DNA of 45,431 nucleotides. Source: Candidatus Bathyarchaeota archaeon. Lineage in GTDB: Archaea; Thermoproteota; Bathyarchaeia; Bathyarchaeales; Bathycorpusculaceae. A program made the position numbers and the translations under genes. Below are positions 1 through 45,431 of the stretch, in pieces. The DNA is taken from contig JAOZHU010000008.1 of assembly GCA_026014705.1 (NCBI GenBank), positions 81,833-127,263 of the forward strand, read 5' to 3'. Each line of letters begins with the position of its first letter. The first letter of the stretch is position 1. The notes under the pieces are model-generated. The model was not told the DNA's origin, made no database searches, and was given only the letters and a program-made list of their open reading frames with translations.

Positions 1-2
1 CA

Positions 3-662
3 TTATCGGAGAATAAACTTTAAAATCTCATCCTTTTCCGTTAACGAGTCCACAACTAAGTCAGGATTCACTCTCTCCAGTTCTTCTCTGGAATATACGC
101 CTGTCAACACTGCGATGCATCCCATATTCGCTGTTTTGGCTGCTTGGACGCCGAAAACCGAGTCTTCCACAACCACGCATCTATCTGGGCGCACGTTCAG
201 TTGCAGGGCGCTTTTCAAGAAAATTTCAGGGTCAGGCTTCGAGTTATGCACTTCATCCATGGTGAGGACAACATCAAAAAATCTCTGCACATTCAGCACT
301 TTAATCATGTGGTCAATGACAGCACGGTTATTCATCGACGCCAAAGCCAGCCGTACTTTGCCCTGCAGAGATGCCAGCAACTCCACGGCTCCTTTGAAAA
401 GAGGCACGCTGCTGCTTAGTTTGATTTCAGCCTGAATTTTTTTGGATACGAGACTTTTAATTAATGCTTCGTCAAAGTGTACCTTTGATGTACGTAGTAT
501 TTCGCGGAAGGTTTCTGCGGCACCTGTCCCGATGCGTCGTTCGATGAACGCGTCGCTTATAGTGCAGCGTTTTTCTTTAAGGGCTTTCTGGAAGGAAGCA
601 ACAACCGCTTGTCTCGTGTCAGCTAAAGTTCCATCCCAGTCAAAAATCACAGCGTCAAACAT
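3..662 (-). CDS. HAD-family hydrolase, beta-phosphoglucomutase-like phosphatase
   Basis: A 219-residue cytoplasmic haloacid dehalogenase phosphatase. Motif I DWDGT is at residues 8-12 (nucleophile D8, acid/base D10). A helical cap follows, and motifs III/IV appear as KPDPEIF and VVEDSVFGV near residues 142-170. The ATG start gives the typical N-terminus, and the stop lies at the window edge, so the gene is complete. It follows proC by 25 bp on the same strand and is probably the last gene of a trm1-proC-HAD transcript. The subfamily acts on sugar phosphates or phosphoglycolate; the substrate cannot be read from sequence. The family call is secure and the substrate is unknown. Confidence 0.88.
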   Translation of the reverse strand: MFDAVIFDWDGTLADTRQAVVASFQKALKEKRCTISDAFIERRIGTGAAETFREILRTSKVHFDEALIKSLVSKKIQAEIKLSSSVPLFKGAVELLASLQGKVRLALASMNNRAVIDHMIKVLNVQRFFDVVLTMDEVHNSKPDPEIFLKSALQLNVRPDRCVVVEDSVFGVQAAKTANMGCIAVLTGVYSREELERVNPDLVVDSLTEKDEILKFILR

Positions 663-687
663 TTCGAAGCACTATGCAGCCTATCGG

Positions 688-1500
688 CTACTGCGAGTTT
701 AAGCCCAATTTATCGCGGATTATATTGCTTTTCTTGGCGGCTTCCTCAACCGCGCGCATCAGTGCTTGCCTGATTTGGCTTCCTTCCAGCTCGTATATGG
801 CGTCGATTGTGGTTCCACCCGGAGTTGTCACCATGTCCTTGATTTTGGCAGGGTGTTCCTGCAGTTCTATGATGAGTTTGCCTGTTCCCAGCACGGTTTG
901 CGCAGCACTGGATAACGCTATGTCTCTGGGTAACCCCACGCGCAAGCCCGCGTACATCAGGGCTTCGATGATTATGGAGAGGTAGCCCGGTCCGCTGCCG
1001 CTGAGAGCGGTTATGGCGTCCATGTATTTCTCGTTGACTTCAGCACATATGCCCATCATGTTCAGCAAAGCTTTGACTTTGTTTTTATCTTTTTCAGTAA
1101 CGTCTGCGTCGCATGAGTAGGCTGTGTATGACGCTTGAACCAGCGCGGCGACGTTCGGCATTATTCTGACGAAGCGGGCTTCAGGGATGACTTTTTTCAG
1201 GAATTTCAAGGGCACGGTTGCAGCTACCGAGATTACCAGTTTGCCTGCAATTTCCTTGCGTATCTCTTTGAGAACCTTTTCCACGTCAGCAGGCTTCACA
1301 ACTATGAAGACTATGTCTGATTCAGCTGCGGCTTTACGGTTGTCCGAAATTGCATTCACGCCTAGTTTTTCCATTTCTTTTATTCTTTCCAGTTGAAAAT
1401 CAGTTGCCGTAATTTTTCCTTTGTACCCGCTTTTCAGCAGGCTTTTCACTATGGCGCCGCCCATCATTCCAGCGCCTATCACTGCGATTCCGTCTGTCAT
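688..1500 (-). CDS. proC: Pyrroline-5-carboxylate reductase
   Basis: Catalyses the NAD(P)H-dependent reduction of 1-pyrroline-5-carboxylate to L-proline, the last step of proline synthesis. The N-terminal Rossmann motif GAGMMGG is at residues 9-15, and the C-terminal family signature ALSGSGPGY precedes the helical dimerisation domain. The frame is open up to 1560, but the ATG at 1500 is preferred: it places the Rossmann strand at the N-terminus as in the family and has an upstream GGTGA ribosome-binding sequence. The resulting 270 residues are the normal length. It lies between trm1 (75 bp upstream) and the HAD gene, all on the minus strand. Confidence 0.93.
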   Translation of the reverse strand: MTDGIAVIGAGMMGGAIVKSLLKSGYKGKITATDFQLERIKEMEKLGVNAISDNRKAAAESDIVFIVVKPADVEKVLKEIRKEIAGKLVISVAATVPLKFLKKVIPEARFVRIMPNVAALVQASYTAYSCDADVTEKDKNKVKALLNMMGICAEVNEKYMDAITALSGSGPGYLSIIIEALMYAGLRVGLPRDIALSSAAQTVLGTGKLIIELQEHPAKIKDMVTTPGGTTIDAIYELEGSQIRQALMRAVEEAAKKSNIIRDKLGLNSQ

Positions 1501-1575
1501 GTAGTCACCTTTCTTTTTAACTACTTGGTTTCTGCTCTTAAACTTTTGTTGCCTCCTCAAGTAAAAGTGTGATGC

Positions 1576-2796
1576 CTATGTGGCTGTCACGATTTCTTTC
1601 AGGGCTTCCTGCACCGCCAACGCGGGCGCGTCTGTTCTGATGCCTCGAGAGTTGAAATGCGTCGGAACCGCTCGGAAACCGTTACTGTGCAGAGCTTGAA
1701 GCAGCGTGTCAACTGCGGGCACGGGAACTGACAGCTTGTTGCTGATTTTGTCCACAACATAGTAAGTTATTGGCGCATCGGCTTCAACTGTGGCTGTCGG
1801 AAGGAGTTTTGCGATTTTTCCACTGTTCCTAAACGCTTTGAGAGTGTTTTCCTTGGTCATTAACTCGCAGAATTGCCTGTCGAATATCTTATCCAGCCAT
1901 AGCGGTCCAGCATAATCCATTTTTGCGCCGCATTCGGGGCACTGTTCAAGGCGTTTAGCGGAGAGGTTTTTTGCGGTTTCCCTGTGCAAACAATTAAAAC
2001 AGTGCAGCACGTAGCCCATGTGGCTGATGCTCTCGTCGGCTTTTTTTGCCCCATAGCCTATTTCCGCATAAACTCTCACATAATGGTCGCTGCAGTGAGT
2101 AAAGAGCAAGCGGACGCCGATGTCATGTTTCGCGGCTAACGTGGCTACGCCGCCTGCTAGAAGCCGCACCGCGAGTTCTTGGCAGTATTCAGTGCGCAGG
2201 GGTTTTCCGCCGTATTTCCTGATGCAGGCTTTGGCGTGGACTCCGCACAACGGAGCCATATCCGTTGCGGTTGCAGCCAAGAGTCCCTTGTTGCGCAGTG
2301 CTCTTATGGCTGAGTCCAAGTAGGGCACAGGTGAACCGAACGGGTCGATGTCTACAACGTCAAAGCGCTTATGTGGTGCGCCGTGGCAGCTTAGAAGGCA
2401 ATTGGCGTCTTTGTGCTTCACAGTTACGCGTTCTGTGAGGCTGTTAAGGTGTACGTTGTGTTTTGCGAGGTTGAAGGCACGCTCGTTGATGTCGCTGATT
2501 AACACGTTTTTGACGCCGTGGATTTCGGTTGCGAAGCGCACGCCTCTTATACCCGTGCTCGTCAAAGGTTCACATATGGAGATTTCTCTGTTTGCAGCGC
2601 GCTGGTACGCCTGCACTGCTAAAATGGCTATGTCGCGGTTTAACTCCATGACGGGATTATAAAAAACAGGTGCTTTGGAAGGTGCGTAGTCGCTGGGCAC
2701 CACGCCGTAAGCTTTGAGGTCGGGCACTAGCACGCGGACTTTGCCTTCATTAATGATTTCGCTGGGAAAATCAGCGGCATAACCTGTTTCGTCCAT
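1576..2796 (-). CDS. trm1: tRNA (guanine26-N2)-dimethyltransferase Trm1
   Basis: Adds one or two methyl groups from S-adenosylmethionine to N2 of G26 in tRNA. The family hallmark FYNPVMELNRD is at residues 45-55, the SAM-fold strand and loop EPLTSTGIRG at 76-85, and the catalytic DIDPFGSP at 149-156. A zinc-ribbon (CFNC followed by CPECG) lies near residues 255-280, and the C-terminal extension is typical of archaeal Trm1. The length of 406 residues is normal for archaea. The ATG start lies about 45 nt downstream of a TTTAAG TATA-like sequence. It heads a minus-strand group with proC and the HAD gene. Confidence 0.95.
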   Translation of the reverse strand: MDETGYAADFPSEIINEGKVRVLVPDLKAYGVVPSDYAPSKAPVFYNPVMELNRDIAILAVQAYQRAANREISICEPLTSTGIRGVRFATEIHGVKNVLISDINERAFNLAKHNVHLNSLTERVTVKHKDANCLLSCHGAPHKRFDVVDIDPFGSPVPYLDSAIRALRNKGLLAATATDMAPLCGVHAKACIRKYGGKPLRTEYCQELAVRLLAGGVATLAAKHDIGVRLLFTHCSDHYVRVYAEIGYGAKKADESISHMGYVLHCFNCLHRETAKNLSAKRLEQCPECGAKMDYAGPLWLDKIFDRQFCELMTKENTLKAFRNSGKIAKLLPTATVEADAPITYYVVDKISNKLSVPVPAVDTLLQALHSNGFRAVPTHFNSRGIRTDAPALAVQEALKEIVTAT

Positions 2797-2927
2797 ACTT
2801 GTGCCTCAGTGACAAACTATGATTTGAACGCTATTGCTTAAAAACGTTCGATTAACCCGTTTTAAAGTGCATGTAAAATAAGCGACAACCACAACAATAA
2901 AGCCCTAACCCAGCAACATATGCAGTT

Positions 2928-3617
2928 ATGAAGCCCGTTCGAATATTGACTGCATTCGCAATTGTTTTCTCAGTAATTTCCGTAGCCACTTTTACTGTTT
3001 ATGCGCAAACAGAAGTTTATACATACAACCACGGCGATAAAGCGCACCTTACCGCTGCTGGTGGGAGAGCAGTTTTTGCCTGTAGCGCAATTATAAGCTT
3101 TGAGGCTGAATCGAAAGGCGGCTGGCTCCCGAACAAAACCTACATTGTGAATTGGACTCTGCGACTTGACTACGTGAATTCGGAGTTTCTGAACGGCAGC
3201 AACTTCTACATTCTCTTCTCTTGGCCGCTGCTTGAAACATTAACGCCAACGATTCCCGCAGAAACTATGGTGAATCAAACGCAGTTAAGTTTGGTGCATA
3301 AAAATGGTACCATAAGCGCAGCGTTCACACCAACGAGTACGTCTGACGGTTTCTACATGAACCCCGAGTTCCCCTTCGCAATCTACGTTGACGATCAAGC
3401 GTTAGCGGAGGATTGGGCGTCGGGTATTTGGTACGGAGAACACGGAACCTCAATCGGCATAGTAGACCCCAATGCGACACCTCAATCCACTACGCTGCCG
3501 CTAACAGCCAACTCAGAGTTCTCAACGTTAACTGTAGTCATCGTCGTTTTTGCCACCGCATTACTGGACGTTTGTGCGTTCGTGATGGTCAGAAAACACA
3601 AAGCTACTAGAAACTAA
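2928..3617 (+). CDS. Secreted membrane-anchored surface protein, unknown function
   Basis: No family was recognised. The 229-residue product has an N-terminal signal peptide (hydrophobic residues about 8-26, ending at VYAQ), a polar extracytoplasmic domain of about 170 residues, and a C-terminal membrane helix (about 203-222) followed by a basic RKHK stop-transfer tail. Several N-glycosylation sequons (NWT, NGS, NQT, NGT, NAT) fit an exposed archaeal surface protein. It is transcribed divergently from trm1; a weak CAATAAAG TATA-like sequence lies about 30 nt before the ATG. A T-run follows the stop. It is probably a single-gene unit. Confidence 0.7.
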   Translation: MKPVRILTAFAIVFSVISVATFTVYAQTEVYTYNHGDKAHLTAAGGRAVFACSAIISFEAESKGGWLPNKTYIVNWTLRLDYVNSEFLNGSNFYILFSWPLLETLTPTIPAETMVNQTQLSLVHKNGTISAAFTPTSTSDGFYMNPEFPFAIYVDDQALAEDWASGIWYGEHGTSIGIVDPNATPQSTTLPLTANSEFSTLTVVIVVFATALLDVCAFVMVRKHKATRN

Positions 3618-3630
3618 AATACGCACAAAT

Positions 3631-3636
3631 TTTTTA
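3631..3636 (+). terminator. T-rich terminator after surface-protein gene
   Basis: Six consecutive T residues 14 nt after the stop codon at 3617, in the sense strand. Archaeal RNA polymerase commonly terminates at such runs. There is no convincing hairpin, so this is suggestive only. Confidence 0.35.
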
Positions 3637-3673
3637 TCGCCATAGGTGCTTTTGGCGTATTAAGATGATTTAG

Positions 3674-4222
3674 TTGTCAAAAAGGCTTCTGCTTATAACT
3701 GGTGTACCCGGCGTTGGAAAAACAACCGTGCTCCTTAAAGCGGCGGAGGCGCTGAAGACTGCAGGGGCTAGTGTCGGCGGAATGGTTAGCCGCGAGGTGC
3801 GCGAAAACGGCGTACGCGTAGGCTTCGAAATTCAAGACCTTGCAAGTGGCAGATGCGGGTGGCTTGCACATGTCAGCCAGAAGAGTGGCCCGCAAGTTGG
3901 CAAATACCGCGTTAACCTGCAAGACTTCAACGCCGTCGGAGTCCACGCCGTGCTTGCCGCTTTGGATGGCTGCGATGTTGTCGCTATAGATGAGATTGGG
4001 CCGATGGAGTTGTTTTCTGAAGGGTTCAGGGAAGCTACGCGTAAAGCGTTGGCAAGTGACAAGTTGGTTATTGCTGTTGTCCACTGGAAAGCACATGATA
4101 CGCTAATAAGTGAAGCGCGAAAGAGAGAAGACGCAGAGTTAATCACGGTTACGTATGAGAACAGAGAAAAACTGTCTGAAGCGATAGTTGAGAAAGCCCT
4201 AAAAATTGTGAAACAAACCTAA
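3674..4222 (+). CDS. Nucleoside-triphosphatase, THEP1 family
   Basis: A small P-loop NTPase that hydrolyses a range of nucleoside triphosphates; the physiological role of the THEP1 family is not settled. The Walker A sequence GVPGVGKTT is at residues 9-17, and the Walker B/family motif AIDEIGPMEL lies near residue 106. The length of 182 residues is normal. The start is TTG at 3674, just after a GATGA-like sequence; no ATG gives the conserved N-terminus. The 3' end overlaps the end of the convergent toxin gene by 24 bp. The family assignment is firm. Confidence 0.9.
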   Translation: MSKRLLLITGVPGVGKTTVLLKAAEALKTAGASVGGMVSREVRENGVRVGFEIQDLASGRCGWLAHVSQKSGPQVGKYRVNLQDFNAVGVHAVLAALDGCDVVAIDEIGPMELFSEGFREATRKALASDKLVIAVVHWKAHDTLISEARKREDAELITVTYENREKLSEAIVEKALKIVKQT

Positions 4223-4628
4223 ATGCGGATATGTGCTGAGCTTTCTTAGATCCGTGGTTTTTATTTCTTTTGTGGATTTAAAATGTGGGTCATTAGAAAT
4301 GCATGTTGCGTTCAAAAGTAAAGCGGTGGCGGCGATTATGCTGTCAGCCATAGAAAGCCTGTACTTATGTCTTAACTCGGATCCGCTCTTGGCAATTTCA
4401 GCGTTTACAGTTGCCACTTTGAATTCCTTTTCAAGAAGATGGGTTCTCAGAATCGCTGTTTCTTGACCTTCGCATTGCAGTGTAAGCTGATAAAACTCAT
4501 GTATCATAATTGTTGAAATAAACCGTTTCTCGGCTTTTCTAATAGCTTCTCTAATTTTCTTCAAAACAACTTCGGCTTGGGAATAGAAAAACTCCGAAAA
4601 ACCTCGTGTCATAGACTGTTCTAGGCAT
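4199..4628 (-). pseudogene. VapC-like PIN-domain toxin, interrupted by a frameshift near 4595-4601
   Basis: PIN-domain ribonucleases cut RNA using a cluster of acidic residues. The natural start is the ATG at 4628, overlapping the antitoxin stop, and reads MPRTVYDTRFF, a classic PIN N-terminus carrying the first catalytic Asp. That frame ends after 25 residues. The rest of the domain is in the +1 frame: EFFYS, then MIHEFYQ (Glu), LSMADSII (Asp) and SNDPHF (Asp), ending at 4199. The switch falls in the run TTTTTCGG. The largest intact piece (from 4612) lacks the first catalytic Asp. It could be a decayed toxin, a sequence error or a recoded gene. The family call is strong; the gene's status is unresolved. 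Confidence 0.8.
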
Positions 4629-4863
4629 CTTCTTTCCTGAGCTTATCTAGAAGTCTATTCATTTCCTCAGGCGTAGCGTATTTAGCGCCTGAGCCAGCTA
4701 GGTTCATCAGCGATTTCTTAGGCTTGAAAAGAATGCCCTCTGACGTGTCCACAACCTCAGGTCGCGTTCCCTTTTCAATCTTGTATTTAACACGAAGCTT
4801 GATGGGAATTGTTGTTTGTCCCTTCCTTGTTACTACCGCTTCGTTTTCCAACTTCAACCACAA
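4621..4863 (-). CDS. AbrB/MazE/SpoVT-type antitoxin
   Basis: An 80-residue swapped-hairpin DNA-binding protein. VVTRKGQTTIP at residues 10-20 is the diagnostic AbrB-type strand-loop, followed by LRVKYKIEKGTRPEVV. The C-terminal part is helical and charged, as expected for the toxin-neutralising tail. No ATG is available; TTG at 4863 is the most likely start. The stop codon overlaps the start codon of the PIN toxin, which is the usual coupled antitoxin-toxin arrangement. It probably binds its own promoter, although no operator could be identified upstream. Confidence 0.85.
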   Translation of the reverse strand: MWLKLENEAVVTRKGQTTIPIKLRVKYKIEKGTRPEVVDTSEGILFKPKKSLMNLAGSGAKYATPEEMNRLLDKLRKEDA

Positions 4864-5041
4864 TACTGCCTACATGCAGCAGTACGTATACGCGTTCCTT
4901 ACTGAAAAGCGTCTGGGTATGCCGAGAGCAGAATCCAAAGGCGTCAATCCACATCACATATGCCATTTTAACCCAGCTATGTCCTGCTAAAATATGAAAG
5001 CGTTATAGCTTAGAAAGCGAATTAGCGATTTTATAGACAAG

Positions 5042-5716
5042 GTGTGTTTGCGCGTGCTGGTTGCAGGTGTAGATGAAGCAGGGCGTGGCTGCGTCATCGG
5101 CCCATTAGTTGTTGCCGGTGTCTTGGTAAGCGAAGACAAGCTGCCTGTTCTAACGGATTTAGGCGTGAAGGACTCAAAGCTTCTGTCGGCGAAGAAACGC
5201 GAGGCGTTAGCTGCTGAAATTGCACGTGTAGCGGAAAAGCACGTCATTGTGAAGTTAGCGCCCGCAGAAATCGACTGCGCTGTGGAAAGCAAACGCAAGT
5301 TGCACAAGTTGAACCGGCTTGAGGCGCAAGCTATGGCTAAAGTGATTGAGGTGTTGAAGCCTGACGTGGCGTTTGTGGACGCTGCTGACGTGGTGGAAGA
5401 GCGTTTTGGGCGGCATATTCAGGAAGGCTTGTCTTTCAAGGCGAAGATTGTTGCCGAGCATAAGGCTGATTTGTGTTATCCCGTGGTTTCCGCGGCATCC
5501 ATAATAGCAAAAGTGGAGCGCGACCGTGCAGTTGCAGCGTTGGCAGGCGAGTTCGGCGATTTCGGGAGTGGCTATTTGGCGGATCCACAGACCACGCGTT
5601 TTTTGAATCAGTGGCTACTTGTTCACGGCGAGTATCCCGAATGCGTGCGCAAATCTTGGAAGCCTGCAAAACGTGCAAAAGAGGAGCATGACAAAGCTCA
5701 GAGGCGGCTTTTCTAA
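5042..5716 (+). CDS. rnhB: Ribonuclease HII
   Basis: Cleaves the RNA strand of RNA-DNA hybrids and ribonucleotides embedded in DNA. The signature AGVDEAGRG begins at residue 8, with metal-binding D11 and E12. DSK follows near residue 43, and FVDAADV and AASIIAKVERD supply the remaining conserved acidic and lysine positions. The length of 224 residues fits archaeal RNase HII. GTG at 5042 is the likely start, about 35 nt after a GTTATAG TATA-like sequence; GTG at 5054 is possible. The 3' end overlaps the convergent regulator gene by 4 bp. Confidence 0.95.
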   Translation: MCLRVLVAGVDEAGRGCVIGPLVVAGVLVSEDKLPVLTDLGVKDSKLLSAKKREALAAEIARVAEKHVIVKLAPAEIDCAVESKRKLHKLNRLEAQAMAKVIEVLKPDVAFVDAADVVEERFGRHIQEGLSFKAKIVAEHKADLCYPVVSAASIIAKVERDRAVAALAGEFGDFGSGYLADPQTTRFLNQWLLVHGEYPECVRKSWKPAKRAKEEHDKAQRRLF

Positions 5717-6657
5717 ACGTTCGCGATTAAGTCTTTAGGCGTGCGCATGGTTGACAGTTCGTTTGCGCATACGCAGGCTATGTTTTCGTTGAGTTGCTGA
5801 GGCTTTTCCGTGATTAGAACTGGGTGCGCAGTGATTACTCGGCATATGCTTAAGGTTTCTTCGATGCGTTTGCTCAGGTGCTTTTCTGTGCTTGCGGCTA
5901 TGCTGCCTACGATGGCGTGTTTTTCGTCAGGAATGTTCATGATGAAATCAAAAGGCGCCTTGCGGATGGGCGAAATGTTGCAGAAAGCGAATTTCTTAAA
6001 AACCTTGAAAAGCAAGGCGTGCGCGGTGAGGGCGCGCGTGGCTTTCGTCAGTAGACACTGATGTTGCTTGCGGGTTTTCTCAAGGATATTTATTGGTTTC
6101 GCCACTGGGATGCCTAAGGTTTTAGCCAAGTTATACGCTGTAGTCACTGAGGCTTTCGCCATGCCTCTTTCGTAACCATAAAGTGTTCTGCGGGAAACGC
6201 CTACCATGTCTGCGAGTTTACCTATGGACATGCCAAGTTCTTTCCGTCTTTTTTCCACTTGTGCGCCGTTGATTTCAACGAAATAACCGCCTGGTCCAGC
6301 GTAAACCAGCGGGTTTGCTGTTTGGAATGCGATGTTTTTTATGGTTTTTTCGGTTACCACAGATATGGCGTGCCGCGAATAGACAGTGTCGTCTTCCAAG
6401 GGTTTGTCATGTGTTTTTTGGCTGATTATCAGTGAAGCCGCAGAGGCGTGGCTGGCTATGGTTTTTAGTTCAGCAGCATCTTGGTGAGAGAAAGTGTCCA
6501 CGTCAGCATGGGCTTTTATCAAAACTGTTTTGTCGTTTTTTCGTGCTGCGAAGTTGAAGCAGCTTGGGCGTGAGCAGCAGAGTTGGGAAACTTGGAATCC
6601 TGCTTCTTTTAACGTGACGCTGAGGGCGGCAGCGTTCTCCATTTCCCAATAATGCAT
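5713..6657 (-). CDS. Archaeal HTH transcriptional regulator, COG1395 type
   Basis: A 314-residue predicted DNA-binding protein. The N-terminal half resembles a degenerate restriction-endonuclease-like fold (KTVLIKAHADVDTFS). The middle carries a Cro/C1-type helix-turn-helix (KRRKELGMSIGKLADMVGVS). The C-terminus ends in the family-typical ELSTMRTPKDLI. The frame is open to 6894, but ATG 6657 is preferred because the TATA box at 6691-6700 lies about 38 nt before it, and the longer form would run into the next gene. This regulator family is widespread in archaea; its targets are not known. A short convergent overlap with rnhB is present. Confidence 0.82.
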   Translation of the reverse strand: MHYWEMENAAALSVTLKEAGFQVSQLCCSRPSCFNFAARKNDKTVLIKAHADVDTFSHQDAAELKTIASHASAASLIISQKTHDKPLEDDTVYSRHAISVVTEKTIKNIAFQTANPLVYAGPGGYFVEINGAQVEKRRKELGMSIGKLADMVGVSRRTLYGYERGMAKASVTTAYNLAKTLGIPVAKPINILEKTRKQHQCLLTKATRALTAHALLFKVFKKFAFCNISPIRKAPFDFIMNIPDEKHAIVGSIAASTEKHLSKRIEETLSICRVITAHPVLITEKPQQLNENIACVCANELSTMRTPKDLIANV

Positions 6658-6690
6658 TAAGCCGTCACGGAAGATATGAGATGGCGGTGG

Positions 6691-6700
6691 AAGATATAAA
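6691..6700 (-). promoter_or_regulatory. TATA box for the COG1395-type regulator
   Basis: On the minus strand this reads TTTATATCTT, a good archaeal TATA match 34-43 nt before the ATG at 6657. It implies a short leader and argues against starts further upstream. Confidence 0.55.
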
Positions 6701-6803
6701 CAATGCTTTATTCGTGACAATGTTTCAAAAGCATGTCTGTGAAACATTACTTTTTTTGAGTGATGGAAAAAAAGAGAGCGGAAGTTGCCGAGCGATTTTT
6801 CAG

Positions 6804-7262
6804 CTACGGCTGTGCCGCTGTGAGCACTGGACTTGGGAACAGCACATATCTCCCATAGGAGTATCGTAAGCCGAAGAGTCCTATGGCTTTCCATGAGCCA
6901 GCTTGGTATTTGCCCCAGAAGAATTCGCCGTCGTAGAAACCTGCAAATATGCCGTTACCGTAGATTCCCCAGCAGCGTTTGCCAAGGTTGTCTGTACCTA
7001 CGAATATGCCGTTTCCGTATCTCCCCCATATGACGTGCACGCCGTCATGCGTCCACATTAAGAACCTTCCTCTTACAGGGTAGACTGCGGTTTCTGCTTC
7101 TTCAATTGTCTTCGGAATTTGCGGCATCAGCTTTTCTACATCTGCTGGCGGCTGCTGCGCTGACACTGCGGCTGGTGTCGCAGCCATGGCTATGTTCACT
7201 ACTAATAGTCCTACAAGCATTATGGCGAGCGCGGCTATGGTTGTTTGCTTTTTGTTCAACAT
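6804..7262 (-). CDS. Secreted protein with WG-x-YGNGIF repeats, unknown function
   Basis: No family was recognised. The 152-residue product has a clear signal peptide (residues 1 to about 36, ending near VSAQ) and no second membrane helix, so it is probably secreted. The mature part contains short aromatic/glycine repeats: WGRYGNGIFVG and WGIYGNGIFAG, then a divergent FWGKYQAGSW unit, suggesting stacked beta-hairpins somewhat like MORN repeats. The promoter region carries tandem 10-bp repeats also found before the gene at 8369-9364. ATG 7262 is the only good start. Role in the cell envelope is inferred from secretion and neighbours. Confidence 0.7.
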   Translation of the reverse strand: MLNKKQTTIAALAIMLVGLLVVNIAMAATPAAVSAQQPPADVEKLMPQIPKTIEEAETAVYPVRGRFLMWTHDGVHVIWGRYGNGIFVGTDNLGKRCWGIYGNGIFAGFYDGEFFWGKYQAGSWKAIGLFGLRYSYGRYVLFPSPVLTAAQP

Positions 7263-7304
7263 TTTTATTGCCTCGCAGTGTAATGGGCTAAGGCTTCACT
7301 TTAG

Positions 7305-7343
7305 GGAATCTGTGGAAAAGGGTGGAAAAAACTTTCCAAAAGT
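7305..7343 (-). promoter_or_regulatory. Tandem ~10-bp repeats (GGAAA type) upstream of a secreted-protein gene
   Basis: On the plus strand GGAATCTGT, GGAAAAGGGT and GGAAAAAACT follow each other directly, then TTCCAAAAGT. On the transcribed side this is TTTTCCACCC then TTTTCCACAG. The block ends directly before a weak TATA-like CTAAAG (7299-7304) and about 43 nt before the start at 7262. A matching block with the same spacing lies at 9411-9440. It is a candidate operator or activator site. Confidence 0.5.
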
Positions 7344-7373
7344 GGGAACAAGCCCGAATTAGGCTTGTAGTGT

Positions 7374-8315
7374 CTATTTTTTGAGAAATTTCTTCCTGAT
7401 TGTAACTGAGTTTTGCCGGCGTGTCTTGGTTATGTCGACTATGCCCATCGCCTGCAGCCTTTTGAGCAATCGCCATGTAGTTGTTCTGGGCAAGTTAAGT
7501 TGCTCGTAGAGTTCGGCTTCAAACGCTGTGCCGTGTCTTTCAGCGAGAAAACTGATGACTTGGATTTCTTCCTGCCTCAGATCCTTATGTTTCTCGAACA
7601 GTTTTTTGGTGTCTACCTCGCTTTTTGTTTCTGTGGGTACAAGTGGTGGTTTGCGCCGTTTCAGCAGCCATATGACGGATGCAGCTATTGGAAGCGCTGT
7701 GGACAAAAGTAATGCAGTTATTATAAGCGACATCGTGTCGGTTTTTTCAGTTTGCGGTTCAAGACTGTGCTCGGTAAAGTAGGTAATTTCTACTACGCCG
7801 GCAGGCATCACGAGAACCACTTGGCTATCAACGGTTTGGATTAGCTCGGGCACGTTGTTGATGCTTATGATTGAAGCCGTTGCTGGCAGTGTGACAGTGG
7901 CGTTTGTAGGCGTGTTCGCGGTTAATGTCCAGTATTTGCCTGTTTTCGCGGTCAAGTCTTGAGTGAAATAGGAAACGGCGATCTCCGTAGTGTCTAGACT
8001 GTAGATGAGTGCTTCGTTATTTGTTATAGTGTAGTCTAGCGGGAGGTTTTGTTCATCGACAACAAGCATTTCCTCATATGTTTCGCCTATTAGTCTAACG
8101 CTGATTGCAGGGTAAGTCTGGTTAAGCTTTAACTGGTAATTAACCATCACGAACCCATCAAGATACACCGCAAGTGAAAGCGCCTCGACGTTTGCTTGAG
8201 CGTTTACTGTGGGTACTGCGGTCAAGAAATGTGCTGCTGCAAATAACAAGAGCAGAGTGCCTATCACTTTTGCTGCCATTTTGCTCAAGCGTTTCATCTT
8301 TCCGTGAACATCCAC
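7374..8315 (-). CDS. Membrane-anchored winged-helix transcriptional regulator
   Basis: A 313-residue one-component regulator. The layout is an N-terminal signal/anchor (residues 14-38), an extracytoplasmic beta-rich domain of about 150 residues with NQT/NAT sequons, a membrane helix at 195-219 followed by a KRRK stop-transfer, a linker, and a C-terminal winged helix at about 240-305 (EEIQVISFLAERHG, then LPRTTTWRLLKRLQAMGIV). Such proteins couple an outside signal to a DNA-binding domain on the inner face. ATG 8297 could replace 8315. It lies between two envelope genes sharing tandem promoter repeats, which it may control; that link is inferred. Confidence 0.8.
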   Translation of the reverse strand: MDVHGKMKRLSKMAAKVIGTLLLLFAAAHFLTAVPTVNAQANVEALSLAVYLDGFVMVNYQLKLNQTYPAISVRLIGETYEEMLVVDEQNLPLDYTITNNEALIYSLDTTEIAVSYFTQDLTAKTGKYWTLTANTPTNATVTLPATASIISINNVPELIQTVDSQVVLVMPAGVVEITYFTEHSLEPQTEKTDTMSLIITALLLSTALPIAASVIWLLKRRKPPLVPTETKSEVDTKKLFEKHKDLRQEEIQVISFLAERHGTAFEAELYEQLNLPRTTTWRLLKRLQAMGIVDITKTRRQNSVTIRKKFLKK

Positions 8316-8368
8316 TTCTTGAGTTATTTACTGTGCCTCAGAGTTTTTAGCCTTTGCACTTCTAATGC

Positions 8369-9364
8369 TCATCTGGTTGCCGCTGAAGTGTTAGGTGTCG
8401 CGGCTGGACTCTTGGTTGACGCAGAAGGCGATGGGGTGGGCGAAGCCGTGGTTGACGAAGTTGACGCGGTATCCGATGACGGCTTAAGGTAATCCGCGGC
8501 TTGCTCTTCGCTGGCTTTAGAACTCGCAAGTGCCGTAAGCGTTTCGCTTATCTGTTGTTTTTCCAAGTACTTCTTTGCGTTGGCAAGGCTATCCTCAGCG
8601 CTGTTCAAGGCAGCAAGCGAAGCCGCGTTCTGCGCTGTGGACGCTTCGGTTCTTAACGCTGCTAACCGTGCTTCCGTTTGCTCCACGTACGCTGCTAACC
8701 GCTGAATTTTCAAGTCAGCAGCAATGCCTTCAACGTGGCTCAACAGGTTGTTAATGAGCGCCTTTGCCTGTGCAGCGCTACTCAATGCGGCTTCAAAGTC
8801 TCGTTGGTTCAGACTACGCGATGCGTTCGCTAATAATGCCTTAACATCTTCGATTTTCGCTTTAAGTAACGTGATGTTGAATCCTGCTTCTGAGGCGATT
8901 GCTGTCAAATTTTCCAGTCGCTGCAACTGCACATAGGAGCGGCTGATACCGCTTTGTAGCGTGGCAATTTTCTCAAATGTGATTTCTGCTTCGGTTGGCT
9001 GTTCAGGAAAAGCCGCGTAAACAATCCGCAAGGCTTCCTTAAACTGTTGAAGTGCCTGAATCGCTTTGCTATTTGATTCGGAGAAGTTGCCTGCTTGTAG
9101 TTGACTTGCGGCTTCATCAGCGAGCAACAACGCTTGTTCATACGCGCTTAGGCTTTTCTGCGGTATGGTGACGCCTTCGACATTTAGACGGCAATAAGCG
9201 CTGTTCAAGGTTGCGTTGGCGTTCTGGATCAGCGAGAACAGAAACTCGGTGCTGCTCTCCGTGCGGGTGGTCGCGGCACCCGCGAAAGAAAGCATTAAAG
9301 CTGATACAGTAATCAGTATGACTCCTATTGCGGCAAGTCTGTTGATTATTAATTTTGAGTGCAA
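8369..9364 (-). CDS. Secreted helical (coiled-coil) surface protein with Ser/Thr/Pro-rich tail
   Basis: A 331-residue protein with a signal peptide (residues about 9-31, ending SFAGAA), then a long Ala/Leu/Gln/Glu-rich helical region of about 250 residues with heptad-like spacing, probably a bundle or coiled coil. The low-complexity C-terminal tail of Ser, Thr, Pro and Ala (about 292-331) would be a good O-glycosylation substrate. No C-terminal membrane helix was seen. The start is TTG at 9364, about 40 nt after a TATA box at 9403-9409. It is first in a minus-strand series with the membrane-bound regulator 53 bp downstream. The function is unknown. Confidence 0.72.
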   Translation of the reverse strand: MHSKLIINRLAAIGVILITVSALMLSFAGAATTRTESSTEFLFSLIQNANATLNSAYCRLNVEGVTIPQKSLSAYEQALLLADEAASQLQAGNFSESNSKAIQALQQFKEALRIVYAAFPEQPTEAEITFEKIATLQSGISRSYVQLQRLENLTAIASEAGFNITLLKAKIEDVKALLANASRSLNQRDFEAALSSAAQAKALINNLLSHVEGIAADLKIQRLAAYVEQTEARLAALRTEASTAQNAASLAALNSAEDSLANAKKYLEKQQISETLTALASSKASEEQAADYLKPSSDTASTSSTTASPTPSPSASTKSPAATPNTSAATR

Positions 9365-9402
9365 GGTGCTCTACCAAATACTAGTATTAATGCGCTTCAG
9401 GA

Positions 9403-9409
9403 GTATATG
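9403..9409 (-). promoter_or_regulatory. TATA box for the coiled-coil surface protein
   Basis: On the minus strand this reads CATATAC, 39-45 nt before the TTG start at 9364 and directly downstream of the tandem 10-bp repeats. Confidence 0.5.
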
Positions 9410-9410
9410 A

Positions 9411-9440
9411 GGAAACCCGTGGAAACACGTGAAAACAACG
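9411..9440 (-). promoter_or_regulatory. Tandem 10-bp repeats (GGAAACNCGT) abutting a TATA box
   Basis: Plus-strand units GGAAACCCGT, GGAAACACGT and the degenerate GAAAACAACG are exactly contiguous, one helical turn apart. They end 1-2 nt from the TATA box at 9403-9409, where an activator or BRE-proximal factor would sit. The same architecture is seen at 7305-7343. Confidence 0.55.
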
Positions 9441-9476
9441 CTGAAACACTGCCTTTCAGAGAAACCTAGCAATATA

Positions 9477-9503
9477 TACTATAAATAAGGGGGTCTATAG
9501 TTT
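9477..9503 (+). repeat. Dispersed 27-nt intergenic element, copy A
   Basis: TACTATAAATA, then a G-run and CTATAGTTT. The arms ACTATA and TATAGT are inverted repeats around a G-rich centre. A nearly identical copy lies on the opposite strand at 17108-17133, with one one-base gap and about one substitution. Relative to the nearest downstream gene start, both copies read in the same orientation, 110-140 nt upstream. CTATAAATA is also a strong TATA-like sequence. Confidence 0.6.
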
Positions 9504-9610
9504 GCTCCAGCGCGTCAGCGCACACACTTCTGGCAACGCTTCAGAGATTGAACGAGGCTTTCCATAAGCTACCTGCACTATGCGCTCCCTGAAAGCTGAA
9601 GTGTACGTAA

Positions 9611-9619
9611 ACATATAAG
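9611..9619 (+). promoter_or_regulatory. TATA box for the GH3-like gene
   Basis: ACATATAAG lies 33-41 nt before the ATG at 9652, implying a leader of about 15 nt. Confidence 0.5.
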
Positions 9620-9651
9620 GCAAACTTGACAGACTGTTACTCGAATGTCCC

Positions 9652-10791
9652 ATGTTGCCTGACGAAAACGCCGTCAACAGCATTCTTCAACCACTAATTA
9701 GTCCATGGTACCTTTCTCTGGAGAACCCGCAGAAAGCTCAAGAAAGCATATTGTACGATTTAAACAAGAAATACGCAACTACAGACTACGGCAAAGACCA
9801 CGACGCACAGCAAATTGCCAGCATAGCTGACTATCAAAAAAACTTCCCTATAATCAACTACAAAGGGCTGTTGCCTTACCTGTCGCAGACCAAAGAAGGA
9901 AATTACAGGGCTATCTTGCCTGAACCGCCAGAATGCTGGGTAATGACACGAGGTTCAACAGGCACCGCAAAAGTTTTGCCCGCCACGCAGTCGCATCTGA
10001 AACAGATTTTCACATGCGGCGCAAGAGCCCTCATAAATCACGCCTTAAGAACCAAGAACTTCGAAATCTTCACAGGCAACATCCTGAACCTGAATTTTCC
10101 CTCAAGCGTCCACACGATGACCACTGATGGGCACGAAACCACCTACGGCTACAGTTCAGGAACATACGCTAGATTAAACCCAATGTTCGACAGAGTCAGC
10201 TTACTGCCAAGACAAGAAGAAATTGACGCACTAGGCTCAGGAATCGCTAGAACAGACTGGGAAAAACGATTCGAACTCGTGTACCAACATGCACGAGACA
10301 AAAACGTTACAGCCACCATGGGCGTAACACCCGTAATTTTGGCCTTCGCAAAATACCTAAAACACAAACACGGAAAGAAACCTGCAGAGCTATGGAAACT
10401 CCAAGCCCTATTCTGTACAAGCGTACGCAAAATACAATTCAAATATAAACCGATTCTCCAGAAATACTTCGGACCAGCCCCAATCGTGGAAATGTACACG
10501 GCAACAGAAGGCGTGTTCGCCCAGCAACTAGACGAATTGCCATACGTCACACCCAACTATGATGGCTACTTCTTCGAAGTGCTAACAGGCAAAGGCGCAA
10601 AAATGCTGCACGAACTGAAACGCGGCGAATGGGGCAGACTCATAATTTCTTCATGCATGTTTCCCCGCTACGACATCGGCGACATGATAGAAGCCGCTGG
10701 AAAAAACTACTTCCGTATATTCGGCAGACGCACCGCTTTAACGCTTCTGGAGCATAGACTTTACAGGCTGTTTCTAGGTTGGTTGCTCTAA
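9652..10791 (+). CDS. GH3-like acyl-adenylate-forming enzyme
   Basis: Resembles the GH3 branch of ATP-dependent adenylating enzymes, which activate carboxylic acids and often join them to amino acids. The phosphate-binding loop TRGSTGTAK is at residues 99-107, the adenine/acyl motif MYTATEG at 281-287, RYDIGD at 339-344, and FGRR near 355. At 379 residues it is much shorter than plant GH3 proteins (about 550-600), ending soon after the hinge motif, so the mobile C-terminal domain is mostly absent. The downstream sequence is occupied by a convergent gene (4-bp overlap), so a simple frameshift does not explain this. The substrate is unknown. Confidence 0.75.
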   Translation: MLPDENAVNSILQPLISPWYLSLENPQKAQESILYDLNKKYATTDYGKDHDAQQIASIADYQKNFPIINYKGLLPYLSQTKEGNYRAILPEPPECWVMTRGSTGTAKVLPATQSHLKQIFTCGARALINHALRTKNFEIFTGNILNLNFPSSVHTMTTDGHETTYGYSSGTYARLNPMFDRVSLLPRQEEIDALGSGIARTDWEKRFELVYQHARDKNVTATMGVTPVILAFAKYLKHKHGKKPAELWKLQALFCTSVRKIQFKYKPILQKYFGPAPIVEMYTATEGVFAQQLDELPYVTPNYDGYFFEVLTGKGAKMLHELKRGEWGRLIISSCMFPRYDIGDMIEAAGKNYFRIFGRRTALTLLEHRLYRLFLGWLL

Positions 10792-11177
10792 ACTGGACTT
10801 GGACTGCGCTTTCTCGCTGTCGTAGCAAAGTAAACGGCAACAATTATAATTATTACACCGATTACCAGCAGAAACAGCGCCCACCCCATAGCCGTATTAA
10901 CGAAATGATACTGCAAGTTCAGAAACGCCATCGCACCCATGAACACCAGAATCAAACCACCGATTAACCAGCCCAAAAAGGCAAATTCGCCCTTCTCATG
11001 CTTCTCACTTTTTTCAGGTTCATTCTTCTCCTGCTTTTCGCCCTTCTCGTTTTTCTCGGCTTTTTCATTTCTCCGCACAGCGTGAACAGGCGCTTCCGCT
11101 TTTAGCGGCGCTCCACACCGCGGACAGAAAGCCATGCTCTCTTCAACCTGATTGCCGCATTTCGAACAGTACACCAT
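10788..11177 (-). CDS. Zinc-ribbon membrane protein with Lys/Glu-rich linker
   Basis: A 129-residue protein of three parts: an N-terminal zinc ribbon (YCSKCG then FCPRCG, four Cys), a low-complexity Glu/Lys/Asn linker built from NEKxEK-like repeats, and two C-terminal membrane helices (about 70-90 and 100-125 from this start). The zinc ribbon should face the cytoplasm. ATG 11177 is chosen over GTG 11186 because GGTGA lies about 5 nt before it. The stop overlaps the GH3-like gene stop by 4 bp. This architecture is common in archaea but has no assigned function. Confidence 0.78.
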   Translation of the reverse strand: MVYCSKCGNQVEESMAFCPRCGAPLKAEAPVHAVRRNEKAEKNEKGEKQEKNEPEKSEKHEKGEFAFLGWLIGGLILVFMGAMAFLNLQYHFVNTAMGWALFLLVIGVIIIIVAVYFATTARKRSPSPV

Positions 11178-11215
11178 CAACTTCACCCTATTCTACTCTG
11201 TTATCAGAGCATAAG

Positions 11216-11224
11216 TATTTAAAA
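11216..11224. promoter_or_regulatory. Shared divergent TATA region
   Basis: TATTTAAAA reads as a TATA box on both strands. It lies about 40-47 nt before the ATG at 11177 on the minus strand and about 70 nt before TTG 11293 on the plus strand, so one AT-rich box may serve both divergent genes. Confidence 0.45.
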
Positions 11225-11292
11225 GCATGCATCCCCGCTGCAAAACGTTATATTCACTGCAACACAACATAGCAATTCAGAAGGGAAAACAC

Positions 11293-11820
11293 TTGAACAA
11301 AAACAAGAAAGCACACACGCGAACACGCACCTTCGGCGAGAACATAATCACCGCAATAACTGTAGGAACCGTGTTCATCCTAATAGGCGCAATCTACGTC
11401 GCAACACTTCCAACATCACTCGGAGAAAAAATAGTGAACTTCTTCAGCTCCTTCACAGCCATACAAGTTCCCGAAACAACCATATACTTGCCAGCACCAG
11501 CAGCGCCTTCAGCGCACGCAATCGTCTATAACGCTGCATTCCAATTCTGCCTAGGCATAGCCATATTGCAAATCATCATCTTGCTGCTGAGAATCATGTT
11601 TCGCTCTCCCCTTGGCAAAACAGCAGAGACATTCGGCAACATGGTTTACTGGTTCGGAGCGAGCTACCTCGTAGCGACATTCCTTAACAGCACCACAACT
11701 GTGACAACATGGTTCGCGTTCTGGGCTGCAATACTCATAGCCTTAGGTACATCAATGATAACCCGAGCAACAGTGCTCTTCGTGAGCAAGCGAATTTACA
11801 AACAGATGCCTTGCTGTTAA
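11293..11820 (+). CDS. Multi-pass membrane protein, unknown function
   Basis: No family was recognised. The 175-residue product has four likely membrane helices: ITAITVGTVFILIGAIYV, AAFQFCLGIAILQIIILLL, a stretch around FGNMVYWFGASYLVATFL, and WFAFWAAILIALGTSM. A basic N-terminus (NKNKKAHTRTRT) suggests the N-terminus is inside. The frame is open from 11227, but that ATG overlaps the TATA box at 11216-11224. TTG 11293 has an AAGGG ribosome-binding sequence about 8 nt upstream and is preferred. It is divergent from the zinc-ribbon gene and convergent with the glycosyltransferase operon. Confidence 0.7.
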   Translation: MNKNKKAHTRTRTFGENIITAITVGTVFILIGAIYVATLPTSLGEKIVNFFSSFTAIQVPETTIYLPAPAAPSAHAIVYNAAFQFCLGIAILQIIILLLRIMFRSPLGKTAETFGNMVYWFGASYLVATFLNSTTTVTTWFAFWAAILIALGTSMITRATVLFVSKRIYKQMPCC

Positions 11821-11821
11821 G

Positions 11822-12559
11822 CTACTCCCGCTTCAATCGCCACCAAAGTTTCACCGCTTGCCACGCCATGCTGAAAGAATCCTTGAATAGGCGCACTTTA
11901 GTTTCACGCGGTGCTTTCCAATCCACTGGAATCTCCTTAATCGCGTAGCCTTTACGTGATGCCCTCACAAGAAGTTCTGTGTCCCAAAACCAGTGGCGCG
12001 CACGCACACCATCCAGCAAAGCCAGCACTGCTTCTCGCCTGAAAGCTTTGAATCCGCACTGGTGGTCCTTAATCTTGGAACCTAAAAGCGCTCTGATGAA
12101 AGAATTGTAGGTTTTTGAGGCTACTAGCCGTCTTCGGCTTCTTTCAACTTTGCTTTCCGAAAGCAGCCTTGAACCTGCAGCAAAATCATAACCTTCCTGA
12201 CTCACAGCGTTGACAAGCGATTTCAACTGCTTTATACTCGTGGCTAAATCCACATCCATATAAACGAGGATTTTGCCGCTGCTTTGCTTGAAAGCATTCT
12301 TCAGGGCTGTTCCTCGTCCTAACCGTTTTTCTCCGTGCAAACGCTTCACGAATGGATACTTCACCGACAGCGCTGCCGCGATTTCGTCAGTTCCATCTGT
12401 GCTGCCATCCTCCGCAATTACTATCTCGTATGAACCTGCAACCGCCTCAAGCGCTTTGGCTGCTTCCTTGACTGCCGTTTCCAGCTTGGCTGCTTCATTA
12501 TACGCTGGGAAAACTACCGACACATCAACCGCACTTTCTCGGTTTGATGCGTTGCTCAT
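11822..12559 (-). CDS. Family 2 glycosyltransferase, dolichyl-phosphate glucosyl/mannosyltransferase-like
   Basis: A GT-A-fold enzyme expected to move a sugar from a nucleotide sugar to dolichyl phosphate on the cytoplasmic face. VVFPAYNEAAKLE at the N-terminus, EDGSTDGT, RGTALKNAF and DVDLAT (metal-binding DxD type) follow in the ALG5/DPM1 order; DHQCGFKAFRR and WFWDTELL are also typical. At 245 residues it lacks membrane helices. ATG 12559 lies 2 nt after the upstream stop, giving a coupled operon with the PMT-like and GT87-like genes. Whether it makes dolichol-P-glucose or -mannose cannot be decided. Confidence 0.88.
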   Translation of the reverse strand: MSNASNRESAVDVSVVFPAYNEAAKLETAVKEAAKALEAVAGSYEIVIAEDGSTDGTDEIAAALSVKYPFVKRLHGEKRLGRGTALKNAFKQSSGKILVYMDVDLATSIKQLKSLVNAVSQEGYDFAAGSRLLSESKVERSRRRLVASKTYNSFIRALLGSKIKDHQCGFKAFRREAVLALLDGVRARHWFWDTELLVRASRKGYAIKEIPVDWKAPRETKVRLFKDSFSMAWQAVKLWWRLKRE

Positions 12560-12561
12560 GG

Positions 12562-14262
12562 TTAAAACACCCAGCTTCCCAGCCACTTTAGGCTGTTAAT
12601 CCACGAATCAGACACAGGAGCTCCTGAAATAACGGGATAGAAAAGCCCGAAGAGAATCACTACGCTTGTGAAATAGGCGATTGCTGCTATTTTACCCCAC
12701 TTGCTGCTCCAATAAGCGTTCAGAAAATACGCTGTGGCTAAGCAAAGAATGGGGACATTAACGTAAAAGTGATAGAGAAATGTTACCCTTGAAATAAGCA
12801 CGTAGGGCAACCACTGGAAAAGGAAAAGCGTGGATATGAAAATGCAGGCAAGGCTCCTTTTTCTCACAGCATCTTCCGCGGCGAAAATTACAAAAGCGAA
12901 ACCTACCCACCAAACTGCAGGGTTACCCATAGCCGCAATTGTTGAAACGGCACCGTTTGGCAAATGGGACACGAAAAACCATACAGGTCTCAAAATCAGC
13001 GGCCAACTCCACCATTGAGACGAGAAAGCGTGTGTGGCGCTCAGTGTTGAGTGGTAATTATACATTGAGAACTGCAGCTGGAAAACTTCGGTGAATGTGC
13101 GTCCAGCAAGCATGTCGGGAATGAACGTGACGAAATAGATAAGCACAGCCAACAACAAGAAATAGTACAGTTGCGCAAATGGGTGATTGAAAAAAGCGCT
13201 CACCCGCGCACGCAAACTGTCTTTCAACTGTCTGATTTCTCGTAACCTGATTGCTGCGAGAATAGCCAGTTGACCTGCAAAGCCGTAGAGCACAAGCCAT
13301 TTTGTTGAGAAACCTAACGCAAAGAAAAGCACCGCTAAGAACAAAGGCAGAACAGGCGTTTTCCAACCTTCCTTAACAACGTTCAAGAGGTAGCTCAAGA
13401 AGAAGAACTGCGACAGCAAGGAGAAAAACACCAAATAAGTATCCGCTGTGCCTATTCTGCCCATAGTGAAATGCATGAAATCAAAAGTCAGCAAGAACGC
13501 AGAAGCGAAAGCGCCAATCCATGTCCCCAAAAGTTTCTTGCCTAAGAAATACATTACAGGAATCATCAGCGTGGCGAACAACACACCTATTATTCGCCAG
13601 CCAAACGGATTATAGCCCAAAATTGCTATGCCTGCAGCTTGGATCAGTTTTCCAAGTGGCGGATGCGTCCATTCCATTGGCACCTGTAAGTGAAGGTATT
13701 GTTCGGCGCTTTGAACAAAGTAAATCTCGTCGAAGTAGGTTTGCGACACATACGTGAGCGGATACTGAACTTTATCTTGCTCGTCAATCAAGCTTTGCAA
13801 GGAACCAACAGAGTCAATGTTGCTGATTGACGCAATTGGAATCTGCTGATTGTTCTCATCGACTGCTGCGATCTCGGCGACCAAAGCGTAATAGGGTGAA
13901 GGATTAATTGTGAATTTTATGTACCGTGTGGTTTGTTGGATGCTGATTTCGTACCATTTGCAGTATTCTTTTGACCATTGCTGCAGGGCGGAATTATAGG
14001 GAAAAGCAATGTTGGAGGCAACTGGTTGCCAGCTAATGGGAGAACCAGTTGAAAGCGTCAGGTTAAACGAGCCATCCTTAAGCAGCACTATCACTGATTT
14101 TACAGTGGTTGATGATTCAAGGTCTACGTAGAAGCTTTGACCAGCAGAAAACTGTGCGGTAGTTATGGGGATTGCCGTTGCGCCAAGTTGCCACGAAGCT
14201 ACTGTGAAGAAAACTACGCAGAGCACGGTAACCGTCAGCAAGTCTCGTCTAGTTATATCCAT
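12562..14262 (-). CDS. PMT/GT39-family lipid-carrier-dependent glycosyltransferase
   Basis: A 566-residue multi-pass enzyme that would use dolichyl-phosphate sugar to glycosylate a target on the outer face. TM1 is at residues 8-28. An extra beta-rich extracytoplasmic segment (about 31-165, discoidin/carbohydrate-binding-like) follows, then the catalytic acidic pair FDEIYF (D178, E179) and the family motif HPPLGK (200-205). About ten further membrane helices follow to the C-terminus. The gene starts immediately after the upstream stop (TAA then ATG) and ends 2 nt before the GT2 start. Protein O-mannosylation is the model reaction; the acceptor here is unknown. Confidence 0.87.
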   Translation of the reverse strand: MDITRRDLLTVTVLCVVFFTVASWQLGATAIPITTAQFSAGQSFYVDLESSTTVKSVIVLLKDGSFNLTLSTGSPISWQPVASNIAFPYNSALQQWSKEYCKWYEISIQQTTRYIKFTINPSPYYALVAEIAAVDENNQQIPIASISNIDSVGSLQSLIDEQDKVQYPLTYVSQTYFDEIYFVQSAEQYLHLQVPMEWTHPPLGKLIQAAGIAILGYNPFGWRIIGVLFATLMIPVMYFLGKKLLGTWIGAFASAFLLTFDFMHFTMGRIGTADTYLVFFSLLSQFFFLSYLLNVVKEGWKTPVLPLFLAVLFFALGFSTKWLVLYGFAGQLAILAAIRLREIRQLKDSLRARVSAFFNHPFAQLYYFLLLAVLIYFVTFIPDMLAGRTFTEVFQLQFSMYNYHSTLSATHAFSSQWWSWPLILRPVWFFVSHLPNGAVSTIAAMGNPAVWWVGFAFVIFAAEDAVRKRSLACIFISTLFLFQWLPYVLISRVTFLYHFYVNVPILCLATAYFLNAYWSSKWGKIAAIAYFTSVVILFGLFYPVISGAPVSDSWINSLKWLGSWVF

Positions 14263-15525
14263 TTACGTTTTAATCTCTCCATTTGACGTTTGTTCAAGCG
14301 CTGAGCGAGGTAAACGTGCCTCGCATTTTGCTCCCTGCAAGTCCATGAGCATTCTCACTAAGGCGAACAGGTATGCTGATAGGTTAATTATTGTTATTGT
14401 TTCAACTATCATCAGTGGAATAGCTTGCGCAGTATAGAAGGATTGCAGCACAAACGCCATATTGGCAAGACAAGTGAAGGTTAAGACTCCATAGAAAGGT
14501 CTCATTTTCTTAGAAAAAGGCAGCATTAAAGCCAACGTGCTCAATGCAGGGAAAAGATATCGCTCATGTATCCTTGTCGGAAGCATGAAAAAGCTAAAGA
14601 AGAGCATGAAAGCCGCAAAGAGCACCGTAAACTCGTCTGATGGGTCGAGGCGTTTGTGCAGAATGTACAGGATTAAGGCTGTTGCAGCGCCAAACATTAT
14701 CCACCCTGCAGCGAGGGTAACCTGTGTGTCGGTTCTCCATAGTCCGCCAATTGCCCATAAGTTGAACGCGTTTGCTGTTGTGACTCCGTAACCGCTGTAG
14801 GCTCCAAAGTAGATGTTCCACAGAAAAGTCACGGGGTTGCTCCATTCAAAGGGCAGTATGACTGCGAAGACTGTGGCTGTTGCCGTTACCAATGAGGTAA
14901 CTAAGGTTCGCCAGCCATAATTCCTCAAAATTATGAAAATAATCAGGGGTGCTAGGGCTATTCCCTGTGGTTTGGTTAAGAGACCTATAGCGAACACTGC
15001 TGCTGAAAGCTTCGGCTTCGAGTTGAAAAGCAGAATGAGCGAGAGCAAGAGAAAGAAAGTGTATATCGCGTCGAATTGACCCCATACTGCCGAATTAAAA
15101 ATGACAGCGGGGTTAAACGCGTAAAGTGCCGCTGTCGTTATTGACGTTTTGAAGTTGAAACGTTTTCTCACGAACATGAAAATTAGCAGCACTGTTGCGG
15201 CGTCAAACAGTGTTGGAAGCAGCTTGATGATGTAGTTTATGGAGGGTGTTCCGAAAAGGGAAAGCGCCTTGGCTAATGAGCCGAAAATCCAAAACAGGTA
15301 GACGTTGAAAGGTGGGTAATCGCAAAAGAGCACATTGTACGACGTTACTACGTTGTAGAAAACGCGTGGTCCGTGGTCTGCTGCAGCGTTGAACCATTGG
15401 CCAAAATAGTACAAGTCGCCTTGTGCTCCTGGCATTGGGAAAAGTGTTATTCGAATCAGAAGCGAAACTACGATAAGCAACAGCAAGCTTGCGGCTTCGC
15501 GTTTTTCTACAGGAAGCTTAATCAT
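14263..15525 (-). CDS. Polytopic GT-C glycosyltransferase, GT87/mannosyltransferase-like
   Basis: A 420-residue integral membrane enzyme with about 10-11 helices. GDLYYFGQW in the first outer loop gives the acidic catalytic position of GT-C enzymes. The motifs YPPFNVYLF, FNPAVIFNSAVWGQFDAIYT and LTKPQGIALAPL are typical of GT87/ALG-like mannosyltransferases. The ATG at 15525 follows a divergent intergenic region shared with aspartokinase. It is the first gene of the operon GT-C, PMT-like, GT2. It probably extends a lipid-linked or surface glycan; donor and acceptor are inferred only by family. Confidence 0.83.
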   Translation of the reverse strand: MIKLPVEKREAASLLLLIVVSLLIRITLFPMPGAQGDLYYFGQWFNAAADHGPRVFYNVVTSYNVLFCDYPPFNVYLFWIFGSLAKALSLFGTPSINYIIKLLPTLFDAATVLLIFMFVRKRFNFKTSITTAALYAFNPAVIFNSAVWGQFDAIYTFFLLLSLILLFNSKPKLSAAVFAIGLLTKPQGIALAPLIIFIILRNYGWRTLVTSLVTATATVFAVILPFEWSNPVTFLWNIYFGAYSGYGVTTANAFNLWAIGGLWRTDTQVTLAAGWIMFGAATALILYILHKRLDPSDEFTVLFAAFMLFFSFFMLPTRIHERYLFPALSTLALMLPFSKKMRPFYGVLTFTCLANMAFVLQSFYTAQAIPLMIVETITIINLSAYLFALVRMLMDLQGAKCEARLPRSALEQTSNGEIKT

Positions 15526-15687
15526 ACTGTTTTCTCAGGGCTTTATTCGCTTGTTTGAAGCATAAGAGCTTTTTCGGAAATTTTATGGTTTTCGGAAGGC
15601 GTTTTCCCATTTTTCTGCTGATAAACAGGTTGATGGGATTGAGAAAATTATTAAAGCAAGAACTTTGCTGCTAAACTCTATATTCGC

Positions 15688-17088
15688 GTGGAGGGTTTGA
15701 CTTTCAACAGAAAGCTTTCAGTGGCGAAATTCGGCGGTAGCTTGTTGGATGTTGAAGGAAACGGTGTTCCGAAGATTCTGAAACGTCTGAAAGAGTTAAG
15801 GAAAAATGAGGGCATTGGACCTGTTGCCGTGTTCTCTGCGCCTATGGGCTGCACGGACGAACTAATAAGAATCGGTGAATCCTACGCGCAGTCAATGCCT
15901 GTTTCTGTGGATTCAGTGTTCAAAATTTACGAGCACATTGCTAAACGCCATGTTAAGGGAGAATATTTGGGTCGAGCGTTAGCAGAGGTGGCTGGTTACA
16001 GGGCGAGAACGGTGGAAGCGCTTGAGAGCGTAAACAAGCGGTTCAGCGGGAACATGAAGGCGAAGGTACTTACGCTTGGCGGAGAGTTGGCTATGGCAAG
16101 TTTGATGGATTCTGTCATGAAAAGCAACGGCATTGATTCATGCGTTATTGCTGTGTCTGAGTGGCCTGTAGTCACAGATGACAATTTTGAGGATGCTACG
16201 CCGAATTTCGAGTTAAGCAAGAAGAGGCTTGACGTGTTGGTTAAGCCTTTGGAAGAAGGCAAAGTCATCTCGTTAGCGGGTTTTTTCGGCGTAACAGCGG
16301 ATGGCTTGGAAACAATTTTGGGGAGAGGTGGCTCCGATTTAACCGCTGTTTTTGCTGCGTGCTTGTTAAAAACGAGGTACCAGACTGAAACGTTGCTGTT
16401 TAAGGATGTTCCAGTGCAGAGTGCTGACCCGAAAGTTGTGAAGGGACAGCGAACTACGCATGTGGCTGCGCTTACCTATAATGAGGCGCATAAAGCGAGT
16501 ATGATGGGCATGAAGATTCTGCAGAGTCCAGCGATTGCATTGGCTAGGCGGTTTTTGCAGCCATTGCGTGTGGTGCCTATTGATGAGCCTGAAAAGTACT
16601 CTTTGATTCAGTCGGAAACTTGTGGCAGCGAGATTGTGAAGTGCTTGGCTGGCAAAGCTGGCTGCGCGATTCTTTCGATGAATGATGAGAAGAGCAGGTC
16701 TTTGGAGGATTCATTGCGGATTTGGGAACGGCGGAATGACTTCATGGACTTGGGCGCTGAAACGCTGGAGACTGGTGAACGCATTAGGGATTTTCTGTTT
16801 TTAGATTCCGAGTTTCTGCGGAAGAACGAGGAAAAACTGAAAGGGTTCGATGAGAATTTGCGGATTGACTATGGTTTGGGGGTGGTTACGCTTATCGGCG
16901 ACAAGATGAAGGATTCAGCAGGAGTAGCTTCAACCGCCATAAGCGCCATTCAGGGCATCAACATCAAACGGGGCATTTTCGCACCGCATACTTCCCAGAT
17001 AATAATAGTAGTTGAAGAAAAGAACGTTAGTGCCACGGTGGCTGCGATTCACCTGAAAATGAATGAAATGAACAAGCTCCAGCAATAG
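15688..17088 (+). CDS. Aspartate kinase
   Basis: Phosphorylates L-aspartate, the first step to lysine, threonine and methionine. The N-terminal motif KFGGS is at residues 14-18, GRGGSD lies near 216 in the ATP-binding region, and the C-terminus carries a regulatory ACT domain (AGVASTAISAIQGINI near 410-425). The length of 466 residues is normal for monofunctional aspartokinase. GTG at 15688 lies about 36 nt after a TTATTAAAG TATA-like sequence; TTG 15697 is an alternative. The gene stands alone: no other pathway genes are adjacent. ACT domains suggest feedback control by an amino acid. Confidence 0.92.
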   Translation: MEGLTFNRKLSVAKFGGSLLDVEGNGVPKILKRLKELRKNEGIGPVAVFSAPMGCTDELIRIGESYAQSMPVSVDSVFKIYEHIAKRHVKGEYLGRALAEVAGYRARTVEALESVNKRFSGNMKAKVLTLGGELAMASLMDSVMKSNGIDSCVIAVSEWPVVTDDNFEDATPNFELSKKRLDVLVKPLEEGKVISLAGFFGVTADGLETILGRGGSDLTAVFAACLLKTRYQTETLLFKDVPVQSADPKVVKGQRTTHVAALTYNEAHKASMMGMKILQSPAIALARRFLQPLRVVPIDEPEKYSLIQSETCGSEIVKCLAGKAGCAILSMNDEKSRSLEDSLRIWERRNDFMDLGAETLETGERIRDFLFLDSEFLRKNEEKLKGFDENLRIDYGLGVVTLIGDKMKDSAGVASTAISAIQGINIKRGIFAPHTSQIIIVVEEKNVSATVAAIHLKMNEMNKLQQ

Positions 17089-17107
17089 CTTCCACAGTTG
17101 CTCGGGA

Positions 17108-17133
17108 AAACTATAGCCCCCCTATTTATAGTA
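17108..17133 (-). repeat. Dispersed 26-nt intergenic element, copy B
   Basis: Plus strand AAACTATAG, six C, then TATTTATAGTA. The reverse complement matches copy A (9477-9503) with a single one-base gap and about one substitution. It lies 20 nt after the aspartokinase stop and about 140 nt before radA. Inverted arms CTATA/TATAG flank the C-run. Confidence 0.6.
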
Positions 17134-17273
17134 AGAATTGGCTGTTAGGGAGTTTTTGTTGTGGCTGTTCACTTTAACTTACCTCTCCACGGGCGCGTTG
17201 TTCCTTTTTTTCGTGTGTTTTAAATATGGCTTTTCGCAACTGTTTCTCCTGTAAGTTTGCAGGTTTGATGTTT

Positions 17274-18314
17274 ATGTCGGAAGATGTAGATGCAGAAAGT
17301 CACGAGGCAGAACCCGTGGAGACTGTATCGCCGAAGAAGAAATATGAGTTCATAGAGGATTTGCCCGGAGTTGGTCCAGCCACGGCTCAGAAGTTGCGTG
17401 AGCTTGGCTATCACACTGTTGAATCTTTAGCCATGGCGACCGCGCGTGAACTGGAGCCTGTTGGTGTTAGCGAAAAGAAATCTTTTGCGATTATCGGCGC
17501 GGCGCGCTCTGCTATCGGCATTTCTTTTGTGCGGGCGGATGAACTTTATAAGATGCGCCAGACCGTTTTGCGTTTGACATCGGGTAGCAAGGCTCTAGAT
17601 GGAATTCTTGACGGCGGTTTGGAAACTCAGACAATCACAGAATTCTACGGTGAGTACGGCAGTGGAAAGAGCCAGATTTGCCACCAACTGTGCGTCAACG
17701 TTCAGTTGCATCCTGAACGTGGCGGTCTCAATGGCGCTGCTTTGTATGTGGATACGGAGAACACTTTCAGGCTGGAGAGGATCGTGCAGATGGCTAAGCA
17801 TCTGGGTCTCGACCCTGAACAGGTGGTTAAGAACATTATTTACGCGGAAGCCTACACTTCTGATCACCAAATGTTCCTTTTGGAGAACGCTGATGAAGTG
17901 ATTAAGGCAAACAACGTGAAACTCATCATTGTAGATTCGTTGACTGCTCATTTCAGAAGTGAATACGTTGGCAGAGAAATGCTCGCGCCTCGGCAGCAGA
18001 AGCTGAACAAGCACATGCATAAGCTTATTGGTTTAGCTCGTGCGTTTAACGCTGTGGCTGTTGTGACTAACCAGGTTATGGCTAAGCCCGACGTGTTTTT
18101 CGGCGATGCCGTGCACCCGATTGGTGGGCACATTGTGGGGCATACGAGTCATACGCGGGTTTATCTTCGTAGAGCGTCGCATGGTCCTGTGCGCATTGCT
18201 AGGCTGGTTTCAAGTCCGTATTTGCCTGAAGGCGAGGAAATACTTAAAGTAACCGAGAACGGAATAGAGGATGTCTCTGAAGAGGAGAAAGCAAGTAGGT
18301 CTCGTGGTCGTTAA
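17274..18314 (+). CDS. radA: DNA repair and recombination protein RadA
   Basis: The archaeal RecA/Rad51 homologue: it forms filaments on single-stranded DNA and drives strand exchange in recombination repair. The N-terminal helix-hairpin-helix region (DLPGVGPATAQKLRELG) is followed by Walker A GEYGSGKS (residues 126-133 from this start), Walker B LIIVDSLTAHFRSEY, and the loop MAKPDVFFGDAVHPIGG. ATG 17274 gives 346 residues; the frame is open to 17226, but a TATA-like TTTAAATA at 17219-17226 rules out that start. ATG 17268 is possible. An unknown gene follows after 2 nt. Element copy B lies upstream. Confidence 0.96.
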   Translation: MSEDVDAESHEAEPVETVSPKKKYEFIEDLPGVGPATAQKLRELGYHTVESLAMATARELEPVGVSEKKSFAIIGAARSAIGISFVRADELYKMRQTVLRLTSGSKALDGILDGGLETQTITEFYGEYGSGKSQICHQLCVNVQLHPERGGLNGAALYVDTENTFRLERIVQMAKHLGLDPEQVVKNIIYAEAYTSDHQMFLLENADEVIKANNVKLIIVDSLTAHFRSEYVGREMLAPRQQKLNKHMHKLIGLARAFNAVAVVTNQVMAKPDVFFGDAVHPIGGHIVGHTSHTRVYLRRASHGPVRIARLVSSPYLPEGEEILKVTENGIEDVSEEEKASRSRGR

Positions 18315-18316
18315 CT

Positions 18317-18778
18317 ATGCCTGTGCCTCAAGCTTTGGTTACGCGGTACTTCCAGCTTCTTGTCAATAGGCAGTTCACAGAAGCAGAGCGGGAGCTGGAG
18401 CGGCTCAAGCAAAAAATGCATAAGACAGAGTGGAACCGCGGCTACTTCAGAGCTTTGTATGGCATGTATCTTTCACGGAAGAGCAATGGTGATGAGCAGT
18501 CTTTGTTTGCGAAGCTGGATTTCAGCGACAAAGCCGCTGTGCACGCTTACAGACGCGAGTTTCTAGATCACACCAAAAATGGACTGCACGGCGAATTTGA
18601 CCGCGGCTACTTTTCAGCATGGGCTGACTGCATGCGCGTTCTTGCAAGGCTTGATGTTCCCGCCGCTCACGGCAACGGCAGCAGCGAAGTTACTGAAGGG
18701 GAAAAACTGGAGACTTTGAAGAGTGACAAGAGCCAAGCCACTATTGCGAATTTTCTGCGCAAGAATGAAGAGAAGTGA
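18317..18778 (+). CDS. Unknown helical protein translationally linked to radA
   Basis: No family was recognised. The 153-residue product is predicted helical, without signal or membrane segments. Two sequence-related blocks, WNRGYFRALYGM (residues 39-50) and FDRGYFSAWADC (94-105), suggest an internal duplication resembling a helical-repeat hairpin. A charged, disordered-looking stretch links to a C-terminal ATIANFLRKNEEK tail. The start codon is 2 nt after the radA stop, so the pair is almost certainly co-transcribed and probably co-translated. Codon use looks like that of radA. A role in recombination is suggested only by position. Confidence 0.8.
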   Translation: MPVPQALVTRYFQLLVNRQFTEAERELERLKQKMHKTEWNRGYFRALYGMYLSRKSNGDEQSLFAKLDFSDKAAVHAYRREFLDHTKNGLHGEFDRGYFSAWADCMRVLARLDVPAAHGNGSSEVTEGEKLETLKSDKSQATIANFLRKNEEK

Positions 18779-18782
18779 CTTG

Positions 18783-19085
18783 CTAAGAAGTAATTGGCAG
18801 TGGTCCTTTCAGGATAGTGTACATTAGTATCCAGAAGACTATCCACGTGAAAAAGTATATGCCTATGCCCATCGTCATAATTTTGGACTGCGGCTCTATT
18901 TGTGCTCTGAATTTAGCTTTCAACATGTAATAGGATATCAGGTAAATGATTAAAGCTATGCTTAAGCCATTCATGAATATTGTGTATGAGGGTTCGTCAC
19001 GTAGCAGGGTTAACACCGTGCTTATGGCGGCGGCGATTATGCCTAACCCCATTCTTAGCCAGTATATCACGATGAGTGGTTTCAC
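18783..19085 (-). CDS. Small three-helix membrane protein, unknown function
   Basis: A 100-residue hydrophobic protein with membrane helices at about 9-27, 37-55 and 73-91 and short charged loops (LLRDEPS, KAKFRAQIEPQSK). The family is not recognised. It lies on the minus strand downstream of the PrsW-like gene (112 bp gap) and converges on the radA-linked gene, leaving only 4 bp between their stops. ATG 19085 is a reasonable start. The coding call rests on the regular helix pattern and the absence of a competing frame. Confidence 0.65.
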   Translation of the reverse strand: MKPLIVIYWLRMGLGIIAAAISTVLTLLRDEPSYTIFMNGLSIALIIYLISYYMLKAKFRAQIEPQSKIMTMGIGIYFFTWIVFWILMYTILKGPLPITS

Positions 19086-19197
19086 ACTGCTTCAATCCTT
19101 TAAGACTATGCTTGAAACTACATTAGAAAGTTGCTTGAATATAAATTGTTTCCGTGTTCTCTTGCAACCGGGAGTTTTTTTGGGTTAAACCTGCTTT

Positions 19198-19767
19198 TTA
19201 GTTTATGAACTTTTCCTGAGTTTTGCCATGCAACCGCCAAGCCGTGAAAACAGTAATTGCCACTATGATTGTTGAGAATTGAATTGAGAAAGGATTCGTC
19301 AAAGCTAAGAAGTTATTTGAGAAATGAAGAATTACGGCAACCAAATAGAAGGGTAAGGGTCTCTTGGTGGCTATGCCGTAAGCAGTTATCGCGGTGCTTG
19401 CGGGATGAAAGAAAAGCCCGTGCAACCTCACAATTGGGTTCGCGCCCAGCAGAAGCACGTAGGTTAACATTTCTACAATTCCGAATCCCAAGCCGACAAA
19501 CAGTGCAAGGGTGAAAATTGACCGCTCCGTTTCGCCGTGCCTGTAGAAAAGGGGAAACGCTTTCGAAAACTCCTCAATTAACGGCGCAAAAACCGCGCTG
19601 GAAACTAGCGTAGCAGTGAACACGCCGAAGCCAACTAAGAAAGAATTAGCAAATTGGGTAACGAAAAGGGTAAGCGGAACACTCGTGATTACCCCGCAAA
19701 GGAAAAAGAACATTTTTTCATCAGCATCAGGCTTATGAAGCTTAACCACACATTCGCCTTGACTCAT
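19198..19767 (-). CDS. PrsW-family intramembrane protease
   Basis: A 189-residue polytopic protein. The PrsW/CPBP-related signature is present: APLIEEFSK (glutamates 65-66), GFGIVE at 94-99, H121 in the HPASTAITAYG block, and H148 followed by NN. These residues form the putative catalytic site within the membrane. In bacteria PrsW cleaves an anti-sigma factor; archaea have no sigma factors, so the substrate here must be different. Six or so membrane helices are predicted. ATG 19767 starts the protein; the gene is divergent from rqcH. Confidence 0.8.
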   Translation of the reverse strand: MSQGECVVKLHKPDADEKMFFFLCGVITSVPLTLFVTQFANSFLVGFGVFTATLVSSAVFAPLIEEFSKAFPLFYRHGETERSIFTLALFVGLGFGIVEMLTYVLLLGANPIVRLHGLFFHPASTAITAYGIATKRPLPFYLVAVILHFSNNFLALTNPFSIQFSTIIVAITVFTAWRLHGKTQEKFIN

Positions 19768-19910
19768 TCACCCTGCCTCAAGAACTCACTGTGAATATAA
19801 CTGGCAGAAACGCATGTTAAAAGGTTTCGCAGCCAAGACGCATATTGACCACAAGAATGTTATTTATACACTCACCAGCCTATTAGATTCCAGACATGAT
19901 GTGACCCTCC

Positions 19911-21956
19911 TTGCCCAAAAAAGAATTTACAAGCTTCGACACATCCGCCGCAGTTCAAGAATTAAAAGATGCACTGGCAAAGTCAAGAGTCAACAATATC
20001 TATCAACTAGACGCAAAAACCCTGCTGCTGAAACTGCATAAAACCGATGCACCTCCACTGCGGCTTGTTCTCGAAGCAGGCAAACGATTACACCTAACTG
20101 CGTATTCACTGGAGAAACCACATGCACCGCCCACCTTCTGCATGGCTCTACGAAAATACCTGCGCGACGCATGGCTCGCCAACATAGAACAATACGGGTT
20201 TGAAAGAATAGTGCTCTTTCATTTCAGAACTAAAATTAGCATGCTGCAGCTTGTTCTTGAGCTCTTCGGCGAAGGCAACATTGTCTTAACAGGCGAAAAA
20301 GGCGAGATTCTGCAAGCCTTGGTTTTCAAGCGCATGCGCGACCGAGACATCGTGCGTAATGAAGTTTTTAAGTTTCCACCTTCAAGCGGAAAAAACCCCT
20401 TCAAAGTCACAAGAGACGAGCTAGAGAACGCGTTAAAAACACTTGGCGACGTGGAAGTGGTGAGAGCGCTAGCGCGTTTCCTAGGCGTAGGCGGAGTTTA
20501 CGCAGAAGAAATCTTGCTCAGAGCAAATGTAGAAAAAACAACGCGCTGCAACACACTAACCAGCTTCGAAACAAACACCATATTTGATGCCCTCCAAAGT
20601 CTACTTTCACCCCTCTCCAGTTCCACATTTGAGCCACACATTGTTTTAACAGAAGACGGCAACTTCATAGACGCCCTACCATTCAAACTTAAACGTTACG
20701 AAACCTACCCCGCTCAACCTTGCAGCAGTTTCAACGAAGCATTAGACGAGTTTTACGTGAGAACCACAACCGCTGAAAAAGCCGCAGCAAGCACCGAAGT
20801 GGACAGTTTACGGCGGACAGCAGAAAAACTCAAACGAGTCATAGCCGAACAAGAACAAGCGCTGCACGAGGCTGAAAACAAAGCAGAACAGGACAAGCAT
20901 ATTGGCGACGCCATATACGCCCACACCAGCGAGTTACAGGCTATACTCGACAGGTTTTCAGCTGCGAAAACGGCGGGAAAAGACTGGAACACCGTGGCTG
21001 CCGAAGTTTTAGCCGCTAAGCGCGCTGGAAGAATGCCTGAGGCACTTGTCGAATCGTTTGATGCGCGAAACTTGGCGGCTAACATCTGCATCGGCGACTT
21101 GCACTTCAGCATGAACCTACGCAGAACGCTGTTCGAGAACGCTGCTGAGTTTTATGAACGAGGAAAGAAAGCGAGGCAGAAAGCCTCTGGCGCGCAGGCG
21201 GCACTGGATGAATCATGCAGCAAACTGGCTGAAATTGAACAGAGTATCCGTGAAGCCGAAACGTTGCAGCAGACTAAGCCAGCTGAAGCCATAAAAGAAC
21301 TCATCAAACGTAAAGTGGAAAGTAAACAATGGTACGAAAAATTCCGCTGGTTCACCTCATCCGACGGTTTCCTAATAGTTGCAGGCAAAGACGCTGTCAG
21401 CAACGAAGTCCTCGTCAAGAAGCATGCCGCAGAAGGCGACATGGTTTTCCACGCTGACATCACAGGTGCCCCGTTTGTGGTGATTAAAACCGAAGGTAAA
21501 CAACCCAGCGAACAAGCGCTGCGCGAAGCAGGCGAGTTTGCCGCTGCTTTTTCCCGTGCATGGCGCGAAGGCTTCGGTTCCGCCGACGTTTACTGGGTTA
21601 AACCCGAGCAGCTCAGCAAGAGCGGGCCCTCAGGCGAGTACGTGCCGCATGGCGCCTTCGCAGTGAACGGAAAACGAAATTGGCTGCGTAACGTGCCGCT
21701 TAGATTAAGTGTAGGCGTAGTGGAAGATGGCACAGTGCGTTTTGCAGGCGGTCCTGTGGATGCGGTGAAAACCAAAGCGAAGACCTATGTTGTCCTTGAG
21801 CCGGGTGATGTTGAGGGCAAAGATCTCTTCAAGCAGATTTTGCACGAATTAATGACGAGACTCCGTCGGGAGCAACGGGAAAAACTTGAGAAAGCGTCAA
21901 TCGAGCAGGTTAGAGAGTTTGTGCCTTACTCGAAAGCCAGAATCGTGAAAACTTAG
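19911..21956 (+). CDS. rqcH: Rqc2/NEMF-family ribosome quality control protein (NFACT)
   Basis: Binds obstructed large ribosomal subunits carrying peptidyl-tRNA and, in characterised members, directs addition of C-terminal alanine tails. The 681-residue protein has the NFACT-N domain from residue 1, helix-hairpin-helix and long coiled-coil regions (about 285-335 and 410-455), and the NFACT-R domain from about 465 (KWYEKFRWF, SNEVLVKKH, DMVFHADITGAPFVVIK). TTG 19911 is the start; a TATTTAT box lies about 45 nt upstream. It is a single gene, divergent from the PrsW-like gene. The length matches archaeal homologues. Confidence 0.93.
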   Translation: MPKKEFTSFDTSAAVQELKDALAKSRVNNIYQLDAKTLLLKLHKTDAPPLRLVLEAGKRLHLTAYSLEKPHAPPTFCMALRKYLRDAWLANIEQYGFERIVLFHFRTKISMLQLVLELFGEGNIVLTGEKGEILQALVFKRMRDRDIVRNEVFKFPPSSGKNPFKVTRDELENALKTLGDVEVVRALARFLGVGGVYAEEILLRANVEKTTRCNTLTSFETNTIFDALQSLLSPLSSSTFEPHIVLTEDGNFIDALPFKLKRYETYPAQPCSSFNEALDEFYVRTTTAEKAAASTEVDSLRRTAEKLKRVIAEQEQALHEAENKAEQDKHIGDAIYAHTSELQAILDRFSAAKTAGKDWNTVAAEVLAAKRAGRMPEALVESFDARNLAANICIGDLHFSMNLRRTLFENAAEFYERGKKARQKASGAQAALDESCSKLAEIEQSIREAETLQQTKPAEAIKELIKRKVESKQWYEKFRWFTSSDGFLIVAGKDAVSNEVLVKKHAAEGDMVFHADITGAPFVVIKTEGKQPSEQALREAGEFAAAFSRAWREGFGSADVYWVKPEQLSKSGPSGEYVPHGAFAVNGKRNWLRNVPLRLSVGVVEDGTVRFAGGPVDAVKTKAKTYVVLEPGDVEGKDLFKQILHELMTRLRREQREKLEKASIEQVREFVPYSKARIVKT

Positions 21957-22093
21957 GTTTATGTCCCCGCAATGTTTGTCCTTCTCATTCTGTCCAGTTG
22001 GCTAAAGACATGGCAATTCGCGTCCTTTGTTTTTGTCGCCCATGAAGACAAATAGCGTAACAAGCGGGAAAAAATTTTACCGCGCAATCTCGG

Positions 22094-23002
22094 CTACTGC
22101 TCTTGTACACTTTGCTTCAAAACTCCAGTGATTAACCCAACAATTTTTTCGGCTTGGCTTCCATCAGCATCCTTTGCCGCGTCAAAAACCATAAACGCTA
22201 ACCCGCATAATTTTCCGCTGGCAACAAACACTCTCACAGTGCGTTGAAACTCCTCTTTAGACAATCCATCAGGCACTGAAAGCCCCTGAGCCGAAAACAC
22301 CGACACATCAAGCACATCCAAATCCACATGCAAATACACGCCGTCACATTTAGATTCCAAATAACGCAGAGCCTCTCCAGCAACGTTCTCAGCGCCTTGC
22401 GCTCTTATCTGTGACCGCGAGTAAACCCTCACTTTTGAAGCAGCCAGCGCCTCAGCTTCCAACCTGTCTAAATCACGAACCCCATAGAGCACAATGTTTT
22501 CTTCTGGAACCAGAGGCGAATACCCAAACATAGCTGCCAACCTCTTCGGACCTCTGCCAGCAACAATCGCTACATCCATGCCGCCAATGATGCCCGACGG
22601 CGTTGTTTCAGGAGTGTTGAAATCTCCATGCGCATCCATGTAGACCATGCCTATTTGACGAGTTGAACTCCGCAAGCCTTCAACAACACCCATTGCCAAG
22701 CTGCAGTCGCCGCCGATGACGAGCGGCAAACAGCCAGCGGCGACTACCTCTTTAAGCTTGTCTGCCATTGCTCTGCACAACGTTTCAACTTGATTAGAAT
22801 TCAGAAGCTTCGGGTCACTGCAGTCAGGCGCAGGCAGAGACGCTTTTAAGTCGCCGAAGTCCTCCACTTCGCTTAAATGCCGAAGCGCAGCAATTATGCC
22901 TGCTTTTCTGAGGGCTTCTGAGCCTTTTTCTATGCTTAGTCCTTTTGAGCCTACATTATAGGGAACGCTTACAATGCCGAATTTTAGTGCGGAACGCTTC
23001 AA
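22094..23002 (-). CDS. Arginase/agmatinase-family ureohydrolase
   Basis: A 302-residue binuclear-metal hydrolase of the arginase superfamily. The metal motifs are GGDCS at 97-101, DAHGD at 123-127 and DLD at 227-229 in LHVDLDVLD. The first motif is normally GGDHS, where His binds manganese; here it is Cys, and the usual C-terminal EVNP-like substrate segment is replaced by VFDAAKD. It may therefore not be a standard arginase or agmatinase. ATG 23002 is the start. The gene is divergent from a small kinase gene and converges with rqcH. The substrate is undetermined. Confidence 0.85.
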   Translation of the reverse strand: MKRSALKFGIVSVPYNVGSKGLSIEKGSEALRKAGIIAALRHLSEVEDFGDLKASLPAPDCSDPKLLNSNQVETLCRAMADKLKEVVAAGCLPLVIGGDCSLAMGVVEGLRSSTRQIGMVYMDAHGDFNTPETTPSGIIGGMDVAIVAGRGPKRLAAMFGYSPLVPEENIVLYGVRDLDRLEAEALAASKVRVYSRSQIRAQGAENVAGEALRYLESKCDGVYLHVDLDVLDVSVFSAQGLSVPDGLSKEEFQRTVRVFVASGKLCGLAFMVFDAAKDADGSQAEKIVGLITGVLKQSVQEQ

Positions 23003-23113
23003 AACGCTTCACCCGAACCAGATGAGCCAGCAATAACTGTTTTAAGCTTTACCTGAAGATAGTAACGTAGAGCGGTCCCAAATGCCTTTCGGTTTGCTGG
23101 AGGAGCCACGAGA

Positions 23114-23719
23114 ATGGACAGCCGCGCCATTAAAGGCTTATGGAATGTCGTGCTGAGCGGTTACCCTGCCTCTGGGAAAACAATGCTGGCGCAGAGGCTT
23201 CTAGCTGAAAAACCCTGTTTCGCGCGGATAGGCGTTGACGAACTGAGAAAAATGTTCTTCAACGAAAACTACCCCTGCCACGACGAATTCGTAGTGTACT
23301 CCATGATTGGCGAAATTCGTGATGATTTGCTCAAACTATGCTACAGCGTCATAATTGATTCAACTGCACCGTTCAATGTAACTCGGCAGTTTCTATTAAC
23401 AACCAGCGTTAAACCCGTGAACCCACTGTTAGTCGTTATCAGCGCAGACAGAGACATACTTGCAAAAAGGGCTGCAGAAAAATTCGGAGACAATGACCTG
23501 ATTTCAGCTTACGACAAACGTTGGGAAACCCCAAAAAACAGTTTTCCCATATTCAAGTTCAAAAGCAACACCCTCGAAGAGTTTGAAGATTACTACGCAC
23601 GCTTAAACGAGTTGCTGGAAAGCGAAACGCACCCCTTCAAGCCTGAATTTCACCCCACGCTGCGGCACGCTAACAGTATACGGAAAATCTTGAAAGGATT
23701 CTTAGGCAAACGCGCCTGA
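23114..23719 (+). CDS. Small P-loop nucleotide-binding protein / kinase-like
   Basis: A 201-residue protein with Walker A GYPASGKT at 16-23 and an IDST Walker B-like strand near residue 80, resembling AAA_33-type zeta-toxin/adenylate-kinase-fold kinases. A lid-like basic segment (AKRAAEKFGDNDLISAYDKRW) follows in the place expected for phosphoryl-transfer arginines. GGAGGAG lies 8-9 nt before ATG 23114, a strong ribosome-binding site. The phosphate acceptor is unknown. It ends 9 bp from the convergent GlpX-like gene and is divergent from the arginase-family gene. Confidence 0.78.
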   Translation: MDSRAIKGLWNVVLSGYPASGKTMLAQRLLAEKPCFARIGVDELRKMFFNENYPCHDEFVVYSMIGEIRDDLLKLCYSVIIDSTAPFNVTRQFLLTTSVKPVNPLLVVISADRDILAKRAAEKFGDNDLISAYDKRWETPKNSFPIFKFKSNTLEEFEDYYARLNELLESETHPFKPEFHPTLRHANSIRKILKGFLGKRA

Positions 23720-23728
23720 AAACAGCTT

Positions 23729-24733
23729 TCACGGCAAGAACTGCTTGTAAACTGGATGCCCTTTGAACCGCAAAGTCGTTTCAGACCGTTCTATGGTTCC
23801 GCTCGGCAGCCGCATGCAAATCGAATGCACTACTGCACCTTCTGGAATTAGTCGCACGCCGTCCAAGAGCTCGCCTTTCGTGACGCCTGAAGCCGCAAAC
23901 ACCAGCTCTTTGCCCTTCGCCAATTCATCTTCACAATAAGTTTTGTTCACGTCGACGCCAATGCTCTTCAACCTGTCCAAGCGTTCAGCATCGTCGTTCT
24001 TACTTTGCCATACCTTAACCAGCATGGTTCCGCCTAAACATTTTACAGCCGTGGCGGCAATCGTGGCTTCTGGTCCTGCTCCTGCGCCTAATAGAAGGTC
24101 AACGCCTGAATGCGGAATACACGAGACAACAGCGGCTGCGATGTCTCCATCTGGAATCAATATGATTCTCACGCCCAGTTTCCTAAGAGTATTCAGCATT
24201 TCCAAGTGTCTGTCGCGTTCCAGCATTATGACTGTCAAGTTTCCAAGGGGTAAGCCTTTTTCACGCGCCACCGTGCGCACAATCTGTTCCACGGACATGT
24301 CTAAACTAATTTTGCCAATGGAATGGTGATCGGTGGCGATTTTGAAGTAGTAGCCGTCATCAGGAAGAACTTGTAGGCAGCCTGCAGGCGCGCAAGATAA
24401 AGCAGAGATTGCGTCTTTTCTGCCTTTAGACGCTGCAGTGGTGCCGTCTACAGGGTCAACGACAAACTCAACTTTTGGTCCTCGCCCCGTGCCTACTTTT
24501 TCACGGTGGATAAACGCTGGTGCATGGTCTTTGGGTCCTTCGCATGCTATGATTTCGCCTTCAATGTCCGTCTGCGCCAAAGCAGCCCTTGAGAACTCCA
24601 CGGCTTTGGCGTCTATCAAGTCACAGTTTCCTTGACCTATGTGAAATGCAGCGCCTATTGCCCCAGCAATTGTGATTCGAGTTAATGATGGAGCTAAAGC
24701 TCTTAGGGAAACCAAGATGCGTATTCTCCGCAC
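23729..24733 (-). CDS. glpX: Fructose-1,6-bisphosphatase class II (GlpX type)
   Basis: Hydrolyses fructose 1,6-bisphosphate to fructose 6-phosphate in gluconeogenesis. The 334-residue sequence follows GlpX throughout: REKVGTGRGP (77-86), DPVDGTT (93-99), PDGDIAAAV, LLGAGAGPEA and SGVTKGELLDGV. The motif that is normally GEGExDEAP reads CEGPKDHAP at 64-72, and the second metal motif has Asp where the bacterial enzyme has Glu. GTG 24733 is the likely start. It converges with the P-loop kinase gene. Class II enzymes are unusual in archaea; inositol phosphatase-like activity is an alternative but the sequence order favours GlpX. Confidence 0.86.
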   Translation of the reverse strand: MRRIRILVSLRALAPSLTRITIAGAIGAAFHIGQGNCDLIDAKAVEFSRAALAQTDIEGEIIACEGPKDHAPAFIHREKVGTGRGPKVEFVVDPVDGTTAASKGRKDAISALSCAPAGCLQVLPDDGYYFKIATDHHSIGKISLDMSVEQIVRTVAREKGLPLGNLTVIMLERDRHLEMLNTLRKLGVRIILIPDGDIAAAVVSCIPHSGVDLLLGAGAGPEATIAATAVKCLGGTMLVKVWQSKNDDAERLDRLKSIGVDVNKTYCEDELAKGKELVFAASGVTKGELLDGVRLIPEGAVVHSICMRLPSGTIERSETTLRFKGHPVYKQFLP

Positions 24734-24821
24734 TGCTCTTTGTGCATTCAGGTAATTAAAACATACGCATTAAACTCTGCATTTCCATGAACGCAACCAG
24801 TGCAGAGACTGCGTGGAAATG

Positions 24822-25448
24822 TCAAGCAGCGCCTAGCCAAGCCCCCATAGACTGCCCAAAATAAGCTAAAAAAGCGAATACTATGAGCCTCGGCACAAAG
24901 CTTAGCGCAATGAATATGGTTAAGCGTGCCTTGAGCAGTCCACAGATGAAAGCCAGCAACTCGACGGGGAGAACAGGGATTAACCCGAATATTGTGTAGA
25001 TTACCCAGCCCCACTTGTTCCACACGCATGCTACTTGTTCCAAGTGCTCACTGGATATCCTCTTGGACACGAAGGGTCTTCCCAAGCGGTATGCTAAAGC
25101 GTAGTTTATTGTCATGCCTATGGTGAAGCCTGTTGAAGCTACGAGTATGAGCAGTATAGGGTTTACGCCGAAAAGCGCTGCAGTCGCGACAAGCGCTGGG
25201 CTGCCTAAAGGTATTATGGTGCCAGCTATGACAGTTGCGAGGAAAATTCCTGCAAGACCGTAAGCTGCGAAAAAGGATCCCATGCTGGAGAACAAGGGTG
25301 CTGCGGCGACGTTGAAAACCTTCAAGAGCCATATGGCAATTAAACATGCCGCTGTTAACAGTAGCGCCCATTTTATTGAGGAGCGCATCCATGATGCCTT
25401 AAGCAAATCCAATAAGCTGTCTTTTGCTTTCTGGTTTTGTTCAGGCAT
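24822..25448 (-). CDS. DedA/SNARE-associated (VTT domain) membrane protein
   Basis: A 208-residue protein of the VTT/DedA superfamily, linked to lipid scrambling or undecaprenyl/dolichyl-phosphate transport in other organisms. After a short charged N-terminus it has about six hydrophobic segments. The family core GTIIPLGSPALVATAALFGV, an internal loop with YRLGRPFV, and the re-entrant FGLIPVLPVELLAFICG are visible. ATG 25448 starts the protein. It lies on the minus strand 88 bp upstream of the GlpX-like gene. The family is clear, the substrate is not. Confidence 0.82.
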   Translation of the reverse strand: MPEQNQKAKDSLLDLLKASWMRSSIKWALLLTAACLIAIWLLKVFNVAAAPLFSSMGSFFAAYGLAGIFLATVIAGTIIPLGSPALVATAALFGVNPILLILVASTGFTIGMTINYALAYRLGRPFVSKRISSEHLEQVACVWNKWGWVIYTIFGLIPVLPVELLAFICGLLKARLTIFIALSFVPRLIVFAFLAYFGQSMGAWLGAA

Positions 25449-25636
25449 CGTCGTTCACTGTTTGGAATTAAAGATATGGTATTGTCGTTCTAAAAAGGCT
25501 TCGCGCTTTGCATTGACTTTTTGGTTCTCTCTGAGACCGCTGGGACTCAAGTCAGTTGCCCCGGCTTTATCGGACACGTTTTCGTTCAAGCATGGCTCTG
25601 TGAAATAGCCAAGCGTCGTTTGATTCAGCGTTTACT

Positions 25637-25714
25637 CAAAAATTGATGAGCAACGCATCAGGATAGGTAGTTTTCCGTAGCCGTCGAACAAAGCAGTCGT
25701 CAACTGAGTTTTTG
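25637..25714 (+). ncRNA. Possible box C/D-like small RNA
   Basis: TGATGA (25644-25649) and CTGA (25704-25707) resemble boxes C and D. They are enclosed by a 7-bp terminal stem, CAAAAAT (25637-25643) with GTTTTTG (25708-25714), which is the kink-turn geometry of archaeal C/D RNAs. The base before TGATGA is T rather than the usual purine, internal C'/D' boxes are not evident, and at 78 nt it is longer than usual. The guide next to box D would be the bases just before 25704. Confidence 0.25.
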
Positions 25715-25745
25715 GAAAACAAGGAAGGCGGATAATGGCGGCGGG

Positions 25746-25752
25746 AAAAAAA
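25746..25752 (-). terminator. T-run terminator after the secreted-protein gene
   Basis: Seven T on the minus strand, preceded by a C-rich stretch, about 36 nt after the stop at 25788. This is a typical archaeal U-rich terminator. Confidence 0.5.
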
Positions 25753-25787
25753 GGGAGATTTCGCTGCAGCTCTGAAGACGCTACAAT

Positions 25788-26300
25788 TTAACTGGTCTCA
25801 AATAACGAGTCTGCAAGCGAAGGATTCACAGTGATATTGTAGATTCTGACAGTTGTTCCGTTCTCAGTGTAGGTGTAGTCGCCAGTGCCCGTCCAGTCAG
25901 CAAGGCTTTCTTTGTAATCCGTCAGTGTTGTACCCCATGCGTCCCAGTCAGTTGCGAAATCGGATTCAGTCCATGTGCCACTCATGTACACCCACGCTTT
26001 TTCTTTTTCGCCATTTACAATGTAAACAAGGTCAACGCCGCCGCTTGAGATGTCTATGCGTATCTTCATACTAGACTGCCCAATGTTCTTTGCCTTGAAC
26101 GTGTATGTTCCCGCTGCGTCGCCACCAGTGATTTCCACGCTAAATTGCAGACTGGTCGCGTCTGCAACTGTTGGCGTTGCAGACGGAGAGGGCGTCGGCG
26201 TTGCACCGCCTCCGCCTTGTGTAGCCAAGTAAACGCCAGCCACTACTGCCGCAACAACAATGATCGCCACAACAGCAATTACTAATGTCTTTTGATTCAA
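25788..26300 (-). CDS. Membrane-anchored extracytoplasmic protein, unknown function
   Basis: A 170-residue protein with an N-terminal membrane anchor (residues 5-26), a flexible GGGGATPTPSPSATPT linker, and a beta-rich outer domain. The linker continues into a Thr/Pro/Ser stalk typical of archaeal and Gram-positive surface proteins. The outer domain has NGT and NIT sequons and several Trp residues (TWTESDFATDWDAWG), but no recognised family. ATG 26300 is the start. No cysteine follows the anchor, so it is not a lipoprotein. A single-gene unit with a T-run behind it. Confidence 0.68.
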   Translation of the reverse strand: MNQKTLVIAVVAIIVVAAVVAGVYLATQGGGGATPTPSPSATPTVADATSLQFSVEITGGDAAGTYTFKAKNIGQSSMKIRIDISSGGVDLVYIVNGEKEKAWVYMSGTWTESDFATDWDAWGTTLTDYKESLADWTGTGDYTYTENGTTVRIYNITVNPSLADSLFETS

Positions 26301-26513
26301 CTAACTTCCCTCTATTTTTTCTCGTTCCACCTTTATCTGCGGTTATGCAATTTAAAACTTTTCCCAAAATGGACTGCATGCAGCGTGAAAAACGAATTGA
26401 GGCTTAATTTTGCCAGTTATGCGATTGAGCGTGAAATCTGAGGTGGTTTTTGCTTGTTCAGGCAGAAAATAATTCGTAAACTAACAATCGAACTTTTGAA
26501 GATGCAAAACTTG

Positions 26514-26519
26514 AAAAAA
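26514..26519 (-). terminator. T-run terminator after the dockerin-like gene
   Basis: Six T on the minus strand, 17 nt after the stop at 26536. Confidence 0.4.
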
Positions 26520-26535
26520 GGAGAGTAGTTTGAGT

Positions 26536-26961
26536 CTACATGTTAGCTGCTACTGTGGTTAGGTCAGCTATGTCAATCTTTGAGTCTTTGTTATAGTCTA
26601 ATTCTGGGATGTAATTGCCGAATCTCGTCATGGCTCTAAAGCATTTTGCCACTTGCATCAAATCGTTGAGGCTTGCCGAAGAATCTCCTCCGTAACTGAA
26701 TGGGTTCATCATTTTGGTTGTTGTCATCATAGAGACTTCGACACCTTGCAGTGAATCAATTCCTTCGATTTGGATTGTGAATTTCTTCCAGTCAGTCGTT
26801 ATGTGCAGTTGCCTCTTTACTCGGCTTACTATTGGCGTCACTTCGCGTATAACTTTGCTCGGAACACCGTTTTCGTCGAAATCAGTAGAGATTTTGATTT
26901 TGTTGGCGTTCCACAGTTCTGTAACGTTTACAATCATACCCTCATTGTTTCCTGAATGCAA
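26536..26961 (-). CDS. Small protein with a dockerin-like calcium-binding repeat
   Basis: A 141-residue protein without a signal peptide. The N-terminal 85 residues are beta-strand rich and unrecognised. The C-terminus ends in a dockerin-type unit: DYNKDSKIDIAD at 122-133 places Asp/Asn at loop positions 1, 3, 5, 9 and 12, followed by the helix LTTVAAN. A related, degenerate SLNDLMQVAKCFRA helix precedes it. The start appears to be TTG 26961, with GAGG a few nt upstream; ATG 26937 is possible. Dockerin modules bind cohesins on secreted complexes, yet secretion is not evident here, so the export route or an upstream truncation is open. Confidence 0.6.
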   Translation of the reverse strand: MHSGNNEGMIVNVTELWNANKIKISTDFDENGVPSKVIREVTPIVSRVKRQLHITTDWKKFTIQIEGIDSLQGVEVSMMTTTKMMNPFSYGGDSSASLNDLMQVAKCFRAMTRFGNYIPELDYNKDSKIDIADLTTVAANM

Positions 26962-27075
26962 CTAGCCTCAACAAGCACATTTTTCCAATTCAAGTCATTG
27001 AAAAATAATCAGCCGCCCTATAATAAAGTGCAATCGGCATCGCGTGAAAAGGAAGTTTGGTTCATGCAGCTTTGA

Positions 27076-27780
27076 TCATGAAGTTGAAGCTTTTTTCCGA
27101 ATGCGCGGCAGGAACATGGGTACTGCCTCTCTGTATTTGCGGAATTCCTCGCCGAATTGCTCTTCAACTTCTTTGTCCTCTGTTTTGGCAAGCCGATAGT
27201 ACACGAAAACTAGGACTGGCCATAGCAAAAACGTGAAAATGGTGGTCCACTCAAGATTCATGCCTAAAGTTAACAACAGAAAGCCCGTATACTGCGGATG
27301 GCGCATATAAGCGTAAAGTCCTGTTGTTACCAGTTTACCTTTGGCTCTGTGAATTTGCTTCCAGCCGAAAACAATCAGGAGGATGCCAATGGTCATGATT
27401 ACTGCCGTGGCGGGAAAGAAGAAATATACAAAAAAGTTGTTGAACAAAGCGTCGCCCATTAGTCCCCGCAAGAGAAACTCTAACGTGTACACATTATTTG
27501 CACCAAACAGCCACATGAAAACGTACATTGTTAAAGGTACCCCGTACATTTCAGCGTATAAGCCCACAATGAACGCTAAGTAAACACTGGAGGAGCGTCG
27601 TGTCAACCGCCGCCTGTAATTGATAAACAAGAAAAAGATGGAGAAGAAAGCAATGTTCAAGCCCACGAGCAACCAGTTGCTGCTTTCTAAACCGAAGCCT
27701 TTGCCGCTGAGAAAATAGTAAACAACCAAAAACGCCACAGCTAGCAGCAAAACTAACACTGCACTTTTGAGTTTCTCCAT
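27076..27780 (-). CDS. Isoprenylcysteine/phospholipid methyltransferase-like membrane protein
   Basis: A 234-residue integral membrane protein of the ICMT/PEMT superfamily. Several hydrophobic segments (about 8-24, 36-53, 65-90, 118-142, 170-195) precede the SAM-binding signature LVTTGLYAYMRHPQYTG, followed by EEQFGEEFRKYREAVPMFLP. These proteins methylate lipids or prenylated substrates at the membrane; the archaeal substrate is unknown. ATG 27780 is the start. The short basic tail RIRKKASTS is cytoplasmic. Neighbouring genes encode unrelated surface proteins. Confidence 0.85.
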   Translation of the reverse strand: MEKLKSAVLVLLLAVAFLVVYYFLSGKGFGLESSNWLLVGLNIAFFSIFFLFINYRRRLTRRSSSVYLAFIVGLYAEMYGVPLTMYVFMWLFGANNVYTLEFLLRGLMGDALFNNFFVYFFFPATAVIMTIGILLIVFGWKQIHRAKGKLVTTGLYAYMRHPQYTGFLLLTLGMNLEWTTIFTFLLWPVLVFVYYRLAKTEDKEVEEQFGEEFRKYREAVPMFLPRIRKKASTS

Positions 27781-28117
27781 TTTTAGTGTTCACCAGTCAG
27801 TTTTACCCTGAACGAAGCGGAACCCTGCGATGTCCACTTCCTTTGGTGCTTGGAAACGTTTTTGAGGCTTCCCTGCTGCTTGTCACGGCATGTCGTTTTC
27901 CAAGTGTTCACCGAATACATCGCAAAAATCAAATATAATTATTTCTCCACATCGCCATTTCCTTGCGTTTACGTTGCTCTCAGCCATCTGCAAATTCTCA
28001 GCTACATTTTCACAAATATACATGGCTCGTTAAAGTGCGCCAGTTTTGACAAAACCTTATCATAAACAGGTTATTTCGCAATTGTTAATAGGCGCTTTCC
28101 CCTCAATATGACTACCG
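27781..28117. other. 337-bp intergenic region
   Basis: Divergent upstream region of the methyltransferase-like gene and the surface-protein gene at 28118. AT-rich TATA-like segments occur at about 27932-27940 and 28085-28091; the latter, TTAATA, is about 30 nt before ATG 28118. No further gene or structured RNA was recognised. Confidence 0.4.
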
Positions 28118-28954
28118 ATGGCAATGCATAACAGTCGATTGCTAGCCACGGCTGCACTTTCGTTGCTCTTACTCTTGGCTGCAATTGAGATTCACGTGGC
28201 GAATTCGGAAACATCAGCTCCCAATCAAAGCTCACCTCTTATTGTAATGCCTGAAGAATATATCAACTACACAATTAGCGACATCGACGGAAACCTATGG
28301 GCAATAATCGACGGCGTTTACCCACTGCATGTGCCATTCTGGTCAGGTTCTCTGCCGTTACTGTACCCTACTCCACCTGGCACAAAAAACATTTCCATTA
28401 GTATAGATGAAACACCGCTCAAGTGGAGCAATTTCACTGAAATCTACCCTGAGGCTCTACACGTTACGCCTATAGGAAACTGGACTATGATAAACTGCAC
28501 AATCGCGTCTGTTCCAGAGCATTTCACGTTAAAAATCCACTATGAACACCCTGTAGTGCTGATTAACGGGAGCTACGGGTTTTTGTACGACCTTAACATA
28601 AGCCCCTACCTGTCACCATCATCTCTCAAATCCACCGCGCACTTCACGGTACACATGGACATAAACTACACGAGCTTTCACGTGAACGCCATCGCTCCTG
28701 ACAAAACAGTAACTCCGATAAACTTCACAGTTACACGCGCAGATTCAACAAAAATGATAACCTTCGAAATAATATCCGAATACTCCAAACCGCTTCTAGG
28801 CGACGTACTGATGACTTTTGACACGTCTCAACCGACAAGCGCAGTGGAGTTCTCTTACATACTCGTCATAATGCCCGTGGTTGTCATTTTAACGTTAATA
28901 GCACGTATGGCTTACAAGAGAAAACATTCTGACATGCAAAGCAAGACCAAATAG
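28118..28954 (+). CDS. Secreted membrane-anchored glycoprotein-like surface protein
   Basis: A 278-residue protein of unrecognised family. It has a signal peptide (residues about 7-30), a long extracytoplasmic domain, and a C-terminal membrane helix (about 245-265, YILVIMPVVVILTLIARM) with a basic KRKH tail. At least eight N-x-S/T sequons (NQS, NYT, NIS, NFT, NWT, NCT, NGS, NYT) suggest heavy N-glycosylation. The topology matches the protein at 2928-3617, though sequence similarity is not obvious. ATG 28118 or 28124 starts the gene. It is probably an envelope component. Confidence 0.7.
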   Translation: MAMHNSRLLATAALSLLLLLAAIEIHVANSETSAPNQSSPLIVMPEEYINYTISDIDGNLWAIIDGVYPLHVPFWSGSLPLLYPTPPGTKNISISIDETPLKWSNFTEIYPEALHVTPIGNWTMINCTIASVPEHFTLKIHYEHPVVLINGSYGFLYDLNISPYLSPSSLKSTAHFTVHMDINYTSFHVNAIAPDKTVTPINFTVTRADSTKMITFEIISEYSKPLLGDVLMTFDTSQPTSAVEFSYILVIMPVVVILTLIARMAYKRKHSDMQSKTK

Positions 28955-29002
28955 CTAAGCGTTTATCGCTTTTTTGATTATGGCTGGTTTCTGGAAAAAA
29001 CT

Positions 29003-29009
29003 TTTATAT
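29003..29009 (+). promoter_or_regulatory. TATA box for the coiled-coil membrane protein
   Basis: TTTATAT lies about 50 nt before ATG 29059. Confidence 0.45.
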
Positions 29010-29058
29010 GCAGCTTATCTCCTAGCGCACAAAGAGCATAAAGCGTAAAGTGGTACCC

Positions 29059-30384
29059 ATGCCAAATGACACAGACAATAAGGATGCATCCGACTTAGAG
29101 CGCGAATTCGAAACAGAACTCAAGAAGGAAAAGCGCCCCGAAGCAAGCCTGCTGCCTGAAGAAGCAGAGTTCGAAGAAGAATACGCAGAAGAAATGCCAG
29201 AGGAAACACCGCCAAAGAGGCAGTTAGATCCATACGCGGAAAAATTCTTGGATCTGTCAACCAAAAAATTCAAAAACGACGCCGAACTGGATAATGCCGT
29301 CAGCAAAATACTGAACGAAATAGAACGCGATTACTTTTTTAAGGGATTATTGCAGAAAACGAAAAAAGGCGGAAAACTGCTCCTCCAAAGGGGAGTAAAA
29401 ACGTTCAGCGGTGTGCCTGCCTTCCAAGCGGTAAGTTCAATAACACAGCTTGTGCGCGGAAACCTTAAAGTAACTCTGGGCACCTTTGCAAAAAGAGTCC
29501 TCAAAGGACTACGGGCAGAAACAGTTCCTCCAGTTTTGAAAACGCTTGGTTTCACAGCGGACGCCGAAGCAGCAGATCAAAACAGAGACGCTTGGCAGAA
29601 CTTCGCTAATGTATGCAAAGAATCTTTTGATTACCTTGCAAGAAACCTCAACGAAAACGCAGACGACCCCTTGGAAGCGAGCAAGCTATCCTCTGAAGCC
29701 TTCAGTGCAGCAGTGAAAAAAGTTGAAGCCGAGCGCAAAAGCGTTGCTGTGCAAAAAGCAAAAAAAGTGGTCGTTGCCAAACCCATTACAAAGACAATTG
29801 TTGTAAACCGAACAGTTACTCTCACGTTGGGGCTGATCTGCATAGTGCTTGCCGCCAGTTTAGTCGGGGCAATCGCGTATTACGCCCCGTTGGCGTCTAA
29901 CTCAGAGACATTGGCGGCTGAACTAGAAGAAAAGGAAAACTTGATTTCGTCGATGAACGCGACAATAATCTCGCTGCAGAGCAGCCTCAACCAAAGCAGC
30001 AATATTGCATCTTCCAAGGATTCTCAGATAGCTGCATTGAACTATCAAATTAGCAACCTTTTCAATTACCTCAACTTAAACGTGTCAGCGATGTTAGTGT
30101 ATAACCAATCATTCTACCAGGAAGCAAACACCAACACTTCTATTTACTATGATGTCGTGCAGTTTGCGGGTTACGTCACCGTTCAAGTCCAGTCTTCAAG
30201 TAATACAACCTACGTGCGCCTAGCTTACTCTTCCTACGGAGTCAATTACGACAATACCATAGTTGTTGGCACAGCGGGCACAGCGGCTTTCCCCGTATTA
30301 CCCGGCATAATCGATCTAAGAGTTGGCAACACTGAAGAGTCAGATGCTGTCGGTGCAGCAATAACGGCGACCTATACTTACTAA
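29059..30384 (+). CDS. Single-pass membrane protein with cytoplasmic acidic region and extracytoplasmic coiled coil
   Basis: A 441-residue protein of unrecognised family. Residues 1-55 are strongly acidic and probably disordered (EEAEFEEEYAEEMPEE). A helical, basic cytoplasmic domain reaches about 250, the single membrane helix is at about 253-276 (LICIVLAASLVGAIAYY), a predicted coiled coil spans about 281-340, and a beta-rich outer domain with NVS, NQS and NTS sequons follows to the C-terminus. GTG 29050 is an alternative start. The bipartite inside/outside layout suggests an envelope-spanning structural or sensory protein, but no function can be assigned. Confidence 0.72.
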   Translation: MPNDTDNKDASDLEREFETELKKEKRPEASLLPEEAEFEEEYAEEMPEETPPKRQLDPYAEKFLDLSTKKFKNDAELDNAVSKILNEIERDYFFKGLLQKTKKGGKLLLQRGVKTFSGVPAFQAVSSITQLVRGNLKVTLGTFAKRVLKGLRAETVPPVLKTLGFTADAEAADQNRDAWQNFANVCKESFDYLARNLNENADDPLEASKLSSEAFSAAVKKVEAERKSVAVQKAKKVVVAKPITKTIVVNRTVTLTLGLICIVLAASLVGAIAYYAPLASNSETLAAELEEKENLISSMNATIISLQSSLNQSSNIASSKDSQIAALNYQISNLFNYLNLNVSAMLVYNQSFYQEANTNTSIYYDVVQFAGYVTVQVQSSSNTTYVRLAYSSYGVNYDNTIVVGTAGTAAFPVLPGIIDLRVGNTEESDAVGAAITATYTY

Positions 30385-30387
30385 AAT

Positions 30388-30404
30388 CCTCTCTTTCTTT
30401 TCTT
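30388..30404 (+). terminator. Pyrimidine-rich terminator
   Basis: A T/C run (TCCTCTCTTTCTTTTCT) begins a few nt after the stop at 30384, in the 57-bp gap before the convergent leuS gene. Confidence 0.4.
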
Positions 30405-30441
30405 CGCATCAGTTTTTCATGGTGCCCGCATTTTGCGGCGA

Positions 30442-33324
30442 TTATTCTATGTAGATTGCAGGTTGACTTGGCATAGCTAGGGCAGCCCGCTGCTTAGGGT
30501 CGTATCGCGTTTCATCTTCTTCGCTGTAGACTGCAACCTGAGCGTTGAAACGGTCTTTTAAGAAAACCGCGGCTTCTTCGAATATTTCTTTTTCGTCCGC
30601 AAACGCAACTTGCGCAATTCGTGCCTTTCGCTCGTTGGACAACTTGCTAAGCGATTTTATGACCCTCGGGACAAATGCGGCTGCAGCTTTCATGTTCATT
30701 CGCAGGGTTTCATCTTTGGCAAGTTCTTTCATCACTTCGCTGATTTTGACCTCACCTCTAAGCGCTTTGTCAAGAATATTGCAGTATATTTTTCGCTTCC
30801 ACGATGCAGCCGTATAATAGCATATTCGCTGTGGCATGATTTTCGTCGCCTTCAACACGTTCAATGTGTCTTCAATTAAGTCAGTTATCAGGTTCTCCCG
30901 TTCTTCAGCCACCGGATTTATCTTGCTTTCGTCGAATCGAGGCCACTCAGCCACAGCAACAAAACCCGCTTTGCCCATGTCGCTCCACAACTCCTCGCAC
31001 ATGTGCGGCGCAAAAGGCGCAAGCAATCTGACCCACACGTCTAATGCTTCCATTAGTGCTTTTGCGTTTGTTTTTCCTTTCCTGTTTGTGTACCAGCGGA
31101 AATCGTTCCATGTTTCGAACAGTGCAATTTCCAAGGCTGTTCTCGTTTTCAGTTCGTTTAAGCTCGCGGTTACGGCGGCTATTCGTTGTTGGAGCTTGCT
31201 CAGCAACCACTTTTCCAGATGCGTCTCCTCATTGTTCCGCGTGGTTTTAATGATATTCTCTGCGAAATTGTATAGGGCTTCCAGTTTGCTTTTTGTGTCG
31301 GCGGCGTTTTCGCTTCTCCAGTCTGGGTCATCCATGCCTTCGGCGCCTAGCAGCAACGCGCAGCGTGTTGCATCTGCACCGTACCTTTCAACAGCGTTCT
31401 TCATTGTTATGAAGTTGCCTTTGGACTTGTGCATTTGTTTGCCTTCAATCATGAGCATGCCGTTGACGCCGATGGCTTTGGGCCACTGTTCAGGCGGAAA
31501 CAGCGCAGCATGCTGGAAAATGCAGAAAGTCAAATGGTTAGGCACAAGTTCCTTAGCTGAGATTCGCAGGTCAAACGGGTACCAATACAGGAACTCGTTA
31601 CGCATCGCTTTCAATGTTTCCGCGTCAATCTGGACTTTTTCGCCGACTTCAGATGGTTTGCCCTTGCCGTAGAAGATGTAGTCAAAGACTTCACGCGTGA
31701 GCGCCTCTGGCTTAATGTTACATTGACGTATGTGCTTGTTTATGGTGTAAAAAGCCATATAAATGGTGGAGTCGCTGAGGGTTTCAATTATCCATCCTTT
31801 ACCCCACGGCAGAGGCGTGCCGAAACCTGTGGTTCTTGCGCATGCCCACTCTTTTAACCAGTCAATCACGGCAATGAACCACTGCGTAGCGCTTTCAGGG
31901 TAGACCTTCATGCGGGCAACTGCTTCCTTGGCTTTTTCTTTCCACGTTGGGTCAGAATAGTTGAGGAACCATTGGTCAGAGAGCACTTTCACTATGCACG
32001 GCGTCATGCAGCGGCAAACCACGGGCTGCGGCAAATCGAACATGCTGTCGGCGACGCCTACCCGCTTGAAATCGCGAATAAGGGTTTCTTTGGCTTCGCG
32101 AACCGTTTTTCCCGCGTAAGCGCCGCAGTTTGACTTAAGGATACCTCCATGGAACTCTTTTTTGTATAGGATTTTGGTGGCTTCGTCTGCTTGCGGGTCA
32201 TACTGGTCTTTTATGCCCATTTGCGTGGCAATTTCCACAGCAGGATATTCACCATAGCCTTCCAGTTTAATCAGCGATATTGGCTTGATGCGTTTCACGG
32301 TTTCTGGGTCTATGCCGAATTCTTTTAGCGCCTCAGGTTTCTGCTGCAGATCCCTAAGTGCAAGCCAATCGTAAGGCGCGTGGGCTGGTACGCTGTAAAC
32401 TACGCCTGTAGCCTGTTTCGGGTCAACAAACCAGCCTGGTAAAATTGGAAACGCGGCTTTGGTCACGGGGTTTTCAAATGTCCGCCCAATGATTTCTTTG
32501 CCCTTGAACTTGCGTTTCACTTCCACTGTCCGTTCTTGTTCCTTAAGTTTTTCTGCTGCCTCTTGGCTTATTATCCAGTTTTCGCCGTTAACTGTGGCTT
32601 CCACGTACGTGGCGTCTGGGTTTATCCACATGTTGGTTACGCCGTAGATTGTTTCGGGTCTGAACGTGGCTGCAGGCAAAAACGTGTGTTCATCCAGCTT
32701 GTACTTTATGAGCGTGTACTCTTCAGGTGTGACGCCTTCGCCTACTTGGCGGTCATGGTCGCCTGTGGGGCTCTTATCCCGCGGGCACCAAACAACCGGG
32801 TGCGTGCCTTTCGAAACGTAGCCTTTCTCTTTCAGGTTCAAGTACTGCCACTCGATGAATTTTTGGTAAGTGGGCATAACGGTGTTGAATTCCCGTCGCC
32901 AGTCGATTGAGAAGCCGATGCGCTTGGCGGCAAGTCGCCCTTCGTTAGTGTAATACTGAGCCATGTACAATGGGTCAACAAATTTTTTGAGTTCCGCTTC
33001 TGGCACGCCGTCGATTTCCCTTAAGACGCGAATGTACACTTCATCGCCTTTAGCTACGCGTTCGCTGGCGCCTAGCAAAGGCTGTCCTGTCCAGTGCCAA
33101 GACCATGGCCAAAGCACATTGTAGCCCTGCATTCGCTTGAACCGTGCGTACGCGTCTACTCGAGAAGCTGTGAACGTGTGCCCTACGTGTAATGGTCCGT
33201 TCATGTAGGGGTAAGGAAACGTAACCATGAGCTTTGGCTTATGCGGGTTGGGGTCAGCCTCGAATATGTGGGCGTCTTCCCATTTGGCGCGCCATTTCTC
33301 CTCAATTTGCTTCATTTGGCTCAT
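30442..33324 (-). CDS. leuS: Leucyl-tRNA synthetase (archaeal type)
   Basis: Charges tRNA-Leu with leucine in the cytoplasm. A class I synthetase: the HIGH motif appears as HVGH at residues 46-49 and the KMSKS motif as MHKSKGN. The archaeal/eukaryal form is shown by FPYPYMNGPLHVGH, the CP1 editing domain with TFRPETIYGVTNMW, and the C-terminal extension. The length of 960 residues is normal. ATG 33324 is the start. The gene is alone on the minus strand and divergent from the geranylgeranyl reductase gene over a 112-bp gap. Confidence 0.97.
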   Translation of the reverse strand: MSQMKQIEEKWRAKWEDAHIFEADPNPHKPKLMVTFPYPYMNGPLHVGHTFTASRVDAYARFKRMQGYNVLWPWSWHWTGQPLLGASERVAKGDEVYIRVLREIDGVPEAELKKFVDPLYMAQYYTNEGRLAAKRIGFSIDWRREFNTVMPTYQKFIEWQYLNLKEKGYVSKGTHPVVWCPRDKSPTGDHDRQVGEGVTPEEYTLIKYKLDEHTFLPAATFRPETIYGVTNMWINPDATYVEATVNGENWIISQEAAEKLKEQERTVEVKRKFKGKEIIGRTFENPVTKAAFPILPGWFVDPKQATGVVYSVPAHAPYDWLALRDLQQKPEALKEFGIDPETVKRIKPISLIKLEGYGEYPAVEIATQMGIKDQYDPQADEATKILYKKEFHGGILKSNCGAYAGKTVREAKETLIRDFKRVGVADSMFDLPQPVVCRCMTPCIVKVLSDQWFLNYSDPTWKEKAKEAVARMKVYPESATQWFIAVIDWLKEWACARTTGFGTPLPWGKGWIIETLSDSTIYMAFYTINKHIRQCNIKPEALTREVFDYIFYGKGKPSEVGEKVQIDAETLKAMRNEFLYWYPFDLRISAKELVPNHLTFCIFQHAALFPPEQWPKAIGVNGMLMIEGKQMHKSKGNFITMKNAVERYGADATRCALLLGAEGMDDPDWRSENAADTKSKLEALYNFAENIIKTTRNNEETHLEKWLLSKLQQRIAAVTASLNELKTRTALEIALFETWNDFRWYTNRKGKTNAKALMEALDVWVRLLAPFAPHMCEELWSDMGKAGFVAVAEWPRFDESKINPVAEERENLITDLIEDTLNVLKATKIMPQRICYYTAASWKRKIYCNILDKALRGEVKISEVMKELAKDETLRMNMKAAAAFVPRVIKSLSKLSNERKARIAQVAFADEKEIFEEAAVFLKDRFNAQVAVYSEEDETRYDPKQRAALAMPSQPAIYIE

Positions 33325-33436
33325 GAAACCTGTTCAATTAACCCGTCAGCTATTAAGAGTTTTGCTTGTAACCTAAAATCACAAATAGCAAAACACAACA
33401 TAACACAAGCAGAAGAAAAAAGCTGTAAGGAACTGA

Positions 33437-34582
33437 TTGAAGCGTGTCCATATGTCTCCTTTAGGAGAAGACAGAGATGATGATAGAAAGGTGACCAAGC
33501 CCTCGTGTGACACATTCGAAGTGGGAATCGTTGGCGCGGGAGTCGCAGGTTCCACATGCGCCCGAGTTTTAGGAGAGGCGGGGGTTAAAGTAGCTATTTT
33601 CGATCATTCTCATCCTCGAGAAAAGCCATGCGGTGGCTTTATCGAAGATAGGGTGGTTGAGGAATTCAAAATTCCAGAGGCGTTGTTGGAAAATGAAGTG
33701 AAATGGAGTCTGAATGAGAGATTTAAACTGCGAACCCGTTTTCAATTTGAGCAGTCTCAGTTTTTGGTTTCAAGAAAAGATTTTGACAGCTACTTGCTCC
33801 AAGAAGCGTTGAAAAATAATAGTGTGGTACATTTAAACGAGAAAGTAGTTCAAGTAACCGCTGAAAAAGAAAAATGGATGTTAAGAACAAATAGAGGCAA
33901 ATGTGTAAAAGTTAGTCTTCTCATAGGCGCTGATGGTTGTCCATCACTTACAAGAAAGTATGTCTACAGACCCATTCCTCAGAGCTTTCTGACTATGACC
34001 GTGGGCTACGATTTGCCTTGTTCAAGCCAATATTTAGAAAGAAACTTTGCCAAAAACACCGTGGAAGTCTACTATTCACGCAAGTACGTAAAAAAAGGCG
34101 GGTTCATATGGATTTTCCCTAAAAGAACAAAAATAAACATTGGCATTGGAAGCAGAGAATCAGGATTTAATCTGAAACAGGCTTTGGATTCCTTCATCGC
34201 AGTGCATCCTGCAGGGGCAAGATTAAAAAATATAGAAGGACAATTTTTTGCCCATTTAATCCCCACCGTCTGGATGGCACAATTCTTTGACTTGCCTTGT
34301 TCAGGTAACAATTGGGCTTTAATCGGGGACGCTGCTGGGCATGTAAACCCCGTAGGTGGTCTAGGCATTTATTATGCTATGAAAGGAGGGATTCTGTGTG
34401 GCAAGGCTTTGTTGGATGGTGACATTCATCTCTTTGAAGACTATTGGCGAAAGGAATATGGTGATGAATTATATTACGCGGCAAGTGCAGTCTCAAAATT
34501 CTACAGCGCTTCTGGGTTCGCCTTATGGCTTCCATATGTCTTTAGAAATCTCTTGACAAAATCAAGGCACTCTCGTTATTGA
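33437..34582 (+). CDS. Geranylgeranyl reductase-family flavoprotein
   Basis: FAD-dependent enzymes of this family saturate the double bonds of isoprenoid chains, including archaeal membrane lipids. The 381-residue protein has the Rossmann motif GIVGAGVAGSTCARVL near residue 30, the family motif EKPCGGF near 59-65, and the C-terminal FAD motif LIGDAAGHVNPVGGLGI with AMKGG. TTG 33437 is supported by AAGG 6 nt upstream. It starts a plus-strand series with polyprenyl synthase, MFS and radical SAM genes. Base composition is visibly more AT-rich than flanking genes. The exact substrate is not settled by sequence. Confidence 0.87.
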   Translation: MKRVHMSPLGEDRDDDRKVTKPSCDTFEVGIVGAGVAGSTCARVLGEAGVKVAIFDHSHPREKPCGGFIEDRVVEEFKIPEALLENEVKWSLNERFKLRTRFQFEQSQFLVSRKDFDSYLLQEALKNNSVVHLNEKVVQVTAEKEKWMLRTNRGKCVKVSLLIGADGCPSLTRKYVYRPIPQSFLTMTVGYDLPCSSQYLERNFAKNTVEVYYSRKYVKKGGFIWIFPKRTKINIGIGSRESGFNLKQALDSFIAVHPAGARLKNIEGQFFAHLIPTVWMAQFFDLPCSGNNWALIGDAAGHVNPVGGLGIYYAMKGGILCGKALLDGDIHLFEDYWRKEYGDELYYAASAVSKFYSASGFALWLPYVFRNLLTKSRHSRY

Positions 34583-34674
34583 ACAGAATTATCTCTCACA
34601 AATCCTAAATAGAGTGGAGCATAATACCGAGATTCTAATTAATTTTTTAAACAACAAGGTGAATAAGAATAAGT

Positions 34675-35661
34675 ATGACTCGAAAGTTGGGTAAAATCAT
34701 AGTTGCAGATCTCATTAAAAGAAGTGAAAAAGGGCTTAACCTGGCAAAGCAAATATTGCGAGCAGAGGAAATGGACCATCCAAAACTGCGCGAAGCACTC
34801 GAGCATTATTTTGCAAATTGGAACGAGTTTGTACATCCCGGTTTGCTCTCCTTAGCATGCGAGGCTGTGGAAGGTGACCCTGATGACGTTATAGCGGTAC
34901 AAGCAGCGATAGCTATGCTGACGGCAGCGTTTGACGTACATGACGACATCATTGACAAATCTAAAGAGAAAAACAAAATAGCAACGATATACGGCAAGTT
35001 TGGCGAGGGAATAGCGCTCCTGCTGGGTAATGCCTTCTTGATAGAAGGTCTCAAATTCTTCGCAGACTCTGTGATCGCCTTGTCAAAAGATAGGGAAAGG
35101 AGTACCCTTGAGATCCTCAGGAAATTATTGTTTGAGGTTGGCAACGCACACGCTCTGGAAATTGGCTTAAAAGAGAGAAAAAATATTACGCCGAGCGAGT
35201 ACATGAAAATTACTGAAATGAAGGCTGCAAGCATCGAAGCAGACATGCACTTCGGTGCGTTGTTTGGCGGAGGAAAAGACGCTGAGATTGCGGTTTTGTC
35301 AAGAATTGGGAGAATTCTCGGCATATTAGCCACACTGCGAGATGACCTTGTTGATGTTTTTGACATCGAAGAGCTTCGCCAAAGAATCTCGGTTCAAGAC
35401 TTGCCGATTCCGCTCCTCTTTGCAATGCAAGATCAAGAAGCTAAGGATAAACTCGTAGATATTCTCTCAAAACCAAAAATATCGAAAAGCGATGTAGCTA
35501 CGCTAGTTGACATCACTCTAACAGCGCCACCTGTAGTACATTTGAAGAATCAAATGCGGCTTCTCATAGAGGAAGGATCAAACCTAACAAACAGACTCCC
35601 AAAAAAGGAGTCTCGATGCAAGCTTCAAGCCATCCTGTCTTTTATGCTTGAAGACTTGTAG
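34675..35661 (+). CDS. Polyprenyl diphosphate synthase (GGPP/FPP synthase-like)
   Basis: Adds isopentenyl diphosphate units to allylic diphosphates, giving C15-C20 or longer chains for archaeal lipids. The 328-residue all-helical protein carries the first aspartate-rich motif DVHDDIID near residue 88 and the second LRDDLVDVFD near 222, both with DDxxD spacing. ATG 34675 lies about 28 nt after a TTTTTTAAA TATA-like sequence, so the message may be leaderless. It follows the geranylgeranyl reductase gene by 92 bp, which supports a lipid role. Chain length cannot be predicted reliably. Confidence 0.9.
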   Translation: MTRKLGKIIVADLIKRSEKGLNLAKQILRAEEMDHPKLREALEHYFANWNEFVHPGLLSLACEAVEGDPDDVIAVQAAIAMLTAAFDVHDDIIDKSKEKNKIATIYGKFGEGIALLLGNAFLIEGLKFFADSVIALSKDRERSTLEILRKLLFEVGNAHALEIGLKERKNITPSEYMKITEMKAASIEADMHFGALFGGGKDAEIAVLSRIGRILGILATLRDDLVDVFDIEELRQRISVQDLPIPLLFAMQDQEAKDKLVDILSKPKISKSDVATLVDITLTAPPVVHLKNQMRLLIEEGSNLTNRLPKKESRCKLQAILSFMLEDL

Positions 35662-35748
35662 TTTTATGGTCCTGCTCGAATAGGCACTTTTTTCACTCTT
35701 TTAGCCATTCTCCTCAGTCTCCAGTGGTATTAGTGTAGAACATATCTA

Positions 35749-35756
35749 CATATAAC
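35749..35756 (+). promoter_or_regulatory. TATA box for the MFS transporter
   Basis: ACATATAA lies too near the TTG at 35762 for that codon to be translated, and supports a start at ATG 35837 downstream. Confidence 0.45.
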
Positions 35757-35836
35757 TCTTTTTGTTGAACAGAAATACAGAAGCACAAGTAACAAGAGTT
35801 TTATTCTCAAAACTGTATTTATTAGTGAGTTACGGA

Positions 35837-37147
35837 ATGTTTCACGTAAGAACGCTTATACAGAAGACTGCATGGAGAGCAATAGCGCCCTCAATTCTTC
35901 TAGTGATTAACAGTTTTGTGTGGTACATATTTGCTTACGCTGTCTTTAGCACAATTGTAAATGGACTTGGAGCAGAAAGCATGAGGTTGTTCATTATATA
36001 TTATGTTAGTATTGCAGTTTCGGCAATTCTCGGCGCCAAGTTTCTCTCACGTGTGCGATCCAACTCTCTATATTTATGGACATTTATAGGCGCAATTGCC
36101 ACGTTGTTGTTGGCAGTGATTCCCAGTTATGGTCAGTTAACTAACGCATTAATCGCCCTTTTTTTAGGGGCTTCAATCGGAGTAGGCTTACCATCTTGTT
36201 TGAGCCATTTTGCAGATTCAACATCTATTGAAAACCGCGGCTTTGTGGGTGGACTGATCTGGAGTACCGTAGGCTTCACTGTTTTGATTTTTGCCTTCTT
36301 AATTAACATATTTGGACAATGGGAAATGATTATTACACTAATGGTATGGCGACTCCTCGGCGGTATCGGTTTTTTAGTTCTTAACAGGAAACACGTGAGA
36401 CCCACTGTACTAAAACCTCCCAGTTACTTGGAGATTATACGCAAGAGACAGATACTATTGTACTTGTTTCCATGGATTATGTTTTCAATAATAAATTTTG
36501 CAGAAGTACCAATATTAGAAAACGTTTTTGGATCAGAAGCGTTTACCTTTGGACAAATCGTGGAATGGGCTTTCATAGGGGTCTTCGCAATCGTAGGGGG
36601 CATTATTGCGGACATTGCAGGAAGAAAACGCGTAGTTATCGCGGGCTTTGCCATGCTAGGAATTGAATATGCTGCTATGAGCGCGCTTTTTAATTCGCCA
36701 GAATCTCTGTACCTATTTCTGACTCTTGACGGAATAACATGGGGATTGCTTTTTTCAGTCTTCTTCATGGCACTGTGGGGAGACCTCGGAGAAAACTATG
36801 AAAAAGAGAAATACTATGCTTTAGGGGGTCTTCCTTACCTTCTTTCGAATTTCTTGTACATACTAATCAAACCCTACGCTAGCGCCATTTCTGCATTAGC
36901 AGCTTTCTCCTTTGCAAGTTTCTTCCTGTTTTTAGCAGTCATTCCTCTGATGTATGCGCCTGAGACTTTGCCTGAGAAAGCAATTAAAGACAGAGACCTG
37001 AAAAGCTATACTGAAAAAGCCCTCGAGAAGGCAAAGAAGGAAGCCGCGAAAAGCCAGAAAAAGCAGTTTGGCAAAGCCGAAAAAGAAGAGCCTGAAGAAA
37101 CTCCCGAGGACGCGGAAGCTCGGAAGTTAGCGGAAAAATACTATTAA
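35837..37147 (+). CDS. Major facilitator superfamily transporter with charged C-terminal tail
   Basis: A 436-residue transporter with about 12 membrane helices in two bundles. A short loop with KFLSRVRS is of the usual inter-helix 2-3 type, and AGRKRVVIAG near the middle matches the equivalent loop in the second half. The substrate is unknown. The frame is open to TTG 35762, but the TATA box at 35749-35756 favours ATG 35837. The C-terminal 50 residues are not membrane-associated: a Lys/Glu-rich helical tail ending in AEKYY. A radical SAM gene begins 9 nt after the stop, indicating co-transcription. Confidence 0.82.
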   Translation: MFHVRTLIQKTAWRAIAPSILLVINSFVWYIFAYAVFSTIVNGLGAESMRLFIIYYVSIAVSAILGAKFLSRVRSNSLYLWTFIGAIATLLLAVIPSYGQLTNALIALFLGASIGVGLPSCLSHFADSTSIENRGFVGGLIWSTVGFTVLIFAFLINIFGQWEMIITLMVWRLLGGIGFLVLNRKHVRPTVLKPPSYLEIIRKRQILLYLFPWIMFSIINFAEVPILENVFGSEAFTFGQIVEWAFIGVFAIVGGIIADIAGRKRVVIAGFAMLGIEYAAMSALFNSPESLYLFLTLDGITWGLLFSVFFMALWGDLGENYEKEKYYALGGLPYLLSNFLYILIKPYASAISALAAFSFASFFLFLAVIPLMYAPETLPEKAIKDRDLKSYTEKALEKAKKEAAKSQKKQFGKAEKEEPEETPEDAEARKLAEKYY

Positions 37148-37156
37148 AGCAGCGTT

Positions 37157-38296
37157 GTGCACAAGTACAGTATGTTCTTCCACGTCATGTTGACTACCGA
37201 GTGCAATCTGCAATGCAAATACTGCTTTGGCGAGGCAGTGAACGACTTTGAAGAGGATTTCTCAGGATTAGATGTGGATTATTCACTGCCCAAGAAAGCC
37301 AGTTACGCGTGGAGCCAACTAGCCAAGTTCTGCAGCAAGGACGCTGACTGCGTTTTGACCTTTTACGGAGGCGAACCCTTGCTGTGCATAAACGAGATTA
37401 AGCAAATCATGGACTTGGCGAAGCCGAAGCAGTTCATGATTCAGACAAACGGGTTGCTGCTGGACAAACTGGAACCCGAATACGTTAACCGCTTCCACAC
37501 GATACTCGTCTCCATCGACGGCGACGAAGCTTTAACTGACTACTACCGCGGCAAAGGCACATTCCGCAAAGTCGTCAACAACCTGCGACTAATCACGCAG
37601 AACGGATTCCAAGGCGAGCTAATCGCGCGCATGACCGTGATGGAGCAAACCGACCTGTACAAGCAAGTCACGTGGCTGCTGGACAACACCGAATTCGCAT
37701 TTAGCAGCGTTCATTGGCAGTTAAACGCGGGATTCTGGGAAAAAGACTACGCCAGACGCGACTTCAAACGCTGGAGCGAAAACAGCTACATTCCCAGCCT
37801 TAAGCAGCTAGCGCAGTTCTGGGTTAACCAAATGCAAACAAAAAGCACAATGCTCAAGCTGTACCCGCTATTAGGCATCGCCCATTCACTTCTGCATAAA
37901 GAACCCAGCCTGCTCCGCTGCGGCAGCGGATGGATAAACTACACAATACAAACCGACGGCACCATCATTCCATGCCCCACCATGTGGGGAATGAAAAACT
38001 ACTACATAAGCCACATCCGCAATGCGCACCCGAAGAAACTAAAACAAATACTAATAAAAAACGAACCCTGCACAGACTGCGAGGTTTTCAGCATCTGCGG
38101 CGGACGCTGCTTATACGCGAATGTGACCAAGCGCTGGAGCAGCGAAGCTTACGCGTTGGTCTGCAACACTGTCAAAAGCTTAGTGGATGCTGTAGACTCT
38201 GAACTTCCAAGGATACGGCAGCTAATCAACAATGGCACGATGCGCTTAAGCGATTTTGATTTTGTGAAGTACAATGGCTGCGAAATAATCCCCTGA
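37157..38296 (+). CDS. Radical SAM/SPASM enzyme, putative peptide- or protein-modifying
   Basis: The 379-residue enzyme has the radical SAM cluster motif CNLQCKYC (C16, C20, C23) and GGEP at 71-74. The C-terminal SPASM domain is complete, with C255, C273, C305, C308, C314, C318 and C336 in the canonical spacing for auxiliary iron-sulfur clusters. The N-terminus (FFHVMLTTECNLQCKYC) resembles the archaeal putative peptide-modifying AF1577-type family. GTG 37157 starts 9 nt after the MFS transporter stop; ATG 37172 is an alternative. A hairpin terminator follows, so the unit is MFS-rSAM. No precursor peptide was found adjacent. The substrate is unknown. Confidence 0.87.
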   Translation: MHKYSMFFHVMLTTECNLQCKYCFGEAVNDFEEDFSGLDVDYSLPKKASYAWSQLAKFCSKDADCVLTFYGGEPLLCINEIKQIMDLAKPKQFMIQTNGLLLDKLEPEYVNRFHTILVSIDGDEALTDYYRGKGTFRKVVNNLRLITQNGFQGELIARMTVMEQTDLYKQVTWLLDNTEFAFSSVHWQLNAGFWEKDYARRDFKRWSENSYIPSLKQLAQFWVNQMQTKSTMLKLYPLLGIAHSLLHKEPSLLRCGSGWINYTIQTDGTIIPCPTMWGMKNYYISHIRNAHPKKLKQILIKNEPCTDCEVFSICGGRCLYANVTKRWSSEAYALVCNTVKSLVDAVDSELPRIRQLINNGTMRLSDFDFVKYNGCEIIP

Positions 38297-38310
38297 ACTG
38301 CTTCGGTGTT

Positions 38311-38330
38311 CAACGGTTTTCCGTTGTTTT
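38311..38330 (+). terminator. Hairpin plus T-run terminator after the radical SAM gene
   Basis: CAACGG and CCGTTG form a perfect 6-bp stem around a TTTT loop and are followed by TTTT. It lies 15 nt after the stop at 38296 and ends the MFS-rSAM unit. Confidence 0.6.
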
Positions 38331-38337
38331 CTCGGAA

Positions 38338-38345
38338 AGTTTATC
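38338..38345 (+). promoter_or_regulatory. TATA box for the SufC gene
   Basis: AGTTTATC, about 36 nt before ATG 38378, is a TATA-like sequence directly after the preceding terminator. Confidence 0.4.
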
Positions 38346-38377
38346 TTCAATGCAAACGCAATCAACAGTGACCAAGA

Positions 38378-39145
38378 ATGGACATTCTCGAAGTTAAAGA
38401 CTTAACCGTCAGCATTCAGGGCAAAGTCATTTTGAAAAACTTGAGTTTCACCCTGAAAAAAGGCGAAAGCCACATCCTCTTCGGACCTAACGGCTCTGGA
38501 AAGACAACGTTAATCGGCGCTTTACTGGGTCTTCCCAGCTACGAAATTACCTCTGGAAAAATATTCTTCATGGGACAAGACATCACCGCGAAGAGCACAG
38601 ACGAACGAGCAAAGCTCGGCATAGTTGCAAGTTTTCAAAGCCCGCCAGAAATCGCAGGAGTAAAACTGGCTGACCTATTGAAACTATGTTTGGGGAAGAA
38701 ACCTGAAGATAGCTTCAGTTCAGAAGAACAACAACTAATCGAAAGATTCAAACTAACCGCTTTCTTGGGCAGGGATATGAACGTGGGCTTCTCTGGAGGC
38801 GAAAGAAAACGCTCAGAAATACTTCAACTCATATTCCTGAAGGGGAAACTGCTGCTGCTTGATGAGCCAGACTCAGGTGTTGATGTTGAAAGCTTGAAAC
38901 TGCTCGCAAGCGAACTGCAACGCTACATAGAACGCACAGGAAGCGCGGCACTGCTGATAACCCATAAGGGCGACATAATGGACTACATCAAAGCAAAATA
39001 CGGCTGCGTGCTGCTCAACGGCAACTTCCACTGTTTCACCGACCCGCTGCGAATGTACGAAGACATAAAAAACTACGGATACGAAGAATGTGTTGCATGC
39101 AGACGAAGAAACACTGGAGGCTGGAATTTTGAGCAAAGAAAATGA
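38378..39145 (+). CDS. sufC: SufC-type Fe-S assembly ATPase
   Basis: Cytoplasmic ABC-type ATPase that powers iron-sulfur cluster assembly with SufB. Walker A GPNGSGKTT is at 36-44, the ABC signature reads FSGGERKRSEI near 138, and Walker B LLLLDEPDSGVD near 165 is the SufC-specific form. The length of 255 residues is normal. ATG 38378. The 3' end overlaps the SufB-like gene by 17 bp, giving a translationally coupled pair. No cysteine desulfurase is nearby, so this is a minimal two-gene SufCB (SmsCB-like) system as found in many archaea. Confidence 0.94.
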   Translation: MDILEVKDLTVSIQGKVILKNLSFTLKKGESHILFGPNGSGKTTLIGALLGLPSYEITSGKIFFMGQDITAKSTDERAKLGIVASFQSPPEIAGVKLADLLKLCLGKKPEDSFSSEEQQLIERFKLTAFLGRDMNVGFSGGERKRSEILQLIFLKGKLLLLDEPDSGVDVESLKLLASELQRYIERTGSAALLITHKGDIMDYIKAKYGCVLLNGNFHCFTDPLRMYEDIKNYGYEECVACRRRNTGGWNFEQRK

Positions 39146-40253
39146 ACTCACAAAATTGCCCCATAAAATCTTGGAGGAAGCGCAGAAAGTCGGAATAGAA
39201 CAAGACGAAAAAAACCGTTCAGCCACATTTTTCCACCTGAACCAAGACACGGTGCAAGCAAAGGTCAACGAGCTTTTCGAAGGAAAAATTGAGCTAATGG
39301 ACGTGAAAACAGCCCTCAAGCAAAATCCTCAACTCGAACATTACATGTGGCGGCTTGTTGACAGAGAAAAAGACGAATTCACCCGAAAAGTCGCGGCTGA
39401 CTACAGCGGAGGCTACTTCATTCGCATATTGCCAGGAGTTGAGATCGCGTTTCCGCTTCAGTCATGCCTCATGATAACAAAAAGAAACATAGAGCAAAGA
39501 GTCCACAACATCATAATCGCCGAGGAAGGCTCAAACTCGCACATAATCACCAGTTGCCTACAGCATTCTACAGTGGACAGCGCGGCGCACTTGGGCGTAT
39601 CCGAAATTTACGTGAAGAAAGGCGCTGCGTTGAATTTCACGATGATTCACCAGTGGAGCGAGAACACTCTGGTTCGTCCGAGAACAGGCATCGAAATCGG
39701 AGACAACGCCTCTTTTGTCTCGAACTATATCTGCATGCGACCTGTTAGAGACATGCAAATGTACCCAGTGGCCTACTGCAACGGCGCCGATTCAAGAGTA
39801 AGCTTCAACAGCATACTTTACGGACATAAGCATTCGCAGTTGGATATTGGCTCAAAGGCGGTTCTGAATGGGAAAGGCAGCAAGGCAGAGATGGTCAGCC
39901 GTGCAATTTCACGTGAAGGTTCAAGGATAATAATTCGAGGTCTAATAGAAGGCAACAGTTCCGACTGCAAAGGGCATCTGGAATGCCGCGGCTTGCTTAT
40001 GGATGACGATTCTTTCATGCAGTCAATACCTGAACTGACAGCGCGGAAAAAAGGCGTCGAAATAACGCATGAAGCAGCGGTTGGCAAAATTTCAGAGAAA
40101 GAAGTGGCATACCTGATGACGCGGAAACTTTCCCGTGACCAAGCCACATCACTGATTATTCGCGGCTTCATGGACGTTAGCATTCTCGGTTTGCCAGACG
40201 CCCTAAGCGCAGAAACCAAAAAGATAATCGACGCCTCAACCGAAGCAACATGA
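39129..40253 (+). CDS. sufB: SufB/SufD-type Fe-S cluster scaffold
   Basis: Scaffold partner of SufC; clusters form on the beta-helix core before transfer to apoproteins. The 374-residue protein has the SufBD core with the IIAEEGSNSHI strand, RPVRDMQM, and GHLECRGLL near the C-terminus, whose Cys aligns in context with the scaffold cysteine. The start is TTG 39129, chosen because GGAGG lies 8 nt upstream and it overlaps sufC by 17 bp; the frame is open from 39090, but there is no better site there. One SufB-like protein replaces the separate bacterial SufB and SufD. Confidence 0.9.
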   Translation: MSKENELTKLPHKILEEAQKVGIEQDEKNRSATFFHLNQDTVQAKVNELFEGKIELMDVKTALKQNPQLEHYMWRLVDREKDEFTRKVAADYSGGYFIRILPGVEIAFPLQSCLMITKRNIEQRVHNIIIAEEGSNSHIITSCLQHSTVDSAAHLGVSEIYVKKGAALNFTMIHQWSENTLVRPRTGIEIGDNASFVSNYICMRPVRDMQMYPVAYCNGADSRVSFNSILYGHKHSQLDIGSKAVLNGKGSKAEMVSRAISREGSRIIIRGLIEGNSSDCKGHLECRGLLMDDDSFMQSIPELTARKKGVEITHEAAVGKISEKEVAYLMTRKLSRDQATSLIIRGFMDVSILGLPDALSAETKKIIDASTEAT

Positions 40254-40330
40254 CTCTGCTTGCTCTTGTGGCAAAAAGGGAAACATTCAAAATAAGCTTA
40301 GTCAACAGCGAAATGTGAGATGGGGAGAAA

Positions 40331-41551
40331 ATGAAGTACGTACTAGTTATCGGAGACGGAATGGCTGATTATCCCATTCCCGAATTGGGCAATTTAACAC
40401 CTCTGCAAGCAGCATACAAGCCCAACATGGACGCAGTAGCAGCAAAAGGCAGAAGTGGTCTCCTCCGAACAATTCCAGACGGTTTGAACCCTGGCTCAGA
40501 CACTGCAATTCTCTCTGTTTTAGGATATAGCCCTCAACAGTTTTGTCCAGCCAGAGGCGCTTTGGAAGCTGCTGCTCGCGGCATACAGCTGAATAAGAAT
40601 GACGTAGCATTCAGATGCAATTTGATAACGGAAAAGGACGGTTTACTGGCTGATTACGCTGCTGGACACATAACAAGCAGTGAAGCTTCACAATTAATAG
40701 ACGCCTTAAAAGCAGCTTTTAAAAAGCATGCTGAGCTTGAGTTTTTCGCTGGATTGGATTATAGACATTTTCTAGTTCTTCGGAATTTTCCTTATTCGCA
40801 TTTAATCGAGTGCACGCCTCCACATGACGCTGTAGGCGCTGAAGTCGCGGCAATTCTGCCAAGAGCTAAGTCCCAAGAAGCAGTGGAAGCAGCGAACCTG
40901 TTGCGTGAGACAATCCAGCATTCCAAAAGCATACTGGAAGCGCATCCAGTGAATATTGCACGGAAGAAAGCTGGCAAGAAACCGGGTAACATGATTTGGC
41001 TTTGGGGCGGCGGCACGAAACCAGCTTTGCCTTCTTTCAAAGAGAAATATGGCTTAACTGCTGCAGTTATATCTGCTGTGGATTTGGTGAAGGGCATCGG
41101 AACCTATGTGGGTATGCGTGTCATTTCTGTTGAGGGTGCAACTGGGTTGGCTGATACCAACTATGAGGGCAAAGCCGATGCAGTGTTGAAGGCTCTTGAA
41201 GACCATGACTTTGTTTTTGTCCATGTTGAAGCGCCAGATGAAGCTGGGCACGTTAGAGATTACAAGCTTAAAGTGAAGACAATAGAAGATTTAGACAAAC
41301 GCTTAGTAGGCAGAATTCTTGACGGGTTGGACGAACCATTTGCGATTGCGATTTTGCCTGATCATCCAACGCCGATTCAAATTGGAACGCACACGCGGGA
41401 CCCGGTGCCATTTGTGATTCAGTCACCCGTTCTGGAGGCTGATGGCGTGCAAAAATTTGATGAAGTTTCTGCAAGCAAGGGAGCGTTTGGTATGGTTGAA
41501 AACGAGAGTCTTCTGTCGCTTCTTCTCTCTTCTGCTTCGCGTAGTAGGTAA
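40331..41551 (+). CDS. apgM: 2,3-bisphosphoglycerate-independent phosphoglycerate mutase, archaeal type
   Basis: Interconverts 3- and 2-phosphoglycerate in glycolysis and gluconeogenesis. The 406-residue protein belongs to the alkaline phosphatase-like superfamily: VIGDGMADYP at the N-terminus gives the metal-binding Asp, NPGSDTAILSVLGY carries the catalytic Ser, and HVEAPDEAGH, LPDHPTP and GTHTRDPVP supply the remaining metal ligands. ATG 40331 has a GGGGAG ribosome-binding sequence just upstream. It stands alone on the plus strand and converges with the histidine kinase gene. Confidence 0.95.
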   Translation: MKYVLVIGDGMADYPIPELGNLTPLQAAYKPNMDAVAAKGRSGLLRTIPDGLNPGSDTAILSVLGYSPQQFCPARGALEAAARGIQLNKNDVAFRCNLITEKDGLLADYAAGHITSSEASQLIDALKAAFKKHAELEFFAGLDYRHFLVLRNFPYSHLIECTPPHDAVGAEVAAILPRAKSQEAVEAANLLRETIQHSKSILEAHPVNIARKKAGKKPGNMIWLWGGGTKPALPSFKEKYGLTAAVISAVDLVKGIGTYVGMRVISVEGATGLADTNYEGKADAVLKALEDHDFVFVHVEAPDEAGHVRDYKLKVKTIEDLDKRLVGRILDGLDEPFAIAILPDHPTPIQIGTHTRDPVPFVIQSPVLEADGVQKFDEVSASKGAFGMVENESLLSLLLSSASRSR

Positions 41552-41642
41552 CGAGCAAGAATCAGCAGCGGAGTATATCGGCGTTTCTGTAGTGTTGCTT
41601 GTTCGGCTGTTCAACAAGATTAGCGGCTTATTTATCTATTTT

Positions 41643-44381
41643 TCAGGGAGTTTTTGATGGTGTGGTTTTTATAGTCCATAAGGCAGATTCGTTGAAAATC
41701 CATTTTTCTTCCCCTGTCCCTACTGGTTTGGGGTCTGTTGGAATTGTTATAGTGACGGTGGTTCCCTTCTTGGGCTTGCTTGTCAATGAGATTCTGCCGC
41801 CGTGCGCTTCGACTATGCGTTTGCAGATGGGCAAACCGAAGCCCATTCCTTTGGCTTTCGTTGTAAAGAGCGGGAAGCCCAACTTTAGTTTGCTTAATGT
41901 TTCTTCTGTCATGCCTGTTCCGGTGTCTGTGAAAACGAATTTCACGTTGTCTCCTTCCACATTGCTCTCTATGGTCACGGTTCCTGTTTTTTGGATGGCG
42001 TCAATTGCGTTAGTAATGATGTTGACGAAGACTTTGCGCATTTTGTCTGTATCAGCTTTGATGTTAGGGTTGTTTTCAGTGGCATCTATGATTTGGATTC
42101 TCTGTGGAATTTCGATAAGAGCCAAGGCTTTTTGGAGCAGTTGTTTTGGGGTGGTCTCGCCGAGTTCCAAGGTTGGCTTGCTTGAATATTCCAGTAAGTC
42201 GTTTACTATTTTGTTAGAGTGGTCGATTGCTTTTTCGATAGTTTCCAGCATTTGTTTTCCTTTCTCGCCTATTTCTGTGCCATGTTTAGTTTTCAGGTAA
42301 TATGTGGCGCCTTTGATTCCTGTTAACGGATTGCGCAGGTCGTGCCCAACCATTCCGGCGAGTTCGCCGATGGCAGCAAGTTTCTCAGCTTTTAGCAACT
42401 TGGCTTGAGTCTGCTTCAGTTGTTCTGTTCGTTCTTCAACTAGTTGCTCCAGTTTTTCAGAGTATTTGGCAAGTTCGTTTTGCATGCGTTTCTTTTCGGT
42501 TATGTCCACTGCCAGCTCTAATGCTGCCAGAACATTTCCATCTTTGTCCTTGATTGGTGTGACTATTAGTTCAATCCAGAATTGGTTGCCCTTGTCATTT
42601 TTGTTTGTGTATTCGTGTATGTCCATTGGTACGCCATTTTCGAAAACTTTTTTGACACCGCAATCAGGGCACACCTGAGTGAGCTTGTTAAAAGTTGAAT
42701 AGCACAACTTGTTTTCCACTCTGCCGCCGTGAGTTTGATTCAGGAGTTTGTTCGCCCATAATATGCGATAGTCTTTGCTGATAATCGCCAGTCCAGCACC
42801 AATGTTTTCCGTGATGGTTTCAAGTTTGTCGCGTTCCAGTCTAAGTTCATGCTCGATTTTCTTTTGCTCTGTAATGTCTCGTGTAATAAGATGGAAAAAC
42901 TTTTTTCCTGCCAATTCGATTACTTGCACCGTGTTTATGACATCTCTGATTTCCCCAGTCTTGGTGCGATGCTTGGTTTCGAACTCGTCTTTTCCTTCCC
43001 GCAGTATTTTCTTCATGCGTGCCTTTGTTTCCTCGGGAGTTTCGAGGACTTCATAGTCTGATACCGTCAGTTTTTCGAACTCCTCTCGTGTATAGCCAAG
43101 TTGGCGGTGTGCCTCTTCGTTGAACTCAATTGCCCTCGCTGTTTCCTGTTCAATTATTAAAATGCCTACTGGTGCTTGATTAAAGAGGGTGCGGTAGCGT
43201 TTTTCTCCCTCTAGCAGCTTTGTCTCCATCTGTTTGCGGTCAGTTATGTCTATTGACAGCACGAAAATGCCTTCTGGCGCTGGATGAATGCGCAACTCAA
43301 ACCAGCTTTTTCGTCCGTCAGGGTATGTAAATTCGTTTTCCATAAGCTTTGAGACGCGCTTTTGCATGCACTGTTGAAGTTCCGCGAACATTTTCGATTT
43401 TTCGATGCCGGGATAAACCTCCATCATAGTTTTGCCCAACAATTCTTCTTTTGCTAAGTGTGCATGTTTTGCGGCGGAGTCATTGACGTAAAGATATCGC
43501 CAATCGTGGCTAATTATCTGGCAACCTTCTATCATGTTGTCTAGTGTTTCTCGGAAATGTTTCTCTGTTTCTCGGATTTTTTCTTCGATCTGTTTGCGTT
43601 CCGTGATGTCCTTGACAAAAACAGACAACCCTGCTTTTGTTGGGTACACGTTGATTTCAAAGATGTACTCTTTGTCTCTAATCTTGTATTTGTTCACAAA
43701 GTTCTTTGGGCGTTTTGTTCTGATTACGTCTCGATAGATTTTTTCAAATTCTGTTCCTTCAGCATCGCGGAAAACCTCGGTCATGGATTTTCCAATTGCG
43801 TCTTTCGCGCGTATTCCTCTGAGTTTTTCAGACGCTTTATTCCAGTAAGTGTATCGCAAGTTTTTGTCCATTGCGAAGAAGACATCACTGATGCTTTCTG
43901 TAAGCTCTTTGCATCTTTCTTCACTTTCTTTGATTTCTTTGACCTTTTCGCTTACGAGAGTTTCCATCTTTTCAGAGTATTCCTTAATCTTTGCTAGATT
44001 TTTCTTTATCCGCGTGATGTCGCGTATTATCACGAGATCAGCTGGGTTCCCGGCGTAACTGATTTTTTTGGCTTTCACCTCAGCATATCCGATTTCACCA
44101 TTCTTGGCTGTGAACGTGATTTCGTAGGGTGAAACAGGCAAGCCTTGCATTCTTCTATTCAGATTTTCAAGAAGCGCCTTTTTGCTTTCTGCTGTTAGGA
44201 TGCGCAACTCCGAAAATATTTTGCCAATAACTTCGCTACTACTTAAGCCTGTTACATCCTCGAAGGCGTCATTAACAAGCAGTACGCGTCCTTTCTCGTT
44301 GGCGATAACCACTGGGTCAACAATAAAGTTGAGGAGTGTTAAGAAGTTGTTTTCGCCTTCTTCACGGGGCACGTTTTGCAT
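41643..44381 (-). CDS. Multi-PAS sensor histidine kinase
   Basis: A 912-residue soluble kinase with no membrane helix. Five PAS domains lie at about 12-125, 155-262, 273-382, 393-505 and 517-628, the first two separated by a coiled coil (about 125-155). A second coiled coil precedes the HisKA dimerisation domain (665-735) with phospho-acceptor His680 in GHDLRNP. The ATP-binding domain has N box NIITNAIDAI (787-796), G1 DTGTGM and G2 GMGFGL. PAS5 contains CPDCG plus C560. The last 28 residues are not part of the fold. AGAGGA precedes ATG 44381. No response regulator is nearby. Confidence 0.94.
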   Translation of the reverse strand: MQNVPREEGENNFLTLLNFIVDPVVIANEKGRVLLVNDAFEDVTGLSSSEVIGKIFSELRILTAESKKALLENLNRRMQGLPVSPYEITFTAKNGEIGYAEVKAKKISYAGNPADLVIIRDITRIKKNLAKIKEYSEKMETLVSEKVKEIKESEERCKELTESISDVFFAMDKNLRYTYWNKASEKLRGIRAKDAIGKSMTEVFRDAEGTEFEKIYRDVIRTKRPKNFVNKYKIRDKEYIFEINVYPTKAGLSVFVKDITERKQIEEKIRETEKHFRETLDNMIEGCQIISHDWRYLYVNDSAAKHAHLAKEELLGKTMMEVYPGIEKSKMFAELQQCMQKRVSKLMENEFTYPDGRKSWFELRIHPAPEGIFVLSIDITDRKQMETKLLEGEKRYRTLFNQAPVGILIIEQETARAIEFNEEAHRQLGYTREEFEKLTVSDYEVLETPEETKARMKKILREGKDEFETKHRTKTGEIRDVINTVQVIELAGKKFFHLITRDITEQKKIEHELRLERDKLETITENIGAGLAIISKDYRILWANKLLNQTHGGRVENKLCYSTFNKLTQVCPDCGVKKVFENGVPMDIHEYTNKNDKGNQFWIELIVTPIKDKDGNVLAALELAVDITEKKRMQNELAKYSEKLEQLVEERTEQLKQTQAKLLKAEKLAAIGELAGMVGHDLRNPLTGIKGATYYLKTKHGTEIGEKGKQMLETIEKAIDHSNKIVNDLLEYSSKPTLELGETTPKQLLQKALALIEIPQRIQIIDATENNPNIKADTDKMRKVFVNIITNAIDAIQKTGTVTIESNVEGDNVKFVFTDTGTGMTEETLSKLKLGFPLFTTKAKGMGFGLPICKRIVEAHGGRISLTSKPKKGTTVTITIPTDPKPVGTGEEKWIFNESALWTIKTTPSKTP

Positions 44382-44553
44382 AATCTTTTTCCTCTAAGTG
44401 ATTAGAATTGTATTTTGCCCAGCTTAGTTAATTTATTACATAAGACTGTTACAGGCGATAACTAAAGACTTGTGATTTCAGAGTAAATATTAGGAGTCAA
44501 TATCCCGAGATGCTGGTGGGTGGCCATTCACTGAAGGTTCTGTTTGGAAAGGG

Positions 44554-44560
44554 AAAAAAA
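44554..44560 (-). terminator. T-run terminator after the EF-Tu-domain-2-like gene
   Basis: Seven T on the minus strand within CTTCTCTTTTTTTCCC, about 14 nt after the stop at 44574. Confidence 0.45.
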
Positions 44561-44573
44561 GAGAAGTAACATC

Positions 44574-44834
44574 CTAAAGCTTCTTGTATACCGCATCTCT
44601 TTCTCGTGCATGTTGCACAGTTTTTAAGCCTACGCTTTGTCCTGCTTCTGCCCTTTGGATGTTCTTGTGTTCAATCTGCATGGAATCGACCGCTTGCTCA
44701 AAGTCAGTCGATGGTCCTTTGATGAGTATGCGGTCACCAACGGCTAAAGGTGCGGTTAACTCCACTACAGCCACGTTAATCTTTGAAAAGAAATGTGTTA
44801 TGTGTCCAACTTGAACAATGCTTTCTTCGTTCAA
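44574..44834 (-). CDS. Small EF-Tu domain 2-like (translation-factor-like) protein
   Basis: An 86-residue protein made of a single beta-barrel like domain 2 of EF-Tu/IF2. VGHITHFFSKINVAVVEL and LAVGDRILIKGPSTDFEQAVDSMQIEHK match the standalone archaeal translation elongation factor-like family, ending AEAGQSVGLK and a short charged tail. No GTPase domain is present. TTG 44834 is preferred over TTG 44849 because GAGG lies about 9 nt before it, with a TATA-like TTTTTATG about 39 nt upstream. Its role is unknown. Confidence 0.82.
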   Translation of the reverse strand: MNEESIVQVGHITHFFSKINVAVVELTAPLAVGDRILIKGPSTDFEQAVDSMQIEHKNIQRAEAGQSVGLKTVQHARERDAVYKKL

Positions 44835-44906
44835 GTAAATCAGCCTCAAGGGATTAATGTGCTTCTATGGCATAAAAAACTTTGCCAAATTTTCAGGGTC
44901 TACTAA

Positions 44907-45230
44907 GTGCCAAGTATGTTGAAAATACCAACAAAGCGAGCCATATGGTTCGTTCTCATGTGCAAAGTAGCATTTAAATCTAAAATTAACATACCAAAAC
45001 ACTTAGGCAAAATTAGTGGCGAATTCTCCCGCGCCTCAATCTTCCCCTCTTTTTTTGTTGTTGATAGGCGCTGTGTTGACTGCAAGCATTGGCGCGGAGT
45101 CTGCGCTAAGGGAAAACACAACCGTATAGCAATGGATACAGCATGTGAATGTTTCATGCCTAAGACAGGTTGCTTTTCCCGCTTGTCTAGACTTCCCGAG
45201 GCTTGTTTATTTTCAAGGAAAACCTTATAA
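44907..45230 (+). CDS. Possible small Cys-rich (zinc-ribbon-like) protein, uncertain start
   Basis: The C-terminal half contains RRCVDCKHWRGVCAKGK, then DTACECFMPK: a CxxC followed by one Cys and a CxC/F-x-PK ending, as in small archaeal Cys-rich metal-binding modules. The upstream 45 residues look unlike a protein and lack a good ribosome-binding site. The first in-frame start codons are GTG 44907, ATG 44916 and ATG 44958, so the frame may be truncated or mis-started. A TATA-like CATAAAAAAC lies at 44870-44879. The rest of the 44835-45292 stretch shows no other gene. Confidence 0.35.
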   Translation: MPSMLKIPTKRAIWFVLMCKVAFKSKINIPKHLGKISGEFSRASIFPSFFVVDRRCVDCKHWRGVCAKGKHNRIAMDTACECFMPKTGCFSRLSRLPEACLFSRKTL

Positions 45231-45240
45231 CGGATAACGG

Positions 45241-45250
45241 TTTATTATAT
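45241..45250 (+). promoter_or_regulatory. TATA-like box before the microprotein ORF
   Basis: TTTATTATAT, about 43-52 nt before ATG 45293. Confidence 0.4.
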
Positions 45251-45292
45251 CTACTTGGTGTAGAAAGTAAACCGAGTGTGAAGTGTTTAATC

Positions 45293-45370
45293 ATGGCTAG
45301 ACCCAGAAAACAGGACACGCCGCTAAGGCAATACTGGAGAGAACAAAAACAGAAGAGGCTAAGAAAATGA
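45293..45370 (+). CDS. 25-residue basic microprotein ORF
   Basis: ATG 45293 encodes 25 residues beginning MARPRKQDTPLRQYW and ending in a Lys/Arg/Gln-rich tail (KQKRLRK). Ten residues are basic against two acidic, so it would bind nucleic acid or ribosomes if made. The stop TGA overlaps the ATG of the next frame (ATGA at 45367), as in translational coupling. A TATA-like box lies about 45 nt upstream. It could be a leader ORF or a small protein of its own; no family was recognised. Confidence 0.42.
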   Translation: MARPRKQDTPLRQYWREQKQKRLRK

Positions 45371-45431
45371 CCACGGTTAAAGTGACACATACAACATTGA
45401 CGCGGTACAAAAACAAAGGTGTTAACGTAGC
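45367..45431 (+). CDS. Start of an unidentified gene running off the window
   Basis: ATG 45367, overlapping the preceding stop by ATGA, opens a frame (MTTVKVTHTTLTRYKNKG) that is uninterrupted to the window end. The 21 visible residues are polar and basic and do not identify a family. Coupling to the microprotein ORF suggests one transcript. Confidence 0.38.
   Translation, partial: MTTVKVTHTTLTRYKNKGVNV

Follow-up and report, generated by a model that had tools for sequence, protein, structure and literature searches.

Gene run and its conservation

The window analyzed here, a stretch of 45,431 nucleotides from Candidatus Bathyarchaeota archaeon, carries on its plus strand a gene for a geranylgeranyl-reductase-family protein (GGR, 33437..34582), a trans-isoprenyl-diphosphate-synthase-like protein of 328 aa (PPS, 34675..35661), an MFS transporter of 436 aa (MFS, 35837..37147) and a radical SAM/SPASM protein (rSAM, 37157..38296). 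A micro-gene of 14 codons lies between PPS and MFS on the minus strand (35664..35708). The original prediction had described MFS and rSAM as an isolated two-gene unit. Both are indeed real open reading frames on the same strand; the isolation does not hold, since PPS immediately precedes MFS and is conserved together with MFS and rSAM. GGR, too, belongs to the run in the window and in a minority of relatives (six loci).

MFS was identified by PF07690 (45.4 bits), homologue alignment and conservation, and probably starts at ATG 35837 rather than at TTG 35762. Its C-terminal stretch, FLFLAV-PL-YAPETLPEK--KERELK-Y-EKA (window 36900-37147), is far better conserved than the remaining protein. The distance from MFS to rSAM, predicted as 9 nt, is correct if rSAM begins at GTG 37157. 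The homologues, instead, begin at the Met of MFFH, which corresponds to ATG 37172 in the window and suggests this codon as the start, with a gap of 24 nt; in relatives the gap is mostly 3-34 nt and reaches up to about 75. The predicted hairpin terminator after rSAM has its counterpart in a hairpin followed by a T-run (38311..38326, plus strand, z = -3.24), located in a 4-kb region where terminator-like sites are no more frequent than in shuffles.

Further downstream, 82 nt past rSAM, a sufC-sufB-like pair (38378-40253, plus strand) resembles a minimal SUF system. The sufC-like gene reaches 208.8 bits with TIGR01978, slightly below the cut-off, and its partner has the SufB core domain. We rejected the pair as a member of the unit, as it is found immediately 3' of rSAM in the window only; in L057 a comparable pair is separated from rSAM by a few genes. 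The window also encodes a large multi-PAS histidine kinase (41643-44381, minus strand).

The genomes compared are mostly MAGs, some of them incomplete, and all the statistical tests ignore shared ancestry. Among 36 loci of the same Bathyarchaeia family (the window plus L039-L073), MFS lies directly 5' of rSAM in 33 (in 2 of them with an intervening GGR gene), contig ends accounting for two of the three exceptions, and PPS precedes MFS and rSAM in 32/36. PPS-MFS adjacency was found, among 101 related genomes, also where rSAM is missing or located elsewhere, and the pair is present in f30, from another class of the phylum. The co-presence of rSAM and MFS is pronounced within the family (34/2/5/20, Fisher p = 1.5e-9, uncorrected for relatedness), while outside the family the co-occurrence of rSAM with PPS-MFS is not above chance (p = 1, relatedness ignored). 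Moreover, when 129 rSAMs were placed in a FastTree tree, the 48 copies linked to MFS all fell within one 51-row branch with a support of 100. Read most simply, this means that the PPS-MFS pairing came first and that rSAM joined it once in this Bathyarchaeia family.

No dedicated protease, recognition domain or immunity gene is conserved at the loci. In genus g27 the PPS-MFS gap is devoid of the micro-gene, and the rSAM frame of one genome (G043, L121) is short (169 aa); the system may possibly be decaying there.

The micro-gene and its control region

The micro-gene begins with an ATG preceded by an SD-like GAGGAG and lies on the opposite strand from PPS, 2 nt past the PPS stop. It encodes the peptide MAKRVKKVPIRAGP and was recognized from its translation, its conserved family and the purifying selection acting on it. 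The original prediction had seen no precursor ORF next to the enzyme and transporter; this conserved minus-strand ORF overturns that statement, with the peptide as a candidate precursor or effector. The conserved, short, precursor-like gene linked to enzymes by which a RiPP locus is recognized is found here in the PPS-MFS gap.

The peptides of the family have 10-22 residues, with a Lys/Arg-rich start, usually a P-x-R motif and then 2-10 residues. Relatives include MAKRAAKVKKVPVRIAP (L284), MNQVKKKDVPVRVGP (L064), MKKPIRPIRGVWW (L067), MAKKRKKNVPVRWGSGWFTV (L058) and MKAKKKRAKKVKPMRIFFW (L101). From a different class, L268 encodes MKKYNPTPIRLWAPLP, and that class holds the micro-gene also in L261 and L273; family f49 has it in L266 and L269, two loci that, like L283, have the peptide gene and MFS without an adjacent PPS. 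By a curated count, for which the best-supported start was chosen by score and by eye as in all our peptide lists, the micro-gene occurs in 52 of 60 PPS-MFS gaps. The eight gaps lacking it all belong to genera g27 and g13 and are mostly second copies. In g27, the peptides MKKKRLPVRVGP and MEKKKVPVRIAP (L092, L096) are encoded 3' of PadR and some 1.9 kb away from PPS. We found no description of this micro-gene family in the open-access literature searched.

A micro-ORF that ends within a few nucleotides of the PPS stop, and whose Lys codons mirror T-rich sequence, might be regulatory DNA or RNA, or the PPS terminator read backwards, with T-runs appearing as Lys codons. Several observations largely refute this explanation, to which we give a very small probability. 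The peptide pattern, searched as a regular expression, occurs antisense in 37/60 PPS-MFS gaps and in the sense direction in 1/60; mononucleotide-shuffled gaps matched in 1 of 1200 cases, and elsewhere we counted 36 matches in 1.8 Mb of strand (0.02 per kb). Because the expression was drawn from the same data, the sense-strand and shuffle controls outweigh the raw rate. Codon use points to translation as well: the conserved Pro codons include all four CCN, Arg is written 29 times as AGR and 29 times as CGN, all three stops are used, and AAG exceeds AAA among the Lys codons (117 vs 71). In ten close pairs, pooled, pN (0.125) is well below pS (0.41), with a pN/pS of about 0.3. The same type of peptide is encoded away from PPS in L092 and L096, hence the micro-gene is not a by-product of PPS antisense, and an Rfam search gave no match at E 0.1. 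Codon use and substitution pattern show that these micro-genes code for proteins and form a family subject to purifying selection.

Selection appears uneven along the peptide, with a pN of 0.071 in the leader up to P-x-R and 0.217 in the tail of the close pairs. Trp, Phe, Tyr and Cys are all absent from the window peptide, so that it cannot undergo Trp prenylation, aromatic cyclophane formation or Cys-thioether chemistry. Across the family, Trp is present in 60/77 peptides and Cys in 2/77. Aromatics are absent from 7 of 46 rSAM-linked peptides, and are lacking only among these (p = 0.04, a weak value not corrected for relatedness). The window peptide ends in IRAGP, letters with which the SecM arrest sequence also ends; the relatives do not have exactly this ending.

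A second PPS-MFS arrangement was observed in L110 and L111, where PPS is reversed and a gene for a trypsin-like protease (PF00089) lies in between; the layout of L275-L277 is similar. Trypsin cleaves after Arg or Lys, and cleavage after P-x-R would fit the presence of this protease in L110 and L111.

The intergenic region carries an operator-like element, TGTTCTACACTAATACC, upstream of the micro-gene (35726..35742, minus strand), with a TATA-like GTTATATG upstream of it, and a matching element, TGTTGAACAGAAATACA, in the opposite direction upstream of MFS (35763..35779, plus strand). Their shared pattern, TGTNNNACANNNWTACM, has only these 2 matches in the whole window, with 0.06 expected; across the fetched loci, 54 of its 84 matches fall within PPS-MFS gaps, with 0.74 expected. 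Most of the TATA-like hexamers are located 40-60 nt 5' of where the peptide begins. A sigma-70 promoter scan of the region, with a model unsuited to archaea, showed no enrichment. On the far side of the micro-gene, a terminator-like hairpin (35593..35613, minus strand) is found 51 nt beyond its stop codon, on the antisense strand of PPS; the region is not enriched over shuffles and this hairpin may be due to chance.

In many relatives PPS is preceded by a PadR gene (PF03551), and in several families MFS is followed by a ParA-like ATPase together with an HTH protein; the regulator may be, or include, PadR, the ParA-like ATPase or the HTH protein. In several families and classes, MFS is in tail-to-tail orientation with a ParA/MinD-like ATPase and an HTH protein (L107 9368-10545, L269 6021-7141 and others).

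The isoprenoid and radical SAM enzymes

PPS matches PF00348 with 85.6 bits against a cut-off of 27, and is conserved 5' of MFS. Its predicted structure (pLDDT 92) is nearest to ordinary GGPP synthases, with 1wy0, the GGPP synthase of P. horikoshii, as PDB match (TM 0.83). The best score among the trans-IDS equivalog models was 100.2 bits, which does not reach the cut-off of 468. Almost every genome has another, weaker synthase-like match, as expected for a housekeeping synthase. Canonical IDS motifs include an Arg pair after the FARM and a GK region. In 99 PPS sequences the FARM is intact (HDDIID in the window; Asp in 98-99/99), the Arg pair is not conserved, and R and E-x-L-P are found in the GK region. 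The SARM region is altered: it is acidic, often with Glu or Asn, and takes the form DDLVD in the window. We did not find, among these 99 sequences, a conserved Gln upstream of the SARM. GGR is assigned by TIGR02032 (185.1 bits, cut-off 158.8).

Trans-IDS-like enzymes that prenylate ribosomal peptides have been described in Bacillota (PMC13290415, PMC10853753). The Trp prenyltransferases ComQ, PalQ and Ord1 share the fold and keep the FARM, while their SARM region serves the acceptor and is preceded by a Gln (PMC13290415, PMC10853753); a Gln immediately upstream of the SARM is a feature of Trp prenyltransferases (PMC13290415). We therefore rejected PPS as a member of ComQ, given that it lacks this Gln and that the window peptide offers no acceptor Trp. 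PPS may transfer an isoprenoid to another site, working similarly to ComQ, or it may be a synthase.

The original prediction had likened the N-terminus of rSAM to an archaeal AF1577-type family. This was right in kind, the model matched being NCBIfam TIGR04084 (rSAM_AF0577), over the full length and with 306.8 bits against a curated cut-off of 225; the model names no function. Homologue alignment agrees with this assignment: C16, C20 and C23 of the core (CxxxCxxC) are invariant in 17 homologues, and so are the seven SPASM cysteines (C255, C273, C305, C308, C314, C318 and C336), all of which had been predicted. The SPASM model TIGR04085 gives 41.5 bits (cut-off 27). PapB is the second-best NCBIfam match, and we rejected rSAM as a PapB ranthipeptide maturase as it stays below the NF047865 cut-off (111.6 vs 340 bits). 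Likewise, an anaerobic sulfatase maturase was rejected (TIGR03942, 66.5 bits vs a cut-off of 349.45). The two outcomes that had been named as contrary to the original prediction, an unconserved pairing and a sulfatase-maturase enzyme, thus did not occur, and the proposed comparison of neighborhoods yielded, within the same family, both a conserved MFS partner and a conserved short ORF.

The AlphaFold model of rSAM (pLDDT 86) has among its closest solved folds the SPASM peptide modifiers anSMEcpe (with peptide), ChlB, CteB, SkfB and SuiB. The nearest named homologues belong to Candidatus Bathyarchaeota MAGs, and TIGR04084 as a whole is found in methanogens, Asgard archaea, Thermoproteota and others. 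The C-terminus EIIP (window 38270-38296) is almost invariant in TIGR04084, even at about 35% identity. Among its neighbors in other archaea no partner gene is conserved across lineages, so that the family is mostly partnerless. As for conserved small ORFs near TIGR04084 genes, we found only the PPS-MFS micro-gene; the remaining hits came from strains that are nearly identical, or were ordinary small genes or artefacts of the reading frame.

These data bear on whether rSAM belongs to the system at all. It might be an archaeal enzyme that acts independently on a target outside the locus and is merely co-transcribed with PPS-MFS, which would be compatible with the other readings. The occurrence of TIGR04084 in many archaea with no common neighbor, the lack of association with PPS-MFS outside the family and the persistence of PPS, MFS and peptide without rSAM would all agree with such independence. 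We nonetheless regard it as improbable, as within the family the linkage extends to 33/36 loci, the presence of rSAM and MFS is strongly correlated (p = 1.5e-9) and the linked copies form one clade.

A possible peptide pathway and known systems

We tentatively favor a model, plausible in our view though short of probable, in which the locus is a conserved archaeal ribosomal-peptide pathway with PPS and MFS export, to which rSAM was added in this family. In this model, the divergent micro-gene would yield a basic peptide of 10-22 residues; PPS, with its IDS fold, intact donor-binding motif and altered acceptor-side motifs, would supply or attach an isoprenoid; and MFS would export the product. 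The TIGR04084 enzyme, recruited once behind MFS in this Bathyarchaeia family, would modify it further, and one regulator would probably act on the paired operators before the micro-gene and MFS. We infer that the peptide may be the substrate of PPS and rSAM and may be exported for signalling or antagonism. The peptide-product pathway of the original prediction was a reasonable guess, which the conserved peptide gene strengthens and which the mostly partnerless TIGR04084 family and the missing association outside this family weaken. A broader proposal is that the loci represent a new class of lipidated ribosomal peptides in archaea, serving as signals or antibiotics, with 10-22 residue precursors (a conserved basic part up to P-x-R and a tail that evolves faster), a trans-IDS-like enzyme, a dedicated MFS exporter and, in one family, rSAM; it seems unlikely to us at present.

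The strongest objection to a peptide pathway is the absence of Trp, Tyr, Phe and Cys from the window peptide. The Gln missing upstream of the SARM, the proximity of the PPS model to GGPP synthases, the loci without PPS, the mostly partnerless TIGR04084 and the lack of a conserved recognition domain, dedicated protease or immunity gene also count against it. The micro-peptide could instead act unmodified, regulating or partnering MFS, a regulator or the ribosome. PPS, GGR and rSAM would then make or tailor an isoprenoid small molecule or lipid moved by MFS. This explanation, which we consider possible if somewhat doubtful, would account for PPS and GGR being isoprenoid enzymes, for the peptide remaining with MFS where PPS is absent, for a window peptide lacking the side chains on which Trp or Cys chemistry usually acts, for an ending that recalls the SecM arrest sequence, and for PadR and ParA-HTH genes as common neighbors. 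Between close relatives, however, the basic N-terminus with P-x-R changes less than the tail, a pattern closer to a leader-core split than to a fixed regulator. Furthermore, as the micro-gene is transcribed away from MFS and towards PPS, neither gene can be under classical leader control in cis.

If the peptide is modified and exported, the locus would represent a peptide pathway in uncultured archaea whose precursors are small enough for gene callers to miss. Even without modification or export, a conserved family of 10-22 codons, spread over several families and at least two classes and associated with an operator-like element and with an MFS, offers a concrete target. It also provides a defined context in which to test what an orphan radical SAM family of archaea does.

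Among known systems, rSAM is a regular member of the TIGR04084 family, being full-length, over the cut-off, equipped with all motif cysteines and part of a group widespread in archaea, whereas its context behind PPS-MFS and a micro-peptide gene is limited to one clade. With PapB and the SPASM maturases anSME, CteB, ChlB and SuiB it shares the radical SAM core and the SPASM fold; it differs from PapB in its score, far under the PapB cut-off, and in a window peptide without Cys, and the solved SPASM relatives are only about 14-21% identical to it over structural alignments. PPS has the fold and FARM of the P. horikoshii GGPP synthase (1wy0), its best match in sequence and structure, but it is an extra copy beside another synthase-like gene in almost every genome, and its Arg pair after the FARM and its GK region are replaced. 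Finally, the locus resembles ComQ-ComX and PalQ-PalX in placing an IDS-fold enzyme with an intact FARM beside a short peptide gene, and in the Trp-containing tails of many of the relatives' peptides. It departs from them in lacking the Gln before the SARM and a Trp in the window peptide, in a peptide of only 10-22 aa, in the presence of an MFS and in being archaeal.
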